Source: Geodermatophilus amargosae
GTDB taxonomy: Bacteria > Actinomycetota > Actinomycetes > Mycobacteriales > Geodermatophilaceae
DNA length: 64,000 nt
Direction: 5' to 3'
Assembly (NCBI RefSeq): GCF_900116515.1
Contig: NZ_FPBA01000002.1
Location: 372,001 to 436,000 of the forward strand
The translations under genes and the position numbers were made by a program. Below, in pieces: positions 1 through 64,000 of the stretch. The first letter of the stretch is position 1, and the number at the start of each line of letters is the position of its first letter. The notes under the pieces are model-generated. The model did no database searches. It was not told where the DNA came from and worked only from the letters and a program-made list of their open reading frames with translations.

Positions 1-914
1 GTCTGCTGGAACGCCGCGACGACCTTGAGCCGCTTGAGGGCCCGCAGCTTGCGCTGGCCCTTGCCGTTGCGGATGGTGTCGCGCAGCGAGGCGGCCTCGG
101 CGTCGAGGTCGAAGTCGGCCAGCAGCTTCTGCAGGGCCGCGGCACCCATGCCACCCACGAAGAACTCACCGAAGCGGTCGCGCAGCTCGCGGTAGAGGCC
201 CTCGTCGGCGATGAGCTGCTTCACCTCGAGCTTGCGGAAGGTGTCGAGCACCTCCTCGAGGCGGTCGATCTCCCGCTGGGCGCGGTCGCGCAGCTGGCGC
301 ATCTCGCGCTCGCCGCCCTCGCGCACCTTGCGGCGGACGTCGGACTTGGCGCCCTCCGCCTCGAGCTCGGCCAGGTCGGCCTCGAGCTTCTGCTGGCGGG
401 CCTCGACGTCGGCGTCGCGCCGGCTCTCGAGGTTGTGCTTCTCCGCGCTGATCTCGGCCTCGATGGTCGGGAGGTCGCGGTGGCGCGCCTCGTCGTCGAC
501 CGAGGTGATCAGGTAGGCGGCGAAGTAGATGATCTTCTCGAGGTCCTTGGGCGCCAGGTCGAGCAGGTAGCCCAGGCGCGAGGGCACGCCCTTGAAGAAC
601 CAGATGTGGGTGACCGGCGCGGCCAGCTCGATGTGGCCCATCCGCTCGCGGCGGACCTTGGCCCGGGTCACCTCGACGCCGCAGCGCTCACAGATGATGC
701 CCTTGAAGCGGACGCGCTTGTACTTGCCGCAGTAGCACTCCCAGTCCCGGGTGGGACCGAAGATCTTCTCGCAGAAGAGACCGTCCTTCTCCGGACGCAG
801 CGTGCGGTAGTTGATGGTCTCGGGCTTCTTCACCTCACCGTGCGACCACTGACGGATGTCGTCGCCGGTGGCCAGACCGATGCGGAGCTCGTCGAAGAAG
901 TTGACGTCGAGCAC
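1..914 (-). CDS. rpoC: RNA polymerase beta' subunit, partial (N-terminal part)
   Basis: Beta' subunit of RNA polymerase. Only the first ~304 residues are present; the gene runs off the left edge of the window. The N-terminus reads [13 protein letters not shown], and the zinc-binding cysteines lie at residues 60, 62, 75 and 78 (CYCGK...ICERC), as expected for the beta' zinc ribbon. A long charged stretch (about 155-245), rich in Glu, Arg and Lys, looks like the coiled-coil insertion typical of actinobacterial beta'. The start is GTG, chosen because GGAAAGGGG lies just upstream and the product begins exactly as in the family. It follows rpoB by about 96 bases that contain a perfect palindrome, and is almost certainly cotranscribed with it. 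Confidence 0.98.
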
Positions 915-971
915 TGAGTGGACCCCTTTCCCGGGGCTCGGTTACTGCTTTTTCGATCGGAAGGTCGGGGG

Positions 972-1005
972 CGCCGGCCGGCCCACCGCGGTGGGCCGGC
1001 CGGCG
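972..1005. repeat. Perfect 34-bp palindrome between rpoB and rpoC
   Basis: The 96-bp rpoB-rpoC spacer contains an uninterrupted self-complementary sequence with its centre between 988 and 989 (CCGCGG core). In RNA it would form a very G+C-rich hairpin with almost no loop. No T-run follows on the minus strand, so it is not a classical intrinsic terminator. It could be an RNA processing or stability element, or a partial attenuator that sets the rpoB:rpoC ratio; this is inference. Confidence 0.85.
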
Positions 1006-1010
1006 GCCGA

Positions 1011-4520
<3,510 letters not shown>

Positions 4521-4642
4521 GATGCGTCCTTCCAAGGACCTCACGACGTGCGGGCGGTGGGTGCTGGTTCGTCCTGGGTCGTCGTCGGTTTCGGCGGGGC
4601 TGTCCACGGCGTCCGGCCCGCTGGGTCGACGGGGTCGTCGCC

Positions 4643-4669
4643 GGGGTGCCGGGTGATCCCGGGCACCCC
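4643..4669 (-). other. Hairpin in the rpoB leader
   Basis: An inverted repeat in the leader RNA: arms of GGGGTGCC/GGCACCCC with an inner GGG/CCC and one unpaired G, around a TGAT loop. It lies between the proposed rpoB start of transcription and the TTG start codon. Its role is unknown; leader hairpins here could influence rpoB translation or processing. Confidence 0.4.
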
Positions 4670-4718
4670 AGGTGACCCGTCTCGGCGGGCAGGCAGTCAG
4701 GGGGCAGCGCAACAGAGA

Positions 4719-4747
4719 ACCCTACCCCTGCTCGCGAACGCTGTCCA
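4719..4747 (-). promoter_or_regulatory. Candidate rpoB promoter
   Basis: Reading the minus strand, TGGACA (4742-4747) is followed after exactly 17 bases by TAGGGT (4719-4724). The first differs by one base from the -35 consensus TTGACA, the second fits the actinobacterial -10 pattern TANNNT. Transcription would start near 4712 and give a leader of about 190 bases before the rpoB TTG codon. Confidence 0.6.
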
Positions 4748-5178
4748 CGTCGGGGGGAGTGGCGACCCACACCACGTCCCCGGTAAGGACGGCGCCGACA
4801 CGACGGGCGGCATTCCGCGCGCCGATGATGCCAGTCCGGGTGCCCCGTTGTCGCCGCCACGCCGGAAGAGGACCGCGGGGCGGGACCGCCGGAGGTCGTG
4901 AGCAGCGTCAGGTCGCTGGTCCCCCACTCGCCGTCGACGCGGGTCGGCGGCAGGGTCGGCGGGACGTCGCTCCAGGTGTCCTGGCTGCCGGACGACCTGG
5001 TCAACCCCCGGAACCGGACCGCAACGCCCGCTGTCGACATCCTCGTCCCCCGGCTCCGTCGCCGGCCGGACCAGCGCGTCCGGCTCCGACCACTCAGGGG
5101 TGACGAGGACGGCCGGGGGCGGTCGCATGCCTCACCCCCTCCACCTGACACGGGTCGCTGTCACGTCACCCGCATGCG
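4748..5178. other. Gene-free stretch between rplL and rpoB
   Basis: About 430 bases between the rpoB promoter and the hairpins behind rplL. Open frames cross it on both strands, but they lack ribosome binding sites and recognisable products and run into rpoB shadows. I see no gene here. It belongs to the long spacer that commonly separates rplL from rpoB. Confidence 0.6.
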
Positions 5179-5214
5179 ACAGGGGCCGCTCCCCCGGAGG
5201 AGAACGGCCCCTGT
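5179..5214 (-). terminator. Hairpin downstream of rplL (distal)
   Basis: Perfect 10-bp stem, 5179-5188 with 5205-5214, around a 16-nt loop. It is the third of three hairpins behind rplL. There is no T-run, as is usual for high-G+C actinobacterial terminators. Probably partial, since rpoBC is often partly read through from rplJL. Confidence 0.55.
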
Positions 5215-5233
5215 GGCGTTCTGGGTTGTGCAG

Positions 5234-5255
5234 GTCCCCGGCTCGGGCCGGGGAC
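5234..5255 (-). terminator. Hairpin downstream of rplL (middle)
   Basis: Perfect 8-bp stem GTCCCCGG/CCGGGGAC with a 6-nt loop, between two other hairpins behind rplL. Likely part of a composite attenuator or processing region. Confidence 0.5.
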
Positions 5256-5277
5256 GGTGTCACGCGACGGTGACGTA

Positions 5278-5299
5278 CCCGGCCATCGGAACGGCCGGG
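5278..5299 (-). terminator. Hairpin directly after rplL
   Basis: A 7-bp stem (CCCGGCC/GGCCGGG) with an 8-nt loop, a few bases beyond the rplL stop codon. First of three consecutive hairpins; probably the end, or an attenuation point, of the rplJL transcript. Confidence 0.5.
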
Positions 5300-5306
5300 C
5301 AAGGGG

Positions 5307-5699
5307 TCACTTGACGGTGACGGTGGCGCCGGCGCCCTCGAGAGCGGCCTTCGCCTTCTCGGCGGCGTCCTTGGCGACCTTCTCCAGGACCGGCTTCGGC
5401 GCGCCGTCGACCAGGTCCTTGGCCTCCTTGAGGCCGAGCGAGGTCAGGCCGCGCACCTCCTTGATGACCTGGATCTTCTTGTCACCGGCAGCCTCGAGGA
5501 TGACGTCGAACTCGTCCTGCTCCTCGGCGGCGGGGGCACCGCCGTCGCCACCACCGGCGGGCGCAGCGGCCGCGACGGCGACGGGGGCAGCCGCGGTGAC
5601 CTCGAAGGTCTCCTCGAACTGCTTCACGAAGTCGGACAGCTCGAGCAGCGTCATCTCCTTGAACGCGTCGAGCAGCTCCGTGGTGGACAGCTTGGCCAT
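5307..5699 (-). CDS. rplL: 50S ribosomal protein L7/L12
   Basis: Stalk protein of the large ribosomal subunit, 130 residues, which recruits translation GTPases. The N-terminal dimerisation segment ([13 protein letters not shown]...) is followed by an Ala/Gly-rich hinge (about 37-58) and the compact C-terminal domain with the conserved [17 protein letters not shown] stretch (about 79-95). The start is fixed by AAGGAGA just upstream. It lies 17 bases after rplJ, the usual L10-L12 pair, so four or more copies per ribosome are made from one mRNA. It is followed by three hairpins. Confidence 0.99.
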
Positions 5700-5716
5700 G
5701 ATCTCTCCTTCTGGGG

Positions 5717-6349
5717 TCAGTCGGTGCTGGCCGCGGCGTCCGCGGCGTCAGCGGTGTCGGTGGGGGTGTCGGCAGCAGTGCCATCGGTGGCCGGGGCGTC
5801 CGCGGCAGCGGTGTCGGCGGCCGGAGCGTCGCCCTCGGCGGGCTTCTTCTCCTGCAGCGCGGCGGCCAGACGGGCGACCTGCGACAGCGGGGCCTGGAAC
5901 AGCCCGGCGGCCTTGGTGAGGTTGCCCTTCATCGCGCCGGCCAGCTTGGCCAGCAGCACCTCGCGCGGCTCGACGTCGGCGAGGGCGGTGACCTCGGCGG
6001 GGCTGACGGTGCGGCCCTCGACGACGCCGCCCTTGACGACGAGCAGCGGGTTGGCACGCGCGAAGTCACGGATGGCCTTGGCGGCCTCGACGACGTCGCC
6101 CTCGATGAAGGCGATCGCGGTCGGGCCGTTGAGCAGCGGGGCCAGGTCGGTGTGCCCGACCGAGTCCGCCGCCCGCTTCGTCAGGGTGTTCTTGACGACG
6201 GCGTAGCTGCTGCCCGCACCGAGGGAACGACGCAGCTGGGTCAGCTGCGTCACGGTCAGCCCGCGGTACTCGGTGAGCACGGCCGCGCTGGACTTCTGGA
6301 ACCGCTCGGTGATCTCGTCGATCACCGCGGCCTTCGCCTGCGTGGGCAT
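5717..6349 (-). CDS. rplJ: 50S ribosomal protein L10
   Basis: Stalk base protein (210 residues) that binds 23S rRNA and L7/L12. The start ATG ([17 protein letters not shown]) follows GAGGAGG. The N-terminal RNA-binding domain ([16 protein letters not shown], about 29-44) is normal. After the helix that binds L12 ([12 protein letters not shown]-like, about 155-166) there is an extra tail of about 40 residues made almost only of Ala, Asp, Thr and Pro, an actinobacterial-style disordered tail. L10 normally represses its own operon by binding the leader RNA; the 330-base gap upstream is long enough to hold such a leader. Confidence 0.98.
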
Positions 6350-6625
6350 GGGCCTCCTCTCGTCTGACGGGCGACCACTCGTGCGCCGTACGAGAGCGGG
6401 CGATCGGGGCCCGGAGACGACGAACGCCCCGGCGCAGGCGCACGGGGCGAGGGACGGCGGGCACGGGGCGCCGCGTCGATCGATCCGTCCTCCTGCGCGG
6501 GCCGCCCGGTGGATCCGGGACCTTCGATCGCACGCGGACGTGCGACGACCAGCGGTCGTGGGGGGAACGTCGATGAGCATACGCGACCGCGCGGCGGGGG
6601 CGGCGGCCGGTGCCCGGGAACGGCA
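6350..6625 (-). promoter_or_regulatory. rplJ leader, probable L10 autoregulatory region
   Basis: Untranslated region in front of rplJ. It holds a candidate -10 box TATGCT on the minus strand at about 6576-6581 (inside GCGTATGCTCATC), a perfect 7-bp hairpin TCGCACG/CGTGCGA at 6528-6545, and more G+C-rich stems nearer the gene. In many bacteria L10 or the L10-L12 complex binds such a leader to repress rplJL. The position fits, but I cannot confirm the conserved L10-leader kink-turn by eye. Confidence 0.4.
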
Positions 6626-6661
6626 GAGGCCCCGCCGCGCGCTCGCGCGCGGCGGGGCCTC
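6626..6661 (-). terminator. Strong hairpin between rplA and rplJ
   Basis: Perfect 16-bp stem (6626-6641 with 6646-6661) closed by the tetraloop CTCG. It begins 18 bases after the rplA stop codon. It most likely terminates or attenuates the rplKA transcript, making rplJL a separately started unit. Confidence 0.8.
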
Positions 6662-6679
6662 CGGGGACCGCAGGGGTCC

Positions 6680-7399
6680 TCACGCGGTGGGCTCGTCCAC
6701 CGTCAGGTTGCGGGTGCGGTTGGGGTCGACCGGGATGCCCGGGCCCATGGTCGTGGAGATGGTGACCTTCCGGAGGTACCGCCCCTTGGCGGCGGCCGGC
6801 TTGGCGCGCAGCACCTCGTCGAGGGCGGCGGCGTAGTTCTCCACGAGACGGGTCTCGTCGAAGGAGGTCTTGCCGATCACCAGGTGCAGGTTGGCCTGCT
6901 TGTCGGTGCGGAAGTTGACCTTGCCGCCCTTGATGTCGTTGACGGCCTTGGTGACGTCGGGGGTCACGGTGCCGGTCTTCGGGTTCGGCATCAGGCCGCG
7001 GGGCCCGAGGATGCGGGCGACGCGACCGACCTTGGCCATCTGGTCCGGGGTGGCGACCGCGGCGTCGAAGTCCAGGAAGCCGCCCTGGATGCGCTCGATC
7101 AGGTCGTCCGAGCCGACGACGTCGGCGCCGGCGGCCTCGGCCTCGGCGGCCCTGTCTCCGGTCGCGAAGACGATGACGCGGGCGGTCTTGCCGGTGCCGT
7201 GGGGCAGGTTGACCGTGCCGCGGACCATCTGGTCGGCCTTGCGCGGGTCGACGCCCAGCCGGATCGCCACCTCGACGGTCGCGTCGTAGGTGGTCGGCGA
7301 GGTCTCCTTCGCCAGCCCCGCCGCCTGCAGCGGGCTGTAGAGGCTCTCGCGGTCGACCTTGGCTGCCGCCTCGCGGTACTTCTTTCCGTGCTTCGCCAT
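6680..7399 (-). CDS. rplA: 50S ribosomal protein L1
   Basis: Large-subunit protein of the L1 stalk (239 residues), which contacts 23S rRNA and the E-site tRNA, and in many bacteria represses its own rplKA mRNA. Family signature residues are visible in the stretch [17 protein letters not shown] (about 66-82) and in [14 protein letters not shown] (about 142-155). The start is supported by GGAGAGGA. It follows rplK by about 130 bases and is followed by a strong hairpin. Confidence 0.99.
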
Positions 7400-7506
7400 G
7401 GTGGTGTCCTCTCCCCCGGGCGCGTGGCCCGGGGATCTCGTGGTGTGCGGGCCTGGCGCGGCCCTCCCACAACTGCTCGGGCTCGGACGAGCCCGGATGG
7501 TGCAAT

Positions 7507-7525
7507 GCCGCCGGTGACCGGCGGC
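7507..7525 (-). other. Short palindrome between rplK and rplA
   Basis: Nearly perfect palindrome, nine complementary bases on each side of one central base (GCCGCCGGT/ACCGGCGGC), directly behind the rplK stop codon. Possibly a weak attenuator or an L1-binding structure in the rplKA mRNA; function not shown. Confidence 0.4.
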
Positions 7526-7530
7526 TTCCG

Positions 7531-7962
7531 TCAGCCCTGGACGGTGATGCCCATCGAGCGGGCGGTGCCGGCGATGATGCGCTCGGCCTCGTCCAGCGAG
7601 TTGGCGTTGAGGTCGGGCATCTTGGTCTGCGCGATCTCGCGGACCTGGTCGCGGGTGACGGTGGCGACCTTGGTCTTGTGCGGCTCGCCGGAGCCCTTCT
7701 CGACACCGGCGGCCTTGAGCAGCATGCGCGCGGCCGGCGGGGTCTTGGTGACGAAGGTGAACGAGCGGTCCTCGAACACCGAGATCTCGACGGGCACGAC
7801 GTCACCGCGCTGCGACTCGGTCGCCGCGTTGTACGCCTTGCAGAACTCCATGATGTTGACGCCGTGCTGGCCGAGCGCCGGACCGACGGGCGGCGCGGGG
7901 GTGGCCGCACCGGCCTTGATCTGGAGCTTGATGACCGCGGTCAACCGCTTCCTGGGGGGCAT
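7531..7962 (-). CDS. rplK: 50S ribosomal protein L11
   Basis: Large-subunit protein of the GTPase-associated centre (143 residues). The N-terminus is typical ([18 protein letters not shown]) and the flexible Pro-rich hinge region [21 protein letters not shown] is intact; that region is where thiopeptide antibiotics bind together with 23S rRNA. The start is preceded by AAGGAAG. A TACCCT box on the minus strand at 8016-8021 may be an internal promoter for rplKA. Confidence 0.99.
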
Positions 7963-8015
7963 GACTTCCTTCTTCGTGACGGGATGGAACGGCCGCGTCG
8001 TCGGGTCCCGCCGCG

Positions 8016-8021
8016 AGGGTA
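8016..8021 (-). promoter_or_regulatory. Candidate -10 box for rplK
   Basis: TACCCT on the minus strand, matching TANNNT, about 55 bases before the rplK start. No convincing -35 is visible at the proper distance, so this is only a candidate. Confidence 0.35.
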
Positions 8022-8050
8022 GGAGCGGCGGGGGGCGACGCGGTCCTTGC

Positions 8051-8956
8051 TCAGATCTTGGCGACCTGCGTGAACGAGAGCTCGACCGGCGTCTCCCGGC
8101 CGAAGATCGAGACCAGCACCTGCAGCTTCTGCTGCTCCGCGTTGATCTCGTTGATGGTCGCCGGGAGGGTGGCGAAGGGGCCGTCCATCACGGTGACCGA
8201 CTCGCCGACCTCGAAGTCGACCAGCGTCGTCGGCGCTGCTGCCGCAGCCGGCGAGGCGGCCTCGGCCGCCTTGGCCGCCTGGGGCGGGGCGTCCGGGACC
8301 AGCAGGTTCACGACCTCGTCGATCGACAGCGGCGAGGGCCGGGAGGTGGCACCGACGAAGCCGGTGACGCCGGGGGTGTTGCGGACCGCGCCCCAGGACT
8401 CGTCGTTGAGGTCCATGCGGACGAGCAGGTAGCCGGGCAGCTTCTTCCGGTTGACCTGCGTGCGCTTGCCGTTCTTGATCTCGGTGACCTCCTCGGTGGG
8501 CACCTCGATCTGGAAGATGTAGTCCTCCATGTCCAGCGACTGGATGCGGGACTCGAGGTTGGTCTTCACCTTGTTCTCGTAGCCCGCGTAGGAGTGGATG
8601 ACGTACCAGTCGCCGAACTGGGTGCGCAGCGTGCGCTTGAGGGTCTCCCGGGGGTCCTCGTCCTCCGCCTCGGCCTCGGCCAGCGCCTCGGTCACGATCG
8701 GGTCGTGGTCGGAGGCGGGCGCGGCCAGCGGATCGCCGACCAGGCTGTCGCGGCCACCGTTCTCCACCGCCGGGGTCACGTCGGCCACGCCGGTGGCGGT
8801 GTCCTGGTCGGTGGTGTCGATCGAGCCCTCGGCCGAGCCGGGCTCACCGGCACCGGTCTCGAGGTCCACGCTGCCGCGGACGTCCATGCGCGCGTCGTCG
8901 AGGTCGATGGCCTCGACGTCGCTGTCGGTGTCGAAGGGCTCGCGGGGGTCGGTCAC
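8051..8956 (-). CDS. nusG: Transcription termination/antitermination factor NusG
   Basis: NusG (301 residues) binds RNA polymerase through its NGN domain and links it to Rho or the ribosome through its KOW domain. The NGN domain begins near residue 115 ([19 protein letters not shown]), and the KOW domain is at the C-terminus ([19 protein letters not shown]). The first ~110 residues are an acidic, low-complexity extension of the kind seen in high-G+C actinobacteria, where NusG is often near 300 residues. The start is GTG with AAGGAAGAG upstream. It lies 42 bases after secE in the classic secE-nusG operon. Confidence 0.97.
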
Positions 8957-8998
8957 GGGGATCTCTTCCTTGTCGGGGTGCGTGCAGGCGCGGGGCGG

Positions 8999-9559
8999 TC
9001 AGCCGAAGACGGCGAGCACGCCCTGCGCGAAGAGGACGTCGAGGCCCGCGACGAGCGCCACCATGAACGCCACGAAGATGATGACCACGGTGGTGTAGGT
9101 GATCAGCTCTCGGCGGCCCGGCCAGATGACCTTGCGCAGCTCGGCCACGACCTCGCGGAGGAAGCGGCGCAGGCTCCGCCGGCGGCGCACCTCGTCGGAC
9201 CGGGCGCGCTGCGCGGCGGACCGCGACCGGGTGCCGGCACCCTCGGCCGCGCGGCCGGAGGCGCTGCTGCCGGACGCGCTGCTGCCGCCGGTGCGCTCGC
9301 GGGCGGCACGGCGGGTGCGCGGGGCGACCGTCTCGTCGTCCTCGTCGTCGCCGGCGGTGATCCGGCCGCCCCGGCGGCGGGCCGGGGTGTTGACGACCTT
9401 GTCCTCGCCGGCCTCGGCCTCGGCGGCGACCTCGTCCTCGGCGGCCTCCAGCTCGGCGGCGTCCTCGACGCCCGGCGCCTCGCGGTCGAGCTGCTCGTCG
9501 GTCAGCTCGGCGTCCGAGGCGGAGCGGGGGTCCTCCCCCGGGTCCGGCTTCTCGCTCAC
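8999..9559 (-). CDS. secE: Preprotein translocase subunit SecE
   Basis: Membrane subunit of the SecYEG protein channel. Of 186 residues only the last ~55 are the conserved SecE domain: an amphipathic helix with ELRKVIWPGRRELITYTTVV, then one membrane-spanning helix. The preceding ~125 residues are a charged, Ser/Gly/Glu-rich disordered extension, long even for actinobacteria. I chose the GTG start (MSEKPDPGED...) because the frame further upstream is Arg-rich and approaches tRNA-Trp. The site in front is weak (GAGG), so the start is less certain than the gene. Confidence 0.93.
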   Translation of the reverse strand: MSEKPDPGEDPRSASDAELTDEQLDREAPGVEDAAELEAAEDEVAAEAEAGEDKVVNTPARRRGGRITAGDDEDDETVAPRTRRAARERTGGSSASGSSASGRAAEGAGTRSRSAAQRARSDEVRRRRSLRRFLREVVAELRKVIWPGRRELITYTTVVIIFVAFMVALVAGLDVLFAQGVLAVFG

Positions 9560-9701
9560 TGCGCCTCGCTCGCGTCGTGGTGGTGGCCGCTGCTGTCGGG
9601 CCGTCTGGTGTCGTGCTCGCCGGTCGGCGACCGTGTCCGGGGTGCCGGGGCACGGTCGGTGCCGGGTCGTGCTGCGCGCCGGCACGGGCCGGCGGCACGG
9701 G

Positions 9702-9774
9702 CAGGGGTGACAGGACTTGAACCTGCAGCCTGCGGTTTTGGAGACCGCTGCTCTGCCAGTTGAGCTACACCCCT
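9702..9774 (-). tRNA. tRNA-Trp (CCA)
   Basis: Full cloverleaf on the minus strand: acceptor arms AGGGGTG and CACCCCT with discriminator G, a D-arm GCTCAACTGGCAGAGC, anticodon loop TCTCCAAAA giving anticodon CCA, and T-loop GGTTCAAGTCC. No CCA end is encoded. It sits upstream of secE-nusG on the same strand, the usual actinobacterial order. A TACACT box on the minus strand at 9906-9911 is a candidate promoter about 125 bases upstream. Confidence 0.98.
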
Positions 9775-9905
9775 AGTGCCCGGGACCGGTGCCACGTGTG
9801 CGGTGGTCCTGAGCGCCCCGGGACGGCCGGACCCGCCGGTCCGACGCGGTTCCCGGGAGGTTCCGGGGCACGCCGGTGGCGGGGGTCGATCGCCCCAGGG
9901 ATGCC

Positions 9906-9911
9906 AGTGTA
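9906..9911 (-). promoter_or_regulatory. Candidate -10 box for tRNA-Trp/secE
   Basis: TACACT on the minus strand fits TANNNT and is the best such box between tRNA-Trp and the plus-strand genes. A clear -35 is not visible. Confidence 0.4.
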
Positions 9912-10034
9912 CGGGACCGCCGGACCCGTCCGTGACCACGCTCCGGACGGCGTCTCCCGCTCTCCTCCCCGGCGGGCGACGAGTCCGGCACGCAGCCGCG
10001 GTCCGACCGGTGACGACGACCCCGAGGAGGACCC

Positions 10035-10298
10035 GTGACCACGCCGGCCGTGCACGCCCCGTGCGTCTCGCTCGACGGCTCCGCCGCCGGTGCGGGCCGG
10101 GACGCCGAGAACCCGCTGGGGATCGGCGGCGAGCGCCTGCACGGGTGGATCGTCGCCGAGGGCCCCGAGGCCGCGCCCGAGCGGGCGGTGGCCGCGGCGG
10201 GCGGCGCCGGTCACGCACGTGGTGCCGCGCCGGCGCGGGGATGCCGTCCGGAACTGACGGGCCCGTCCGGCGCGTCCTCCGGCAGGATGGGCACATGA
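10035..10298 (+). pseudogene. Truncated dihydrofolate-reductase-like (RibD C-terminal family) remnant
   Basis: An 87-codon frame with a strong ribosome binding site (GAGGAGG, then GTG). The first ~40 residues ([19 protein letters not shown]..., then [14 protein letters not shown]) read like the N-terminus of the DHFR/RibD_C family, where an SLDG motif is followed by PLGxGGExLHxW. After that the similarity stops and the rest is Ala/Gly/Arg-rich. Family members are about 180-200 residues and carry the NADPH-binding part later, so this is probably a decayed or deleted gene. Its TGA overlaps the ATG of the next gene (ATGA), so the leftover translation start may still couple to the aminotransferase. 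Confidence 0.55.
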
Positions 10299-11539
10299 CC
10301 GCCGTCTCCCCGTCGGAGCCCGCTGCCCCCTCCCCCGCCCAGCGCCGCGTCTCGCAGCGCATCGGGTCGATCGCCGAGTCCGCGACGCTCGCGGTCGACG
10401 CGAAGGCCAAGGCGCTCAAGGCGGCGGGCAAGCCGGTCATCGGCTTCGGCGCGGGCGAGCCGGACTTCCCGACGCCGGACTACGTCGTCGAGGCGGCCAT
10501 CGCGGCCTGCAGCCGGCCCGCGATGCACCGCTACACGCCGGCCGGCGGGCTGCCCGTGCTCAAGGAGGCGATCGTCGCCAAGACCGCCCGCGACTCGGGC
10601 CTGACGGTCACCCCGGCACAGGTCCTGGTCACCAACGGCGGCAAGCAGGCCGTCTACGAGGCCTTCGCCACCATGCTCGACCCGGGCGACGAGGTCCTGG
10701 TGCCCGCTCCCTACTGGACCACCTACCCCGAGGCGATCCGGCTGGCCGGCGGCGTGCCGGTGCCCGTCGTCGCCGACGAGGACAGCGACTACCTGGTCAC
10801 GGTCGAGCAGCTCGAGGCGGCCCGCACCGAGCGGACCAAGGTGCTGCTGTTCGTCTCGCCGTCGAACCCGACCGGCGCGGTGTACCCGCCCGAGCAGGTC
10901 GAGGCCATCGGCCGGTGGGCGCTGGAGGCCGGCCTGTGGGTGCTCACCGACGAGATCTACGAGCACCTGACCTACGGCGGGGCCACCGCGCCGTCGATGC
11001 CGGTGGTGGTGCCCGAGCTCGTCGACCGCTGCGTCGTCGTCAACGGGGTGGCCAAGACCTACGCGATGACCGGCTGGCGGGTCGGGTGGGTCATCGGGCC
11101 GACCGACGTCGTCAAGGCCGCGACCAACCTGCAGTCGCACGCCACCTCGAACGTCGCCAACGTCTCCCAGGCCGCCGCGGTGGCCGCGCTGACCGGCGAC
11201 CTGTCGGCGGTCGACGAGATGCGCACCGCCTTCGACCGGCGCCGGAAGACGATCGTGTCGATGCTGCGCGAGATCCCCGGAGTCGCCTGCCCGGAGCCGC
11301 AGGGCGCGTTCTACGTCTACCCGTCGGTCAAGGGTCTGCTCGGTCGCCCGATCAACGGCCGGACCGCGTCCACCAGCGCCGAGCTCGCGGAGCTGCTGCT
11401 GGAGCAGGCCGAGGTCGCCGTCGTCCCCGGTGAGGCGTTCGGGACGCCGGGCTACGTGCGGATGTCCTACGCCCTCGGCGACGACGACCTGGTGGAGGGC
11501 GTCGGCCGGCTGCAGCGCCTGCTCGGCTCCGCGGGCTGA
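10295..11539 (+). CDS. PLP-dependent aminotransferase, aspartate aminotransferase type
   Basis: Class I/II aminotransferase (414 residues) that transfers amino groups between an amino acid (likely aspartate) and 2-oxoglutarate in the cytoplasm. Visible family features: [10 protein letters not shown] near residue 52, [10 protein letters not shown] (about 189-198), DEIYEHL (219-225), the PLP-binding lysine in [15 protein letters not shown] (Lys254), and the substrate carboxylate arginine in VRMSYAL near the end. The ATG overlaps the stop of the preceding remnant. A CAGGAT just 6 bases before the ATG resembles a -10 box of a leaderless gene. Its position next to tRNA-Trp/secE is usual in actinobacteria. 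Exact substrate not certain. Confidence 0.93.
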
Positions 11540-11548
11540 GGCCGCGGC

Positions 11549-13006
11549 TCAGTCGGGCAGGTCGTCCTCGTCGAGGGCACCGGCCGCCACCAGGACGTCG
11601 GTGGCGGCCGGGAGGTCGGCCAGCGCCGTCGCCAGGTCCGCCGGCGTGGCGATCGACCAGGCGTTGACCTGCACGTAGCAGCGCAGCGCCGCGTCGAACG
11701 GCGCGGGACCGGCTGCCTCGCGGGCGGCGAGCAGCGCGGCGCCGCCCTTGTCGTAGACGGTCTCGAAGTACGCGTCGGTGTCGGCGAACTCGTCCATCGC
11801 CGCACCGACGTCGCCCGGGCCCGCCAGCACCCGGTCGAGGGCCTCCTGCGAGACCTGCCCGTCGACGCGCTCGGCGTAGGTCGCGAACGCCTCGTCCAGC
11901 CACGGGTCACGGAACTGTGAGTCGCCGACCATGCCGTAGAACCACATGTGCGCGACCTCGTGCTCGAGGACGGCCCGGCTGGCGCCGGCCAGCAGGATCG
12001 AGCTCGGGTACTCGATGCCGCCCCCCGCGTCGGGCAGCAGCGGCACCGTGAGCGTGTCGTAGGGGAAGGCCCCGAACCGGTCGGCGAGCTCCGTGACGTC
12101 CTCGCTGGCCCAGTCGGCCAGCTCCCCGGGACCGGTCTCCGACCCGGGCAGCACCCCGGTGGTGATCTCGACGCCGCCGGGTGAGGTGAGGGTGGCGGTG
12201 CGGAACTCGCCGACGGCGACGCTGACGTCGCGGGCCACCGGCTCGCGGGAGGTCCAGGTGCGCCGGCCGTCGTCGGGCTCCGAGGGCTCGCCCTGCGCGC
12301 CGGTCATCAGCACGGTGAGCTCCTCGGGCGCCGAGACGGTGACCGTGGTGTCGGCGACCGGGCTGCTCGCGGTCTCGCCGAGGATGCCGACGAAGGGGTC
12401 GCGCGCCCAGCCGACGCCGGGCTCCCACGCCAGCAGGGGGAAGCCGCTGGCCCACCAGGACACGTCCTCGGCCGTGCCGAGCCGCTCGAACCCGCTGCCG
12501 CCGAGGGAGACGGTGAAGTCCAGCTCCACCTCGGTGGACTCGCCGGCCCCGAGCTCGCCGTCGAACTGCAGGACGTAGAGCCCACCCGGTCCCTCAGCGC
12601 CGGCGTCCTCGTAGCCGGCCTGGTCGACGTCATCGCCGCGGACGTCGTCGACGGTGATCCGGTTGCCCCGCTCGGCGGCGCCGGGGCCGTTGGGCACCAG
12701 CCGGAACACCATCTCGTCGGTGTCCACGTCGGGGGTGAAGACGACGGTCTCGGTGCCCGTGACGGTGCGCCCGTCGTCGGAGAGCCGGAAGTCGAGGTCG
12801 ACGACGGGCCGGTCGGGGTCGGGCGCGGCACGCTCGGCCGGGCAGGCGGTGTCGTCGCTCTCCTCGCCCTCGTCGGGCGGGGCGGGCGAGGAGGGGGCGG
12901 CCGACGGGGTGTCGTCCGCGGCCAGCGTCTCGGTGAACGAGGTGCCGCAGCCGGCGAGCAGGAGCAGCGCCGCGACGGCGGCCGGGACGGTCCGCCGCCG
13001 CGTCAT
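11549..13006 (-). CDS. M1-family zinc metallopeptidase lipoprotein
   Basis: Exported zinc aminopeptidase-like lipoprotein (485 residues). A lipobox LLAGC places the lipidated Cys at residue 20, followed by a Ser/Pro/Asp-rich linker. The gluzincin motif HEVAH (349-353) is followed after 18 residues by the third ligand Glu372 (WLDEAFATY), exactly the M1 spacing. The exopeptidase GAMEN motif is replaced by GGGIEYPS, so strict aminopeptidase action is doubtful. Its ATG overlaps the end of hadB by 4 bases, so it is translated with the hadA-hadB unit, although no functional link to fatty acid synthesis is obvious. Confidence 0.9.
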   Translation of the reverse strand: MTRRRTVPAAVAALLLLAGCGTSFTETLAADDTPSAAPSSPAPPDEGEESDDTACPAERAAPDPDRPVVDLDFRLSDDGRTVTGTETVVFTPDVDTDEMVFRLVPNGPGAAERGNRITVDDVRGDDVDQAGYEDAGAEGPGGLYVLQFDGELGAGESTEVELDFTVSLGGSGFERLGTAEDVSWWASGFPLLAWEPGVGWARDPFVGILGETASSPVADTTVTVSAPEELTVLMTGAQGEPSEPDDGRRTWTSREPVARDVSVAVGEFRTATLTSPGGVEITTGVLPGSETGPGELADWASEDVTELADRFGAFPYDTLTVPLLPDAGGGIEYPSSILLAGASRAVLEHEVAHMWFYGMVGDSQFRDPWLDEAFATYAERVDGQVSQEALDRVLAGPGDVGAAMDEFADTDAYFETVYDKGGAALLAAREAAGPAPFDAALRCYVQVNAWSIATPADLATALADLPAATDVLVAAGALDEDDLPD

Positions 13007-13431
13007 GCCAGTGCGACGGTGGCGCGCGCCAGGGACAGGACCTTCTCGCCGGCGCTGGTGACCGTGAGGTCCACGCGGACGCGGCCGCCGTCGAGGACGG
13101 CGCCGACCTTCCCGCGGACGGTCACCTCCGCGCCGGTGTCGTCGTCGGGGACGACGACCGGGCGGCCGAAGCGCACCTGGTACTCGACGACGGCGCCGGG
13201 GTCCCCGGCCCAGTCGGTGACCGTCCGGGCGGCCAGGCCCATCGTGAGCATCCCGTGGGCGATGACCCCGGGCAGGCCCACGGAGGTGGCCACCCGGTCG
13301 CTCCAGTGGATGGGGTTGAGGTCGCCGGAGGCGCCGGCGTAGCGGACGAGGTCCGCGCGGGTGACGCGGTGGGTCTGCTCGGGCAGCTCGGTGCCGACGG
13401 CGACGTCGGCAGACCGCAGGCGGGCGCTCAT
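13003..13431 (-). CDS. hadB: MaoC-like (3R)-hydroxyacyl-ACP dehydratase, HadB type
   Basis: Hot-dog fold dehydratase (142 residues) with the hydratase motif: ASGDLNPIHWSDRVATSVGL followed by GVIAHGMLTMGLA, where Asp and His form the catalytic pair. In mycobacteria HadB is the catalytic partner of HadA in type II fatty acid/mycolate elongation; here the acyl chains are unknown. It starts with ATG overlapping the hadA stop by 4 bases. The rpmG-hadA-hadB order matches mycobacteria and relatives. Confidence 0.88.
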   Translation of the reverse strand: MSARLRSADVAVGTELPEQTHRVTRADLVRYAGASGDLNPIHWSDRVATSVGLPGVIAHGMLTMGLAARTVTDWAGDPGAVVEYQVRFGRPVVVPDDDTGAEVTVRGKVGAVLDGGRVRVDLTVTSAGEKVLSLARATVALA

Positions 13432-13874
13432 GCCGTGCCCCGGGCCACGAGCATCGAGGTCGCGGTGCAGACGGCCTCGCCGTCCTCGGTAGCGACGTGG
13501 ACCCGCGTGCTGAGCAGGTCGTTGCCGGCCACGCTGCGGACCGTCTCGATCGTGGTCGTGCTCACCAGCCGGTCGCCGGCGCGGATGGGCCGGTGGTGGG
13601 TGAAGCGCTGCTCCCCGTGCACCACGCGGCTGTAGTCGAGGGCCACGTCGGGGTCGGCGAGGACCACGTCGGCCGCGCCGAGGGTGACCACGATGGCGAA
13701 GGTGGGCGGCGCGACGACGTCGGGGTGCCCGAGCGCGCGGGCGGCCTCCGGGTCGGTGTGCACCGGGTCGGCCGCGCCGACGGCGGCGGCGAACTCGGCG
13801 ATCTTCGCCCGCCCGACCTCGTAGACGGCGGAGGGCGGGTAGCTGCGCCCGACCAGTCCTGCGTCCAGCGCCAC
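13428..13874 (-). CDS. hadA: MaoC N-terminal-type dehydratase subunit, HadA type
   Basis: Hot-dog protein (148 residues) of the FAS1-type/MaoC N-terminal family, the non-catalytic, substrate-holding partner of HadB. It contains VGAADPVHTDPEAARALGHPD (begins about residue 32) and the long central helix region. The GTG start (MALDAGLVGRSYPPS) follows GAGGGAGGGCGGGA. The upstream frame in the same phase runs into rpmG in another frame and is not coding. It couples to hadB by an ATGA overlap and lies about 30 bases after rpmG. Confidence 0.88.
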   Translation of the reverse strand: MALDAGLVGRSYPPSAVYEVGRAKIAEFAAAVGAADPVHTDPEAARALGHPDVVAPPTFAIVVTLGAADVVLADPDVALDYSRVVHGEQRFTHHRPIRAGDRLVSTTTIETVRSVAGNDLLSTRVHVATEDGEAVCTATSMLVARGTA

Positions 13875-13906
13875 TCCCGCCCTCCCTCGCTCCGTGCGGA
13901 CCCGTG

Positions 13907-14071
13907 TCAGCGGGTCTCGCGGTGGACCGTGTGCTTGCGGTCGCGCGGGCAGTACTTCTTCATCTCGAGCCGGTCGGGGTCGTTGCGCCGGTTCTTGCGG
14001 GTGATGTAGTTCCGGCTCTTGCACTCCTGGCAGGCCAGGGTGATCTTCGGACGGACGTCGGTGGCTGCCAT
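13907..14071 (-). CDS. rpmG: 50S ribosomal protein L33
   Basis: Small large-subunit protein of 54 residues, [20 protein letters not shown] then [20 protein letters not shown], typical actinobacterial L33. It has the first zinc pair CQEC (Cys14, Cys17) but the second pair is only half present: CPRD (Cys41, Asp44) instead of the usual CPxC. Zinc-binding L33 paralogues carry four cysteines, zinc-free ones carry none; this one has three. Located between tRNA-Met and hadA, as expected. The start ATG is preceded by GGAGCG with the correct N-terminus. Confidence 0.96.
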
Positions 14072-14192
14072 GGGGAGCGCTCCTAGCCTTGTGGGGACTG
14101 CTTCGTCGGGCCGGCCGCGGTGGCGGCCGGGGGCCCGTGGCGGCGGGTGCCGACACGGCGACGGACCCCGGTCGCCCGAGGTCCGTCTGGAG

Positions 14193-14266
14193 TAGCGGTG
14201 ACCGGACTTGAACCGGTGACACAGCGATTATGAGCCGCTTGCTCTACCAGGCTGAGCTACACCGCC
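14193..14266 (-). tRNA. tRNA-Met (CAT)
   Basis: Complete cloverleaf on the minus strand, 74 nt: acceptor GGCGGTG/CACCGCT, discriminator A, D-arm GCTCAGCCTGGTAGAGC, anticodon loop CTCATAA with anticodon CAT, T-arm ACCGGTTCAAGTCCGGT. The anticodon stem lacks the three G:C pairs of an initiator, so this is an elongator. A CAT anticodon can also be tRNA-Ile2 after modification, but the place before rpmG favours Met. Confidence 0.95.
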
Positions 14267-14310
14267 GGATGACCGAACGGCCCGGTCTCACGACTGGACC
14301 GGCTGGCCGG

Positions 14311-14383
14311 AGCCCCTTTACGGAATCGAACCGTAGACCTTCTCCTTACCATGGAGACGCTCTGCCGACTGAGCTAAAGGGGC
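14311..14383 (-). tRNA. tRNA-Thr (GGT)
   Basis: Complete cloverleaf on the minus strand, 73 nt: acceptor GCCCCTT/AAGGGGC with discriminator T, anticodon stem TCTCC/GGAGA around loop ATGGTAA giving anticodon GGT, T-arm with GGTTCGATTCC. It precedes tRNA-Met on the same strand. A TACAGT box (minus strand, 14405-14410) about 20 bases upstream is a plausible -10 for the tRNA-Thr/tRNA-Met/rpmG unit. Confidence 0.97.
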
Positions 14384-14404
14384 GTGCTCGAAGAGCCGGG
14401 GAGA

Positions 14405-14410
14405 ACTGTA
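14405..14410 (-). promoter_or_regulatory. Candidate -10 box for tRNA-Thr/tRNA-Met/rpmG
   Basis: TACAGT on the minus strand fits TANNNT and is placed to start RNA about 15 bases before tRNA-Thr. The region where a -35 would lie falls inside the dispersed repeat at 14421-14479. Confidence 0.45.
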
Positions 14411-14420
14411 CCTGATGCCC

Positions 14421-14479
14421 TCGGCCTCCCTGCAGGGGCCTGCCGCGAGCCTGCGAGCGGTGGGGGCAGCCGAAGGACC
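14421..14479 (+). repeat. Dispersed intergenic repeat, copy A
   Basis: Member of a family of about 50-60 bp imperfect palindromes found in at least six junctions in this window. Core features: TGCAGGGGCC, two GCGAGC units (GCGAGCCTGCGAGC), then GGTGGGGGCAG and a CGAAGGACC end. This copy lies between the tRNA-Thr promoter and the 3' end of the GGDEF/EAL gene; no coding role is evident here. Confidence 0.75.
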
Positions 14480-14532
14480 CCGTCCCTCCCACCCCTCGCG
14501 GGCTCGGGGCGAGCCTCCGGACGGGGCCGTGC

Positions 14533-17109
14533 TCAGGCGCGGACGAAGAGCCGGCGGTGCTGGGCGCCCGGCGCGGCCGAGCGGACGCCGGTGCGCGCGA
14601 GCAGCCACTTCTCCAGCACGTCGTCCGCGAGCGGCCGGCTGACCAGGAAGCCCTGCAGCTTGTCGCAGCCCATCTCGGTGAGCAGCTTGCGGGTCAGCTC
14701 GTCCTCGACGCCCTCGGCCACCACGCGCAGGCCGAGGTTGTGCGCCAGCTCGATGATCGAGCGGGCGATGAACGACTCGCCCTGGCTGGTGGACATGCCC
14801 AGCACGAAGGACTTGTCGATCTTGACCTCGTCGATGGGCAGCTGGCGCAGCTGCGACAGCGACGAGTAGCCGGTGCCGAAGTCGTCCATCGACAGCCGCA
14901 GGCCCAAGGCGTGCAGGTCGGTCAGGACGTTGCTGGAGCGCACCGAGTCGTCGACGACGCTGCCCTCGGTGAGCTCGAGGATGAGCAGCTCACCCGGGAC
15001 GCCGTGGCGGCGCAGCGCCCGCTGCACCCGCTCGACGAGGTCCGGCTCGGCCAGGCAGCGCGCCGAGAGGTTCACCGCCACGGACAGGGCGATGTCCTGG
15101 TCCAGCCACCGCCGGCAGCGCGCCAGCGCCAGGTCGAGCACGTGGTCGGTCAGCGGGCCGATGCGGCCGATCTGCTCGGCGAGGTGGATGAAGTCGTCCG
15201 GCGGGATCGCCCCGAAGCGCGGGTGCGCCCAGCGCACGAGGGTCTCCACCGACACGATGTCGGAGGTCCGCGCGTCGATGATCGGCTGGAAGACGACGCT
15301 GATGTGCCCGTCGGCCATCGCCTGCTCGAGCTCGGTGCCCAGCTGCAGGCGCCGCAGGCTCTGCTGGTCGAGCACCTGGTGGTAGCTGGCCACGCCGCTG
15401 CTCTCCGAGGCGGCCGCCAGCAGCGCGACGTCGGCCCGCTGCATGAGCGTGCCCGAGTCGGTGCCGTGCACTGGTGCGGCGGCCACGCCGACGGTGAGCG
15501 TGACCTCCAGGTCCAGGCCGGCGACGCGCGCCCGGGTGGAGGTGGCCTCGCGCAGCCGGCGGGCGGCGCGGTCGGTGGCGGGCAGGGACAGCCCAGGCAG
15601 CAGGACGGCGAACTGCTCGCCCTCCATGCGCGCCACGAGGGCGTCCGGCGGCGCGTGCTCGCGCAGCAGGCCCGCGGTGACCAGGAGCAGCTCGTCGGCG
15701 GCGGCGTGCCCGAGGGTGTCGACGATCTCGGTGTGGTTGTCCAGGGCCGCCAGCACCAGGCCGGCCCGGGCGCCGACGGGGTCGGCGTCGAGGAGCTGGT
15801 CGATCTCGGCGGCCAGCCGCTGCCGGTTGGGCAGCCCGGTGAGCCGGTCGTGGTCGGCGTCGTAGCGGATCTGGGTGAGCAGCTGCTGCTGGCGGATGGC
15901 CGCGTTGACGTGCGTGAGCATCGAGTCCAGCGCGGAGCGGTCGGTGCCGGTGAAGGACACGACGTCGCTGCGCCGGTCGCAGACCTCCAGGTAGCCGGGC
16001 TCGCCGGCCGCCGTCGCCACCGGGGCCCCGAGGACCTCCTCGGCACCGCGGCGGGCCAGGGCGGCGGCCTCGGCGGGCGTCGCCCGCCCCGCGGCCACCA
16101 GGACCGGCTCGGACGAGCCGGGCGTCAGCACCCGCTGGCGCAGGACGTCCTCGGGGTCGGCCGGCCCGTCGTACCAGCTGACGCCGCCGTCACCGGCCAC
16201 CACCAGCCGTGGCGGCTCGTCGAGGTAGGGCGGCAGCCACAGCCCGACCTTGTCGGCGTTGAGCAGTTCCTGGACCGCCAGGACGATCTGCAGCGGCCCG
16301 TCGGCGTCCGGCCGGACCTGCTCGACCCGGCGGGCGAACTCGTAGACCTGCTGCACGGTGCGCCGCTCGCGCAGGGCCGAGGCCGACAGCCGGAAGACCG
16401 CGATCATCGCCGCGAGGATCGGCAGGATGAGCAGCCAGGCCCAGCCGTTGTCGCGGGTCAGCAGGACCGCCCCGACGCCGGCGGCCACGCTGAGCGGCCC
16501 GACGAGGAACTGCGGCACCAGGGCGCCGATCCAGAACTGCCGGTCCAGCCGGCCGTCGATCAGCGTGATGATGGCGGCGACACAGCCCGCCGAGACGATG
16601 TCGGCGACGGTGACGGCCACGACCAGGGCGGCCCAGGTCAGCGGCGAGTCGATGTCCGCCGTGGGGAAGAGCTGCAGGACCGCCACCGCCGCGGTCACCT
16701 CGAGGACGGCGAGCGCGACGTTGAAGACCGTCTTCATGGGCGCGTAACGCTGGTGGACGAGGACGACCACGACGGCGGCACCCCGGACGACGGCGGCCCA
16801 CAGACCGCCGAGCTCGACCAGGGCGATGACGACGACCAGCTCGATCGGTGTCACCTGGAAGGTCTGGCGCCGCACCTCGAGGTCCAGTTGGACCGACTCG
16901 GTGATGACGAAGGCGAGGAAGAGCGCCAGGAGCCCGAACACCGAGACGGGCTGCCAGGTGGGCAGCAGGACGAGGGCTCCGAGGACCAGGGCGAGCACAG
17001 CCAGCGCACCGATCGGCAGCCACGGCCGGGGCGCCTTCACGGCAGGCTGCGCGGGAGCGGGAGCCACGGGCTCGCAGCGCTCGACGGCATGGGCCTGGGG
17101 CTCGGCCAA
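14533..17109 (-). CDS. Membrane protein with degenerate GGDEF and intact EAL domain
   Basis: Putative cyclic-di-GMP phosphodiesterase (858 residues from the chosen start). About seven membrane helices occupy residues 30-240, then a GAF-like linker, a GGDEF domain (about 417-575) and an EAL domain (about 590-840). The diguanylate cyclase signature GGDEF is changed to MEGEQ (495-499), so synthesis is unlikely. The EAL side keeps ETLVRW (622-627), NLSAR, ELTEG, DDFGTG (742-747), KIDKSF and AEGVE, all needed for hydrolysis. The start is uncertain: TTG with weak AGGG is chosen; a GTG 23 codons upstream abuts a hairpin. A short repeat-peptide gene precedes it on the same strand. Confidence 0.9.
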   Translation of the reverse strand: MAEPQAHAVERCEPVAPAPAQPAVKAPRPWLPIGALAVLALVLGALVLLPTWQPVSVFGLLALFLAFVITESVQLDLEVRRQTFQVTPIELVVVIALVELGGLWAAVVRGAAVVVVLVHQRYAPMKTVFNVALAVLEVTAAVAVLQLFPTADIDSPLTWAALVVAVTVADIVSAGCVAAIITLIDGRLDRQFWIGALVPQFLVGPLSVAAGVGAVLLTRDNGWAWLLILPILAAMIAVFRLSASALRERRTVQQVYEFARRVEQVRPDADGPLQIVLAVQELLNADKVGLWLPPYLDEPPRLVVAGDGGVSWYDGPADPEDVLRQRVLTPGSSEPVLVAAGRATPAEAAALARRGAEEVLGAPVATAAGEPGYLEVCDRRSDVVSFTGTDRSALDSMLTHVNAAIRQQQLLTQIRYDADHDRLTGLPNRQRLAAEIDQLLDADPVGARAGLVLAALDNHTEIVDTLGHAAADELLLVTAGLLREHAPPDALVARMEGEQFAVLLPGLSLPATDRAARRLREATSTRARVAGLDLEVTLTVGVAAAPVHGTDSGTLMQRADVALLAAASESSGVASYHQVLDQQSLRRLQLGTELEQAMADGHISVVFQPIIDARTSDIVSVETLVRWAHPRFGAIPPDDFIHLAEQIGRIGPLTDHVLDLALARCRRWLDQDIALSVAVNLSARCLAEPDLVERVQRALRRHGVPGELLILELTEGSVVDDSVRSSNVLTDLHALGLRLSMDDFGTGYSSLSQLRQLPIDEVKIDKSFVLGMSTSQGESFIARSIIELAHNLGLRVVAEGVEDELTRKLLTEMGCDKLQGFLVSRPLADDVLEKWLLARTGVRSAAPGAQHRRLFVRA

Positions 17110-17188
17110 CGTGACCCTGTCTTCTGGATGGGGCGGGCGTCGGCAGAGGCTAACAGCGCACGCCGTGTCCGTCCTCACCCTTCGGGGG

Positions 17189-17211
17189 CGGTCGCCGGAC
17201 GCCGGCGACCG
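17189..17211 (-). terminator. Hairpin behind the NRWG peptide gene
   Basis: Perfect 10-bp stem (17189-17198 with 17202-17211) and a 3-nt loop; five more pairs form with a small bulge (GGGGG/CCCCC). It begins about 25 bases after the peptide stop codon and lies before the GGDEF/EAL gene. It either ends a single-gene transcript or acts as an attenuator between the two. Confidence 0.6.
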
Positions 17212-17235
17212 CCACCCCCGAGGCGTTCCCCGGGG

Positions 17236-17346
17236 TCACACGCCCCAGCGGTTGCCGCGGCCCCACCGGTTGCCGCGGCCCCACCGGTTGCCGCGGCCCC
17301 AGCGGTTGCCGGGCAGGGACTGGGTCGAGGACATGGTGGTGCTCAT
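17236..17346 (-). CDS. 36-residue Trp/Arg-rich peptide with four NRWG repeats
   Basis: A short frame not matching any family I know. It encodes MSTTMSSTQSLPG, then NRWGRG three times and NRWGV. It starts with ATG four bases after GAGGAGG and ends with TGA, followed by a hairpin. Predicted mature part: 4 Trp and 7 Arg, no acidic residues, strongly cationic. At the DNA level it is an 18-bp unit repeated four times; the Arg codon of NRW varies (CGC, CGG, CGG, CGC) while the protein repeat is kept. The Ser/Thr-rich head followed by repeats resembles a leader plus core of a ribosomally made peptide, but no modification enzyme is adjacent. Alternatives: small protein in c-di-GMP signalling, Trp/Arg-codon leader peptide, or chance frame over a tandem repeat. 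Confidence 0.55.
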   Translation of the reverse strand: MSTTMSSTQSLPGNRWGRGNRWGRGNRWGRGNRWGV

Positions 17347-17616
17347 GACGCCTCCTCAGGCATGAATGGACAGCACTCGGATTGCGGCTGTCACCCAGGC
17401 GCGGGGGCAGAGCGTCGTTCGTGTACGGACCGCGCCCGGAACCCTCGTGCCCTCACTCGGGCGAGGCAAGCACGCAGGATCACGAGGGGGTGACGACCCG
17501 TTATGTCGTGACTCAGCGTGTCGGATGATCAGCAAGACGTCATCGGACGGGTGACATGTGAGACCCATGGGGTGGACCGGTCCTGTGGACGGCAGTCCGT
17601 GGGCTGCGTCCGTCCC

Positions 17617-17622
17617 TACGCT
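17617..17622 (+). promoter_or_regulatory. -10 box of leaderless TadE/TadG-like gene
   Basis: TACGCT with exactly 7 bases to the GTG start codon, the spacing of a leaderless transcript in actinobacteria. The same box-plus-start layout recurs at six other genes in the window. Confidence 0.6.
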
Positions 17623-17629
17623 GCGCGCC

Positions 17630-18064
17630 GTGCGGGGTGCGGCAACGGCGGGGCGGGAGCGCGGCTCGGCGCTGCCGTTCGTCCTCGTCTGCTGGCTGGT
17701 GGCGGCGTTCATGGCCCTGGGTGCGGTCGCCGCGTCCGACGCCTTCCTGGAGCAGCAGGACCTCCAGGCGGTCTGCGACGGCGCGGCCCTGGCCGCGGCC
17801 AACCGCACCGACGAGGGGCGGGTCTACGCCGTCGGGGTGGGCGAGACCCTGCCGCTGACCGCCGAGACGGCCCGGGCCGCCGTCGCCGACCACCTCGCCG
17901 ACGGCGCGACGCCTCTGGACGCGTGGACGGCGGAGACCGACGGCACGGAGGTGACGGTCCGCTGCGTGCGGTCGGTGGAGATCGCCTTCGGCTGGCTGTT
18001 CCTCGCCGGCCGACCCCTGGAGGTCGACGCGGTCGCCGGGGCGCGCGCACCGGCGCTGGGCTGA
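17630..18064 (+). CDS. TadE/TadG-like secreted or pilus-associated protein
   Basis: Small membrane-anchored protein (144 residues). After a short basic head comes ERGSALPFVLVCWLVAAFMA, a single hydrophobic helix, followed by LEQQDLQAVCDGAALAAAN, the pattern of TadE/TadG-like Flp-pilus proteins (helix, then Gln/Asp-rich DxAALAAA helix). The rest is a small domain with one more Cys (VTVRCVRSVEI). In actinobacteria such genes usually lie in tad clusters; here it stands alone. I start it at GTG because TACGCT is 7 bases upstream (leaderless); a longer GTG start at 17558 lacks a binding site. Exact role unknown. Confidence 0.75.
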   Translation: MRGAATAGRERGSALPFVLVCWLVAAFMALGAVAASDAFLEQQDLQAVCDGAALAAANRTDEGRVYAVGVGETLPLTAETARAAVADHLADGATPLDAWTAETDGTEVTVRCVRSVEIAFGWLFLAGRPLEVDAVAGARAPALG

Positions 18065-18080
18065 GGCCGGCGGACGCGAA

Positions 18081-18110
18081 GCGGCCCCCGACCTGCTGGT
18101 CGGGGGCCGC
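18081..18110 (+). terminator. Terminator after the TadE/TadG-like gene
   Basis: Perfect 13-bp stem (18081-18093 with 18098-18110) with loop TGCT, starting 17 bases after the stop codon; a TGTG follows. It can serve both this gene and tRNA-Tyr on the opposite strand. Confidence 0.8.
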
Positions 18111-18122
18111 TGTGCGTGGGTG

Positions 18123-18204
18123 TGGCGGGTGAAGGATTCGAACCTTCGTAGGCTAAGCCGACGGATTTACAGTCCGCTCCCATTGGCCACTCGGGCAACC
18201 CGCC
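18123..18204 (-). tRNA. tRNA-Tyr (GTA)
   Basis: Class II tRNA (82 nt) on the minus strand: acceptor GGCGGGT/ACCCGCC with discriminator A, anticodon loop ACTGTAAATC giving GTA, a long variable arm, and T-arm with GGTTCGAATCC. A TACCCT box (minus strand, 18221-18226) 17 bases upstream fits a -10. It stands alone between convergent and divergent genes. Confidence 0.97.
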
Positions 18205-18220
18205 GTGGTGCCACGGGAGA

Positions 18221-18226
18221 AGGGTA
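18221..18226 (-). promoter_or_regulatory. Candidate -10 box for tRNA-Tyr
   Basis: TACCCT on the minus strand, placed to start RNA about 10 bases before tRNA-Tyr. The -35 is not clear. Confidence 0.45.
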
Positions 18227-18294
18227 CAAGACGGGCCGACCGAGGCCCGACGGGTCCCGCCGCGGGTCAGCCCCGCGCGGGAGGAGGAGCAGAC

Positions 18295-18786
18295 ATGGCC
18301 GACTCGTCGTTCGACGTCGTGAGCAAGGTCGACCGCCAGGAGATCGACAACGCGCTCAACCAGGCGGGCAAGGAGCTCTCCCAGCGCTTCGACTTCCGCG
18401 GGACCAACGCGAGCATCAGCTGGGCCGGGGAGGACGGGGTCCTGCTGCAGGCCGACACCGAGGAGCGGGTCACCGCCGCCCTCGACGTCTTCAAGGACAA
18501 GCTGATCAAGCGCGGCATCTCCCTCAAGGCCCTCGACGCCGACGAGCCGCAGGCGTCGGGCAAGGCCTACAAGCTCTCGGCGCGCATCAAGCAGGGCATC
18601 GAGTCCGACGTGGCCAAGAAGATCGCGAAGATCATCCGCGACGAGGGCCCCAAGGGCGTGCAGGCGCAGATCCAGGGCGACCAGCTCCGGGTGAGCGGCA
18701 AGAAGCGCGACGACCTGCAGGCCGTCCAGCAGCTGCTGCGCGCCCAGGACCTCGACGTCGCCCTGCAGTTCGACAACTACCGCTGA
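18295..18786 (+). CDS. yajQ: YajQ-family nucleotide-binding protein
   Basis: YajQ (163 residues), a two-domain RNP-like fold protein. The start [20 protein letters not shown] is diagnostic, followed by RFDFRGT, and the C-terminal half has [20 protein letters not shown] and [10 protein letters not shown]. Family members bind nucleic acids or nucleotides, and the Xanthomonas homologue binds c-di-GMP; whether this one does is unknown, but an EAL-domain gene is 1.2 kb away. Start fixed by GAGGAGGAGC. It converges with htpX. Confidence 0.96.
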
Positions 18787-18820
18787 CCCCCGGCGGGCCC
18801 GACCGACGGCGCCGGGCCGG

Positions 18821-19699
18821 TCAGTCGCGGCCGGGTTCCTCCGCCATGCGTTCCAGCCGGGCGATCCGCTCGGCCATGGGCGGGTGCGTGGCGAACAGCG
18901 CCGCCAACCCGGAGGCCCGCACCGGCGCGGCGATCATGAGGTGGCTCTGGGCCACCAGCCGGTCCTCCGGGGGCAGCGGCCGCGCGTCGGCGCCCTCGGA
19001 GATCCGGCGCAGGGCGCTGGCGAGGGCCTGCGGGTCGCCGCAGAGCCGGGCGCCGTCGGCGTCGGCGTCGTACTCGCGGCCGCGGCTGACCGCCAGGTGC
19101 ACCAGCCCCGCGGCCAGGGGACCGAGCAGCACGAGCATCAGCGTCCCGAGCACGCCGGCGCTGTCGCGGTCGTCGTCGGGGCGGTCGCCGAACAGCGAGG
19201 CGAACGTGGCCAGCGAGGCCACGTAGGTCACCACGCTGGCCAGGGCGCCGGCGATGCAGCTGACGAGGACGTCGCGGTTGCGCACGTGCGAGAGCTCGTG
19301 GGCCAGCACCGCCCGCAGCTCGCGGCGGTCGAGCAGCTCGAGGACGCCCTGGGTGCAGCAGAGCGCGGCGCGGCGCGGCGTGCGCCCGGTGGCGAAGGCG
19401 TTGGGCTGGTCGGTGGGGCTCACGTACAGGCGGGGCATCGGCTGGCGGGCCTGCGTGGCCAGCTCGCGGACCATCGCGTAGAGACCCGGCGCCTGGGTCT
19501 CGGTGACGGGGATGGCCCGCATCGCACGCAGGGCCAGCCGGTCGGAGCCGTACCAGGCCCAGCCGTTGACCCCGAGGGCGACGACGAGCGCGACGAGCAG
19601 CCCGCTCCGGCCGCCCACCACGGCACCCGCGGCGAGGGCGAGACCGGCCACCAGTCCGAGCAGGAGCGCGGTCCGCACCCCGTTGCCCCATCGCCGCAC
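18821..19699 (-). CDS. htpX: HtpX-like membrane zinc metalloprotease
   Basis: Membrane protease of the M48B family (292 residues), which degrades misfolded membrane proteins. Two helices (about 9-46) precede the zinc motif HELSH (134-138, VLAHELSHVRNRD), then two more helices, and the third ligand Glu in GREYDADADGARL. The family N-terminus is usually NGxxTALLLG; the chosen GTG gives MRRWGNGVRTALLLG and a normal length. A GTG seven codons downstream is the alternative; neither has a strong binding site. Transcribed away from korA. Confidence 0.9.
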   Translation of the reverse strand: MRRWGNGVRTALLLGLVAGLALAAGAVVGGRSGLLVALVVALGVNGWAWYGSDRLALRAMRAIPVTETQAPGLYAMVRELATQARQPMPRLYVSPTDQPNAFATGRTPRRAALCCTQGVLELLDRRELRAVLAHELSHVRNRDVLVSCIAGALASVVTYVASLATFASLFGDRPDDDRDSAGVLGTLMLVLLGPLAAGLVHLAVSRGREYDADADGARLCGDPQALASALRRISEGADARPLPPEDRLVAQSHLMIAAPVRASGLAALFATHPPMAERIARLERMAEEPGRD

Positions 19700-19843
19700 C
19701 CTCCGAGAACGGAACGACGGGGACCGCCGTTCCCCGGCGTCCCCTGCGATGCCGGTCACGGACGGGACCGGTCCGGAAGAGGCTCCCCCCGGAGGACGTT
19801 GTGCTCGGCAGTCCGCCCCGCGCAGGCCCCGTCCGTGGTCCGC

Positions 19844-19878
19844 GTCACGTGACCAGCCGCGACACCGCCCCGTAACCT
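19844..19878 (+). promoter_or_regulatory. korA promoter with overlapping palindrome
   Basis: TGACCA (19850-19855) and TAACCT (19873-19878) are separated by 17 bases and lie 24 bases before the korA ATG. The -35 overlaps the perfect 10-bp palindrome GTCACGTGAC (19844-19853), which could be an operator for an unidentified regulator. Confidence 0.5.
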
Positions 19879-19902
19879 GGGTGGTTGGAGGTACCACGCC
19901 CG

Positions 19903-22979
<3,077 letters not shown>

Positions 22980-22980
22980 G

Positions 22981-23035
22981 TGAGGACCTTCCTGCCCCCC
23001 CACCGCTCGCGGCGGGCCCCTGCAGGAAGGCCACT
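22981..23035 (-). repeat. Dispersed intergenic repeat, copy B (short form)
   Basis: Same family as the copy at 14421, here on the minus strand: TGCAGGGGCCCGCCGCGAGC then GGTGGGGGGGCAGGAAGGTCC. It has only one GCGAGC unit where most copies have two, an 8-bp loss that itself hints at recombination between the units. It lies directly behind the korB stop codon, before a terminator hairpin. Confidence 0.75.
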
Positions 23036-23070
23036 GAGCGGCCCGCCTCCCCCCAGGAGGCGGGCCGCTC
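23036..23070. terminator. Bidirectional terminator between korB and MocR gene
   Basis: Perfect 15-bp stem (23036-23050 with 23056-23070) and a 5-nt loop, in the gap between two convergent genes. Works equally in either direction. Confidence 0.85.
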
Positions 23071-23076
23071 GGCGTC

Positions 23077-24447
23077 TCAGGACCCGGCGAGCAGCTCGGC
23101 CAGCACCGGCAGGGCGCGACCGAGCTCCACGCGGGACGGCGCCGCGAAGCCGAGCACCAGTCCGGCGGCCGGGTCGGCCGGCCCGGTGCCGGTGCGGTGC
23201 CGGCCGAGCCCGTCGACGGCGAGCCCGCGCCCGCTCGCGGCGGCGACCCCCGCCTCCTCGGCCGCGCGACCGCCCAGCGGCACGAACACGTGCGCCCCGG
23301 CGGGGTCCCCGGTCACCGGCACGCCTGCCCGGGCCAACTCCCCCACCACCAGCCCGCGGCGCTCCGCGAGCTCCCGGCGCAGCCGCCGCAGGTGCCGGGC
23401 CAGGTCGCCCGAGGCGGCCAGCGCCGCGAACACCCGTTGCCCCGCGCGGGCCGGCCGGGTGCCGGTCGCGGTCCGGGCGGCCACCAGGCAGGCGCGCAGC
23501 TCCGGCGGCGCCACGAGCCACCCGGTGCCCAGGGTCGGGCTGAGGACCTTGCTGCTGGTGCCCAGGTGCACGACGACGTCGGGCGCGAGCGCGGCCAGCA
23601 GCGGGAGCGGCGCGACGTCGTAGCGCAGCTCGCCGTCGTAGTCGTCCTCGAGCACCCACCAACCCTCGGCGCGGGCCCGGGCGACCAGCGCGACCCGCCG
23701 CGCCGCCGGCATCCGCCGGCCCAACGGCCACTGGTGCGCCGGCGTGCAGTAGACGGCGGCCAGCCCCTCCGTGACGGCGTCGACCACCAGGCCGTCGTCG
23801 TCGACCGGGCAGGGCACCACCTCCACCCCGGCGGCGCGCAGCGCCCCGGCCGCCCGCTGGTAGCCGGGGTCCTCGACGCCGACCCGGCTGCCCGGCGGGA
23901 GCAGGCGGGCGATCTCGCCCACCGCGGCCGACGTGCCGCCGGTGGCGAGCACCGCCGACGGCTCGACCGGTAGCCCGCGGTGGCGCAGCAGGTGACCGGT
24001 GACCGCGGCCTGGAACGCCGGGTCGGCCGCCGGCTCGGGCCGGGCGTCGGGGTGCAGGTCACCGGCCGCCCGCCAGGCCCGCCGCCAGGCGGCCCGGTCG
24101 AGCACCTCCAGGCAGGGCGAGCCGGCCCGCAGGTCGACCACCGACGCGCCCGCCGGCCGCACCGCGGGGCCGGGCACGGACGCCACGGGGCCGGCCGGGG
24201 CGGCGCCGACGACGAAGGTCCCCGCGCCCCTGCGCCCGGCGGCCCAGCCCTCGGCGACGAGCTGGTCGTAGGCGGCGGCGGTCACCGTGCGGCTGACCCG
24301 CAACGCGGCGGCGAGCTCGCGGGTGGAGGGCAGCCGGTCCCCGGGGCGCAGGACGCCGCCGGCCGCCGCGGTCCGCAGGGCATCGGCGAGCTGGACGGCC
24401 AGAGGTCGGGCGGCGGCGCGGTCGAGGACGACCGGGGGCATGTCCAC
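23077..24447 (-). CDS. MocR/PdxR-family transcriptional regulator
   Basis: GntR-type winged helix fused to an aminotransferase-like domain (456 residues). The helix-turn-helix lies at about 15-80 (LRPGDRLPSTRELAAALRVS), the PLP domain from about 110, with the PLP-binding lysine in HLGTSSKVLSPTLGTGW (Lys300) and DDYDGELRYD (about 268). PdxR-type members sense PLP and control pyridoxal 5'-phosphate synthesis genes. No pdxS/pdxT is adjacent; the divergent gene is a pyridoxamine-oxidase-like flavoprotein, its probable target. Start GTG (or ATG two codons later) behind GGGGGA; a TACGCT -10 box lies at 24485-24490. Confidence 0.9.
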   Translation of the reverse strand: MDMPPVVLDRAAARPLAVQLADALRTAAAGGVLRPGDRLPSTRELAAALRVSRTVTAAAYDQLVAEGWAAGRRGAGTFVVGAAPAGPVASVPGPAVRPAGASVVDLRAGSPCLEVLDRAAWRRAWRAAGDLHPDARPEPAADPAFQAAVTGHLLRHRGLPVEPSAVLATGGTSAAVGEIARLLPPGSRVGVEDPGYQRAAGALRAAGVEVVPCPVDDDGLVVDAVTEGLAAVYCTPAHQWPLGRRMPAARRVALVARARAEGWWVLEDDYDGELRYDVAPLPLLAALAPDVVVHLGTSSKVLSPTLGTGWLVAPPELRACLVAARTATGTRPARAGQRVFAALAASGDLARHLRRLRRELAERRGLVVGELARAGVPVTGDPAGAHVFVPLGGRAAEEAGVAAASGRGLAVDGLGRHRTGTGPADPAAGLVLGFAAPSRVELGRALPVLAELLAGS

Positions 24448-24532
24448 GCGCGTCCCCCGTTCTGGAGTGGCCTGGTGGATCGGCAGCGTACTGGCCCTTC
24501 CGGGTGGCCAGTCGGCCCCGCAGAGTGGATCC
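24448..24532. promoter_or_regulatory. Shared regulatory region of the MocR gene and its divergent neighbour
   Basis: An 85-bp divergent spacer. It holds a minus-strand -10 box TACGCT (24485-24490) for the regulator gene, three TGGCC direct repeats (24468, 24492, 24505) and two GAGTGG units (24465, 24523). MocR proteins typically bind direct repeats in such a spacer; these are the visible candidates. Confidence 0.4.
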
Positions 24533-25192
24533 GTGAGCACCGCACCGCCGCTGTCCCCCACCGCCCGCAGCACCGTCCGCCGGGGCGCGAAGCGCGCCCG
24601 CACCGACCGGGCCGAGCTGTACGCCGTCCTCGACGCCGGCCTGGTCGGCCACCTGGGGGTCGTCCTCGGCGACGCACCGGTCGTGCTGCCCACCGGCTAC
24701 GGGCGCGACGGCGACACCCTGTACCTGCACGGGTCGACCGGCGCGGCCACGCTCCGCGCAGCGGCGGCCGGGGCGCCGGTGTGCTTCACCGTCACCCACC
24801 TCGACGGCATCGTGTACGCCCGCTCGGCCTTCCACCACTCGGTGAACTACCGCTGCGCCGTGGTGCACGGGGCCGCGCGGCTGGTCACCGACCCCGGGGA
24901 GCGGCTGCACGGCTTCGAGGTGCTGACCGAGCACCTGGCGCCCGGCTCGTGGTCGGCCACCCGGCAGCCGGACCGCAGGGAGCTGGCCGCCACGGCGCTG
25001 CTGGCCCTCGACCTCGCCGAGGCGAGCGTCAAGGTCCGCACCGGGCCGCCGGGCGACGACGAGGCCGACCTCGCGACCCCGGTGTGGGCGGGCGTCCTGC
25101 CGCTGCGCACCGTCGTCGGGACGCCCGAGTCGGACCCGCTGCTCCCCGAGGGCGTCCCCGTGCCGGAACGGGTGCTCAGCCGGCAGGTGTGA
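24533..25192 (+). CDS. Pyridoxamine 5'-phosphate oxidase-like FMN-binding protein
   Basis: Flavin-binding split-barrel protein (219 residues) of the Pyridox_ox_2 kind. Recognisable parts: a head with RRGAKRARTDRAELYAVLDA, LVGHLGVVLGDAPVVLPTGY, LYLHGSTGAATLRA and the HSVNYRCAVVHGAARLV strand. Related proteins oxidise or reduce small molecules with FMN or F420; the substrate here is unknown. GTG start without a clear ribosome binding site. It is divergent from the MocR regulator, which probably controls it. Its last 17 bases overlap the end of the sugar dehydrogenase gene on the other strand. Confidence 0.85.
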   Translation: MSTAPPLSPTARSTVRRGAKRARTDRAELYAVLDAGLVGHLGVVLGDAPVVLPTGYGRDGDTLYLHGSTGAATLRAAAAGAPVCFTVTHLDGIVYARSAFHHSVNYRCAVVHGAARLVTDPGERLHGFEVLTEHLAPGSWSATRQPDRRELAATALLALDLAEASVKVRTGPPGDDEADLATPVWAGVLPLRTVVGTPESDPLLPEGVPVPERVLSRQV

Positions 25193-26417
25193 CGCGCAGG
25201 AGGAGGTCGTCACCGCCGTTGTCGGTGGTCACGTACAGCGCGCCGTCGGTGCCGAGCAGCGGCGTCCGGATCCGGCCGTAGGCGTCCTCCAGTTCCGGCA
25301 CGCGGAACTGCTCGACCAGTTGCCCGGCGTCGTCGAGGCGCAGTGCCAGCAGGCCGGTGTCCTTCTGCACCCCGACCAGCAGGACGCCGTGGTAGCCGCC
25401 CCAGCCGGCGCCGCTGACGAAGTCCGCGCCGCTGGTGGCGATGGTGGGGTCGCCCGAGGACCAGACCGCCGGGACGGCGCCGGGCAGGTCGAGGTCGGTC
25501 ATCGGGACGCTCTCGTCGTAGCCGCCGTCGTCGCCGTCCGGGTCGTAGCCGTAGTTGCCGCTCGGCACCGACCGGTTGACCTCGTCGTCACGGTCGGTGC
25601 CCTGCTCGACGGTGAACACGTCACCGGTCCCCGGGCGGACGGCGATGCCCTGCACGTTGCGGTGCCCGTAGCTGAGCAGCAGGCGGGTGACCGGGTCGGG
25701 GTCGTCGGCGAACGGGTTGCCCGGAGCGGGGCCGCCGGTGACGGCGTCGACGCGCAGCACCTTGCCCGCCAGGGTGGCGCGGTCCTGCGGGTTGCTGCCG
25801 ACGGCGTTGTCGCCGGTGCCCACGAGCAGTGCGCCGTCGGGGGCGAAGCGGACCCGGCAGCCGCCGTGGCGGCCGGTGCGCTCGTTGACCGGGATGTCCC
25901 CGACCAGCGGATCGGCCACGCGGGTGGCGCGGGTCCAGCCGTCGTCGACGGTCCAGGCGACCACCTGGATCTCCGCGCCGCCGTCCTCCTCGACGCCCTG
26001 GCAGGTGTACAGCCGCCGGTTGTCGGCGAAGGCGGGGTCGAGGGTGAGGCCCATGAGGCCGGTCTCGCCGTCGGCGAAGAGGTCGCCGAGGTCGGCGTCG
26101 AGCTCGCGGGCGGTGCCGTCGGGCAGCACCGCGGTGAGGCCCCCGCCGCGCTCGTCGACCAGCAGGGTGCCGTCCGGGGCCTGCGCGACGTCCCAGGGGT
26201 GGTCGAGCCCGTCGAGCACGGTCTCCACCCGGAGCGCGGGCAGTCCGCCCGGCGCCGCCACGCCGCCGTCCGGGACGTCGGTCGCGTTCTTCGCCTCCTG
26301 GCCGCCCGGCAGGTCGCCGGTGCCGTCCCCGGAGCAGCCGGTCAGCAGGAGGACGGCGGCCAGGACTGCGGCCCTCGTGCAGGGTCCCGCCGCGAGCTTG
26401 CGAGCGGTGGGGGGCAC
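25176..26417 (-). CDS. PQQ-dependent sugar dehydrogenase-like lipoprotein
   Basis: Secreted six-bladed propeller of the glucose/sorbosone dehydrogenase family (413 residues). Typical blocks are LDGLDHPWDVAQAPDGTLLV (about 69-88), GETGLMGLTLDPAF, GRHGGCRVRFAPDGALLVGTGDN and GHRNVQGIAVRPGTG. The lipobox LLTGC places the lipid Cys at residue 28. Remarkably, the ribosome binding site (GAAGGA), the GTG start and about the first 15 residues (MPPTARKLAAGPCTR) come from a copy of the dispersed repeat; no other start codon precedes the lipobox. Activity depends on PQQ supply, unknown here. Confidence 0.9.
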   Translation of the reverse strand: MPPTARKLAAGPCTRAAVLAAVLLLTGCSGDGTGDLPGGQEAKNATDVPDGGVAAPGGLPALRVETVLDGLDHPWDVAQAPDGTLLVDERGGGLTAVLPDGTARELDADLGDLFADGETGLMGLTLDPAFADNRRLYTCQGVEEDGGAEIQVVAWTVDDGWTRATRVADPLVGDIPVNERTGRHGGCRVRFAPDGALLVGTGDNAVGSNPQDRATLAGKVLRVDAVTGGPAPGNPFADDPDPVTRLLLSYGHRNVQGIAVRPGTGDVFTVEQGTDRDDEVNRSVPSGNYGYDPDGDDGGYDESVPMTDLDLPGAVPAVWSSGDPTIATSGADFVSGAGWGGYHGVLLVGVQKDTGLLALRLDDAGQLVEQFRVPELEDAYGRIRTPLLGTDGALYVTTDNGGDDLLLRVTPAG

Positions 26418-26429
26418 GGGGGTCCTTCG
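26371..26429 (+). repeat. Dispersed intergenic repeat, copy C (covers a start codon)
   Basis: Copy of the family at 14421: TGCAGGGTCCCGCCGCGAGC, TTGCGAGCGGTGGGGGGCAC, then GGGGGTCCTTCG. On the minus strand its end supplies GAAGGA and GTG for the sugar dehydrogenase lipoprotein and the basic head of its signal peptide. It also fills the short gap behind the polyprenyl synthase stop codon. Confidence 0.8.
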
Positions 26430-27488
26430 TCAGCTGGTGCGGGTGACCACGTAGTCGCAGAGGGCCGACAGCGCCTCGCGCACCTCGCCGGCGGGGACCG
26501 CGGACAGCGACGCGCGGGCGCGGTCGGCGTAGTCGCCGAGCACCGCGCCGGCCCGCTCGAGCGCCGCGGACTGCCGCAGCAGCGCCAGGGCCTCGGTGTG
26601 CTCGGCGTCGTCGGACAGCGGGCGGGCGACCAACTCGCGCAGCCGCGCGTCGGCGGGGTCGTCGCCGGCCAGCGCGATCAGCGCCGGCAGGGTGGCCACG
26701 CCCTCGCGCAGGTCGGTGCCGGGCGCCTTCCCGGAGGCGCCGTCCTGGCTGACGATGTCGAGCAGGTCGTCGGAGAGCTGGAAGGCGACGCCGACCTCCT
26801 CGCCGAAGCGGGTCAGTGCGGTCACCAGGTCGGGCTCGACCCCGGCGAAGCGGGCGCCGAAGCGGGCCGAGGTGGCCACCAGGGAGCCGGTCTTGTCGGC
26901 GAGCACCTCCAGGTAGTGCGCCACGCGGTCCTCCCCGTCCCGCGCGCCCACCGTCTCCCGGATCTGGCCGGTGACCAGCCGCTCGAAGGTCCGCGCCTGG
27001 ATGCGCACGGCCTCGGGGCCGAGGTCGGCCAGCAGGTCGGAGGCACGGGCGAAGAGGAAGTCGCCGGTGAGGATGGCGACGCTGTTGGTCCACCGGCTGT
27101 TGGCGCTGGGCGCCCCGCGGCGGACGGCGGCCTCGTCCATGACGTCGTCGTGGTAGAGCGTGGCCAGGTGGGTGAGCTCGCACACGACGGCGGCCTGCAC
27201 GACCTCGGGCGCACCTGCGTCCCCGAGCTGTGCGGCCAGCAGCGCCAGCATCGGCCGGAAGCGCTTGCCGCCGGCGGCCATGAGGTGGCCGGCGGCCTCG
27301 GAGACGAACGCGTGGTCGCTGGCCACCGCGGTGGCCAGCGCGGCCTCCACGTCGGCCAGCCCCTGCGCCAGCGAGTCGCCGAGGGCCCCGCCGGGGAGCC
27401 AGGGGCCCATGGTGGAGGCAGGGGTCGAGATGCGGTGCCAGACCTCGACCGGGGCGATCCCGTCGACGGTGGCACGGGGTCCGGTCAT
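26430..27488 (-). CDS. All-trans-polyprenyl diphosphate synthase
   Basis: Isoprenyl chain-elongating enzyme (352 residues) giving the side chain of menaquinone, or possibly another long-chain isoprenoid. First Asp-rich motif in LYHDDVMDEA (about residue 110), second in FQLSDDLLDIVSQ; GGKRFRPML before and TGDFLFARASDLL between. The N-terminal ~30 residues are an extension. The ATG overlaps the nuoN stop (ATGA), so it is the last gene of the complex I operon, making the quinone tail beside the enzyme that uses the quinone. Chain length cannot be read off reliably. Confidence 0.93.
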   Translation of the reverse strand: MTGPRATVDGIAPVEVWHRISTPASTMGPWLPGGALGDSLAQGLADVEAALATAVASDHAFVSEAAGHLMAAGGKRFRPMLALLAAQLGDAGAPEVVQAAVVCELTHLATLYHDDVMDEAAVRRGAPSANSRWTNSVAILTGDFLFARASDLLADLGPEAVRIQARTFERLVTGQIRETVGARDGEDRVAHYLEVLADKTGSLVATSARFGARFAGVEPDLVTALTRFGEEVGVAFQLSDDLLDIVSQDGASGKAPGTDLREGVATLPALIALAGDDPADARLRELVARPLSDDAEHTEALALLRQSAALERAGAVLGDYADRARASLSAVPAGEVREALSALCDYVVTRTS

Positions 27489-29035
27489 CAACCGACGAAG
27501 ATAGCTGCCTGATCGGCGAGACCGAGCACCGCCCCGGGCACGATGCCCAGCACGAGCGTGGCCGCGGCGGTCACCGCCAGCACGACCGTGGTGGGCATCC
27601 CGGGCACGCCGACGGTGGGCCCGTCGGCGGCCGGCTCGGAGAAGTACATGAGCACGATGACCCGCAGGTAGAAGAACGCCGCCACCGCGCTGGCCAGCAG
27701 CGCGACCAGGGCCAGCGGCCAGGCGCCGTCCTCGATGGCGGCCCGGAAGACGGCGAACTTGCCGGTGAAGCCGCTGGTGAGCGGGATGCCGGCGAGCGCG
27801 AGCAGGAACAGGCTCATGACCGCCGCGGTGATCGGCGAGCGCTGCGCCAGGCCCGCCCACTGCGACAGGTGCGTCGCCTCGCCGTCGCCGCTGCGCACGA
27901 GGGTGAGGACGGCGAAGGCGCCCAGCGTGGTCAGCCCGTAGGCCAGCAGGTAGAACATGACGGCCGGCAGGCCCGACCCGGCGGGGTCGCCGCTGCCCGG
28001 GTAGCCGAGGACGCCGGTCAGCAGGAAGCCGGCGTGCGCCACCGACGAGTAGGCGAGCATCCGCTTGAGGTCGGTCTGGGTGAGCCCCAGGACGGCGCCG
28101 ACGACCATCGAGACGATGGCCACGCCGTAGACCAGCGGGCGCCAGGTCCACTCCTCGGTGCCGAAGGCGACGTAGAGCAGCCGGAGGATCGCCCCGAAGG
28201 CGGCGACCTTCGTGCAGGCCGCCATGAACGCCGTCACCGGGGTGGGCGCGCCCTGGTAGACGTCGGGCGTCCAGGTGTGGAACGGCGCGACGCTGGCCTT
28301 GAACAGCAGGCCCACGATCAGCAGCGCCAGGCCGAGCACGGCCAGTGTGCCGCCGCCCTCCCCCGCCACCGACTCGCGGACGGCGGAGAGCCGGACGCTG
28401 CCGGTGGCGCCGTAGACGAGGGCCACGCCGTAGAGGAAGAACGCCGAGGCGAAGGAGCCCAGCAGGAAGTACTTGACCGCCGCCTCCTGCGACAGCAGCC
28501 GGCGCCGGCGGGCCAGGCCGCTGATCAGGTACAGCGGCAGGCTGAGCACCTCGAGCGCCACGAACATGACCAGCAGGTCGTTCGCCGTGACGAACAGCAT
28601 CATCCCGCCGATGGCGAAGGTGGCCAGCGGGTAGACCTCGGTCTGCACCCGCTGCACGGTGAGCAGCTCGCGGTCGCGGACGCTGCCGGCCGGCACGGCG
28701 GCGGAGACGACGAAGGCCGACCGGGCGGGGTCGAGGTTGCGCTCGGCGAACAGCAGGATCGACAGCGCCCCGAGTGCGGCGATGGTGGCCTGCAGGAACA
28801 GCCCGGCACCGTCGACGGCGAGCGCGCCGCCCGCCGTCACCTCGCGGGTGCCGGCCAGCAGCAGCGTGGCGACCAGCCCGCCCAGGGTGCCGACCAGCGC
28901 GACGGCGACCTGCACGGGGTGCCGGCGGTCGCGCGGGCCGAAGGCCTCGACCAGCACGCCGATGCACGCGGCGCCGAAGACCAACAGCAGCGGGGCGAGC
29001 GCGGCCAGCGACAGGTCGGGGGCCTCGATCGTCAT
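27488..29035 (-). CDS. nuoN: NADH-quinone oxidoreductase subunit N
   Basis: Antiporter-like proton-pumping membrane subunit of complex I (515 residues, about 14 helices). Conserved pieces: LLSQEAAVKYFLLGSFASAF (about 158-177), FKASVAPFHTWTPDVYQGAP (key Lys in the pumping channel) and LAYSSVAHAGFLLTGVLGY. Stop and polyprenyl synthase start overlap; its ATG overlaps the nuoM stop region by one base. Normal family length, nothing missing. Confidence 0.97.
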   Translation of the reverse strand: MTIEAPDLSLAALAPLLLVFGAACIGVLVEAFGPRDRRHPVQVAVALVGTLGGLVATLLLAGTREVTAGGALAVDGAGLFLQATIAALGALSILLFAERNLDPARSAFVVSAAVPAGSVRDRELLTVQRVQTEVYPLATFAIGGMMLFVTANDLLVMFVALEVLSLPLYLISGLARRRRLLSQEAAVKYFLLGSFASAFFLYGVALVYGATGSVRLSAVRESVAGEGGGTLAVLGLALLIVGLLFKASVAPFHTWTPDVYQGAPTPVTAFMAACTKVAAFGAILRLLYVAFGTEEWTWRPLVYGVAIVSMVVGAVLGLTQTDLKRMLAYSSVAHAGFLLTGVLGYPGSGDPAGSGLPAVMFYLLAYGLTTLGAFAVLTLVRSGDGEATHLSQWAGLAQRSPITAAVMSLFLLALAGIPLTSGFTGKFAVFRAAIEDGAWPLALVALLASAVAAFFYLRVIVLMYFSEPAADGPTVGVPGMPTTVVLAVTAAATLVLGIVPGAVLGLADQAAIFVG

Positions 29036-30681
29036 CAGTCGGTCCCCTCGGAGGTCGCGGTGGTCCCGGCCGGGTCGGCGCCGACGTCGCTCATGGTGGC
29101 GGCGACCGCCGGCTCGATCAGCCGGATCAGCGGCTGCGGGTAGACGCCCAGCGCGATCACCAGCGCCACCAGCGGGGCGACGACGGTCATCTCCCGGCGG
29201 GACAGGTCACGCAGCCGCGACGTCGCCCGGGCCGGGGCCGGGGCGGGGGCGGTGAGCGTCGCCGTCGCGGACGACGTGGCACCGTGCCCGCCGGTGGACG
29301 GTGCGGTGGCGTCCCCGGCCGGCTCGTCGGCCGCCGGGAACAGCACGCCGCGCTGCGGGCCGTGCATCGTCCGTTGGTACAGCAGCAGGACGTAGATCGC
29401 AGCCAGGATGATCCCGACGGTGGCCAGGATCGTGAACACCGGCCGGGTGGGGAACGAGCCGATCAGCACGAGGAACTCGCTGACGAAGCTGTTGGTGCCG
29501 GGCAGCGCGAGCGAGGCGAGCCCCGCGACGAGGAAGACGCCGGCCAGCTTGGGCGCGGCGCTCGCGACGCCGCCGTAGTCGCCGACCAGGCGGGAGCCGC
29601 CGCGGGCGATGAGCATCCCGACGACGAGGAACAGCAGGCCGGTGGCGATGCCGTGGTTGACCATGTACAGCACCGCGCCGGTGCCGGCCTCCGTGCTGAA
29701 GGCGAAGACGCCGAGGGCGATGAAGCCGAAGTGCGCGATCGAGGTGTAGGACACCAGCCGCTTCATGTCGCTCTGCCCCATCGCCAGCAGCGCGGCGTAG
29801 AGGATCCCGGCGACGGCGAGCACGAGGACGAACGGGGCGAACTCCCGCGAGGCGTCCGGGAACAGCGGCAGGCAGTAGCGCAGGAAGCCGAAGGTGCCGA
29901 CCTTGTCGAGGACGCCGACGAGCAGCACCGAGCCGCCGATCGGGGCCTCGGCACCGGCGTCGGGGAGCCAGGTGTGCAGCGGGACCAGCGGCGCCTTGAT
30001 CGCGAAGGCGACGAAGAACCCGAGGAACAGCAGCCGCTGCGCGGCCGGGTCGATGTCGAGCTGGCGCAGCGACTCGAAGGCGAACGTCCCCTCGCCGGCC
30101 GCCTCGCTGACGACGTAGAGACCGATGACCGCGGCGAGCATGACCAGGCCGCCGACCAGGCTGTAGAGGAAGAACTTGACCGCCGCGTACTGCCGGCGCG
30201 GGCCGCCGTAGCTGCCCACGATGAAGTACATCGGGACGAGCATCGCCTCGAAGAAGACGTAGAAGAGGAACACGTCGGTGGCGGCGAAGACGCCGACCAT
30301 GCAGGCCTCGAGCAGCAGCAGCCAGGCGAAGAACGTCCGCATCGACCGGCGGGCCGGGGGCTGGTCCTCCCACGAGGCCAGCACGACCACCGGCACCAGC
30401 ACGCCGACCAGCAGCAGCATGACCAGGGCGATGCCGTCGACGCCGAGCGCGAAGTCGACGCCGAAGCCCTCGATCCACGGCACCGACGACGTCAGCTGGA
30501 AGCGGTCGCCGTCGGGGTCGAAGGCCAGCGTGGCCAGGACCGCCAGGACGAGCACCACCAGGCTCACCCCGAGGGCGAGCTGCCGGGCCAGCGCGGTGCG
30601 CTCGCGGGGCAGGGCGGCGACGACGGCCGCGCCCACCGCGGGCACCGCCACCATCGCGACCAGGAGCAGGGAGTCGCTCAC
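29035..30681 (-). CDS. nuoM: NADH-quinone oxidoreductase subunit M
   Basis: Second antiporter-like subunit of complex I (548 residues). Shows ALPRERTALARQ and FALGVDGIALVMLLL near the N-terminus, AVKFFLYSLVGGLVMLAAVI, LAFAIKAPLVPLHTWLPDA (proton-channel Lys and the family's HTWLPDAH-like block) and KRLVSYTSIAHFGFIALG. The C-terminal part contains an Ala/Pro/Thr-rich insertion (about 450-485) before the final helix. GTG start. Separated from nuoL by about 90 bases with a small tandem repeat. Confidence 0.97.
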   Translation of the reverse strand: MSDSLLLVAMVAVPAVGAAVVAALPRERTALARQLALGVSLVVLVLAVLATLAFDPDGDRFQLTSSVPWIEGFGVDFALGVDGIALVMLLLVGVLVPVVVLASWEDQPPARRSMRTFFAWLLLLEACMVGVFAATDVFLFYVFFEAMLVPMYFIVGSYGGPRRQYAAVKFFLYSLVGGLVMLAAVIGLYVVSEAAGEGTFAFESLRQLDIDPAAQRLLFLGFFVAFAIKAPLVPLHTWLPDAGAEAPIGGSVLLVGVLDKVGTFGFLRYCLPLFPDASREFAPFVLVLAVAGILYAALLAMGQSDMKRLVSYTSIAHFGFIALGVFAFSTEAGTGAVLYMVNHGIATGLLFLVVGMLIARGGSRLVGDYGGVASAAPKLAGVFLVAGLASLALPGTNSFVSEFLVLIGSFPTRPVFTILATVGIILAAIYVLLLYQRTMHGPQRGVLFPAADEPAGDATAPSTGGHGATSSATATLTAPAPAPARATSRLRDLSRREMTVVAPLVALVIALGVYPQPLIRLIEPAVAATMSDVGADPAGTTATSEGTD

Positions 30682-30702
30682 GCCGTGCTCCTCGTCGTCG
30701 CG

Positions 30703-30740
30703 GTCCTCATCGCCGGGGTCCTCATCGCCGGGGTCCTCCC
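30703..30740. repeat. 15-bp tandem repeat between nuoL and nuoM
   Basis: The unit GTCCTCATCGCCGGG occurs twice in direct succession (30703-30717, 30718-30732), followed by a partial third. It lies in the only sizeable gap (91 bp) among nuo genes that otherwise overlap or almost touch. Confidence 0.7.
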
Positions 30741-30772
30741 GTGGTCGGTCGTCCTCGCCTGCAGGACCCTGC

Positions 30773-32677
30773 TCACCCGGCCGTCACCGCCAGCAGCGCC
30801 CCGGCCACCAGCACCGCGCCGCCGAGCATCCCGAGCGCGTAGGACCGGACGAAGCCGGTCTGCGCCCGGCCCAGCCGCGACGACGAGCCACCGAGCGTGG
30901 CGGCCAGGCCGTTGACCGCGCCGTCGACCCCGCGGTTGTCCACCCACACCAGCGCCCGGGTGAGCCACTGGCCGGGCCGCATGAACAGCGACTCGTTGAC
31001 CGCGTCGGCGTACAGCGACCTGCGTGCCGCTCGGACCACCGGTGAGACGCGGGCCGGCGCGACCTCGGGCACCTCGCGGCGGCCGACGAACAGCCACGCC
31101 GCGAGCACACCCACCGCCATCACCGCGGTGACGACGATCCCGACGACGGCCGGCGCCACCACGTGCTCGGCCTCCTCGGGGACGCCGAACACCGGCTCGA
31201 GCCAGTCGCCCAGCGGCGCCACCACCACGAGCAGGAAGCCGGCGGCGACCGACCCGACGGCCAGCAGCGCCATCGGCAGCGTCATCACCGACGGCGACTC
31301 GTGCGGGTGCACGCCGGGCGTCCACCGCGGCCGGCCGAAGAAGGTCATGATCATCAGCCGGGTCATGTAGAAGGCGGTCAGCCCGGCACCGACGACGGCG
31401 ACCGCGCCGAGCAGCCAGCCCGACCAGCCGCCGCGGTCCAGCGCCGCCTCGATGATCGCGTCCTTGGTCCAGTAGCCGGACAGGAACGGGAAGCCGATCA
31501 GCGCGAGGTAGCCCAGGCCGAAGGTCACGAAGGTGACCGGCAGCTTCCTGGCCAGCCCGCCGAAGCGGCGCATGTCCACCTGGTCGTCCATCGCGTGCAT
31601 GACCGACCCGGCACCGAGGAACAGCCCGGCCTTGAAGAAGCCGTGGGTGAGCAGGTGCGCGATCGCCGCCGCGTAGCCGGCCGGGCCGAGGCCCACGGCC
31701 AGGAACATGTAGCCGATCTGGCTGACCGTGGAGTACGCCAGCACCTTCTTGATGTCGTCGTACGCACACCCCACGACCGCGCCGTAGAGCAGGGTGACCG
31801 CGCCGACGGCGAGGACGACGGTGCGGGCGGTCGGCGTGAGGTCGTAGATCGGCGCGGAGCGGGCGATGAGGTACACGCCGGCGGTGACCATCGTGGCGGC
31901 GTGGATGAGCGCCGAGACCGGCGTCGGGCCCTCCATCGCGTCGGGCAGCCACGCCTGCAGCGGGAACTGGCCGGACTTGCCGCACGCGCCGAGCAAGAGC
32001 AGCAGGCCGAGGGCGGTGAGCGTGCCCCCGGCCAGGGCGCCGGCCCCGCCGAAGACGCCCTCGTAGGACACCGTCCCGAGCTGGGCGAACATGACGAAGA
32101 TCGCCAGGGCCAGGCCGACGTCGCCGACCCGGTTCATGACGAAGGCCTTCTTGGCGGCGGTGGCCGCGGCCGGGCGCTCGTGCCAGAAGGCGATGAGCAG
32201 GTAGGAGGCCAGGCCCACGCCCTCCCAGCCGACGTAGAGGGCCACGTAGTTGTCGCCGAGGACCAGCAGCAGCATCGCCGCGACGAACAGGTTGAGGTAG
32301 GCGAAGAACCGGCGGCGCCGCGGGTCGTGCGCCATGTAGCCCATCGAGTAGACGTGGATGAGCCCGCCGACGCCGGTGATGAGCAGCATGAACGTCGCCG
32401 ACAGCGGGTCGATGAGCAGCCCCGCGCTGACGTCCAGCGAGCCGACGGAGACGAAGGTGAACAGGTCGGCCGTGACCGAGCGCTGTTCCTCGCCGGCGAG
32501 CTGGAACGTGATCAGCAGGGCGACGACGAACGCCGCGACGACGGTCGCCGTCCCCAGCAGGTGGCCCCAGCGGTCGGTGCGCCGGCCGCCGAGCAGCAGG
32601 ACCGCGGCGCCGAGCAGCGGCAGCGCGATCACCAGCCAGGTGGCGGACAGCAGGCCTTGGGCCGCGACGGTGTCCAT
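30773..32677 (-). CDS. nuoL: NADH-quinone oxidoreductase subunit L
   Basis: Largest proton-pumping subunit of complex I (634 residues). Starts [20 protein letters not shown]; conserved blocks are [99 protein letters not shown] and the C-terminal amphipathic helix region. The ATG has GGAG upstream. It lies 17 bases after nuoK. Confidence 0.97.
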
Positions 32678-32694
32678 GGGTGCGCCGGCTCCCG

Positions 32695-32994
32695 TCAGTA
32701 CTTGAGCAGGTTGGCGTCGTCGACCGACGCCGACCGGCGGGTCCGGTAGATCGACATGATGATCGCGAGGCCGACGACGACCTCCGCGGCGGCGACGACC
32801 ATGACGAAAAACGCCATGATCTGGCCGTCGACGGTGCCGGTGGACCGCGCGAAGGTGACCAGCGTCAGGTTCACCGAGTTGAGCATCAGCTCGACGCACA
32901 TGAAGACGACGATCGCGTTGCGCCGCACGAGTACGCCGACGGCGCCGATGGTGAACAGGATCGCGGCCAGGACCAGGTAGTACGTGAGCGTCAT
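32695..32994 (-). CDS. nuoK: NADH-quinone oxidoreductase subunit K
   Basis: Small three-helix membrane subunit (99 residues). [20 protein letters not shown] contains the conserved membrane Glu, and a second Glu lies in [17 protein letters not shown]; both are needed for proton transfer in the family. ATG overlaps the nuoJ stop (ATGA). Confidence 0.98.
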
Positions 32995-33797
32995 CGGTGG
33001 TCACCGCCCACGACGCCGTCGGTCGTCCCCAGGGCGGCGTCGGGGCTGCCGAGCTGGGCCCGGCCGGTGGGACGGGGCATCTGGTCGACCTCCCGGGCCT
33101 CCATGCCCGTGGCCAGGCTCTCCTCGGCGGTGCTCCCGTCGGGGAGCAGCGCGCCGGTGGCCACGGAGTTGGCGCGCGCGAACACACCGGGGCCGGTCAG
33201 CGTCTGCGGCCGGTCGGTGAGGAAGCGGGCCCGCGAGAGCTCCTTCTGCGACTGCCGGCTGCCGGGCTCGCGCTCGATGTGCGCCAGCACCATCGCGCCG
33301 ACCGCGGCGGTGATCAGCAGCGCGCTGGTGACCTCGAAGGCGAGCAGGTAGCGGGTGAACAGCAGCTCGGCGATCGTGTCGATGTTGCCGGTGCCGCCCT
33401 GCGCGTCGGACAGCCCCGTACCCGGGGTGTCTCGGGTGGCGCGGGCGATCCCGGCACCGACCAGCGCGGCGAACCCGACCCCGAGGACGGTGGCCGCCAC
33501 CCGCTGGCCGCGCAGCGTCTCGACCACCGAGTCCGAGGAGTCGCGGCCGACCAGCATGAGCACGAAGAGGAACAGGATCATGATCGCGCCGGTGTAGACG
33601 ATGATCTGCACCGCGCCGAGGAAGGGCGCGGACTGGACGACGTAGAAGACGCCCAGCGAGAGCATCGTGGTGACCAGCCACAGCGCGGAGTGGACGGCGT
33701 TGCGGCTGAAGACCATCCCCAGTGCGCCGGCCAGCGCCACCGGCCCGAGGATCCAGAAGACGACGGCCTCGCCGGTGCTGATGACGACGTCGGTCAT
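32991..33797 (-). CDS. nuoJ: NADH-quinone oxidoreductase subunit J
   Basis: Five-helix membrane subunit (268 residues). Conserved [20 protein letters not shown] and [20 protein letters not shown] (the pi-bulge helix of complex I). The last ~85 residues after LAHIEREPG form a soluble, poorly conserved tail with [17 protein letters not shown], longer than in E. coli but usual in actinobacteria. ATG overlaps the nuoI stop. Confidence 0.97.
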
Positions 33798-34444
33798 GCC
33801 CGCTCCACCGTGACCGGCTCGGCGGCCGAGCCCTGCTGCGGGTCGCGCAGGTAGTACGCCTTCTCGTCGTCGCCGAGGTGCATCGCGTGCGGCGGCGCCT
33901 CCATGCCGGGCAGCAGCGGGGCCATGAGCTGTTCCTTGGTGTAGATCAGGTCCTGCCGGTTGTCGTCGGCCAGCTCGAAGTCGTTGCTCATCGTCAGCGA
34001 GCGGGTGGGGCAGGCCTCGATGCACAGCCCGCAGAAGATGCAGCGCAGGTAGTTGATCTGGTAGACGCGGCCGTACCGCTCACCGGGGCTGTAGCGGGCG
34101 TCCTCGGTGTTGTCGCCGCCCTCGACGTAGATCGCGTCGGCGGGGCAGGCCCAGGCGCACAGCTCGCAGCCGATGCACTTCTCCAGCCCGTCGGGGTGCC
34201 GGTTGAGGACGTGCCGCCCGTGGTAGCGCGGCTTGGTGACCTTGGGTGTCTCGGGGTACTGCTCGGTGGTCACCTTCTTGAACATCTGGGCGAAGGTGAC
34301 GCCGAAGCCCTGCCCGGGCGCCGGCAGCAGGCTGCGCCGGGGCGCGGGTGCGCCGTCGCCGCGGCCGGCCCGCTCGACCTCGCCGCGCGACGCCCGCGCC
34401 AGGCCCTTCGACCCGCCGCCGGTGGTGGGGTCCTGGTCAGGCAT
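33794..34444 (-). CDS. nuoI: NADH-quinone oxidoreductase subunit I
   Basis: Ferredoxin-like subunit (216 residues) with two [4Fe-4S] clusters: [12 protein letters not shown] (about 88-99) and [12 protein letters not shown] (about 133-144). It passes electrons from NuoG towards NuoB. The N-terminal ~45 residues are a Gly/Arg-rich extension ahead of [14 protein letters not shown] start overlapping nuoH by 8 bases. Confidence 0.97.
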
Positions 34445-35975
34445 CGGGGTCCTCCTGGACGCTGGTGGCGGTGCTGCCCGTGCTGCTGCCGGCGGCACGG
34501 CGGCCGCTGCTGACCACGCCGCCCTCGGCGCGGCCCGCGCCCGCGGGCTCGGCCACCCGGTCGGCACGGCGCAGCCGCGGCGACGGCGGCACGGTGAGGT
34601 CCATGGGCGGCACCGGGAAACCGCCCTCGGCGCGGGCGGGGCCGGTGCGCTGAGCCGGCCGGCGCCGCGGCCCGGCCGGCAGCAGGACCTCGGCCTCGGG
34701 CTTGGGGTCGGTCGCGTGCACGCCGCCGGCCGCCGCCTCCTCTGCCATGACCCGGGTGTCGCGGTTGGCGGCCCGGCTGGCCAGCGCCAGGGCGAGGAGC
34801 ACCAGCAGCGCGATCGGCACGCCCACGAAGACCGCCACCTCACCGGTGGACAGGTCGGCCTCGCGGGAGACGGTGCGCATCGTGGCGACGACGAGGATCC
34901 AGACCAGCGCCGTCGGCACCAGCACCTTCCAGCCGAAGCGCATGAACTGGTCGTAGCGCAGCCGGGGCAGCGTGCCGCGCAGCCAGATGAAGACGAACAG
35001 CGCGACGCAGACCTTGAGGAAGAACCACAGCAGCGGCCACCAGCCGGAGTTGGCCCCGTCCCAGATCGACAGCGGCCACGGAGCCCGCCAGCCGCCGAGG
35101 AACAGCGTCGCGGCCAGCGCGGAGACGGTGACCATGTTGATGTACTCGGCCAGGAAGAACAGCGCGAACTTCAGCGACGAGTACTCGGTGTGGAAGCCGC
35201 CGACCAGCTCGCTCTCGGCCTCGGGGAGGTCGAACGGCGCGCGGTTGGTCTCACCGACGACGGCGATCGCGTAGATGACGAAGCTGACCGGCAGCAGCAC
35301 CGCGAACCAGCTGGGCCCGGTGAACTCCAGGCCGAAGAACGACAGCCGGTTCCCGTCGGCCTGCGCGGCGACGATCTCCGAGGTCGACATCGTCCCGGCG
35401 TAGAGGAACACCGCGACGATCGACAGGCCCATCGCGATCTCGTAGCTGACCATCTGCGCGGCGCTGCGCAGGGAGCCCAGCAGCGGGTAGGTCGAGCCCG
35501 AGGCCCAGCCGCCGAGGACGATGCCGTAGACGCCCATCGCCGAGCAGGCCAGGACGACGAGCACGCCGATGGGGGCGTCGGTGAGCTGCAGCGGCGTGCG
35601 CTCGCCGAAGATGCTGACCACCGGGCCCAGCGGGATGACCGAGAAGGCCAGGAACGCCGGGATCGTGGCGATGACCGGCGCGAGGAAGTAGACCGGCTTG
35701 TCCGCGAGCGCCGGCATGATGTCTTCCTTGAACGCCAGCTTCAGCCCGTCGGCGAGGCTCTGCAGCGACCCGCGCGGCCCGACCCGGTTGGGGCCGGAGC
35801 GCTGCTGCATGCGGGCGACGACCTTGCGCTCGAAGACGATGGCGAACAGCGTCATCAGCACCAGCACCGCGAAGACGCCGACGATCTTGACGAGCACGAT
35901 CCACCAGACGTCGTTCCCGAAGTCCTCGAGCGTCGGCTGCTCGGGCGAGGCCAGGACCACGGGGGCGAGGATCAC
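34437..35975 (-). CDS. nuoH: NADH-quinone oxidoreductase subunit H
   Basis: Membrane subunit forming the quinone-binding site (512 residues). Conserved: [86 protein letters not shown] and [17 protein letters not shown]. The family core ends near residue 400; about 110 more residues form an Arg/Pro/Gly/Ser-rich cytoplasmic tail after [10 protein letters not shown], much longer than the usual ~330-430 residues. GTG start overlaps nuoG (GTGA). Confidence 0.96.
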
Positions 35976-38470
35976 GACCGCACCCCGGAGGCGGTGGCGC
36001 CGGTGCGGACCCCGCTGAGCCGGACGAGCCCGCCCGGCGGCGTCCCGAGCCCGGTCCGCACCTCGCTGCCGGGCGAGCGCATGGGCAGCCACACGACGCC
36101 GTCGGGCATCTCGGTGACGGCCACCGGCAGGGTCACCGACCCGGCGCTGCCGGTGACGGTGAGCAGCTCGCCGTCGGCCACGCCGAGCCTGGCGGCGGCC
36201 TCGGCGCCCAGCCGGGCCACCGGCGGACGGGCGGTGCCGGCGAGCTCCGGCTCGTCGCGCTGCAGCGTGCCGACGTCGAGCAGCTGCCGCCAGGAGGCGA
36301 GCAACGCCTCGCCCTCGCCGGGTTCCGGCGCCACGGCCGGCGGGACGTCGAGGCCGGTGCCGTCGGCGCGGGTGCCGGTGTGGCCCAGCGCGGCGAGCTC
36401 GGCGCGGGCGGACTCCGGCGTGGGCAGCCGCAGGTCGGCGTCGAGGTGGTCGGCCAGGCCGTGCAGGACCCGGCCGTCGGTCAGCCGGCCGGTGCCGTGC
36501 AGCGTGGCGTCGAAGGAGCGCACCCGACCCTCCCAGTCGAGGTAGCTGCCGGCCTTCTCCGGCGCCGCGGCCACCGGCAGCACGACGTCGGCGTGCTCGG
36601 TGACGGCGGTGGGCCGCTGCTCGAGGCTGACCACGAACGACGCCGCGGCCAGCGCCTGCACCGCGAGCGCCGGGTCGGGCAGGTCGGCGGGGTCGACGCC
36701 GCCGACGACGAGGCCCGCCAGCCGGCCGTCGCGGACCGCGCTGAGGATGCCGGTGGTGTCCCGGCCGGGCGTCGCGGGCATGTCCACGGGGTCCACGCCC
36801 CACAGCGCGGCCACCTCGGCGCGGGCCACGGGGTCGTCGACCGGCCGCCCGCCGGGCAGCAGCGCGGGCAGCGCGCCGGCCTCGACGGCGCCGCGCTCAC
36901 CGGCCCGCCGCGGCACCCAGGCCAGCCGGGCGCCGGTGGCGCGGGCGAGGGCGGCCAGCGCGGTGAACGCGCCGGGCACCTCGGCCAGCCGCTCGCCGGC
37001 GACCACCACCGCGCCGGGCCGGCGCAGGGCCTCGACGGCGGGGCCGCCCCAGCTGCCCTCGGCCAGCGCGGCCAGGGCGCGGGCCTCCTCGCCGGGCCGG
37101 GTGACCAGCACGGTGGCCTGCAGCTTCTGCGCGGCGCGGGTGGCGAACGGCGCCAGGTCGTAGACGGCCAGCGAGCCCGTGCGCACGGCGCGGCGCAGGC
37201 GGAGGAAGACGATCGGCGACTCCTCCTCCGGCTCGAATCCGGCCAGCAGCACGGCGGGGGCGGAGGTGAGGTCGTCGTAGGTGACCGCTCCGCGCCCCGG
37301 GCCGGTGCCGGCGACGTGCGCGGCGAGGAACGCCTGCTCCTCGGCCGAGTGCGCGCGGGCGCGGGCGTCGACGTCGTGGGTGCCCAGTGCGACGCGGGCG
37401 AACTTGGCGTAGGCGTAGGCGTCCTCGACCGTCAGGCGGCCGCCGGGCAGCACGCCGACCCCGCCGGCGGCCCGCGCGGCGCGCAGGCCCTCGGCGGCCG
37501 CGGCCCAGGCCTCCGGCCACGAGGCCGGCTCGAGCACGCCGTCGCGCCGCACCAGCGGGGTGTCGAGGCGGTCGTTGGTGGCGGCGTAGCGGAACGCGTA
37601 GCGGCCCTTGTCGCAGGTCCACTCCTCGTTGACCGCCGGGTCCTCCCCCGCCAGCCGGCGCATGACCTTGCCGCGCCGGTAGTCGGTGCGCATCGAGCAG
37701 CCCGAGGAGCAGTGCTCGCAGACCGAGGGCTCGCTGCGCAGGTCGAAGGGCCGCGACCGGAACCGGTACTGCGCGCTGGTCAGCGCCCCGACCGGGCAGA
37801 TCTGCGTGGTGTTGCCGGAGAAGTAGGAGGAGAACGGCTCGTCCTCGTAGACGGCGACCTGCTCCAGCGCGCCCCGCTCGAACAGCTCGATGAACGGGTC
37901 GCCGGCGACCTGCTGGGAGAAGCGGGTGCAGCGGGCACACAGCACGCAGCGCTCGCGGTCGAGCAGGATCTCGCTGCTGATCGGCAGCGGCTTGGGATAG
38001 GTCCGCTTGACGTCGACGAAGCGCGTCTCGGACCGGCCGTTGCTCAGCGCCTGGTTCTGCAGCGGGCACTCGCCGCCCTTGTCGCAGACCGGGCAGTCCA
38101 GCGGGTGGTTGATCAGCAGCAGCTCCATCGTGCCCTGCTGCGCCTTGTCGGCGACCGCGCTGGTCAGCTGCGTCTTGACCGCCATGCCGTCGGTGACCGG
38201 CATGGTGCAGGAGGCCACCGGCTTGCGCTGCCCCTCGACCTCGACCAGGCACTGCCGGCAGGCGCCGACCGGGTCGAGCAGCGGGTGGTCGCAGAACCGC
38301 GGGATCTGGATGCCGACCATCTCGGCGGCCCGGATGATCAGCGTCCCCTTGGGCACGGCGACGTCGAAGCCGTCGATCGTGCAGTGGACGGCGTCGGGCG
38401 GGGTGTGCGGGCCCGGGGCGCCCGGCGGGACCGCCGGCGCGGGTTCGGGGGCGGTCGGCGTGAGCGTCAT
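35972..38470 (-). CDS. nuoG: NADH-quinone oxidoreductase subunit G
   Basis: Large iron-sulfur subunit (832 residues). N-terminal [2Fe-2S] domain with [20 protein letters not shown], then [35 protein letters not shown] and [12 protein letters not shown], i.e. the full set of cluster ligands including the extra [4Fe-4S] (N7-like) site; the C-terminal two thirds is a molybdopterin-oxidoreductase-like fold without Mo function. GEGxGTAR-rich end is poorly conserved, as usual. ATG overlaps nuoF. Confidence 0.96.
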
Positions 38471-39795
38471 GAAGCAGCTCCCACGGGCTCGAGCCGCAGC
38501 GAGCGCCCGAGGCGGGCCTGCTCGGCGGCGGGCAGCAGGGCGACGTAGTCGTCCCGGAAGTACTTGAGGGAGGAGGTGATGCAGCTGGTCGCGCCGTCGC
38601 CGAGGGCGCAGAACGACCGGCCGAGGATGTTGTCGCAGGTGTCGGTGAGCAGGTCGAGGTCGGCGGCGGTCCCGCGGCCCCCGGCCAGGCGCTGCAGCAC
38701 CTGCACCAGCCAGTAGGTCCCCTCGCGGCAGGGGGTGCACTTGCCGCAGGACTCGTGCGCGTAGAACTCGGTGAAGCGGAGGGTGGCCTCGACGATCGAG
38801 TCGGTCTCGTCGAACACCATCAGCGCCGTCGTGCCGAGCATCGAGCCGGCGGCGGCCACCGAGTCGAAGTCCAGCGGGACGTCGAGGTGCTCGGCGGTGA
38901 AGTACGGCGTCGAGGAGCCACCCGGCGTCCAGAACTTCAGCTCGTGGCCGGGCCGCACCCCGCCGGCCATCGCCAGCAGCTCGCGCATCGTGGTGCCCAT
39001 CGGCGCCTCGTACTGCCCGGGACGGACGACGCGGCCCGACAGCGAGTAGATCTTCGGCCCCGGCGACTTCTCCGGGCCGAACCGCTTGAACCACTCCGCC
39101 CCGCCGCGGACGACGAACGGCACGGTGGCCAGCGTCTCCACGTTGTTGATCACCGTGGGGGCGCCGTAGAGCCCGGCGACCGCGGGGAACGGCGGCTTGA
39201 GGCGCGGCTGGCCGCGGTAGCCCTCGAGCGAGTCGAGCAGCGCCGTCTCCTCGCCGCAGATGTAGGCGCCGGCGCCGGCGTGCACGACCAGTTCGAGGTC
39301 GTAGCCCGAGCCGAGGATGTCGCTGCCGAGGTAGCCGGCCGCGTAGGCCTCCTCGACGGCGGCCACCAGCCGGCGGTGGGCGTGCACCGCCTCGCCGCGG
39401 ACGTAGATGACGGCGAACCGGCAGCGGATCGCGTAGGCCGAGATGACCACGCCCTCCACCAGGGAGTGCGGGTCGGTCATCATCAGCGGCAGGTCCTTGC
39501 AGGTGCCCGGCTCGCCCTCGTCGGCGTTGACCACGAGGTACTTGGGCATCGCGGCCGGCCCGGTGGGCGTCTCCCCGGGCTTGGGCTGCGGGATGAAGCT
39601 CCACTTCATGCCGGTGGGGAACCCGGCGCCGCCGCGGCCGCGCAGGCCGGAGTCCTTGACCAGCGAGACCAGCTCGTCGGGCTGCATCGACAGCGCGGTG
39701 CGCAGCGCGGCGTAGCCGTCGAGGGACTCGTAGGTCGACAGCCGCCAGGGCTGGTCGGCGCCCCACCGCGAGGTGAGGACGGGGGTGAGGGGCAC
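38467..39795 (-). CDS. nuoF: NADH-quinone oxidoreductase subunit F
   Basis: NADH- and FMN-binding subunit (442 residues), where electrons enter complex I. FMN/NADH motifs: [18 protein letters not shown] (about 51-68) and [15 protein letters not shown]; the [4Fe-4S] ligands are in [13 protein letters not shown] and later [11 protein letters not shown] start; ends overlapping nuoG by 4 bases and is 5 bases from the nuoE stop. Confidence 0.97.
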
Positions 39796-39800
39796 GGTGC

Positions 39801-40849
39801 TCAGGCCTCCCGGCTCGGAGGTGGATTCGGGCTGGGCGACCCGGTGGCAGCGGGCCCCTGGCCGGAGGTGCCCGGCTCGGTGCCCGCGGGGGTGTCAGGG
39901 GTGGGACGGGAGCCGCCGGGGGTGCGCCGGCCGTACTCGGTCCCGCGGTCGGGGTGGGTCTGCGCGGCGCCGGCCCGCTCGGCGGGGTTGTCGGCGGCCG
40001 CGACGCGCGCGTCGGCCGCCTCCTTCTCCGGCGTCTGCCCGGCGTCCCCGGACGGGTCCACGGTGTCCGCGGGCTCCCCGGTGTCGGCGGGCTGGGGCTC
40101 GGGGCCGGTCATCGGCGGCGCGGCCTCGCCGCGCTCCTCGGCCAGCCGGACGCCGGCCAGGGTCGGACCCCACTCCCCCGGCGCGTCGACGGCGGCGCGC
40201 GCGGCACCGGCGTCGGCGTGCTGGGAGAAGCCGGCCAGCTGCCGGGAGACGCCGCGGAAGTCGGTGAGCGGGGCGCCGCGGGTGGGGTGCGGCTTCTCGC
40301 CCCGGCGCAGCGCCGCCACCAGCGCGCGGGCGCTGTCGACGTCCTGCTGGTCGTAGAACTCGTAGTCGACGGTGACCACCGGCGCGTAGTCGCAGGCCGC
40401 CAGGCACTCGGCGTGCTCGAGGGTGACCGAGCCGTCGGCCGCCGTCTCGTCGTGGTGGACGCCGAGGTCGGCGGAGAGCGCGTCCATGATCCGCTGCCCG
40501 CCGAGGACGGCGCACAGCGTGTTGGTGCACACGCTGACCAGGTGCCGGCCTGTCGGTCGGCGCTTGTACATCGTGTAGAAGGTCGCGACCGCGCCGACCT
40601 CGGCCTTGGTCAGCCCCAGCTCCTCGGCGCACAGCGTGACGCCCTCGGGCGAGACGTAGCCCTGGTAGCTCTGCACCAGGTGCAGCATCGGCAGCAACGC
40701 CGAGCGCGGCTGCGGGTAGCGGGCCATGATCTCCCGCGCCTCGAGCCGCGTCTGCTCGGTCAGCGGCGGCAGGTCGGCCGCTGCCGGCTGGACGGGGCTG
40801 TCGACCAGCCCCGTCGTCGCCGCGCCCTCTGCCGATCCGGGGAGGGCGC

Positions 40850-40853
<4 letters not shown>
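39801..40853 (-). CDS. nuoE: NADH-quinone oxidoreductase subunit E with long C-terminal tail
   Basis: [2Fe-2S] subunit (350 residues). The thioredoxin-like domain (about 30-200) has the four ligands: [11 protein letters not shown] and [10 protein letters not shown]. After it come about 150 residues with no family counterpart, rich in Pro, Ala, Glu, Thr and Gly ([15 protein letters not shown] near the end), predicted disordered. Ordinary NuoE is 160-260 residues. Start is GTG overlapping nuoD (GTGA). Confidence 0.95.
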
Positions 40854-42171
<1,318 letters not shown>

Positions 42172-42175
<4 letters not shown>

Positions 42176-42909
42176 CGGTAGCTCCGTCGGGTGTCCGGCG
42201 GCGGGATCGTCGCGTCGTGGTACTCCACCGGCACGCCGCCGAGCGGGTAGTCCTTGCGTTGCGGGAACCCGTCCCAGTCGTCGGGCATGAGGATCCGGGT
42301 CAGCGCCGGGTGGCCGTCGAAGACGATGCCGAACATGTCGTGCGTCTCCCGCTCGTGCCAGTCCGCCGTCGGGTAGACCGAGGACACCGACGGCACGTGC
42401 GGGTCCTCGACGGTGACGGCGACCTCGAGGCGGATCCGCCGCCGGAAGGTCATCGAGGTCAGGTGGTAGACGACGTGCAGCCGCGGCCGGCCGGCGCTCG
42501 CCGCGGGGCCGCCGCTGTCGAGGTAGTCGACGCCCGAGACGCTGCTGCACAGCTCGAAGCGCAGGGCGTCGTCGTCACGCAGGGCCTGCACCAGGGTGAG
42601 CAGGTGCTCACGGGCGACGAAGTAGGTGATCTCCCCGCGGTCGACCAGGACGCGCTGCACGGCGGCGGCGTAGGTGGCCGCGCCGACGGCGTCGATCAGC
42701 GCGTCGGTGACCTCGTCGAACCAGCCGCCGTAGGGCCGGTCGGTGGAGTGCAGCGCCACCGCGCCGCCGGGCTCGACGCGCACGAGGCCGCCGAAGCCGG
42801 AGGTGTCACCGCTGCCGCTGACGCCGAAGGCGCCCTTGCGGAAGCCGCCGCCGCTCGAGGACGCACCCCGCGAGGCGTCGGCGCCGCTGCGGTCGCCGGG
42901 GCCGGTCAC
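42172..42909 (-). CDS. nuoC: NADH-quinone oxidoreductase subunit C
   Basis: 30-kDa-type subunit (245 residues). Family signature [20 protein letters not shown] (about 195-214), followed by [26 protein letters not shown]. The first ~60 residues are Gly/Ser-rich and poorly conserved. GTG start (MTGPGDRSG) overlaps the nuoB stop. Confidence 0.97.
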
Positions 42910-43583
42910 CGGGACCCGCCGCGGGGGCCGGGCAGCAGGACGGCGTCGCCGCCGCGCTGCTCGATGGCGAACTGGCCGGTGCGGCCGAGGGCCGCTGCCT
43001 GCTCGTAGGCCGCCCGCTTGGTCTTGTCGGCGCGGATGCTGGAGGGCATCTCCACCAGCAGGTCGGGGGCACGGCCCTCGGCGCGGGCCTCCTCCATCTG
43101 GCGGGCCCGCCGGGCACCGAGCGGCTCGTTCTGGATCTTGTGGTGCAGCTTGAGGATGGCGTCCATCAGCATCTCCGGACGCGGCGGGCAGCCGGGCAGG
43201 TACATGTCCACCGGCACGACGTGGTCGACGCCCTGCACCACCGCGTAGTTGTTGAACATGCCGCCGGAGCTGGCGCAGACGCCCATGGCGAGCACCCAGC
43301 GCGGCTCGGGCATCTGGTCGTAGATCTGCCGCAGGACCGGCGCCATCTTCTGGCTCACCCGGCCGGCGACGATCATCAGGTCGGCCTGGCGCGGGGAGGC
43401 CCGGAAGACCTCCATGCCGAACCGGGCGAGGTCGTAGCGGCCCGCCCCGGTGGCCATCATCTCGATGGCGCAGCAGGCCAGGCCGAAGGTGGCAGGCCAC
43501 AGCGAGGACTTCCGCGTCCAGTTGACCAGCTTCTCGACCGTGGTCAGCAGGAAGCCGCTCGGCAGCTTCTCCTCGAGACCCAT
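42906..43583 (-). CDS. nuoB: NADH-quinone oxidoreductase subunit B
   Basis: Subunit holding cluster N2 (225 residues), the last electron donor to quinone. Ligands: tandem Cys in [18 protein letters not shown] (about 36-53), Cys in [16 protein letters not shown] and Cys in LPGCPPRPE. The C-terminal ~60 residues are basic and variable. ATG start; a 45-base gap separates it from nuoA. Confidence 0.98.
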
Positions 43584-43628
43584 GTCAGCTCCCTGCGTTC
43601 GGTGCCACGACGTCCACCTGGACGGCCG

Positions 43629-43991
43629 TCAGTCCCACTCGAGGCCGCCGCGGCGCCAGACGTAGGCGTAGGCGATGAAGACGGTGGCGATGAACACGAC
43701 CATCTCGACCAGGCCGAACAGTCCCAGCGCGTCGTTGGCGACGGCCCACGGGTAGAGGAAGACGATCTCGATGTCGAAGACGATGAAGAGCATCGCCGTG
43801 AGGTAGTACTTCACCGGGAAGCGGCCGCCCTGCAGCGGCTGGTCGACCGGCTCGATGCCGCACTCGTAGGCCTCGAGCTTGGCCCGGTTGTAGCGGCGGG
43901 GGCCCACGAACGGCGCCACCGTCACCGAGAACAGGGCGAAGGCCGCGGCGAGCGCGAACAACCCCACGATGGGCACGTAGGCGGACAGCAC
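43629..43991 (-). CDS. nuoA: NADH-quinone oxidoreductase subunit A
   Basis: First gene of the complex I operon; three-helix membrane subunit (120 residues) with KLEAYECGIEPVDQPLQGGR (conserved loop with Cys at the quinone channel) and KYYLTAMLFIVFDIEIVFLYPWA. I start it at GTG (MLSAYVPIVGLF) because GAGGGGAGG lies just upstream and the length matches the family; a GTG 14 codons upstream overlaps the CRP-type operator and lacks a binding site. Confidence 0.96.
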   Translation of the reverse strand: MLSAYVPIVGLFALAAAFALFSVTVAPFVGPRRYNRAKLEAYECGIEPVDQPLQGGRFPVKYYLTAMLFIVFDIEIVFLYPWAVANDALGLFGLVEMVVFIATVFIAYAYVWRRGGLEWD

Positions 43992-44017
43992 GGGGCCTCC
44001 CCTCGGGTCTCCGGTGC

Positions 44018-44035
44018 TTGTGAAGAAATTCACAA
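44018..44035 (-). promoter_or_regulatory. Perfect CRP/GlxR-type operator before nuoA
   Basis: TTGTGAA and TTCACAA separated by four bases: a perfect palindrome that contains the core TGTGA-N6-TCACA of the CRP/FNR family. Actinobacterial CRP and GlxR proteins recognise this pattern and are known to control respiratory genes in relatives. It lies after the proposed -10 box (44049-44054), roughly +7 to +24, a position that favours repression, unless another start is used. Confidence 0.75.
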
Positions 44036-44048
44036 ACGTGCTCTCACG

Positions 44049-44077
44049 AGCCTATGCCGCGGTCCTGCGGATCGGAA
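44049..44077 (-). promoter_or_regulatory. Candidate nuo operon promoter
   Basis: On the minus strand TAGGCT (44049-44054) is a good TANNNT box. TTCCGA, 17 bases upstream (44072-44077), is a weak -35. Transcription would start near 44042, giving a leader of about 50 bases with GAGGGGAGG before nuoA. Confidence 0.5.
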
Positions 44078-44085
44078 GCGCGGGG

Positions 44086-44101
44086 GGTGAGTGAGTTCAC
44101 G
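44086..44101 (-). promoter_or_regulatory. Second, imperfect CRP-type site upstream of nuo promoter
   Basis: GTGA-GTGAGT-TCAC keeps eight of the ten core bases of TGTGA-N6-TCACA; the outermost T and A are replaced. Its centre is about 52 bases before the proposed start, a distance used by activating CRP proteins. Together with the perfect downstream site it suggests dual control. Confidence 0.5.
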
Positions 44102-44144
44102 TCGGCGCGTCACGGTCTGGTCACGGACGCAGACCGCCGCGCGG

Positions 44145-45419
44145 TCACACCGAGGGCGTCAGCCTCGTGAGCAGCGCGATCGTGCGGTCGAAGCGGTCGC
44201 CGTCCCGGCCGTCGGAGAGGTTGCCCATCAGCCGCAGCGCCGCGTCGACCATCGCCGGGCGCTTGAGCCCGTGCGCCGTGGCGAAGCGGACCAGGCCGGG
44301 GCGGTCGAGCGCCGCCAGGAAGGCGATCCCGAGGCGGTGGTGGCGGCCGTAGGCCTCCTGCAGCCGCGCGGGGTAGCGGCGCAGCACGGCCTCCCGCGCC
44401 GGGCCCTCGGGCGCCGCCAGGGCCGCGGCCGCGGTCTCGCCGGCCATCCGTCCGGTCTCCAGCGCGTAGCTGATGCCCTCCCCGTTGAACGGGTTGACCA
44501 CGCCTGCCGTGTCGCCGGCCAGCAGCAGCCCGCGCGTGTAGGCCGGGCCGCGGTTGAGTGCCATGGGCAGGCCCGCGCCGCGCAACGGGGTGACCGCGTG
44601 CTCCTCGCCGAGCTGCCACTCCGGCGGCAGGGTGGCCAGCCACCGCCGCAGCACCGTGCGGGGGTCGGTGTCGCCGCCGCGCCGGGTGTCGAGCAGGCCG
44701 AAGCCGACGTTCGCGGTGCCGTCGCCCATGCCGAAGGACCAGCCGTAGCCGGGCATCGAGTCGGCGGTGGGGCCCTCGGCCGAGAGGTCGAAGGAGATGT
44801 CGAGGTAGGGGTCCTCGCCGCGCGGCGTCTCGACGTAGCGGCGGACGGCGACGCCGAGCGGGCGGTCCTCGCGGCGGGTCAGCCCGATCGCCTTCGCCAG
44901 CCGGCCCGAGAGCCCCTCCGCGGAGACGACGAGCGGCGCGCGCCACGTGACCGGCTCCCTGCCCGGACCCGCCTGGGCGCGCACGCCCACGACCCGGCCG
45001 GCGTCGTCGAGCAGCGGGTCGGTGACCGTCACCTCCTGCTCGAGCCGGGCGCCGGCGGCCACGGCGTGCTCGGCGAGCATCGGGTCGAGGTCCTTCCGGG
45101 CGCGGATCAGCCCGTGGCCGGGCCAGGAGGACAGCCGCGGCCAGTCCACCTCGACCACCCGGCCGCCGCCGAAGACCCGCAGCCCCCGGTGTCGGACCCA
45201 GCCGGCCGCCGGCGAGACGTCGACGCCCATCTCGTCGAGCGCCTTGACCCCGCGGGGCGTGAGGCCGTCGCCGCAGACCTTCTCGCGCGGGAACCGGGCC
45301 TTCTCCAGGACGACGACGTCGCGGCCGGCACCGGCGAGCGCCCAGGCGGCGGCCGATCCCGCGGGCCCGGCGCCGACCACCACGACGTCGGCACTGCCCC
45401 CGCTGGTCGGACTCGTCAC
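44145..45419 (-). CDS. menJ: Geranylgeranyl reductase family flavoprotein, probable menaquinone reductase
   Basis: FAD-dependent reductase (424 residues) of the geranylgeranyl reductase family. FAD-binding VVVGAGPAGSAAAWALA (about 13-29), a middle KVCGDGLTPRGVKAL, and GDTAGVVNPFNGEGISYALE near 300. The mycobacterial homologue MenJ saturates one isoprene unit of menaquinone-9. Next to the nuo operon and men genes the same job is likely, but chlorophyll-type or archaeal lipid-type substrates cannot be excluded. Start GTG with GAGGGAG; a TAGGCT box (45466-45471) overlaps the stop codon of the gene before it. Confidence 0.85.
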   Translation of the reverse strand: MTSPTSGGSADVVVVGAGPAGSAAAWALAGAGRDVVVLEKARFPREKVCGDGLTPRGVKALDEMGVDVSPAAGWVRHRGLRVFGGGRVVEVDWPRLSSWPGHGLIRARKDLDPMLAEHAVAAGARLEQEVTVTDPLLDDAGRVVGVRAQAGPGREPVTWRAPLVVSAEGLSGRLAKAIGLTRREDRPLGVAVRRYVETPRGEDPYLDISFDLSAEGPTADSMPGYGWSFGMGDGTANVGFGLLDTRRGGDTDPRTVLRRWLATLPPEWQLGEEHAVTPLRGAGLPMALNRGPAYTRGLLLAGDTAGVVNPFNGEGISYALETGRMAGETAAAALAAPEGPAREAVLRRYPARLQEAYGRHHRLGIAFLAALDRPGLVRFATAHGLKRPAMVDAALRLMGNLSDGRDGDRFDRTIALLTRLTPSV

Positions 45420-45468
45420 GCGCCGGCTCCCTCGTCGTCGTCGGCCCCGGGTGGACCGGCGTCCGAGC

Positions 45469-46149
45469 CTAGGCGGGGCCCGGACCGGAGGCGGCGGCGA
45501 GCGCGGAGCGGACCTCGTCGTCGGAGGTCTCGCCGAAGTCGTCGTAGTGGCGGCCCACGGCGCCGAACGGCTCGGGGGTGAGCGGGCAGACCACCTCGTC
45601 GGCGTCGAGCGCGGCGCAGGCGTCCGGGACGCCCACCGGGACGGCGACGACGACCGCGGCGGGGCCGGCGGACCGGACCGCGGCGAGCGCGGCGCGCATG
45701 GTCGAGCCGGTGGCCAGGCCGTCGTCGGCGAGGACGACGGTGCGGCCGGCGAGCACGGGCGGCGGCCGGTCGCCGCGGTAGGCCCGCTGGCGGCGGCGCA
45801 GCTCGGCGAGCTCGGCGCGGACGACCTCCGCGGCGGCGTCGGGGTCGACGGCGACCCGGGCGAGCACCACCTCGCTGCGGACGCTCTCGACGGTCTCCCC
45901 CACCGCGGCCAGCGCGCCCATGGCGAGCTCCGGCCGGCCGGGCAGGCCGAGCTTGCGGACGGCGACGACGTCGAGCTCCGCGCCGAGGGCGGCGGCGACC
46001 TCCGCGGCGACCAGCACGCCGCCGCGGGGCAGGCCGAGGACGAGCGCGTCGGGGCCCAGCGGCACGGCGGGGGCGCGGGCGGGGTCGGTCAGACACGCGG
46101 CGAGCTGCCGGCCGGCGTCGCGCCGGTCGCGGTACGGGCGGCCGTCCAC
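45469..46149 (-). CDS. Phosphoribosyltransferase-fold protein
   Basis: Class I phosphoribosyltransferase-like protein (226 residues). The PRPP-binding loop reads VVLADDGLATGSTMRAAL (about 139-156); the N-terminal VLGLPRGGVLVAAEVAAALG with the RKLGLPGRPELAMGAL block marks the subfamily often next to alpha/beta hydrolases or erythromycin-esterase genes. The nucleobase or other substrate is unknown. GTG start; 10 bases after the Pro-rich miniprotein, so probably cotranscribed with it. Confidence 0.88.
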   Translation of the reverse strand: MDGRPYRDRRDAGRQLAACLTDPARAPAVPLGPDALVLGLPRGGVLVAAEVAAALGAELDVVAVRKLGLPGRPELAMGALAAVGETVESVRSEVVLARVAVDPDAAAEVVRAELAELRRRQRAYRGDRPPPVLAGRTVVLADDGLATGSTMRAALAAVRSAGPAAVVVAVPVGVPDACAALDADEVVCPLTPEPFGAVGRHYDDFGETSDDEVRSALAAASGPGPA

Positions 46150-46159
46150 CCGCAGCGCC

Positions 46160-46306
46160 TCAGACGGGCTGCGGCCCGGTCGGGGGTGGAGCCGTCGGGT
46201 CGGTCGGGCTCGGCTGCGGCAGCGGGGCCGGCGACGGCGGCGAGATCGGGTCCACCGGGGACGGTGACGGGCCGGGGGGCTCGGGCATCGGTGTCGGTGT
46301 CGTCAT
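46160..46306 (-). CDS. Pro-rich miniprotein, 48 residues
   Basis: Short gene with no family I recognise. It encodes MTTPTPMPEPPGPSPSPVDP, then a run of similar XP/PP units ending GPQPV; roughly half of all residues are proline, the rest mostly Ser, Thr, Ala and Gly. No Cys, Trp or hydrophobic helix. A TAGCGT box ends six bases before the ATG (leaderless layout), and its stop is 10 bases before the phosphoribosyltransferase start. Such sequences are disordered or polyproline-helical; function unknown. It may also be a non-essential lead gene for the downstream one. Confidence 0.55.
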   Translation of the reverse strand: MTTPTPMPEPPGPSPSPVDPISPPSPAPLPQPSPTDPTAPPPTGPQPV

Positions 46307-46312
46307 GGACCG

Positions 46313-46318
46313 ACGCTA
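46313..46318 (-). promoter_or_regulatory. -10 box of leaderless Pro-rich miniprotein gene
   Basis: TAGCGT on the minus strand with 6 bases to the ATG. Supports the miniprotein as an expressed gene and drives the phosphoribosyltransferase too. Confidence 0.5.
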
Positions 46319-46385
46319 GCCCCGTGAGCACTCCGCGCGGCCCTCGTCCGCGCGGGACGGAGAGCGGACCCGGCGGAGGGCCGCA

Positions 46386-46463
46386 GGCGACGATCACGGG
46401 GCCCCGACGGCGACACGTCGCGCGACACCGGCGCGTCACACCCCCGGCTCGGTGATCGTCGCC
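46386..46463. repeat. 12-bp inverted repeat, 54 bp apart
   Basis: GGCGACGATCAC (46386-46397) is repeated exactly in reverse as GTGATCGTCGCC (46452-46463). The loop contains further short palindromes (GTCGCGCGAC). It lies in the 204-bp gap behind menG. Could be a large terminator-like stem or a binding-site pair; nothing else is visible here. Confidence 0.55.
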
Positions 46464-46510
46464 AGAGGTGCGCCGGGGAGGCAGCTGACGACGGCGGCCG
46501 GGGACGGCGG

Positions 46511-47230
46511 CTAGGGCCGGCGGGCGCGGTGCAGGGCGACGACGCCGCCGGTGAGGTCGCGCCACTCGACGTCGGCCCAGCCCGCGGCCTGGATGCGGGC
46601 GGCCAGCGCCGGCTGGTCGGGCCAGGCGCGGATGGACTCGGCCAGGTACACGTAGGCGTCGGGGTTGCTGCTCACCACGCGGGCGATCACCGGCAGCGCC
46701 CGCATCAGGTACTCGGTGTAGACGGTGCGGAACGGCGCCCACGTGGGGCTGGAGAACTCGCAGACGACGAGCGTGCCGCCCGGGCGCACCACGCGGGCGA
46801 ACTCGCGCAGGGCGGCGTCGGGGTCGGCCACGTTGCGCAGCCCGAAGGAGATGACCAGCCCGTCGACGCTGGCGTCGCCCAGGGGCAGCGCCATCGCGTC
46901 GCCGGCCACCTTGGGCACCGGCCGCGCGGCACCGGCTCGCAGCATCCCCTGCGAGAAGTCGCAGGCGATCGCGTGCACTCCCCCGGCGGCCAGCTCGACG
47001 GTGGAGACGGCGGTGCCGGCGGCCACGTCGAGGACGACGTCCCCCGGCCGGGCGCCCAACGCCTCCCGCGTGGCGCGCCGCCAGGACACGTCGCGGCCGC
47101 CGGAGAGGACGGTGTTGGTGAGGTCGTAGCGGCGGGCGACGCCGTCGAACATGGCCGCCACCTCGTGCGGCTGCTTGTCCAGACCGGCCCGCCGACCGGC
47201 GGTGTGTGCGCTGTCTCGCCGGTCTGCCAC
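46511..47230 (-). CDS. menG: Demethylmenaquinone methyltransferase
   Basis: SAM-dependent methyltransferase of the UbiE/MenG family (239 residues), the last step of menaquinone synthesis. Signature [20 protein letters not shown] (about 28-47), SAM motif [20 protein letters not shown], then [20 protein letters not shown] and [20 protein letters not shown]. The GTG start ([12 protein letters not shown]) is 8 bases from a TAGCGT box, so the mRNA is probably leaderless. It is divergent from menF with only 36 bases between the start codons. Confidence 0.95.
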
Positions 47231-47238
47231 GGCGGACG

Positions 47239-47259
47239 ACGCTACCGGCTGCCTACGCT
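47239..47259. promoter_or_regulatory. Divergent leaderless promoters menG/menF
   Basis: Two -10 boxes sit back to back: TAGCGT on the minus strand (47239-47244, 8 bases before the menG GTG) and TACGCT on the plus strand (47254-47259, 7 bases before the menF GTG). The transcripts would start at or next to the start codons, and each promoter's -35 lies inside the other gene's start region. Confidence 0.6.
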
Positions 47260-47266
47260 GGGGAGC

Positions 47267-48541
47267 GTGACGGCAGCGGCGGTGACCTCGCGGGACGCCG
47301 TCGCGCCCCTGTACAGCACCGTCGAACTGCCCGACTCCCCCGACCTGCTGGACCTGCTGCCCCGCGAGGGGGCGCTGTCCTGGGTGCGCCGCGGTGAGGG
47401 CCTGGTCGGCTGGGGCGAGGCCGACCGCCTCGAGGTCTCCGGCCCCGGTGCGCTGGCCGAGGCGGCCGCCTGGTGGGCCGAGCGCAGCGCCGGACCGGCC
47501 GCCGACGACGGCGTGGGCGTGCCCGGCTCCGGCCCGGTCGTGTTCGCCAGCATCGCGTTCGACCCGGCCGCGGGGACGTCGGTGTTCGTCGTCCCGGAGG
47601 TCGTGGTCGGCCGCCGCGGCGGCGTGGCGTGGGTGACCACCACCGGCGACGCCGACCCGCGCGACGTCCTGCCCTCCTCCCGCGAGCCGCTGCTCCCGCC
47701 GCCGTCCCGGCTCCGGTACGCCGACGGCGCCCTCGACCCGGCCACCTGGTGCGGCGCGGTCTCGGCCGCCGTGGGCCGCATCGGCGACGGCGACCTCGCC
47801 AAGGTGGTGCTGGCCCGCGACCTGCTGGTCACCGCCGACGTGCGGCTGGACCCGCGCCGGCTGCTCGACCGGCTGGCCGAGCGCTTCCCCGACTGCTGGA
47901 CCTTCGCCGTCGACGGGCTGCTCGGCGCCACCCCCGAGCTGCTGCTGCGCCGCACCGGCCGGCAGCTGTCGGCGCGGGTGCTGGCCGGCACCGCCCCCCG
48001 TGGCGCGGGCGCCGAGGACGAGCGGCTGGCCGCGGGCCTGCTCTCCAGCGCCAAGGACCGTGCCGAGCACGCCCTCGCCGTCGACTCGCTGGTCCGGGCG
48101 CTGGACCCGTACTGCACCACGCTGTCGGTGCCCGACGGGCCCTCGCTGCTCACCCTCGCCAACGTCCGGCACCTGGCCACCGACGTCGTCGGGACCCAGC
48201 GCCGTTCGGGCGTGCGCGGGCGCGCCGGGCTGCTGGAGCTCGTCGACGCCGTCCACCCGACCGCCGCCGTCTGCGGCACGCCGCCGGACCGCGCCGCGGC
48301 GGTCATCGCCGGGCTCGAGGGCATGGACCGCGGCCGCTACGCCGGTCCGGTGGGCTGGCTCGACGGGCGCGGCGACGGGGAGTTCGGCCTGGCCCTGCGC
48401 TGTGCGCAGCTGAGCGACGAGGACCCGTGCTCGGCGCGGCTGTTCGCCGGCTGCGGCATCGTCGCCGGGTCCGACCCCGCCGCCGAGCTGGCCGAGACCC
48501 AGTCGAAGTTCGCCGCGTTCCAGGCCGCGCTGGAGAGCTGA
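47267..48541 (+). CDS. menF: Isochorismate synthase
   Basis: Chorismate-binding enzyme (424 residues) that makes isochorismate, the entry to menaquinone. Conserved [15 protein letters not shown] (about 180-194), [69 protein letters not shown] and the C-terminal [23 protein letters not shown] start fixed by TACGCT 7 bases before it; longer upstream frames enter menG. Its TGA overlaps the ATG of the methyltransferase. Confidence 0.94.
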
Positions 48542-49158
48542 TGCGGCTGGTCCCGGACCTGCGCTGGGACCACAACGCGCACTACTGGCCGCTGCTGCTG
48601 CGCGCCCTGCCGGACCGCTGCGAGCGGGTGCTCGAGGTGGGCTGCGGTGCCGGCGACCTGGCCTGCGTCCTCGCCGGGCGGGCCGCCGCCGTGGACGCCG
48701 TCGACCGGTCGCCGGCGATGGTCGCGCTGGCCCGCGCGCGGGTGCCGTCGAACGTCCGCGTCGTCGAGGCCGACGTGCTGGCGGTGCCGCTCCCGGCGGA
48801 CGGCTACGACGCCGTCGTCGGCGGGAGCGCGCTGCACCACCTGCCGCTCGACGAGGCACTGCGCACGCTCGCGGCCGCGGTGCGGCCCGGGGGTGTGCTG
48901 GCGATGGTGGCGCTGCCCCGCACGGACCTGCCGCGGGACCTGCCGGTCGAGGCGCTCGCCGCCGTCCTGGACCGGGTCGTGGGGCTCGGGCGCCGGGTCC
49001 GCGGCCGTCCGAGCAGCGGGACGCCCGGGATGCCGGTGCGGGACCCGGTGCTCACCACCCGCCAGGTGCGGTCGCGGGCGCGCGCGGTGCTGCCCGGCGT
49101 GCGGGTGCGCCGGCTGCTGTTCTGGCGGTACTCGCTGGTCCGGCGCCGCCCCGGCTGA
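48541..49158 (+). CDS. Class I SAM-dependent methyltransferase
   Basis: Small methyltransferase (205 residues). The SAM-binding motif [20 protein letters not shown] (about 30-49) is followed by [15 protein letters not shown] and [20 protein letters not shown]. The C-terminal basic stretch ([17 protein letters not shown]) suggests membrane contact. Translationally coupled to menF, which hints at a lipid-soluble substrate, but the substrate is unknown. Followed by a strong terminator. Confidence 0.85.
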
Positions 49159-49173
49159 GCGGCCCCCGGAGAC

Positions 49174-49214
49174 GACGAGGGCCCCGGCCGCTCGCTGCGG
49201 CCGGGGCCCTCGTC
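49174..49214. terminator. Bidirectional terminator, 18-bp perfect stem
   Basis: Arms 49174-49191 and 49197-49214 are perfectly complementary with loop TCGCT, between two convergent genes. The longest perfect stem in the window. Confidence 0.9.
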
Positions 49215-49228
49215 GGGGTCGTGCGGGC

Positions 49229-50401
49229 TCAGCCCGCGTAGTTCACGTGCACGTGGTCGAAGTGGTTCGCGGTCACGCCGCCGCGGTCCTCCATCGGCTT
49301 CCACGAGCCGGTCGGCGAGGTGAGGATCCGCTGCTCCCAGATGACGTACTCGACGCCGAGCTCGTCCCAGTGGTCGACGTGGTACTGGGCGATCGCGTCG
49401 CCGAGGGCGGCGTCGGTCATGACCATGTAGTCCACGGCCAGGCCGGACGGGTGCCCGTTCGGGTCGACGGCGCTGGCGCGGGTGCCGCCGAGGGCGATGC
49501 CGGCGGCGCCTGGCACGTTGCTGACGACGGCGTCGGCCGCGGCCTGCGCCTGCGGCTTGATCGGGCCGGCGGTGTTGGTGATGCGGGCGGTCGCCGCCGT
49601 CGGGGCGACCTCGGGTGCGGCCTGGGCGAGCGGCGGGGTGGCGACCGGGGCCGAGTTGCCGGCCGCCGCCGCGGGAGCCGCCGGTGCCGCGGGCGCCTCC
49701 GGTGCCGCGGGCGCCTCCGGTGCCGCGGGAGCCGCCGGTGCCGCGGGCGCCTCCGGTGCCGCGGGCGCCTCGGCGGCCGGGCCGCTGACGGCCAGGACCT
49801 GCCCCGGGTGGATGCGGTTCGGGTTCGAGCCGATGACGTCGGCGTTGCGCTGGTACAGCTCGCGCCAGCTCTGCTGGTGGGCGGCGGCGATCTTCTTCAC
49901 CGTGTCGCCCCAGCGGACCGTGTAGTCCTCGGTCGTGGCGTCGTCGGCCTCGGCGGCGGGTGCCTCGGCGGGCGCCGCGGCGGCGGGCTGCTCGGCGGGG
50001 GCGGCGGGTGCCTCGGCGGCGGCCGCGGTGGTGCCGGCGGCCAGGTGCCTCCCGCAGGAGCCCCACGCGCCGATGCCCTGCCCGGCGAGGACCGCCTCGG
50101 CGATCTGCACCTGCTGGGCGGGGGTGGCGAGGTCGGCGCGCGGGGCCAGGTCGGTGCCGCCGAACGCGGCCCAGGTCGACGGGCTGAACTGCAGGCCGCC
50201 GTAGTAGCCGTTGCCGGTGTTGGTGCTCCAGTCGCCACTGGACTCGCACTGGGCAACGCCGGACCAGTCGTGGTCGGCGGAGGCCGAGGCGGCGGGCGTG
50301 CTCAGGACGCCGAGCCCGACGGCCGCGGCGCCGGCGGCGACGGGGGCCTTGGCGATGACGGTCTTGGTGCGGACATAACGGGGTGCGCGGTGCTTGGCCA
50401 T
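49229..50401 (-). CDS. Rpf-type transglycosylase with LysM and C-terminal hydrolase-like domain
   Basis: Secreted cell-wall enzyme (390 residues). Signal peptide to about residue 42 (AASASA). The resuscitation-promoting-factor/lysozyme-like domain (43-118) has the catalytic Glu53 in AQCESSGDWSTNTGNGYYGG, with Cys52 and Cys116 able to pair. A LysM domain (159-206, YTVRWGDTVKKIAAAHQQSW) binds peptidoglycan. After an Ala/Pro/Glu linker built from 15-bp DNA repeats comes a domain (about 268-390) with SGLAVDYMVMTDAALGDAIA and NHFDHVHVNYAG, as in VldE/ARB-07466-like proteins. A c-di-AMP riboswitch lies upstream. Role: wall remodelling during growth or spore/dormancy exit. Confidence 0.92.
   Translation of the reverse strand: MAKHRAPRYVRTKTVIAKAPVAAGAAAVGLGVLSTPAASASADHDWSGVAQCESSGDWSTNTGNGYYGGLQFSPSTWAAFGGTDLAPRADLATPAQQVQIAEAVLAGQGIGAWGSCGRHLAAGTTAAAAEAPAAPAEQPAAAAPAEAPAAEADDATTEDYTVRWGDTVKKIAAAHQQSWRELYQRNADVIGSNPNRIHPGQVLAVSGPAAEAPAAPEAPAAPAAPAAPEAPAAPEAPAAPAAPAAAAGNSAPVATPPLAQAAPEVAPTAATARITNTAGPIKPQAQAAADAVVSNVPGAAGIALGGTRASAVDPNGHPSGLAVDYMVMTDAALGDAIAQYHVDHWDELGVEYVIWEQRILTSPTGSWKPMEDRGGVTANHFDHVHVNYAG
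49665..49785. repeat. Ala/Pro/Glu-coding tandem repeats
   Basis: In-frame repeats of about 15 bp (GCCTCCGGTGCCGCG variants) coding for EAPAAPAAP-type linker in the Rpf-like protein. Probably variable in length between strains through slippage. Confidence 0.7.
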
Positions 50402-50424
50402 GGTGGTGATCTCCCGATCGCCGC

Positions 50425-50610
50425 CGGCGAGGTGAGCTGTCGGGTTCGGGCGATCGGTGCCCGGCCGCGGTCCGCGGCTTCACCCCGAGACGCGCTCGGA
50501 CAGGCCCCCGTGGCCGTCGCGCGCCGGAAGTGGTTCCCCCACCCCTGCCCTGGGGAGTTGACGTGCGCGACCGGTGGGCAGGGTTTGGCGGACCGGCGCC
50601 GCGCTCTCTC
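50425..50610 (-). ncRNA. c-di-AMP riboswitch (ydaO-yuaA type)
   Basis: Leader RNA of the Rpf-like gene. In the minus sense it carries the hallmarks of the ydaO-yuaA class in order: AAACCCTGCC, GGCAGGGGTGGGGGAACCA (from 50558 to 50531), GGGGTGAAGCCGCGG (about 50486-50472), CGCCCGAACCCGACAGCTCA and CCTCG (about 50452-50428). This class binds c-di-AMP and in actinobacteria regularly precedes rpf or other wall hydrolase genes, turning them off at high c-di-AMP. Ends are approximate. Confidence 0.85.
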
Positions 50611-50630
50611 GTTTGCTGAGCGCAGCCAAA

Positions 50631-50636
50631 ACGTTA
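50631..50636 (-). promoter_or_regulatory. Candidate -10 box of the riboswitch transcript
   Basis: TAACGT on the minus strand fits TANNNT and would start the RNA near 50624, just ahead of the riboswitch. The surrounding TATGTAACGTTTT is unusually A+T-rich for this genome. Confidence 0.5.
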
Positions 50637-50923
50637 CATATCGTCATGTGGACTGTCGTCGTGACGACGGTCACACCGCGGTTCGAGTGGGGCCGCGGGA
50701 TACCGCGTGACGTCGGCGTGATCTCGCTCCCCCACCACCCCGGGAAACGGAACCCGCTGGTCGTGGCGTGCGGCGCCCCGACCACCGTCCCGTGCCGAAC
50801 GCCCGGCCGACGGCCCGGACGGCCGGATCGCCGTGACGGGGGACACTCCGGCCAGGCCCCGTCTCCCAGGCCGACCTCCGCGGAGCCGTGCCGCGAGGAC
50901 CCCATGCCGTCCCCGGTCCTGCC
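50637..50923. other. Gene-free stretch before the glyoxalase-fold gene
   Basis: About 290 bases between the divergent promoters of the Rpf-like and glyoxalase-fold genes. Open frames here lack ribosome binding sites and recognisable products. Apart from probable upstream promoter elements I see nothing. Confidence 0.6.
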
Positions 50924-50929
50924 TAGGGT
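50924..50929 (+). promoter_or_regulatory. -10 box of leaderless glyoxalase-fold gene
   Basis: TAGGGT with 6 bases to the ATG start; no ribosome binding site in between, consistent with a leaderless mRNA. Confidence 0.55.
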
Positions 50930-50935
50930 CCCCGC

Positions 50936-51319
50936 ATGGACATGCGACTCGAGGTGATCGGCATCCCCGTGAGCGACGTCGAGGCCGCGAAGGCCTTCTA
51001 CGTCGAGAAGGTCGGCTTCGGACTCGACCACGACGTGAGCCCGGCCCCTGGCATGCGGGTGGTGCAGATGACGCCGCCGGGCTCCCCCTGCTCGGTGGTC
51101 ATCGGCGAGGGCATGCCCCTGGGCGAGCCCGGTACGACCAAGGGCGCGCAGCTCGTCGTCGAAGACGTCGACACCGTGCGCCGGCGGCTCGCGGAGCGCG
51201 GCGTCGAGATCAGCGAGGTCCAGCAGCTCGGTCCCGAGGGGTCCCCCGGCTCGCGGTTCGCGTTCTTCACCGACCCCGACGGGAACGGGTGGTCGCTCCA
51301 GGAGATGCGGCGCTCCTGA
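50936..51319 (+). CDS. Glyoxalase/VOC superfamily protein
   Basis: Vicinal-oxygen-chelate fold protein (127 residues), starting MDMRLEVIGIPVSDVEAAKA followed by FYVEKVGFGLDHDV, with TKGAQLVVEDVDTVRRRLAE in the middle and the terminal FAFFTDPDGNGWSLQE. Related proteins are dioxygenases, lyases or antibiotic-binding proteins; nothing here tells which. Only the last metal-ligand Glu position (LQE) is obvious, and a first His is lacking, so activity is uncertain. Confidence 0.85.
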   Translation: MDMRLEVIGIPVSDVEAAKAFYVEKVGFGLDHDVSPAPGMRVVQMTPPGSPCSVVIGEGMPLGEPGTTKGAQLVVEDVDTVRRRLAERGVEISEVQQLGPEGSPGSRFAFFTDPDGNGWSLQEMRRS

Positions 51320-51325
51320 GGCCGC

Positions 51326-53002
51326 TCAGGCCAGCGCGCGGGTCGCGGCGTCGCGGAGGGAGGTGGCGAGGTCGGCCTCGGCGCGCTGGTCGGTGCGGAC
51401 GACGACCACCCGGGGACCGCCGAGCGCCAGCGCGGCGGGCAGATCGGCTGCCGACGTCACCGGCGTCGCCTCCCACCCCATCGCCCGCGCGACGCCGACC
51501 AGGTCGCGGCCGTGCGGGGTGCCGAAGACCCGCTGGTAGTCGCGGACGTATGCCGGACCTCCCGGCTCGAGCTGGGCGAAGATCCCGCCGCCGTCGTTGT
51601 CGGGCACGACCACCGTGAGGTCCGGGCGCACCTCGCCGTCGCCGGTCAGCAGCCCCTGCAGGTCGTGCAGGAACGTGAGGTCGCCCATCAGCGCCACGGC
51701 CCGGCCGCCGTGCGCCAGCGCCGCCCCCACGGCCGTGGAGACCGTGCCGTCGATCCCGGCGACGCCGCGGTTGGCCAGGACGGTGAGGTCCCCGCGAGGC
51801 ACGGCGAGCCGGTCGACGTCGCGCACCGGGGTCGAGGAGCCGAGCACGAGCAGCGCCCCGGCCGGCAGCGCGGCGACGACGTCGCGGGCCAGCCGGGCCG
51901 CGGTGAGACCCGCCTCGGCGCCGAGGGCGGCGTCGACGACGGCGCCCACCCGGCCGGCGGCCGCGCGCCAGGCGGCGGCCCAGTCGCCGCCGGACGGCGG
52001 GCCCGACGGCGGCGCGGCGCGGGTCACCAGGGAGGCCGAGCGGCCGGCGTCGGGCCAGCGCGGCGTGCCGACCACCGTCTCGACGCGCACCCGCGGGTCG
52101 GCCAGCAGCGCCGACACCGGCCGGGACAGCGTCGGCCGGCCCACGACCACCACGCGCTCGGGCCGGTGCGCGTCCAGCCAGCCGGGGGCGCCGAGCAGCA
52201 GCGCCCCGCCGCGGACGGCGTCGTCGGTCCAGGCCCCGCCGCTGGGCTCGGCCACGACCGGCCAGCCGGCCGCGGCGGCACCGGTGGCCCAGGCGCGGCC
52301 GGTGGCCGGCGGCCCGTCGCCGGCGACGACGAGCGTGCGCGGCCCCTCCCCGATGGGCCCGGCCGGGGCCGGGGCGCCCGCCCCCGCGGTCCACGGGGCG
52401 CCGTCGTCCCGGCCGGTCCACGGGCCCTCCAGCACCGGCTCCCCGTCGGGCAGCAGCGGGTCGCGGAAGGGCAGGTTCAGCTGCACGGGGCCGGGGTCGC
52501 CGGACAGCGCGCCGGTGGCCGCCAGCAGCGCCCGCGACACCACCGAGCGCCAGTAGCGGTTCTGGGCCGCCTCGCGCCCGGCCTCGGGCACGCCGACGTC
52601 GGCCGCCCAGCGCACCGCGTCGCCGTAGAGCCCGGGCTGCTCGATCGTCTGGTTGGCGCCGGTCGCGCGCAGCTCCGGCGGGCGGTCGGCGGTCAGTGCG
52701 ACCAGCGGCACCCCGCTGACGTCGGCCTCGAGCACCGCGGCGTGCAGGTGGGCGGTCGCCGTCCCCGACGTGGTGAGCACCGGCACCGCCCGGCCGGAGG
52801 CGCGGGCGAGGCCGAGTGCGAGGAAGGACGCCGTCCGCTCGTCGATGCGCACGTGCAGCCGCAGCCGCCCGTCCCGCTCGGCGGCGGCGAGCGCGAGGGC
52901 GACCGGCGCCGAGCGCGACCCGGGCGCGACGACGGCGTCGCGGACCCCGCCGCGGACCAGCTCGTCGACCAGCACGCGGGCCAGCGCGGTGGAGGGGTTC
53001 AC
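51326..53002 (-). CDS. menD: 2-succinyl-5-enolpyruvyl-6-hydroxy-3-cyclohexene-1-carboxylate synthase
   Basis: ThDP-dependent enzyme (558 residues) joining isochorismate and 2-oxoglutarate. N-terminal VAPGSRSAPVALALAAAERD (about 25-44), RIDERTASFLALGLARASGR with the catalytic Glu, TSGTATAHLHAAVLEA, PPELRATGANQTIEQPGLYG, and the ThDP/Mg part GDLTFLHDLQGLL with PDNDGGGIFAQLEPG (about 465). GTG start overlapping the menC stop by 4 bases (GTGA). Confidence 0.95.
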   Translation of the reverse strand: MNPSTALARVLVDELVRGGVRDAVVAPGSRSAPVALALAAAERDGRLRLHVRIDERTASFLALGLARASGRAVPVLTTSGTATAHLHAAVLEADVSGVPLVALTADRPPELRATGANQTIEQPGLYGDAVRWAADVGVPEAGREAAQNRYWRSVVSRALLAATGALSGDPGPVQLNLPFRDPLLPDGEPVLEGPWTGRDDGAPWTAGAGAPAPAGPIGEGPRTLVVAGDGPPATGRAWATGAAAAGWPVVAEPSGGAWTDDAVRGGALLLGAPGWLDAHRPERVVVVGRPTLSRPVSALLADPRVRVETVVGTPRWPDAGRSASLVTRAAPPSGPPSGGDWAAAWRAAAGRVGAVVDAALGAEAGLTAARLARDVVAALPAGALLVLGSSTPVRDVDRLAVPRGDLTVLANRGVAGIDGTVSTAVGAALAHGGRAVALMGDLTFLHDLQGLLTGDGEVRPDLTVVVPDNDGGGIFAQLEPGGPAYVRDYQRVFGTPHGRDLVGVARAMGWEATPVTSAADLPAALALGGPRVVVVRTDQRAEADLATSLRDAATRALA

Positions 53003-53958
53003 GCGGCGAGCACCGCGGCCAGCCGCTGTGTCCAGCGCGCGGTCACGTCGTCCGGGGCCGGGACGTCGGCCAGCCGGCCGGGGTCGGGCCGGGTCACCGG
53101 CAGCGCGCCGTCGACCGGCAGGAGGGAGGCGTCGGTGACGTCGCCGTCGAGCAGCGCGACGGTGGCCAGGCCGCAGGCGAAGGGCAGCTCCGGGAGCGCG
53201 GCGGCGAGTGCCACGCCCGCGGCGATGCCCACCGAGGACTCCAGCGCGGAGGAGACCACGCACGGCAGGCCGTGCGCCTCGGCCACGCGCAGCGCCGCGC
53301 GCACCCCGCCCAGCGGCTGCACCTTGAGGACGACGACGTCGCCGGCCTCCCGCAGGTCGACGCCTAGCGGGTCGTCGGCCCGGCGCACGCCCTCGTCGAC
53401 GGCCACGCGGACGTCGACCCGGCGGCGCAGCGCGGCGAGCTGGAGGAGGGTGGCGCAGGGCTGCTCGACGTACTCGAGGCCCACCCGGTCCAGCTCACGG
53501 ATCCGCGCCACCGCGGTGTCGACGTCCCAGGCGGCGTTGGCGTCCACCCGCACCGCACCCGCAGGGCCGAGCGCGTCGCGGACGGCCTCCACGCGGGCCA
53601 GGTCGTCCGCGGCGGACTGACCCGGCTCGGCCACCTTGACCTTCGCCGTCCGGCAGCCCGACGCCGTCACGATCGCGTGCGCCCGCTCGGCGTCCACGGC
53701 GGGGACCGTCACGTTGACCGGCACGGAGGAGCGCACCGGCGCGGGCCATCCCTCCAGCGCCGCCTCGGCCGCGGCGGGCCACCAGCGCCGGCTCTCGGTC
53801 ACGCCGTAGTCCCAGAACGGGGAGAACTCGCCCCAGCCGGCCGGCCCGTGCACCAGCACGCCGTCGCGGACGTCGATGCCGCGGAAGCGGGTGCGCATGG
53901 GCACCGACCACACCGCCACCCGGTCGATCCCCGCGGGGAGGCGGGCGACGGTGATCAC
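52999..53958 (-). CDS. menC: o-Succinylbenzoate synthase
   Basis: Enolase-superfamily dehydratase (319 residues) producing o-succinylbenzoate. Catalytic Lys motif in TAKVKVAEPG (about residue 106), metal-binding Asp in RVDANAAWDV, Glu in LEYVEQPC and Asp in VAVDEGVRR, followed by VVLKVQPLGGV with the second Lys. GTG start with TACGCT 7 bases upstream (53966-53971). Coupled to menD. Confidence 0.94.
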   Translation of the reverse strand: MITVARLPAGIDRVAVWSVPMRTRFRGIDVRDGVLVHGPAGWGEFSPFWDYGVTESRRWWPAAAEAALEGWPAPVRSSVPVNVTVPAVDAERAHAIVTASGCRTAKVKVAEPGQSAADDLARVEAVRDALGPAGAVRVDANAAWDVDTAVARIRELDRVGLEYVEQPCATLLQLAALRRRVDVRVAVDEGVRRADDPLGVDLREAGDVVVLKVQPLGGVRAALRVAEAHGLPCVVSSALESSVGIAAGVALAAALPELPFACGLATVALLDGDVTDASLLPVDGALPVTRPDPGRLADVPAPDDVTARWTQRLAAVLAA

Positions 53959-53965
53959 GCCCGCC

Positions 53966-53971
53966 AGCGTA
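53966..53971 (-). promoter_or_regulatory. -10 box of leaderless menC-menD transcript
   Basis: TACGCT on the minus strand, 7 bases before the menC GTG. The dispersed repeat begins at the very next base upstream, so that repeat occupies the -35 region. Confidence 0.6.
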
Positions 53972-54030
53972 TGGCCCTCCTGCAGGGGCCCGCTGCGAGC
54001 CCGCGAGCAGCGGGGGCAGGAGGGCCCTCC
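53972..54030 (+). repeat. Dispersed intergenic repeat, copy D (most symmetric)
   Basis: TGGCCCTCCTGCAGGGGCCC at one end and GCAGCGGGGGCAGGAGGGCC at the other pair over most of their length, around GAGCCCGCGA. It fills the gap between the menC and menE -10 boxes almost exactly. The clearest hairpin-forming member of the family. Confidence 0.85.
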
Positions 54031-54034
54031 CACG

Positions 54035-54040
54035 TACCCT
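54035..54040 (+). promoter_or_regulatory. -10 box of leaderless menE
   Basis: TACCCT with 8 bases to the menE GTG. Its -35 region also falls in the dispersed repeat. Confidence 0.55.
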
Positions 54041-54048
54041 CGTTCGAC

Positions 54049-55245
54049 GTGCCCCGGCAGCTGACCGTCCTCCCCGCGCCGGACTCCCCCGACGCCGTGC
54101 TCGGCACCGTGCTGCCCGCCGTCCGCGCCGCGCTCGACGGCACCGCGCCGCTGGCCGTCCTCCCGTCGGGACCGGCCGCGGCCGCGGCGCGCGAGGTCCT
54201 CGCGCCCGGTGAGCCGCTCGAGGACGGCGCCGACCTCGTCGTCGTCACCTCCGGGTCGACCGGTGGCGGGCGGGGGGTGCTGCTCCCGGCGTCGGCACTG
54301 GCCGCCTCGGCCGGCGTCACCGCCGACCGGCTCGGCGGGCCGGGCGCCTGGCTGCTCACACTGCCGGTGTCGGCGATCGCCGGGCTGCAGGTGCTGGTGC
54401 GCTCGGTCCTCGCCGGGACCGTCCCGACCGCGCCGGCGCCCGGTGAGGACCTGGCCGCGGCGGTCGCCCGGATGCCCACCGGCCGCCGCTACACCGCGAT
54501 GGTCCCCACCCAACTGCGCCGGTACCTCCACCGCGAGCCGGAGGCGTTGCGCGCGTTCGACGCGGTCCTCGTGGGCGGCGCGGCCACCGACCCCGCTCTG
54601 CTGGCACGGGCCCGCGAGGCCGGCGTCGCCGCGGTGACCACCTACGGCATGACCGAGACCGCCGGCGGCTGCGTCTACGACGGCGTCCCGCTCGGCGGCG
54701 TGCGCGTCCGCGTGACCGGGGACGGGATCGTCGTCGGCGGCCCGGTCCTGGCCCTGGGCTACCGGCGCGATCCGGAGGGCACGGCCACCGCGTTCGCCGG
54801 CGGGGAGTTCCGCACCCGCGACGCCGGCTCGCTCGGCCCCGACGGGCGGCTCACCGTCCTCGGCCGGCTCGACGACGTCGTGGTGACCGGCGGGGTCAAC
54901 GTGGCTCCCCAGGCGGTCGAGGGCGCACTGCGCGAGCACCCGGCCGTCGCCGACGCCGTCGTCTTCGGCCGGCCCGACGACGAGTGGGGGCAGCGGGTGG
55001 TGGCCGCCGTCGTCCCGGTGCCCGGTGCCGCGCCCGACCTCGCGGCGCTGCGACCCTGGGTGGCCGAGCGGCTGGGCGGCCCGTCGGCGCCCCGTGAGCT
55101 GCACCTGATCGGGTCGGTGCCCACGCTGCACACCGGCAAGCCCGACCGCCGCGGCGTGGCCGCCCGGCTCGCGCGCGACGGTGGCCTCCCTGCGGGGTCC
55201 CGTGCCGAGCTCGCGGGGCGCGGGGGGCAGGGGGGTCCTTCGTGA
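54049..55245 (+). CDS. menE: o-Succinylbenzoate-CoA ligase
   Basis: Acyl-CoA synthetase of the ANL superfamily (398 residues), shorter than usual acyl-CoA ligases but normal for actinobacterial MenE. AMP-binding loop VVVTSGSTGGGRGVLLP (about 64-80), TTYGMTETAGGCVYDG (about 200-215), GGEFRTRDAGSLGPDGRLTV and the hinge LGRLDDVVVTGGVNVAPQAV, ending with the catalytic-lysine region LHTGKPDRRGV. The last ~21 residues (GGLPAGSRAELAGRGGQGG..) are encoded by a dispersed repeat. GTG start, leaderless layout. Overlaps menA. Confidence 0.93.
   Translation: MPRQLTVLPAPDSPDAVLGTVLPAVRAALDGTAPLAVLPSGPAAAAAREVLAPGEPLEDGADLVVVTSGSTGGGRGVLLPASALAASAGVTADRLGGPGAWLLTLPVSAIAGLQVLVRSVLAGTVPTAPAPGEDLAAAVARMPTGRRYTAMVPTQLRRYLHREPEALRAFDAVLVGGAATDPALLARAREAGVAAVTTYGMTETAGGCVYDGVPLGGVRVRVTGDGIVVGGPVLALGYRRDPEGTATAFAGGEFRTRDAGSLGPDGRLTVLGRLDDVVVTGGVNVAPQAVEGALREHPAVADAVVFGRPDDEWGQRVVAAVVPVPGAAPDLAALRPWVAERLGGPSAPRELHLIGSVPTLHTGKPDRRGVAARLARDGGLPAGSRAELAGRGGQGGPS
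55186..55241 (+). repeat. Dispersed intergenic repeat, copy E (inside the menE end)
   Basis: CTCCCTGCGGGGTCCCGTGC, CGAGCTCGCGGGGCGCGGGG, then GGCAGGGGGGTCCTTCG. It codes for the menE C-terminus and ends directly at the menA start; its AGGGGGG is the only ribosome-binding-like sequence for menA. Confidence 0.75.
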
Positions 55246-56117
55246 TGGCGACGCCCGCGCAGTGGGTCGCCGGCGCCCGGCCCCGCACCCTGCCCGCGGC
55301 CCTGGCGCCGGTCGTCGTGGGCACCGGCGCCGCGGCCGCGCTCGGCGGCTTCCGGCTCGTGCCCGCCCTGCTGGCACTGCTGGTCGCGCTCGCGCTGCAG
55401 GTGGCGGTCAACTACGCCAACGACCACTCCGACGGCAAGCGCGGCACCGACTCCGACCGGGTCGGGCCCATGCGGCTGGTCGGCTCCGGGGCGGCGTCGG
55501 CCCGGTCGGTCCTCGTCGCGGCGCTGCTGGCCTTCGCCGTCGCGGGGGTGGCGGGGCTGGTGCTGGCGGCGCTGTCGAGCTGGTGGCTCGTCGCCGTCGG
55601 CGCGGTGTGCATCGCCGCCGCCTGGACCTACACCGGCGGCCCGCTGCCCTACGGGTACCGGGCGCTGGGCGAGGTCTTCGTCTTCGTCTTCTTCGGCCCG
55701 GTCGCCGTCGCCGGGACGACGTTCGTGCAGACCGGCCGGGTCGAGGGGCTGGCGCTGGGCGCCGCGGTGCCGGTCGGGCTGCTGTCGACGGCGCTCCTGG
55801 TGGTCAACAACCTGCGCGACGTCGAGGGGGACGCCCGGGTGGGCAAGCGCACGCTCGCGGTGCTGCTCGGCGACCGCGCGACCCGGGTGTTCTACGTCGG
55901 GCTGCTCGCGGTCGCGTTCGGCGTCGTCGTCGCCATCGGGGTCGGGCGTCCCTGGGCGCTGCTCGCGCTGGTCGCCGTCCCCTTGGCCGTGCCGCCGTCG
56001 CGGGTGGTGCTCTCCGGCGGGCGCGGGCCGGCGCTGATCGCCGCGCTGCAGGCCACCGGGCTGCTCACCCTCGCCACCGGCGTGCTCCTGGGCGCGGGCC
56101 TGGCGCTGTCGGGGTGA
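55242..56117 (+). CDS. menA: 1,4-Dihydroxy-2-naphthoate polyprenyltransferase
   Basis: UbiA-family membrane prenyltransferase (291 residues, about 8-9 helices) that attaches the polyprenyl tail to dihydroxynaphthoate. First Asp motif [17 protein letters not shown] (about 58-74), second [20 protein letters not shown] (about 187-206); [20 protein letters not shown] between them. Start is GTG or the adjacent ATG, overlapping the menE stop. Confidence 0.95.
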
Positions 56118-56124
56118 GCGGGGC

Positions 56125-56448
56125 TCAGGCGGCTCTCTCGCCCGGGATGTCGCCCGACAGGCGGGCGCGCAGCTCCTCCTTGCGGGCGCGGCGGGCGAGG
56201 CTGCGGGCGGCCAGGCCCTCGGTCAGCCGGTCGCGCACCGGGCGCAGCAGCACCAGCGAGACCGGCATCGACAGCAGCAGGCCGAACAGCAGCGCCGGGA
56301 AGCCGGGCAGCCCGACCAGCCAGATGAGCGCGATGAGGGCGGCGGCGATGACCAGCCGGCCCAGCGTGTAGGCGAGCAGCCACGGCACGATCCGCGGCGG
56401 CGTCGCGGGGCCGCCGGTGGGGGCGCCCGGGGTGGTGCTCTCGGCCAT
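56125..56448 (-). CDS. DUF4229 family small membrane protein
   Basis: Actinobacterial small membrane protein (107 residues) with two helices (PWLLAYTLGRLVIAAALIAL and PALLFGLLLSMPVSLVLL) and a basic C-terminal end rich in Arg. Proteins of this type often sit beside menA; function unknown. The chosen ATG (MAESTTPG) follows AGGAGGA; an earlier ATG 11 codons upstream overlaps the Lrp gene stop. Confidence 0.85.
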   Translation of the reverse strand: MAESTTPGAPTGGPATPPRIVPWLLAYTLGRLVIAAALIALIWLVGLPGFPALLFGLLLSMPVSLVLLRPVRDRLTEGLAARSLARRARKEELRARLSGDIPGERAA

Positions 56449-56477
56449 GCTGCTGTCCTCCTGCGTGCGGTCGGGCG

Positions 56478-56906
56478 TCATCCCGTCCGGCCCTCCCACT
56501 TGGTGGAGAGCACGACGGTCGTGCGGGTGCGGGCGACGCCCTCGATCCTGTTCAACGCGTTGATGGCGGCCTCCAGTGCCGGGATGTCGGTCACCCGGAC
56601 CTTGAGCACGTAGCCCTCGCTGCCGGCGACCCGCCAGCAGTCCTCGACCCCGGGCATCTCCCGCAGCGCCGCCTCGACGCCGGTGTCGTCGACGGCGTCG
56701 CTCTCGATCACCCCGACGAGCGCGGTGACGTCCAGTCCCAGGGCCGCCGGGTCGACGACGGCACGGTAGCCGGTGATGACCCCGGCGGCCTCCAGCTTGC
56801 CGACGCGCTCGTGCACGGCGGGCGCGGAGAGCCCGACCTGCCGGGCCAGCTCGGCGTAGCTGGCGCGGCCGTTGGCACGCAGCAGGTCGATCAGCTGCCG
56901 GTCCAC
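56478..56906 (-). CDS. Lrp/AsnC family transcriptional regulator
   Basis: Feast/famine regulator (142 residues). N-terminal winged helix DRQLIDLLRANGRASYAELA with RQVGLSAPAVHERVGKLEAA (about 21-45), then the RAM ligand-binding domain (about 60-135) with GVEDCWRVAGSEGYVLKVRV. Family members sense amino acids; the effector is unknown. GTG start; homologues often begin a few residues upstream, where no start codon is visible. Confidence 0.9.
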   Translation of the reverse strand: MDRQLIDLLRANGRASYAELARQVGLSAPAVHERVGKLEAAGVITGYRAVVDPAALGLDVTALVGVIESDAVDDTGVEAALREMPGVEDCWRVAGSEGYVLKVRVTDIPALEAAINALNRIEGVARTRTTVVLSTKWEGRTG

Positions 56907-56982
56907 GGCGTCGATGGGGCGCTCCGTCCTGGTCGTCCGCGGCCCTGGGCGGAGACCGCTCCCCCGAGTATCCCCACGCTCG

Positions 56983-56988
56983 TACGCT
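56983..56988 (+). promoter_or_regulatory. Candidate -10 box of small membrane protein gene
   Basis: TACGCT about 35 bases before the GTG of the following gene, here with a leader containing GAGGAGGGG, unlike the leaderless cases. Confidence 0.45.
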
Positions 56989-57023
56989 GGGCGGGAGGGA
57001 CGCTCTCGAGGAGGGGAAGCCGG

Positions 57024-57230
57024 GTGCCGGTCGTGCTGCTGGTGGTGGCGTTGATGGTGGTCGTGCTCGTCGTGCGGGCGACGGCCGCCGCCGGCAGCGA
57101 GGTGCGCGGGCCACGGCCCGCGCGTCGCCCGCGGACCTCGGGCACGGCCCGCCCTGCGGCACCCGACGACGACCCGGAGTTCCTCCGCGAGCTCGCCCGC
57201 CGCGTCCGCCGCGACGACTCCCCCGCCTGA
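57024..57230 (+). CDS. Small single-helix membrane protein
   Basis: 68-residue protein: MPVVLLVVALMVVVLVVRAT is one membrane helix, followed by an Arg/Pro linker and a conserved-looking acidic/basic end (DDDPEFLRELARRVRRDD). GTG start behind GAGGAGGGG. This organisation is common among uncharacterised actinobacterial proteins; no function can be given. Confidence 0.7.
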   Translation: MPVVLLVVALMVVVLVVRATAAAGSEVRGPRPARRPRTSGTARPAAPDDDPEFLRELARRVRRDDSPA

Positions 57231-57249
57231 CGCGGCCCCCGGCCCCGCG

Positions 57250-57299
57250 GCGGGGTCCCGCCGCCGGCCTACGCGCGGCGGGGGCAGCGGGGTCCTGCG
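57250..57299 (+). repeat. Dispersed intergenic repeat, copy F (degenerate)
   Basis: GGCGGGGTCCCGCCGCCGGC, CTACGCGCGGCGGGGGCAGC, GGGGTCCTGCG: recognisably the same layout as the other copies but without clear GCGAGC units. It runs directly into a 16-bp tandem array. Confidence 0.55.
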
Positions 57300-57422
57300 A
57301 CCAGGTGGCCCTCCGACCAGGCGGCCCTCCGACCAGGCGGCCCTCCGACCAGGCGGCCCTCCGACCAGGCGGCCCTCCGACCAGGCGGCCCTCCGACCAG
57401 GCGGCCCTGCGACTAGGCGGCG
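57298..57422. repeat. 16-bp tandem repeat array, seven full units and part of an eighth
   Basis: Units of CGACCAGGCGGCCCTC in perfect register from 57298 (first unit T for C at one position; seventh ends CCCTG; eighth is CGACTAGGCGGCG). Units 2-6 are identical. The array covers the TAG and last codons of the minus-strand disordered-protein gene. Not CRISPR: there are no spacers. Confidence 0.95.
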
Positions 57423-57838
57423 TGGCCGCCGAAGAGGCGCCGCCAGCCGCGCGGCCCGGGCGGTTCGGGTTCGCCGTCGGAGACCGTCCCCGGCACGGCC
57501 GGGACGGCCGTCATGCGCGCGGTCGCGTCGGCCTCGCCGGCTGCGAGACCCTGGTCGACGGGGCCCTGGTCGACGGGGCCCTGGTCGGCGGCGGCCTGGT
57601 CGGAGGCCTGCTCGACGAGGCCGTCGCCGGCGGTGCCCTGGTCGGTCGAGCCGGGCCAGCCGAGCCCGCCGCCGGTGGTGGTGTCCCCGGGCCAGCCCAG
57701 GTCGCCCTCGGTCCCCTGGGCCGTCGCCGAAACGGCGTCCGGGGCGTGCCGGGTGGTCGGCGCGGCGGCGCGGGAGGCCAGCGCCGCCGCCACGATCGGG
57801 TCGGTCCCGGCATCCTCCGCGGCGGCGTGCCTACCCAC
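57413..57838 (-). CDS. Disordered hypothetical protein
   Basis: 141 residues, no family recognised. Starts MGRHAAAEDAGTDPIVAAAL; the middle is Gly/Asp/Gln/Thr-rich with two GLGWPG-like units (DLGWPGDTT, GLGWPGSTD) and DQGPVDQGPVDQG repeats; it ends in RGWRRLFGG, an end seen on many small actinobacterial proteins. No helix or signal peptide. GTG start behind GGGAGGG. Its stop codon lies in the tandem array, so its end may vary. Confidence 0.65.
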   Translation of the reverse strand: MGRHAAAEDAGTDPIVAAALASRAAAPTTRHAPDAVSATAQGTEGDLGWPGDTTTGGGLGWPGSTDQGTAGDGLVEQASDQAAADQGPVDQGPVDQGLAAGEADATARMTAVPAVPGTVSDGEPEPPGPRGWRRLFGGHAA

Positions 57839-57970
57839 GACGGCCCTCCCGGCGTGCGCCCCCCGTGCGTGCGGTCATGGCGACAAGTGGAGCACGCAGA
57901 GGGCGCCCAGGCCGCCCATCCCCTGGATGCGAGGGACAGGAGGGGACTGCTGGGACGGGCGGGGCGAGAT

Positions 57971-58945
57971 TCAGTTGACGCCGCCGTAGCTGTGCAGCCC
58001 CGACGACACCATGTTTACGTAGAGCAGGTTGAAGACCATCACGCCGAGGCCGACGACGTTGACCCACGCCGCGGGGCGCCCGCGCCAGCCGGCGGTCGTC
58101 CGGGCGTGCAGGTAGGCGGCGTAGACGACCCACGCGATGAACGCCCACGTCTCCTTGGGGTCCCAGCCCCAGAAGCGGCCCCAGGCGCTCTCGGCCCAGA
58201 TGGCACCGGCGATGACGGCGAAGGTCCAGATCGGGAAGCCGAAGACGGCGGTGCGGTGCGCGACGCGGTCCAGCGTGGCGGCCGAGGGGATCCGGGCGAC
58301 CAGCCGCGACGACGACGCGTCGCCCCCGCGGGCCTCGAACCGGCTGCGGACCAGGTACAGCACGCTGGCGATGCCGCTGACGAAGAAGACGCCGAAGCCG
58401 AGGATCGCCGTCGTCACGTGCACGGCCAGCCAGCTCGAGCGCAGCGCCGCCACCAGCGGGGCACCCTCGACGTAGAGGAACAGCCCGATCGCGACCAGGC
58501 TGACCACGACCGGCGCGAGGACGAACATCCCCAGGTGCCGCAGGCCCGGCGAGCGGACGGCGAGCACGACGAAGGCCACGACGGCGACCAGCACGACCGC
58601 GGTGGCGAACTCGTACATGTTGCCCCAGGGCAGCCGGTCGACGGCGAGCCCGCGGGCGACCAGGACCCCGGCGTGGGTGAGCGCGCCGAGGACGGTGAGG
58701 AGCATCGCCACCTGCCCCCAGCGGCGCACCGCCGGGGGGTCGTCCAGGGCGGGCGTGTCCGGGGTGTGCGCGTCCGGGCCGGCCGGCTCGTCGGCCGGGG
58801 CTCCGGCGCCGACCAGCGCGCGGGCGGGCGCCGGACGGCGGCCGAAGGCCAGCTGGGCGCAGAAGGCGACGACGGCCAGCGAGTACAGGCCGACGCTGGC
58901 GGAGAACAGGGTGTCCGACAGTCCGGACAACTGGTCGGCGGTCAC
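57971..58945 (-). CDS. ccsB: Cytochrome c biogenesis protein CcsB
   Basis: Haem-handling membrane protein (CcsA/CcsB type, 324 residues, about 8 helices) that with ResB carries haem out and attaches it to apocytochrome c. The haem-binding Trp-rich motif reads WGRFWGWDPKETWAFIAW (about 252-269); conserved His in SSWLAVHVTTAILGF, ALTHAGVLVARG and VYAAYLHARTTAGW. GTG start overlapping resB (GTGA). Last gene of the ccs/hemL operon. Confidence 0.95.
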   Translation of the reverse strand: MTADQLSGLSDTLFSASVGLYSLAVVAFCAQLAFGRRPAPARALVGAGAPADEPAGPDAHTPDTPALDDPPAVRRWGQVAMLLTVLGALTHAGVLVARGLAVDRLPWGNMYEFATAVVLVAVVAFVVLAVRSPGLRHLGMFVLAPVVVSLVAIGLFLYVEGAPLVAALRSSWLAVHVTTAILGFGVFFVSGIASVLYLVRSRFEARGGDASSSRLVARIPSAATLDRVAHRTAVFGFPIWTFAVIAGAIWAESAWGRFWGWDPKETWAFIAWVVYAAYLHARTTAGWRGRPAAWVNVVGLGVMVFNLLYVNMVSSGLHSYGGVN

Positions 58946-60576
58946 TCGGGTGTGCCTCCGGTCTGGGGTGCGGCCCCGGACGGGGCGCGGGTCGTGGCAC
59001 GGGCGGCCAGGGCCGCCCGCAGGTCGTCGGTCAGCGCCGTGAAGCGCGGTGCGCTGTCGCCGCTGCCGCGCGCCAGCGCACCGACCTCGAGGACGGTACC
59101 GCCGTCGTCCGGCCGGCCGGTGGTGCGTACGAAGACCCGCTCCCGGCGCAGCAGCAGCATGCCGAGCAGGCCGGCGAGCACCGCGATCGCCGCGGCGAGC
59201 ACCCACACCTGTCCCGGGTCGTGCGAGAACTGCAGGGCGGCGAACTCCTTGTAGCCGCTGAGGGTCACCGACGTCCCGTCGGGGAGGGTCAGCGACTCCC
59301 CGACCGACAGGTTGCCCCGGGCGACCTCGCTGAGCCGGCCGCGCTCGATCTGCGAGGCGTCCAGCGAGTACACCGACTGCGGCAGGCCCGAGTCCAGGCC
59401 GAGGTAACCCTGGTAGGCCACGATCGCCACCTGCGGTGCGAGCGGGCGCGGGTCGATCGAGGTCAGGATGCCGCCCTGCACCAGCCCGGTGGGCGCGAAG
59501 AAGCCCTGCAGCGCCAGCTGGTCGTCGGTGCCGGCGCCGAGGTCGGGGAGCTTGAGCGCGCCCTCGCTGGCCATCGTGCGCTGGTCGGTGGGCAGGAACG
59601 GGTTCGAGACGTCGTCGAAGCTCGTCCCGTCGGGGAGGGTGACGGTGAATGTCGGGCTGAACCCGTGGCCGGTGACGTAGACGCGGTCGCCGTCGATGCG
59701 CAGCGGGTCGTTGACGCCGATCGTCGTGGGCCGGCCCTCCTCGCCGGGAGCGCCGTAGGTGATGTCGGCGGTGAACGAGGAGGCGGTGAGGTCCTCCTCG
59801 TACTCGGCGCGGAAGTCGCCGAGGCCCACGCAGATCGGCGTCAGGTCGCTGCCCTCGACCAGCGCGCCGGAGGAGTGGGTGTCGTACTGCTGGAAGGAGT
59901 TGCAGAACCGCTGGCCCTCGGTGACCAGGATGCTGCCCTCGTAGCCCCAGAGCTTGCCGCCGGCCAGCGCCAGCAGCAGGCCGACGAGGGCGAGGTGGAA
60001 GACCAGGTTGCCGGTCTCCTTGAGCGCGCCCTTCTCGGCCGACAGCTCGGCGGCGCCGTTCCGCTCGCGCCGGACGACGCGGTAGCGGCGGACGCGCAGC
60101 TCCTCCTCGACCGTGTCGAGGACGTCGGCGGCCGGCAGCGCGGTGGCCAGCTGCGCGGAGTCGGGCAGGCGGGTCAGCCGGCGCGGCGCGGGCGGGGGCG
60201 CGGCACGCAGCGCACGGGCGTGCTCGAGGGCGCGCGGCAGCACGCAGCCGATGAGCGAGACGAACAGCAGCAGGTAGACCGCGGCGAACCACGGCGAGCT
60301 GAACACGTCGAAGAGGTAGAACCGGTCGAGCACCGGCGCGAGCGTCGGGTGGTCGGCGAAGTACTGGCTGACGTTGCTCTGCGACAGCGAGCGCTGCGGC
60401 AGCAGCGAGCCGGGGATGGCGGCCAGCGCGAGCAGGAACAGCAGGATGATCGCCGTCCGCATCGCGGTCAGCCGCCGCCACTGGCGCAGCAAGAACCCGC
60501 CGGTGCGGCGCAGCGCGGACGGGCGGGCCGGCGGGGTGGGTGCTGCCTCCGGCCGCGGCGGCGCGGTGATCGTCAC
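58942..60576 (-). CDS. resB: Cytochrome c biogenesis protein ResB
   Basis: Partner of CcsB (544 residues). Helices near 25-60, 80-105 and about 180-200, then a large external domain (about 210-480) and a last helix (VWVLAAAIAVLAGLLGMLLL). Conserved AIPGSLLPQRSLSQSNV and KGALKETGNLVFHLALVGLL with the haem-binding His. GTG start overlapping the ccdA stop. Confidence 0.95.
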   Translation of the reverse strand: MTITAPPRPEAAPTPPARPSALRRTGGFLLRQWRRLTAMRTAIILLFLLALAAIPGSLLPQRSLSQSNVSQYFADHPTLAPVLDRFYLFDVFSSPWFAAVYLLLFVSLIGCVLPRALEHARALRAAPPPAPRRLTRLPDSAQLATALPAADVLDTVEEELRVRRYRVVRRERNGAAELSAEKGALKETGNLVFHLALVGLLLALAGGKLWGYEGSILVTEGQRFCNSFQQYDTHSSGALVEGSDLTPICVGLGDFRAEYEEDLTASSFTADITYGAPGEEGRPTTIGVNDPLRIDGDRVYVTGHGFSPTFTVTLPDGTSFDDVSNPFLPTDQRTMASEGALKLPDLGAGTDDQLALQGFFAPTGLVQGGILTSIDPRPLAPQVAIVAYQGYLGLDSGLPQSVYSLDASQIERGRLSEVARGNLSVGESLTLPDGTSVTLSGYKEFAALQFSHDPGQVWVLAAAIAVLAGLLGMLLLRRERVFVRTTGRPDDGGTVLEVGALARGSGDSAPRFTALTDDLRAALAARATTRAPSGAAPQTGGTPE

Positions 60577-61397
60577 AGCGGGGTCGCCTCCCCCAGCCCG
60601 GTGACGGCCAGCCAGGACCGCAGCCAGGACATCATCTCGGTCCAGGCGCCGGTGACCAGGAGCAGGCCGACCACGACGAGCACCGCACCGCCGAAGCGGG
60701 TGACCCCGCGGGCGTGCCGGCGCAGGAACGTCGTCGCCCCGACGGCCCAGCGTGCGCCGAGCGCCACGAGCACGAAGGGCACGCCCAGGCCCAGGCAGTA
60801 GGCGACCGACAGCAGCGCGCCGCGGCCGGCGGTCGCCTCGGTGTAGGCCAGCGAGTAGACCGCCGACAGGGTCGGGCCCAGGCACGGCGTCCAGCCCAGC
60901 CCGAAGACGACGCCGAGCAGCGGGGCGCCGGCCAGCCCGGCCGCCGGACGCACCGACAGGCGAGCGGTGCGCTGGAGGAACGGCAGCCAGCCGAGGAAGC
61001 CGAGGCCGACCAGGATGACGACGGCGCCCATGACCCGGGTGATGACGTCGTCGTACTGGACGAGCAGCCGGCCCAGCCCGCCGAACGCGGCGCCGGCGGC
61101 GACGAAGACGGCGGTGAAGCCGAGGACGAACAGCAGCGCGCCGAGCACCATGCGCCCGCGCGGAGGGCGCTCGTCGGTGCGGACGGCGGTGGCGGTCGCG
61201 GTGCCACCGCCCGCCGCGGGGGCCGGGGCGGGCGCCGTGCGGGCACCGCTGCCGACCAGCCCGGTGACGTAGGACAGGTAGCCGGGCACCAGCGGGAGCA
61301 CGCAGGGCGAGGCGAAGCTGACCAGCCCCGCCAGCGCGGCGACCGCGGCGGCCACCAGCAGCGGGCCGTCGGTCACCAGGTCGCGGATGCCGTCCAC
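60573..61397 (-). CDS. ccdA: Cytochrome c biogenesis thiol transporter CcdA
   Basis: Membrane protein (274 residues, six helices) that carries reducing power across the membrane to keep apocytochrome cysteines reduced. The two redox Cys are in SFASPCVLPLVPGYLSYVTG (about 29-48) and GLGWTPCLGPTLSAVYS. An Ala/Thr-rich soluble loop (about 55-85) is inserted after the second helix. GTG start, immediately next to the resA-like stop. Confidence 0.95.
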   Translation of the reverse strand: MDGIRDLVTDGPLLVAAAVAALAGLVSFASPCVLPLVPGYLSYVTGLVGSGARTAPAPAPAAGGGTATATAVRTDERPPRGRMVLGALLFVLGFTAVFVAAGAAFGGLGRLLVQYDDVITRVMGAVVILVGLGFLGWLPFLQRTARLSVRPAAGLAGAPLLGVVFGLGWTPCLGPTLSAVYSLAYTEATAGRGALLSVAYCLGLGVPFVLVALGARWAVGATTFLRRHARGVTRFGGAVLVVVGLLLVTGAWTEMMSWLRSWLAVTGLGEATPL

Positions 61398-61973
61398 TCA
61401 GCCCTCCCCGAGCAGCCGGTCGAGGACGGCCCGCAGGTCGTCCTGCGCCACCTCGCCGGTGTAGACGGCGGCCACCCGGCCCTCGCGGTCGAGCACGATG
61501 GTGGACGGGATCGCGTTGGCCGGGTAGTCCCGGAACGCCAGCGCGACCTCGCCGGCGGGGTCGTAGAGCGAGGGGAACTCGATGCCCTCGCTGTCGACGA
61601 ACGCCTGCGCGAACTGCTCGTCGGTCTCCTTGACGTTGAGCCCCACGAAGGCGACGTCCTCGTCGCGGACCTCGGTGTAGACCTCCTGGAACTGCGGCGT
61701 CTCCACCCGGCAGGGCGGGCACCAGGAGCCCCAGAAGTTGAGGACGGCGACCTGCCCGGCCAGCTCGTCGGAGTCCCAGTCGCCGCCGCCGAGCAGCGTG
61801 CCGCCGAAGTCGGGCGCGGACTCGCGGTCGCCCTCCGGGATCACCTCACCGGCCGGGGTGGCCGCGACGAAGCGGAACTGTCCGCCGTTGCTGACGTCGA
61901 CGGCGCCGGCGCCGGTGCTGCAGCCGGTGAGCAGCGCGGCGGACGCGAGGACGGCGGGGAGCACGCGCCTCAT
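61398..61973 (-). CDS. resA: ResA/TlpA-like thioredoxin lipoprotein
   Basis: Extracytoplasmic thiol-disulfide protein (191 residues) with lipobox LLTGC (Cys18), a thioredoxin domain (about 55-190) and the active site WCPPC (84-88) in NFWGSWCPPCRVETPQFQEV, and the family cis-Pro region YPANAIPSTIVLDREGRV. It reduces the CXXCH cysteines of apocytochrome c, with electrons from CcdA. ATG overlaps the phosphatase stop. Confidence 0.94.
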   Translation of the reverse strand: MRRVLPAVLASAALLTGCSTGAGAVDVSNGGQFRFVAATPAGEVIPEGDRESAPDFGGTLLGGGDWDSDELAGQVAVLNFWGSWCPPCRVETPQFQEVYTEVRDEDVAFVGLNVKETDEQFAQAFVDSEGIEFPSLYDPAGEVALAFRDYPANAIPSTIVLDREGRVAAVYTGEVAQDDLRAVLDRLLGEG

Positions 61974-62602
61974 GCGCCGGGGACCGCGTCGGGGTCGGTG
62001 GCACCCGCGGGCTCGGCGTAGCCGATGTGCGCGACCCGGTCGCCCTCGTAGGTCACCGAGGTGACGCTGGCCAGCCCGCACTGCCGCCGTCGTGGGTCGT
62101 GGGCGTACCGCCTGCCCTCGAGGTGCAGGCGCAGGGTCCAGATCGGCAGCTGGTGGCTCACGCAGACCGCCGCGCTGCCGCGCGCGGCGTCGCGGGCGGA
62201 CTCGACGGCGAGCAGCATCCGCGCGGCGATCTCCACGTAGGGCTCGCCCCACGACGGCCGCACCGGGTTGCGCAGCTTCCACCAGTCCCGCGGGCGGCGG
62301 GCCACCCCGGCACCGCCGCCGACCTTCGTGCCCTCGAAGGCGTTGCCGGCCTCGATCAGCCGCTCGTCGACGGCGACCGGCAGGTCCAGCGCGTCGGCGA
62401 TCGGCGCGGCGGTCTGCCGGGCGCGCTCGAGCGGGCTGGAGACCAGGTGCGTGACGTCGCGGCCGGTGAACCACTCCGCGGCGCGGCGGGCCATGTCCTC
62501 GCCGGCCTCGGACAGCCGGAAGCCGGGCAGCCGGCCGTAGAGCACGCCGGTGGGGTTGAACACCTCCCCGTGCCGGAGCAGGTGCACGACGGTCGTCTCC
62601 AT
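61970..62602 (-). CDS. Histidine phosphatase superfamily protein
   Basis: Phosphoglycerate-mutase-like phosphatase (210 residues). The active-site LLRHGEVFNPTGVLYGRLPG (RHG at 10-12), SSPLERARQTAAPIADAL, and the second His in VCVSHQLPIW. Substrate unknown; the gene sits between hemL and resA in the same transcript in many actinobacteria, so a link with haem or cytochrome maturation is possible. ATG shares one base with the hemL stop. Confidence 0.9.
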   Translation of the reverse strand: METTVVHLLRHGEVFNPTGVLYGRLPGFRLSEAGEDMARRAAEWFTGRDVTHLVSSPLERARQTAAPIADALDLPVAVDERLIEAGNAFEGTKVGGGAGVARRPRDWWKLRNPVRPSWGEPYVEIAARMLLAVESARDAARGSAAVCVSHQLPIWTLRLHLEGRRYAHDPRRRQCGLASVTSVTYEGDRVAHIGYAEPAGATDPDAVPGA

Positions 62603-63984
62603 CAGGGCTGCAGCTCCTGGGCGTCCTCGGCATCCGCGGGGTGCGGGGCGTCGGCGGGGTCGGCGGCCGCGGCGGCGCGGGCGGCGGCGGGCAGGGCGTC
62701 GAGCACCCTCTCCACGGCCTCGTCGTCCATCGCGGCGCTGACGAACCAGGACTCGAACGCCGACGGCGGCAGGTACACGCCGCGGGCGAGCATCTCGTGG
62801 AAGAAGGCCCGGTGCGCCGCGGTGTCCTGCGTGCGGGCGTCGTCGTAGTCGTGCACCTGGCGCTCGTCGGGGACGAAGAAGACGGAGAACATCGAGCCGG
62901 CCTGCTGCACGCGGTGGGGGACGCCCGCGGCGAACAGGGCCGCGCTGGCCGCGCCGCGCAGGGTGACCGCGACCTGGTCGCAGCGCGCGTAGACGTCGTC
63001 GGTGCACAGCCGCAGCGTGGTGAGCCCGGCGGCGACGGCCACCGGGTTCCCGGACAGCGTGCCGGCCTGGTACACCGGCCCGATCGGGGCCAGCTGCTCC
63101 ATCAGGTCGGCGCGGCCGCCGAACGCCGCGGCCGGCAGCCCGCCGCCCATGACCTTGCCGAAGGTCATCAGGTCGGCGTCGACGGGGTCGAGGCCGTACC
63201 AGCCCGAGCGGGACACCCGGAAGCCGGTCATGACCTCGTCGAGGAGCAGCAGCGCGCCGTGCTCGGCGGTGATCCGGCGCAGCGCGGCGTTGAAGCCGTC
63301 CCGCGGCGGGACGACGCCCATGTTGCCGGGCGCGGCCTCGCTGACGACGACGGCGATGTCGGACCCGCGCTCCGCGAAGACCGCCTCGACCGCGGCGACG
63401 TCGTTGTAGGGCAGCACGATCGTGTCGGCGGCCGCGCCGGTGGTGACCCCGGGGGTGTCGGGCAGGCCGAGCGTGGCGACGCCGGAGCCGGCCGAGGCCA
63501 GCAGCGCGTCGACGTGGCCGTGGTAGCAGCCGGCGAACTTGACCACCAACGACCGGCCGGTGGCGCCGCGGGCCAGCCGCAGCGCGGAGAGCACCGCCTC
63601 GGTGCCGGAGTTGACCAGCCGCACCCTCTCGACCGGGGCGACGCGGTCGACGATCTCCTGCGCGAGGTCGAGCTCGCCCTCGGTGGGCGTGCCGAAGGAG
63701 AACCCGCGGCGGGCGGCCGCGGTGACCGCCTCGACGACGACGGGGTGGCCGTGGCCGAGGATCATCGGCCCCCACGAGGAGACCAGGTCCACGTAGCGGC
63801 GGCCGTCGGCGTCGGTGAGCCAGGGGCCCTGCCCCTCCGCCATGAACCGGGGCGTGCCGCCGACGGCGCGGAAGGCCCGCACCGGCGAGTTCACCCCGCC
63901 GGGGGTGACGCGCTGCGCGCGGGCGAACAGGTCGGCGGAGACGGGTGCCGTGTAGTCGTACCGCGTCGTGTCCAGCGAGGTCAC
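62602..63984 (-). CDS. hemL: Glutamate-1-semialdehyde 2,1-aminomutase
   Basis: PLP enzyme (460 residues) making 5-aminolevulinate, the first committed haem precursor in the C5 pathway. Conserved [11 protein letters not shown] near the start, [46 protein letters not shown], and the PLP lysine in [19 protein letters not shown] (Lys277). The C-terminal tail has an extra Ala/Asp/Glu-rich ~25 residues. GTG start; a GACACT 6 bases before it resembles a leaderless -10 box but the window ends there. Confidence 0.96.
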
Positions 63985-64000
63985 GGCCCCAGTGTCCTCC

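Follow-up and report, generated by a model that had tools for sequence, protein, structure and literature searches.

Several described systems release or build short peptides from longer precursors. Precursors of the yeast alpha-factor type carry an ER signal peptide and Kex2 sites and give rise to mating factors with known receptors. Signalling of the RRNPPA type in Firmicutes resembles the locus described here in its very short linear peptides and in a receptor gene that adjoins the precursor gene, and differs from it in its single-copy secreted precursors and cytoplasmic receptors. We know of no membrane GGDEF/EAL protein that is paired with a tandem tryptophan peptide. The locus belongs to Geodermatophilus amargosae (Geodermatophilaceae) and was read in a window of 64,000 nucleotides, the whole stretch of DNA analysed (contig NZ_FPBA01000002.1, positions 372,001 to 436,000), where a minus-strand mini-gene of four identical units precedes a gene for such a protein, referred to below as the partner.

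The peptide gene, its leader and its partner

A preliminary description of this DNA had reported a 36-residue ORF of NRWG repeats with its own ribosome binding site and a following hairpin, all of which is borne out by the sequence, by homologues and by the synonymous pattern (Table 1). GAGGAGG lies 4 bases before the ATG, and the product contains four Trp, seven Arg and no acidic residue. It had also been remarked that Arg codons differ between units while the protein repeat is kept; indeed, exchanges between CGC and CGG are the sole codon differences among the four NRWG cores. The stem-loop downstream reaches -35.1 kcal/mol in a scan of GC-rich DNA run without shuffled control. No second copy of the peptide stands above noise in the G. 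amargosae genome (next match E 0.03), a Pfam/NCBIfam scan of 16 peptides gave nothing above the cut-off (two single-member matches only, E 0.09 and 3.4), and comparison with plasmids, phages and solved structures gave no match. A search of open-licence PMC text returned nothing pointing to the peptide or to Trp tails beside GGDEF/EAL genes.

Table 1. Features of the peptide locus in the G. amargosae window
Feature	Position	Strand	Remarks
Tandem-unit peptide gene	17236..17346	-	ATG at 17346 to TGA at 17236; 36 residues, four GNRWG copies joined by single Arg; product MSTTMSSTQSLPGNRWGRGNRWGRGNRWGRGNRWGV
GC-rich stem-loop	17181..17224	-	3' of the peptide stop codon; terminator-like, without U run
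Conserved 5' leader including start codon	17344..17447	-	Model R1, E 3.2e-24; next match in the genome 0.014
Leader hairpin 1 (GGCGCGG...CCGCGCC)	17396..17437	-	Limits approximate; around the near-invariant GCTCTGCCCCC block
Leader hairpin 2 (GACAGC...GCTGTC)	17369..17392	-	Pairing kept via A-U / U-A swap between species
Possible -35 element TTGCCT	17464..17469	-	Conserved upstream; from the alignment, by eye only
Partner gene	14533..17115	-	About seven membrane helices, GAF-like region, degenerate GGDEF (EGEQF), EAL domain

About 100 nt 5' of the start codon are conserved across the family; this leader and the switching of units between species were both missed by the preliminary description. 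The leader model finds one strong copy in the G. amargosae genome and, in a sample of 249 genomes of the order, strong copies in 39 family genomes and weak matches only in 11 others; in five of these 11 genomes, and at a second weak match in a family genome, none of the matches precedes a Trp peptide. No leader or riboswitch family among the Rfam covariance models fits. Two helices were picked by hand from alignment A3, and their pairing is kept in 90.9% of cells against 88.7% in shuffles, the structure being named and tested on the same alignment. Covariation is modest, with 10 cells changed on both sides against 2.4 in shuffles (3 pairs); the number of pairs changed on both sides was reached by 84 of 500 shuffles, and RNAalifold on the first leader alignment gave a weak hairpin only. 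Attenuation by pairing between leader and terminator was considered and set aside on the sequences, the leader block being unchanged where the stem-loop sequence changes. Motifs of the form GTGAC/GTCAC are repeated 5' of the promoter-like region in many species (for example at window positions 17480-17600) and are possibly regulator sites. Elsewhere in the window (50407-50573, minus strand) a c-di-AMP riboswitch of the ydaO/yuaA leader type scores above the Rfam gathering score.

The start codon of the partner is uncertain, as 17115 is not a start codon and an in-frame TTG lies at 17109. Its EAL domain retains the motif residues, which we take to match the catalytic motif list of c-di-GMP phosphodiesterases, and on these motifs that activity is predicted for the protein. 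The model of the N-terminal half (pLDDT 77.8) includes the GAF-like region, and its PDB matches include the GAF domains 3cit and 4g3k at modest similarity (TMt 0.65 and 0.63, E about 0.006); a full-length model built without alignment was of no use (pLDDT 42.8).

In all 92 family loci counted the peptide comes first and the partner follows at 51-218 nt, measured to the assumed start, so that the check for a conserved EAL neighbour suggested earlier gave a positive answer. The wider gene order is also conserved in the family (tRNAs, MaoC-like, YajQ/DUF520, Tad), and because the whole neighbourhood is syntenic, adjacency among family members says little on its own. Of the 52 loci with both peptide and Tad, however, 22 have them more than 1.5 kb apart, and there the partner stays next to the peptide. 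Minus-strand genes for an M48 peptidase (18821-19897) and an M1 peptidase (11549-13006) lie within 6 kb of the peptide and are candidate processing enzymes; a relative of the M48 gene is present in many family loci. A gene of about 700 residues, WXG-like by eye, stands between peptide and Tad on the strand of the peptide in several genera (L069:7471-9513, L077:7236-9347). A second relative of the partner, in a Geodermatophilaceae genome (L378, G048), has no tandem Trp gene upstream.

Unit uniformity and unit switching in Geodermatophilaceae

A counterpart of the peptide was read in 95 of the 112 family genomes searched, with one to five copies of the unit, a search for homologues of varied repeat number having been proposed earlier; 92 of these genomes enter the counts. 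The profile search of the 112 genomes gave a match at E 0.1 or better in 91, some of them false. Sixty regions were fetched, of which 55 held a readable peptide, and 14 earlier loci brought the number to 69; a further 26 genomes were picked mainly for a missing or weak peptide match, and 25 of them had the GGDEF/EAL gene, 23 with the peptide upstream. The resulting 92 distinct genomes (69 + 23) are used in all counts, and three more peptides (L055, L057, L059) were read outside this set. The partner is present in L175, where the peptide was not found within only about 300 nt of upstream sequence, and in L176, where no such peptide but a short ORF with three Trp and no regular repeat was seen; one of the 112 genomes has no partner match, and 14 lay outside the closer examination. 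In a named collection, the partner search returned 56 loci, 55 of which carry the peptide (53 by script, two by reading). These belong to Geodermatophilus, Blastococcus, Klenkia, Modestobacter, Trujillonella and Goekera, together with a Geodermatophilaceae scaffold, a Frankiales MAG and a record labelled as unverified Bacillus; the 56th holds a remote Marinobacter protein. In the profile searches beyond the family, where no more than 20-26 candidates per genome were scored, weak matches (E up to 0.01) appeared in 17 further genomes. Another three outside matches turned out on reading to be repeats of byte-identical DNA that lacked the leader, and were dismissed as chance.

The family unit can be written R-[G x K/R W s], identical within a peptide and switching between species. 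Among the 272 units of 91 peptides (L169 left out) the W is invariant, R stands at W-4 in 266 and K or R at W-1 in 255, W+1 is confined to G, S, T, N and A, and at x, where K, R, D and E are absent, 14 residue types occur; all 181 internal units have R at W+2. In two more species W-1 is Q and the peptide has five units. The peptide terminates directly after W+1 in 28 of 92 family members, and one member (L174) has a single unit only.

At x, codons differ synonymously between units in 28 of 90 genes and non-synonymously in one, where the expected synonymous fraction is 0.24 (p 3e-17), and the other variable unit positions show non-synonymous between-unit differences in 0 to 2 genes. Judged from the codons, such a pattern implies that the frame is translated and that all units of one gene are required alike, which rules out a chance ORF or a repeat kept at the DNA level. 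Since homologues across the family also share the kind of repeat, the leader and the position, the 36-residue ORF is not a chance reading, and these codon comparisons establish a conserved, selected and translated frame. A tree built from the N-terminal half of the partner calls for at least 37 changes at x, 34 at W+1, 20 at W-1 and 24 in copy number. Uniform units within each gene despite so many changes of x are what one would foresee if every unit has to fit a single partner specific to the species.

Tryptophan arrays beside related partners in other families

Of 44 genomes chosen from other families, 15 contain relatives of the partner; a profile search of 394 genomes of the class found such relatives in 44, two being Geodermatophilaceae. 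Many of these genomes have several copies. A tandem Trp array of at least three units by a strict test lies just upstream in 28 of 73 related loci outside the family, in ten families counted from genome labels; the 73 are the loci with enough upstream sequence, seven others being too short and four dropped as duplicates or family members. Arrays were seen on the opposite strand in 3 of 73 loci, all of which also have the sense-strand array. The window together with 20 family loci, family peptides left out, gives a background of 5 in 5305 ORFs, a figure for single ORFs as against loci in the 28 of 73. In the flanks it is 2 of 2749 ORFs, namely the Trp-tailed gene of L381 and the opposite strand of L366, a region that is also one of the three opposite-strand cases. 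The strict test replaced a looser first one with a background of 2.6% (137/5327 ORFs). The remaining 45 of 73 partners have no array by this test, among them copies whose paralogues in the same genome do have one; one or two units stand in some of these loci, and seven GRRWS in L341 escaped the strict test. In L381 about 890 nt separate the end of the Trp-tailed gene from the GGDEF/EAL gene downstream, a wider gap than in the counted loci.

These arrays are mostly (GxxWx)n tails of long genes, and two of them reach 23 and 19 units. All five array carriers that were scanned are subtilases (Peptidase_S8), with N-termini that look by eye like signal or membrane segments; besides its tail, the subtilase in each of L366, L368 and L369 has a single GxTWG/N-like unit before an N-terminal membrane segment. 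Mini-peptides also occur upstream of relatives (DGGSWT x4, DGNTWT x5, GALWG x2 and a TPGTGWH repeat x4), and six short peptides found next to other-family partners, each with a hydrophobic stretch near the N-terminus, end in W-x, a set picked by eye and without background rate. The pairing of Trp units with this kind of protein extends beyond the family: what is constant is the Trp unit and the membrane GGDEF/EAL protein, not the protease. Arrays beside relatives of the same enzyme suggest an undescribed pair of peptide signal and receptor.

In eight genomes two or more partners have an array next to them, and in seven of these genomes the units differ between the copies: GLRWN, GRRWS and GLTWR in G419 (one copy without array), GSSWR, ARSWR and SQSWS in G402, GAGWR and SRSWR in G446, GLRWN and GRRWS in G433, GTRWG and ARSWR in G385, GSSWA and GKAWS in G469, and GNAWS/GAAWS against GASWT in G390 (one copy without array), where a little GASWT is found in both arrays. 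GLRWN and GRRWS are common to corresponding copies of G419 and G433. The shared GASWT of G390, and G424 with GATWS in both paralogues, count against a pair-specific reading.

Interpretation, alternatives and known systems

The explanation that we favour, with confidence about evenly balanced by doubt, is that the peptide is a multi-copy precursor of a pentapeptide signal and that the adjoining membrane GGDEF/EAL protein is its cognate receptor and output enzyme. The conserved RNA leader would control production of the precursor, and cutting at the single Arg spacers on which the proposed unit G-x-[K/R]-W-[S/G/N/T/A] is strung would give identical five-residue units ending in W-x. These may then cross the membrane and bind the partner's membrane part or its GAF-like region, and the bound unit would change its predicted c-di-GMP phosphodiesterase activity. 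Release of five-residue units fits the Arg spacers and the W-x ends, as a peptide that ends right after W+1 has the same C-terminus that inner units would acquire once their Arg is removed. Likewise, a ligand matched to its receptor fits units that are uniform in a gene, change between species and are mostly separate for paralogues. As in a pheromone precursor, several identical short units are joined by conserved basic spacers, and the unit varies between species and is uniform inside the precursor. That the peptide is a small partner of the neighbouring protein had already been offered in the preliminary description, and it gains support from the 92 family loci and from the tandem Trp genes before 28 of 73 others. 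More tentatively, and at rather less than an even chance, the findings may reflect an undescribed actinomycete system in which many membrane GGDEF/EAL receptors are addressed by tandem Trp pentapeptides, carried on a subtilase tail, a short secreted peptide or an Arg-spaced mini-precursor, and in which paralogous pairs mostly have different addresses, so that several channels feed c-di-GMP in parallel.

Counting against the signal reading are the 45 array-negative loci, the single unit of L174 and the lack of a signal peptide on the family precursors, where the highest 12-residue mean hydropathy is 0.76 (92 peptides) against 1.95-3.09 in the six short peptides of other families. Export would be unnecessary if the uncut chain itself bound the GGDEF/EAL partner (or RNA, DNA or c-di-GMP) as a multivalent ligand, with a strength given by unit number times unit strength, an unlikely alternative that nevertheless deserves weight. 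The larger x is, the fewer the copies (r -0.42, p 3e-5 in independent contrasts, on volume and interface hydrophobicity scales), all 22 cases with F or W at x have two copies, and 84 of 92 peptides hold 3 or 4 aromatic residues. This relation, which is not predicted by release of single units and also counts against the signal reading, fits a multivalent chain as well, and the alternative is kept for that reason. However, the contrast is weaker on the Kyte-Doolittle scale (r -0.20, p 0.06), and paired tests reach only p 0.06 when aromatic x is set against a copy number of two or less (six pairs) and show no effect of hydrophobic x on copy number; in the copy-number table L169 was entered with the wrong x. 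Moreover, arrays of 23 and 19 units outside the family speak against such a chain, which by itself leaves the sameness of x across units unexplained. It is rather improbable that the arrays are tails binding the cell surface or wall, with the family mini-gene left over from such a tail or competing with it in soluble form: the C-terminal position in subtilases with signal- or membrane-like N-termini agrees with this, but the family peptide has neither carrier nor hydrophobic N-terminus and is yet strictly selected, and wall binding has no need of distinct units beside paralogues.

Modification of the peptide is more doubtful again. The preliminary description had considered a precursor of a ribosomally made, modified or antimicrobial peptide, and the repeated units on single-Arg spacers agree with a precursor, whereas no modification enzyme was found among the profiled neighbours and a cationic charge is not general. 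The W-x-R present in nearly every unit presumably resembles three-residue cyclophane motifs, which an enzyme encoded at another locus, radical-SAM or other, could cross-link. However, the sole SPASM-domain match in the G. amargosae genome is the mycofactocin maturase (TIGR03962, 650 bits), and none of ten profiled neighbouring proteins, two of them without Pfam match, is a known peptide-modifying enzyme; this possibility appears quite improbable. A cationic Trp/Arg antimicrobial peptide is scarcely to be expected: the 92 family peptides have net charges of +3 to +9, but the DGGSWT and DGNTWT arrays found next to relatives of the partner in another family are acidic, and of the neighbours profiled none was recognised as an immunity or export gene. 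Equally hard to credit is the earlier suggestion of a leader peptide controlling a hairpin, its Trp/Arg codons attenuating transcription or translation of the GGDEF/EAL gene. The position before that gene, the Trp codons and the stem-loop in between would suit it, but all unit residues including x, and not the regulatory codons only, are kept synonymously, and in other families full-length subtilase genes carry the array as their tail.

Returning to the precursor of pentapeptide signals, a close likeness lies in the fungal Kex2-processed repeat proteins and yeast alpha-factor, which, according to PMC7329392, also have highly repeated tandem short units that are cut out of one precursor and a repeat that is strongly diverse between lineages. 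Unlike alpha-factor, the system described here is bacterial, leaderless in the family as to export, spaced by one Arg and partnered by a GGDEF/EAL protein. Multi-core RiPP precursors of the microviridin type also hold several cores per precursor but, according to PMC5934393, use a dedicated peptide cyclase, none of which was found among the profiled neighbours. With membrane GGDEF/EAL proteins of degenerate GGDEF, the EAL motif residues are common to the partner and c-di-GMP phosphodiesterases. For a c-di-GMP enzyme with an uncharacterised membrane sensor, a candidate ligand can here be read from the adjoining gene in dozens of species, and the natural unit swaps and sets of paralogous pairs make specificity directly testable. 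If the proposal is true, tandem multi-copy signal precursors, familiar from fungi, would be added to bacterial peptide signalling.
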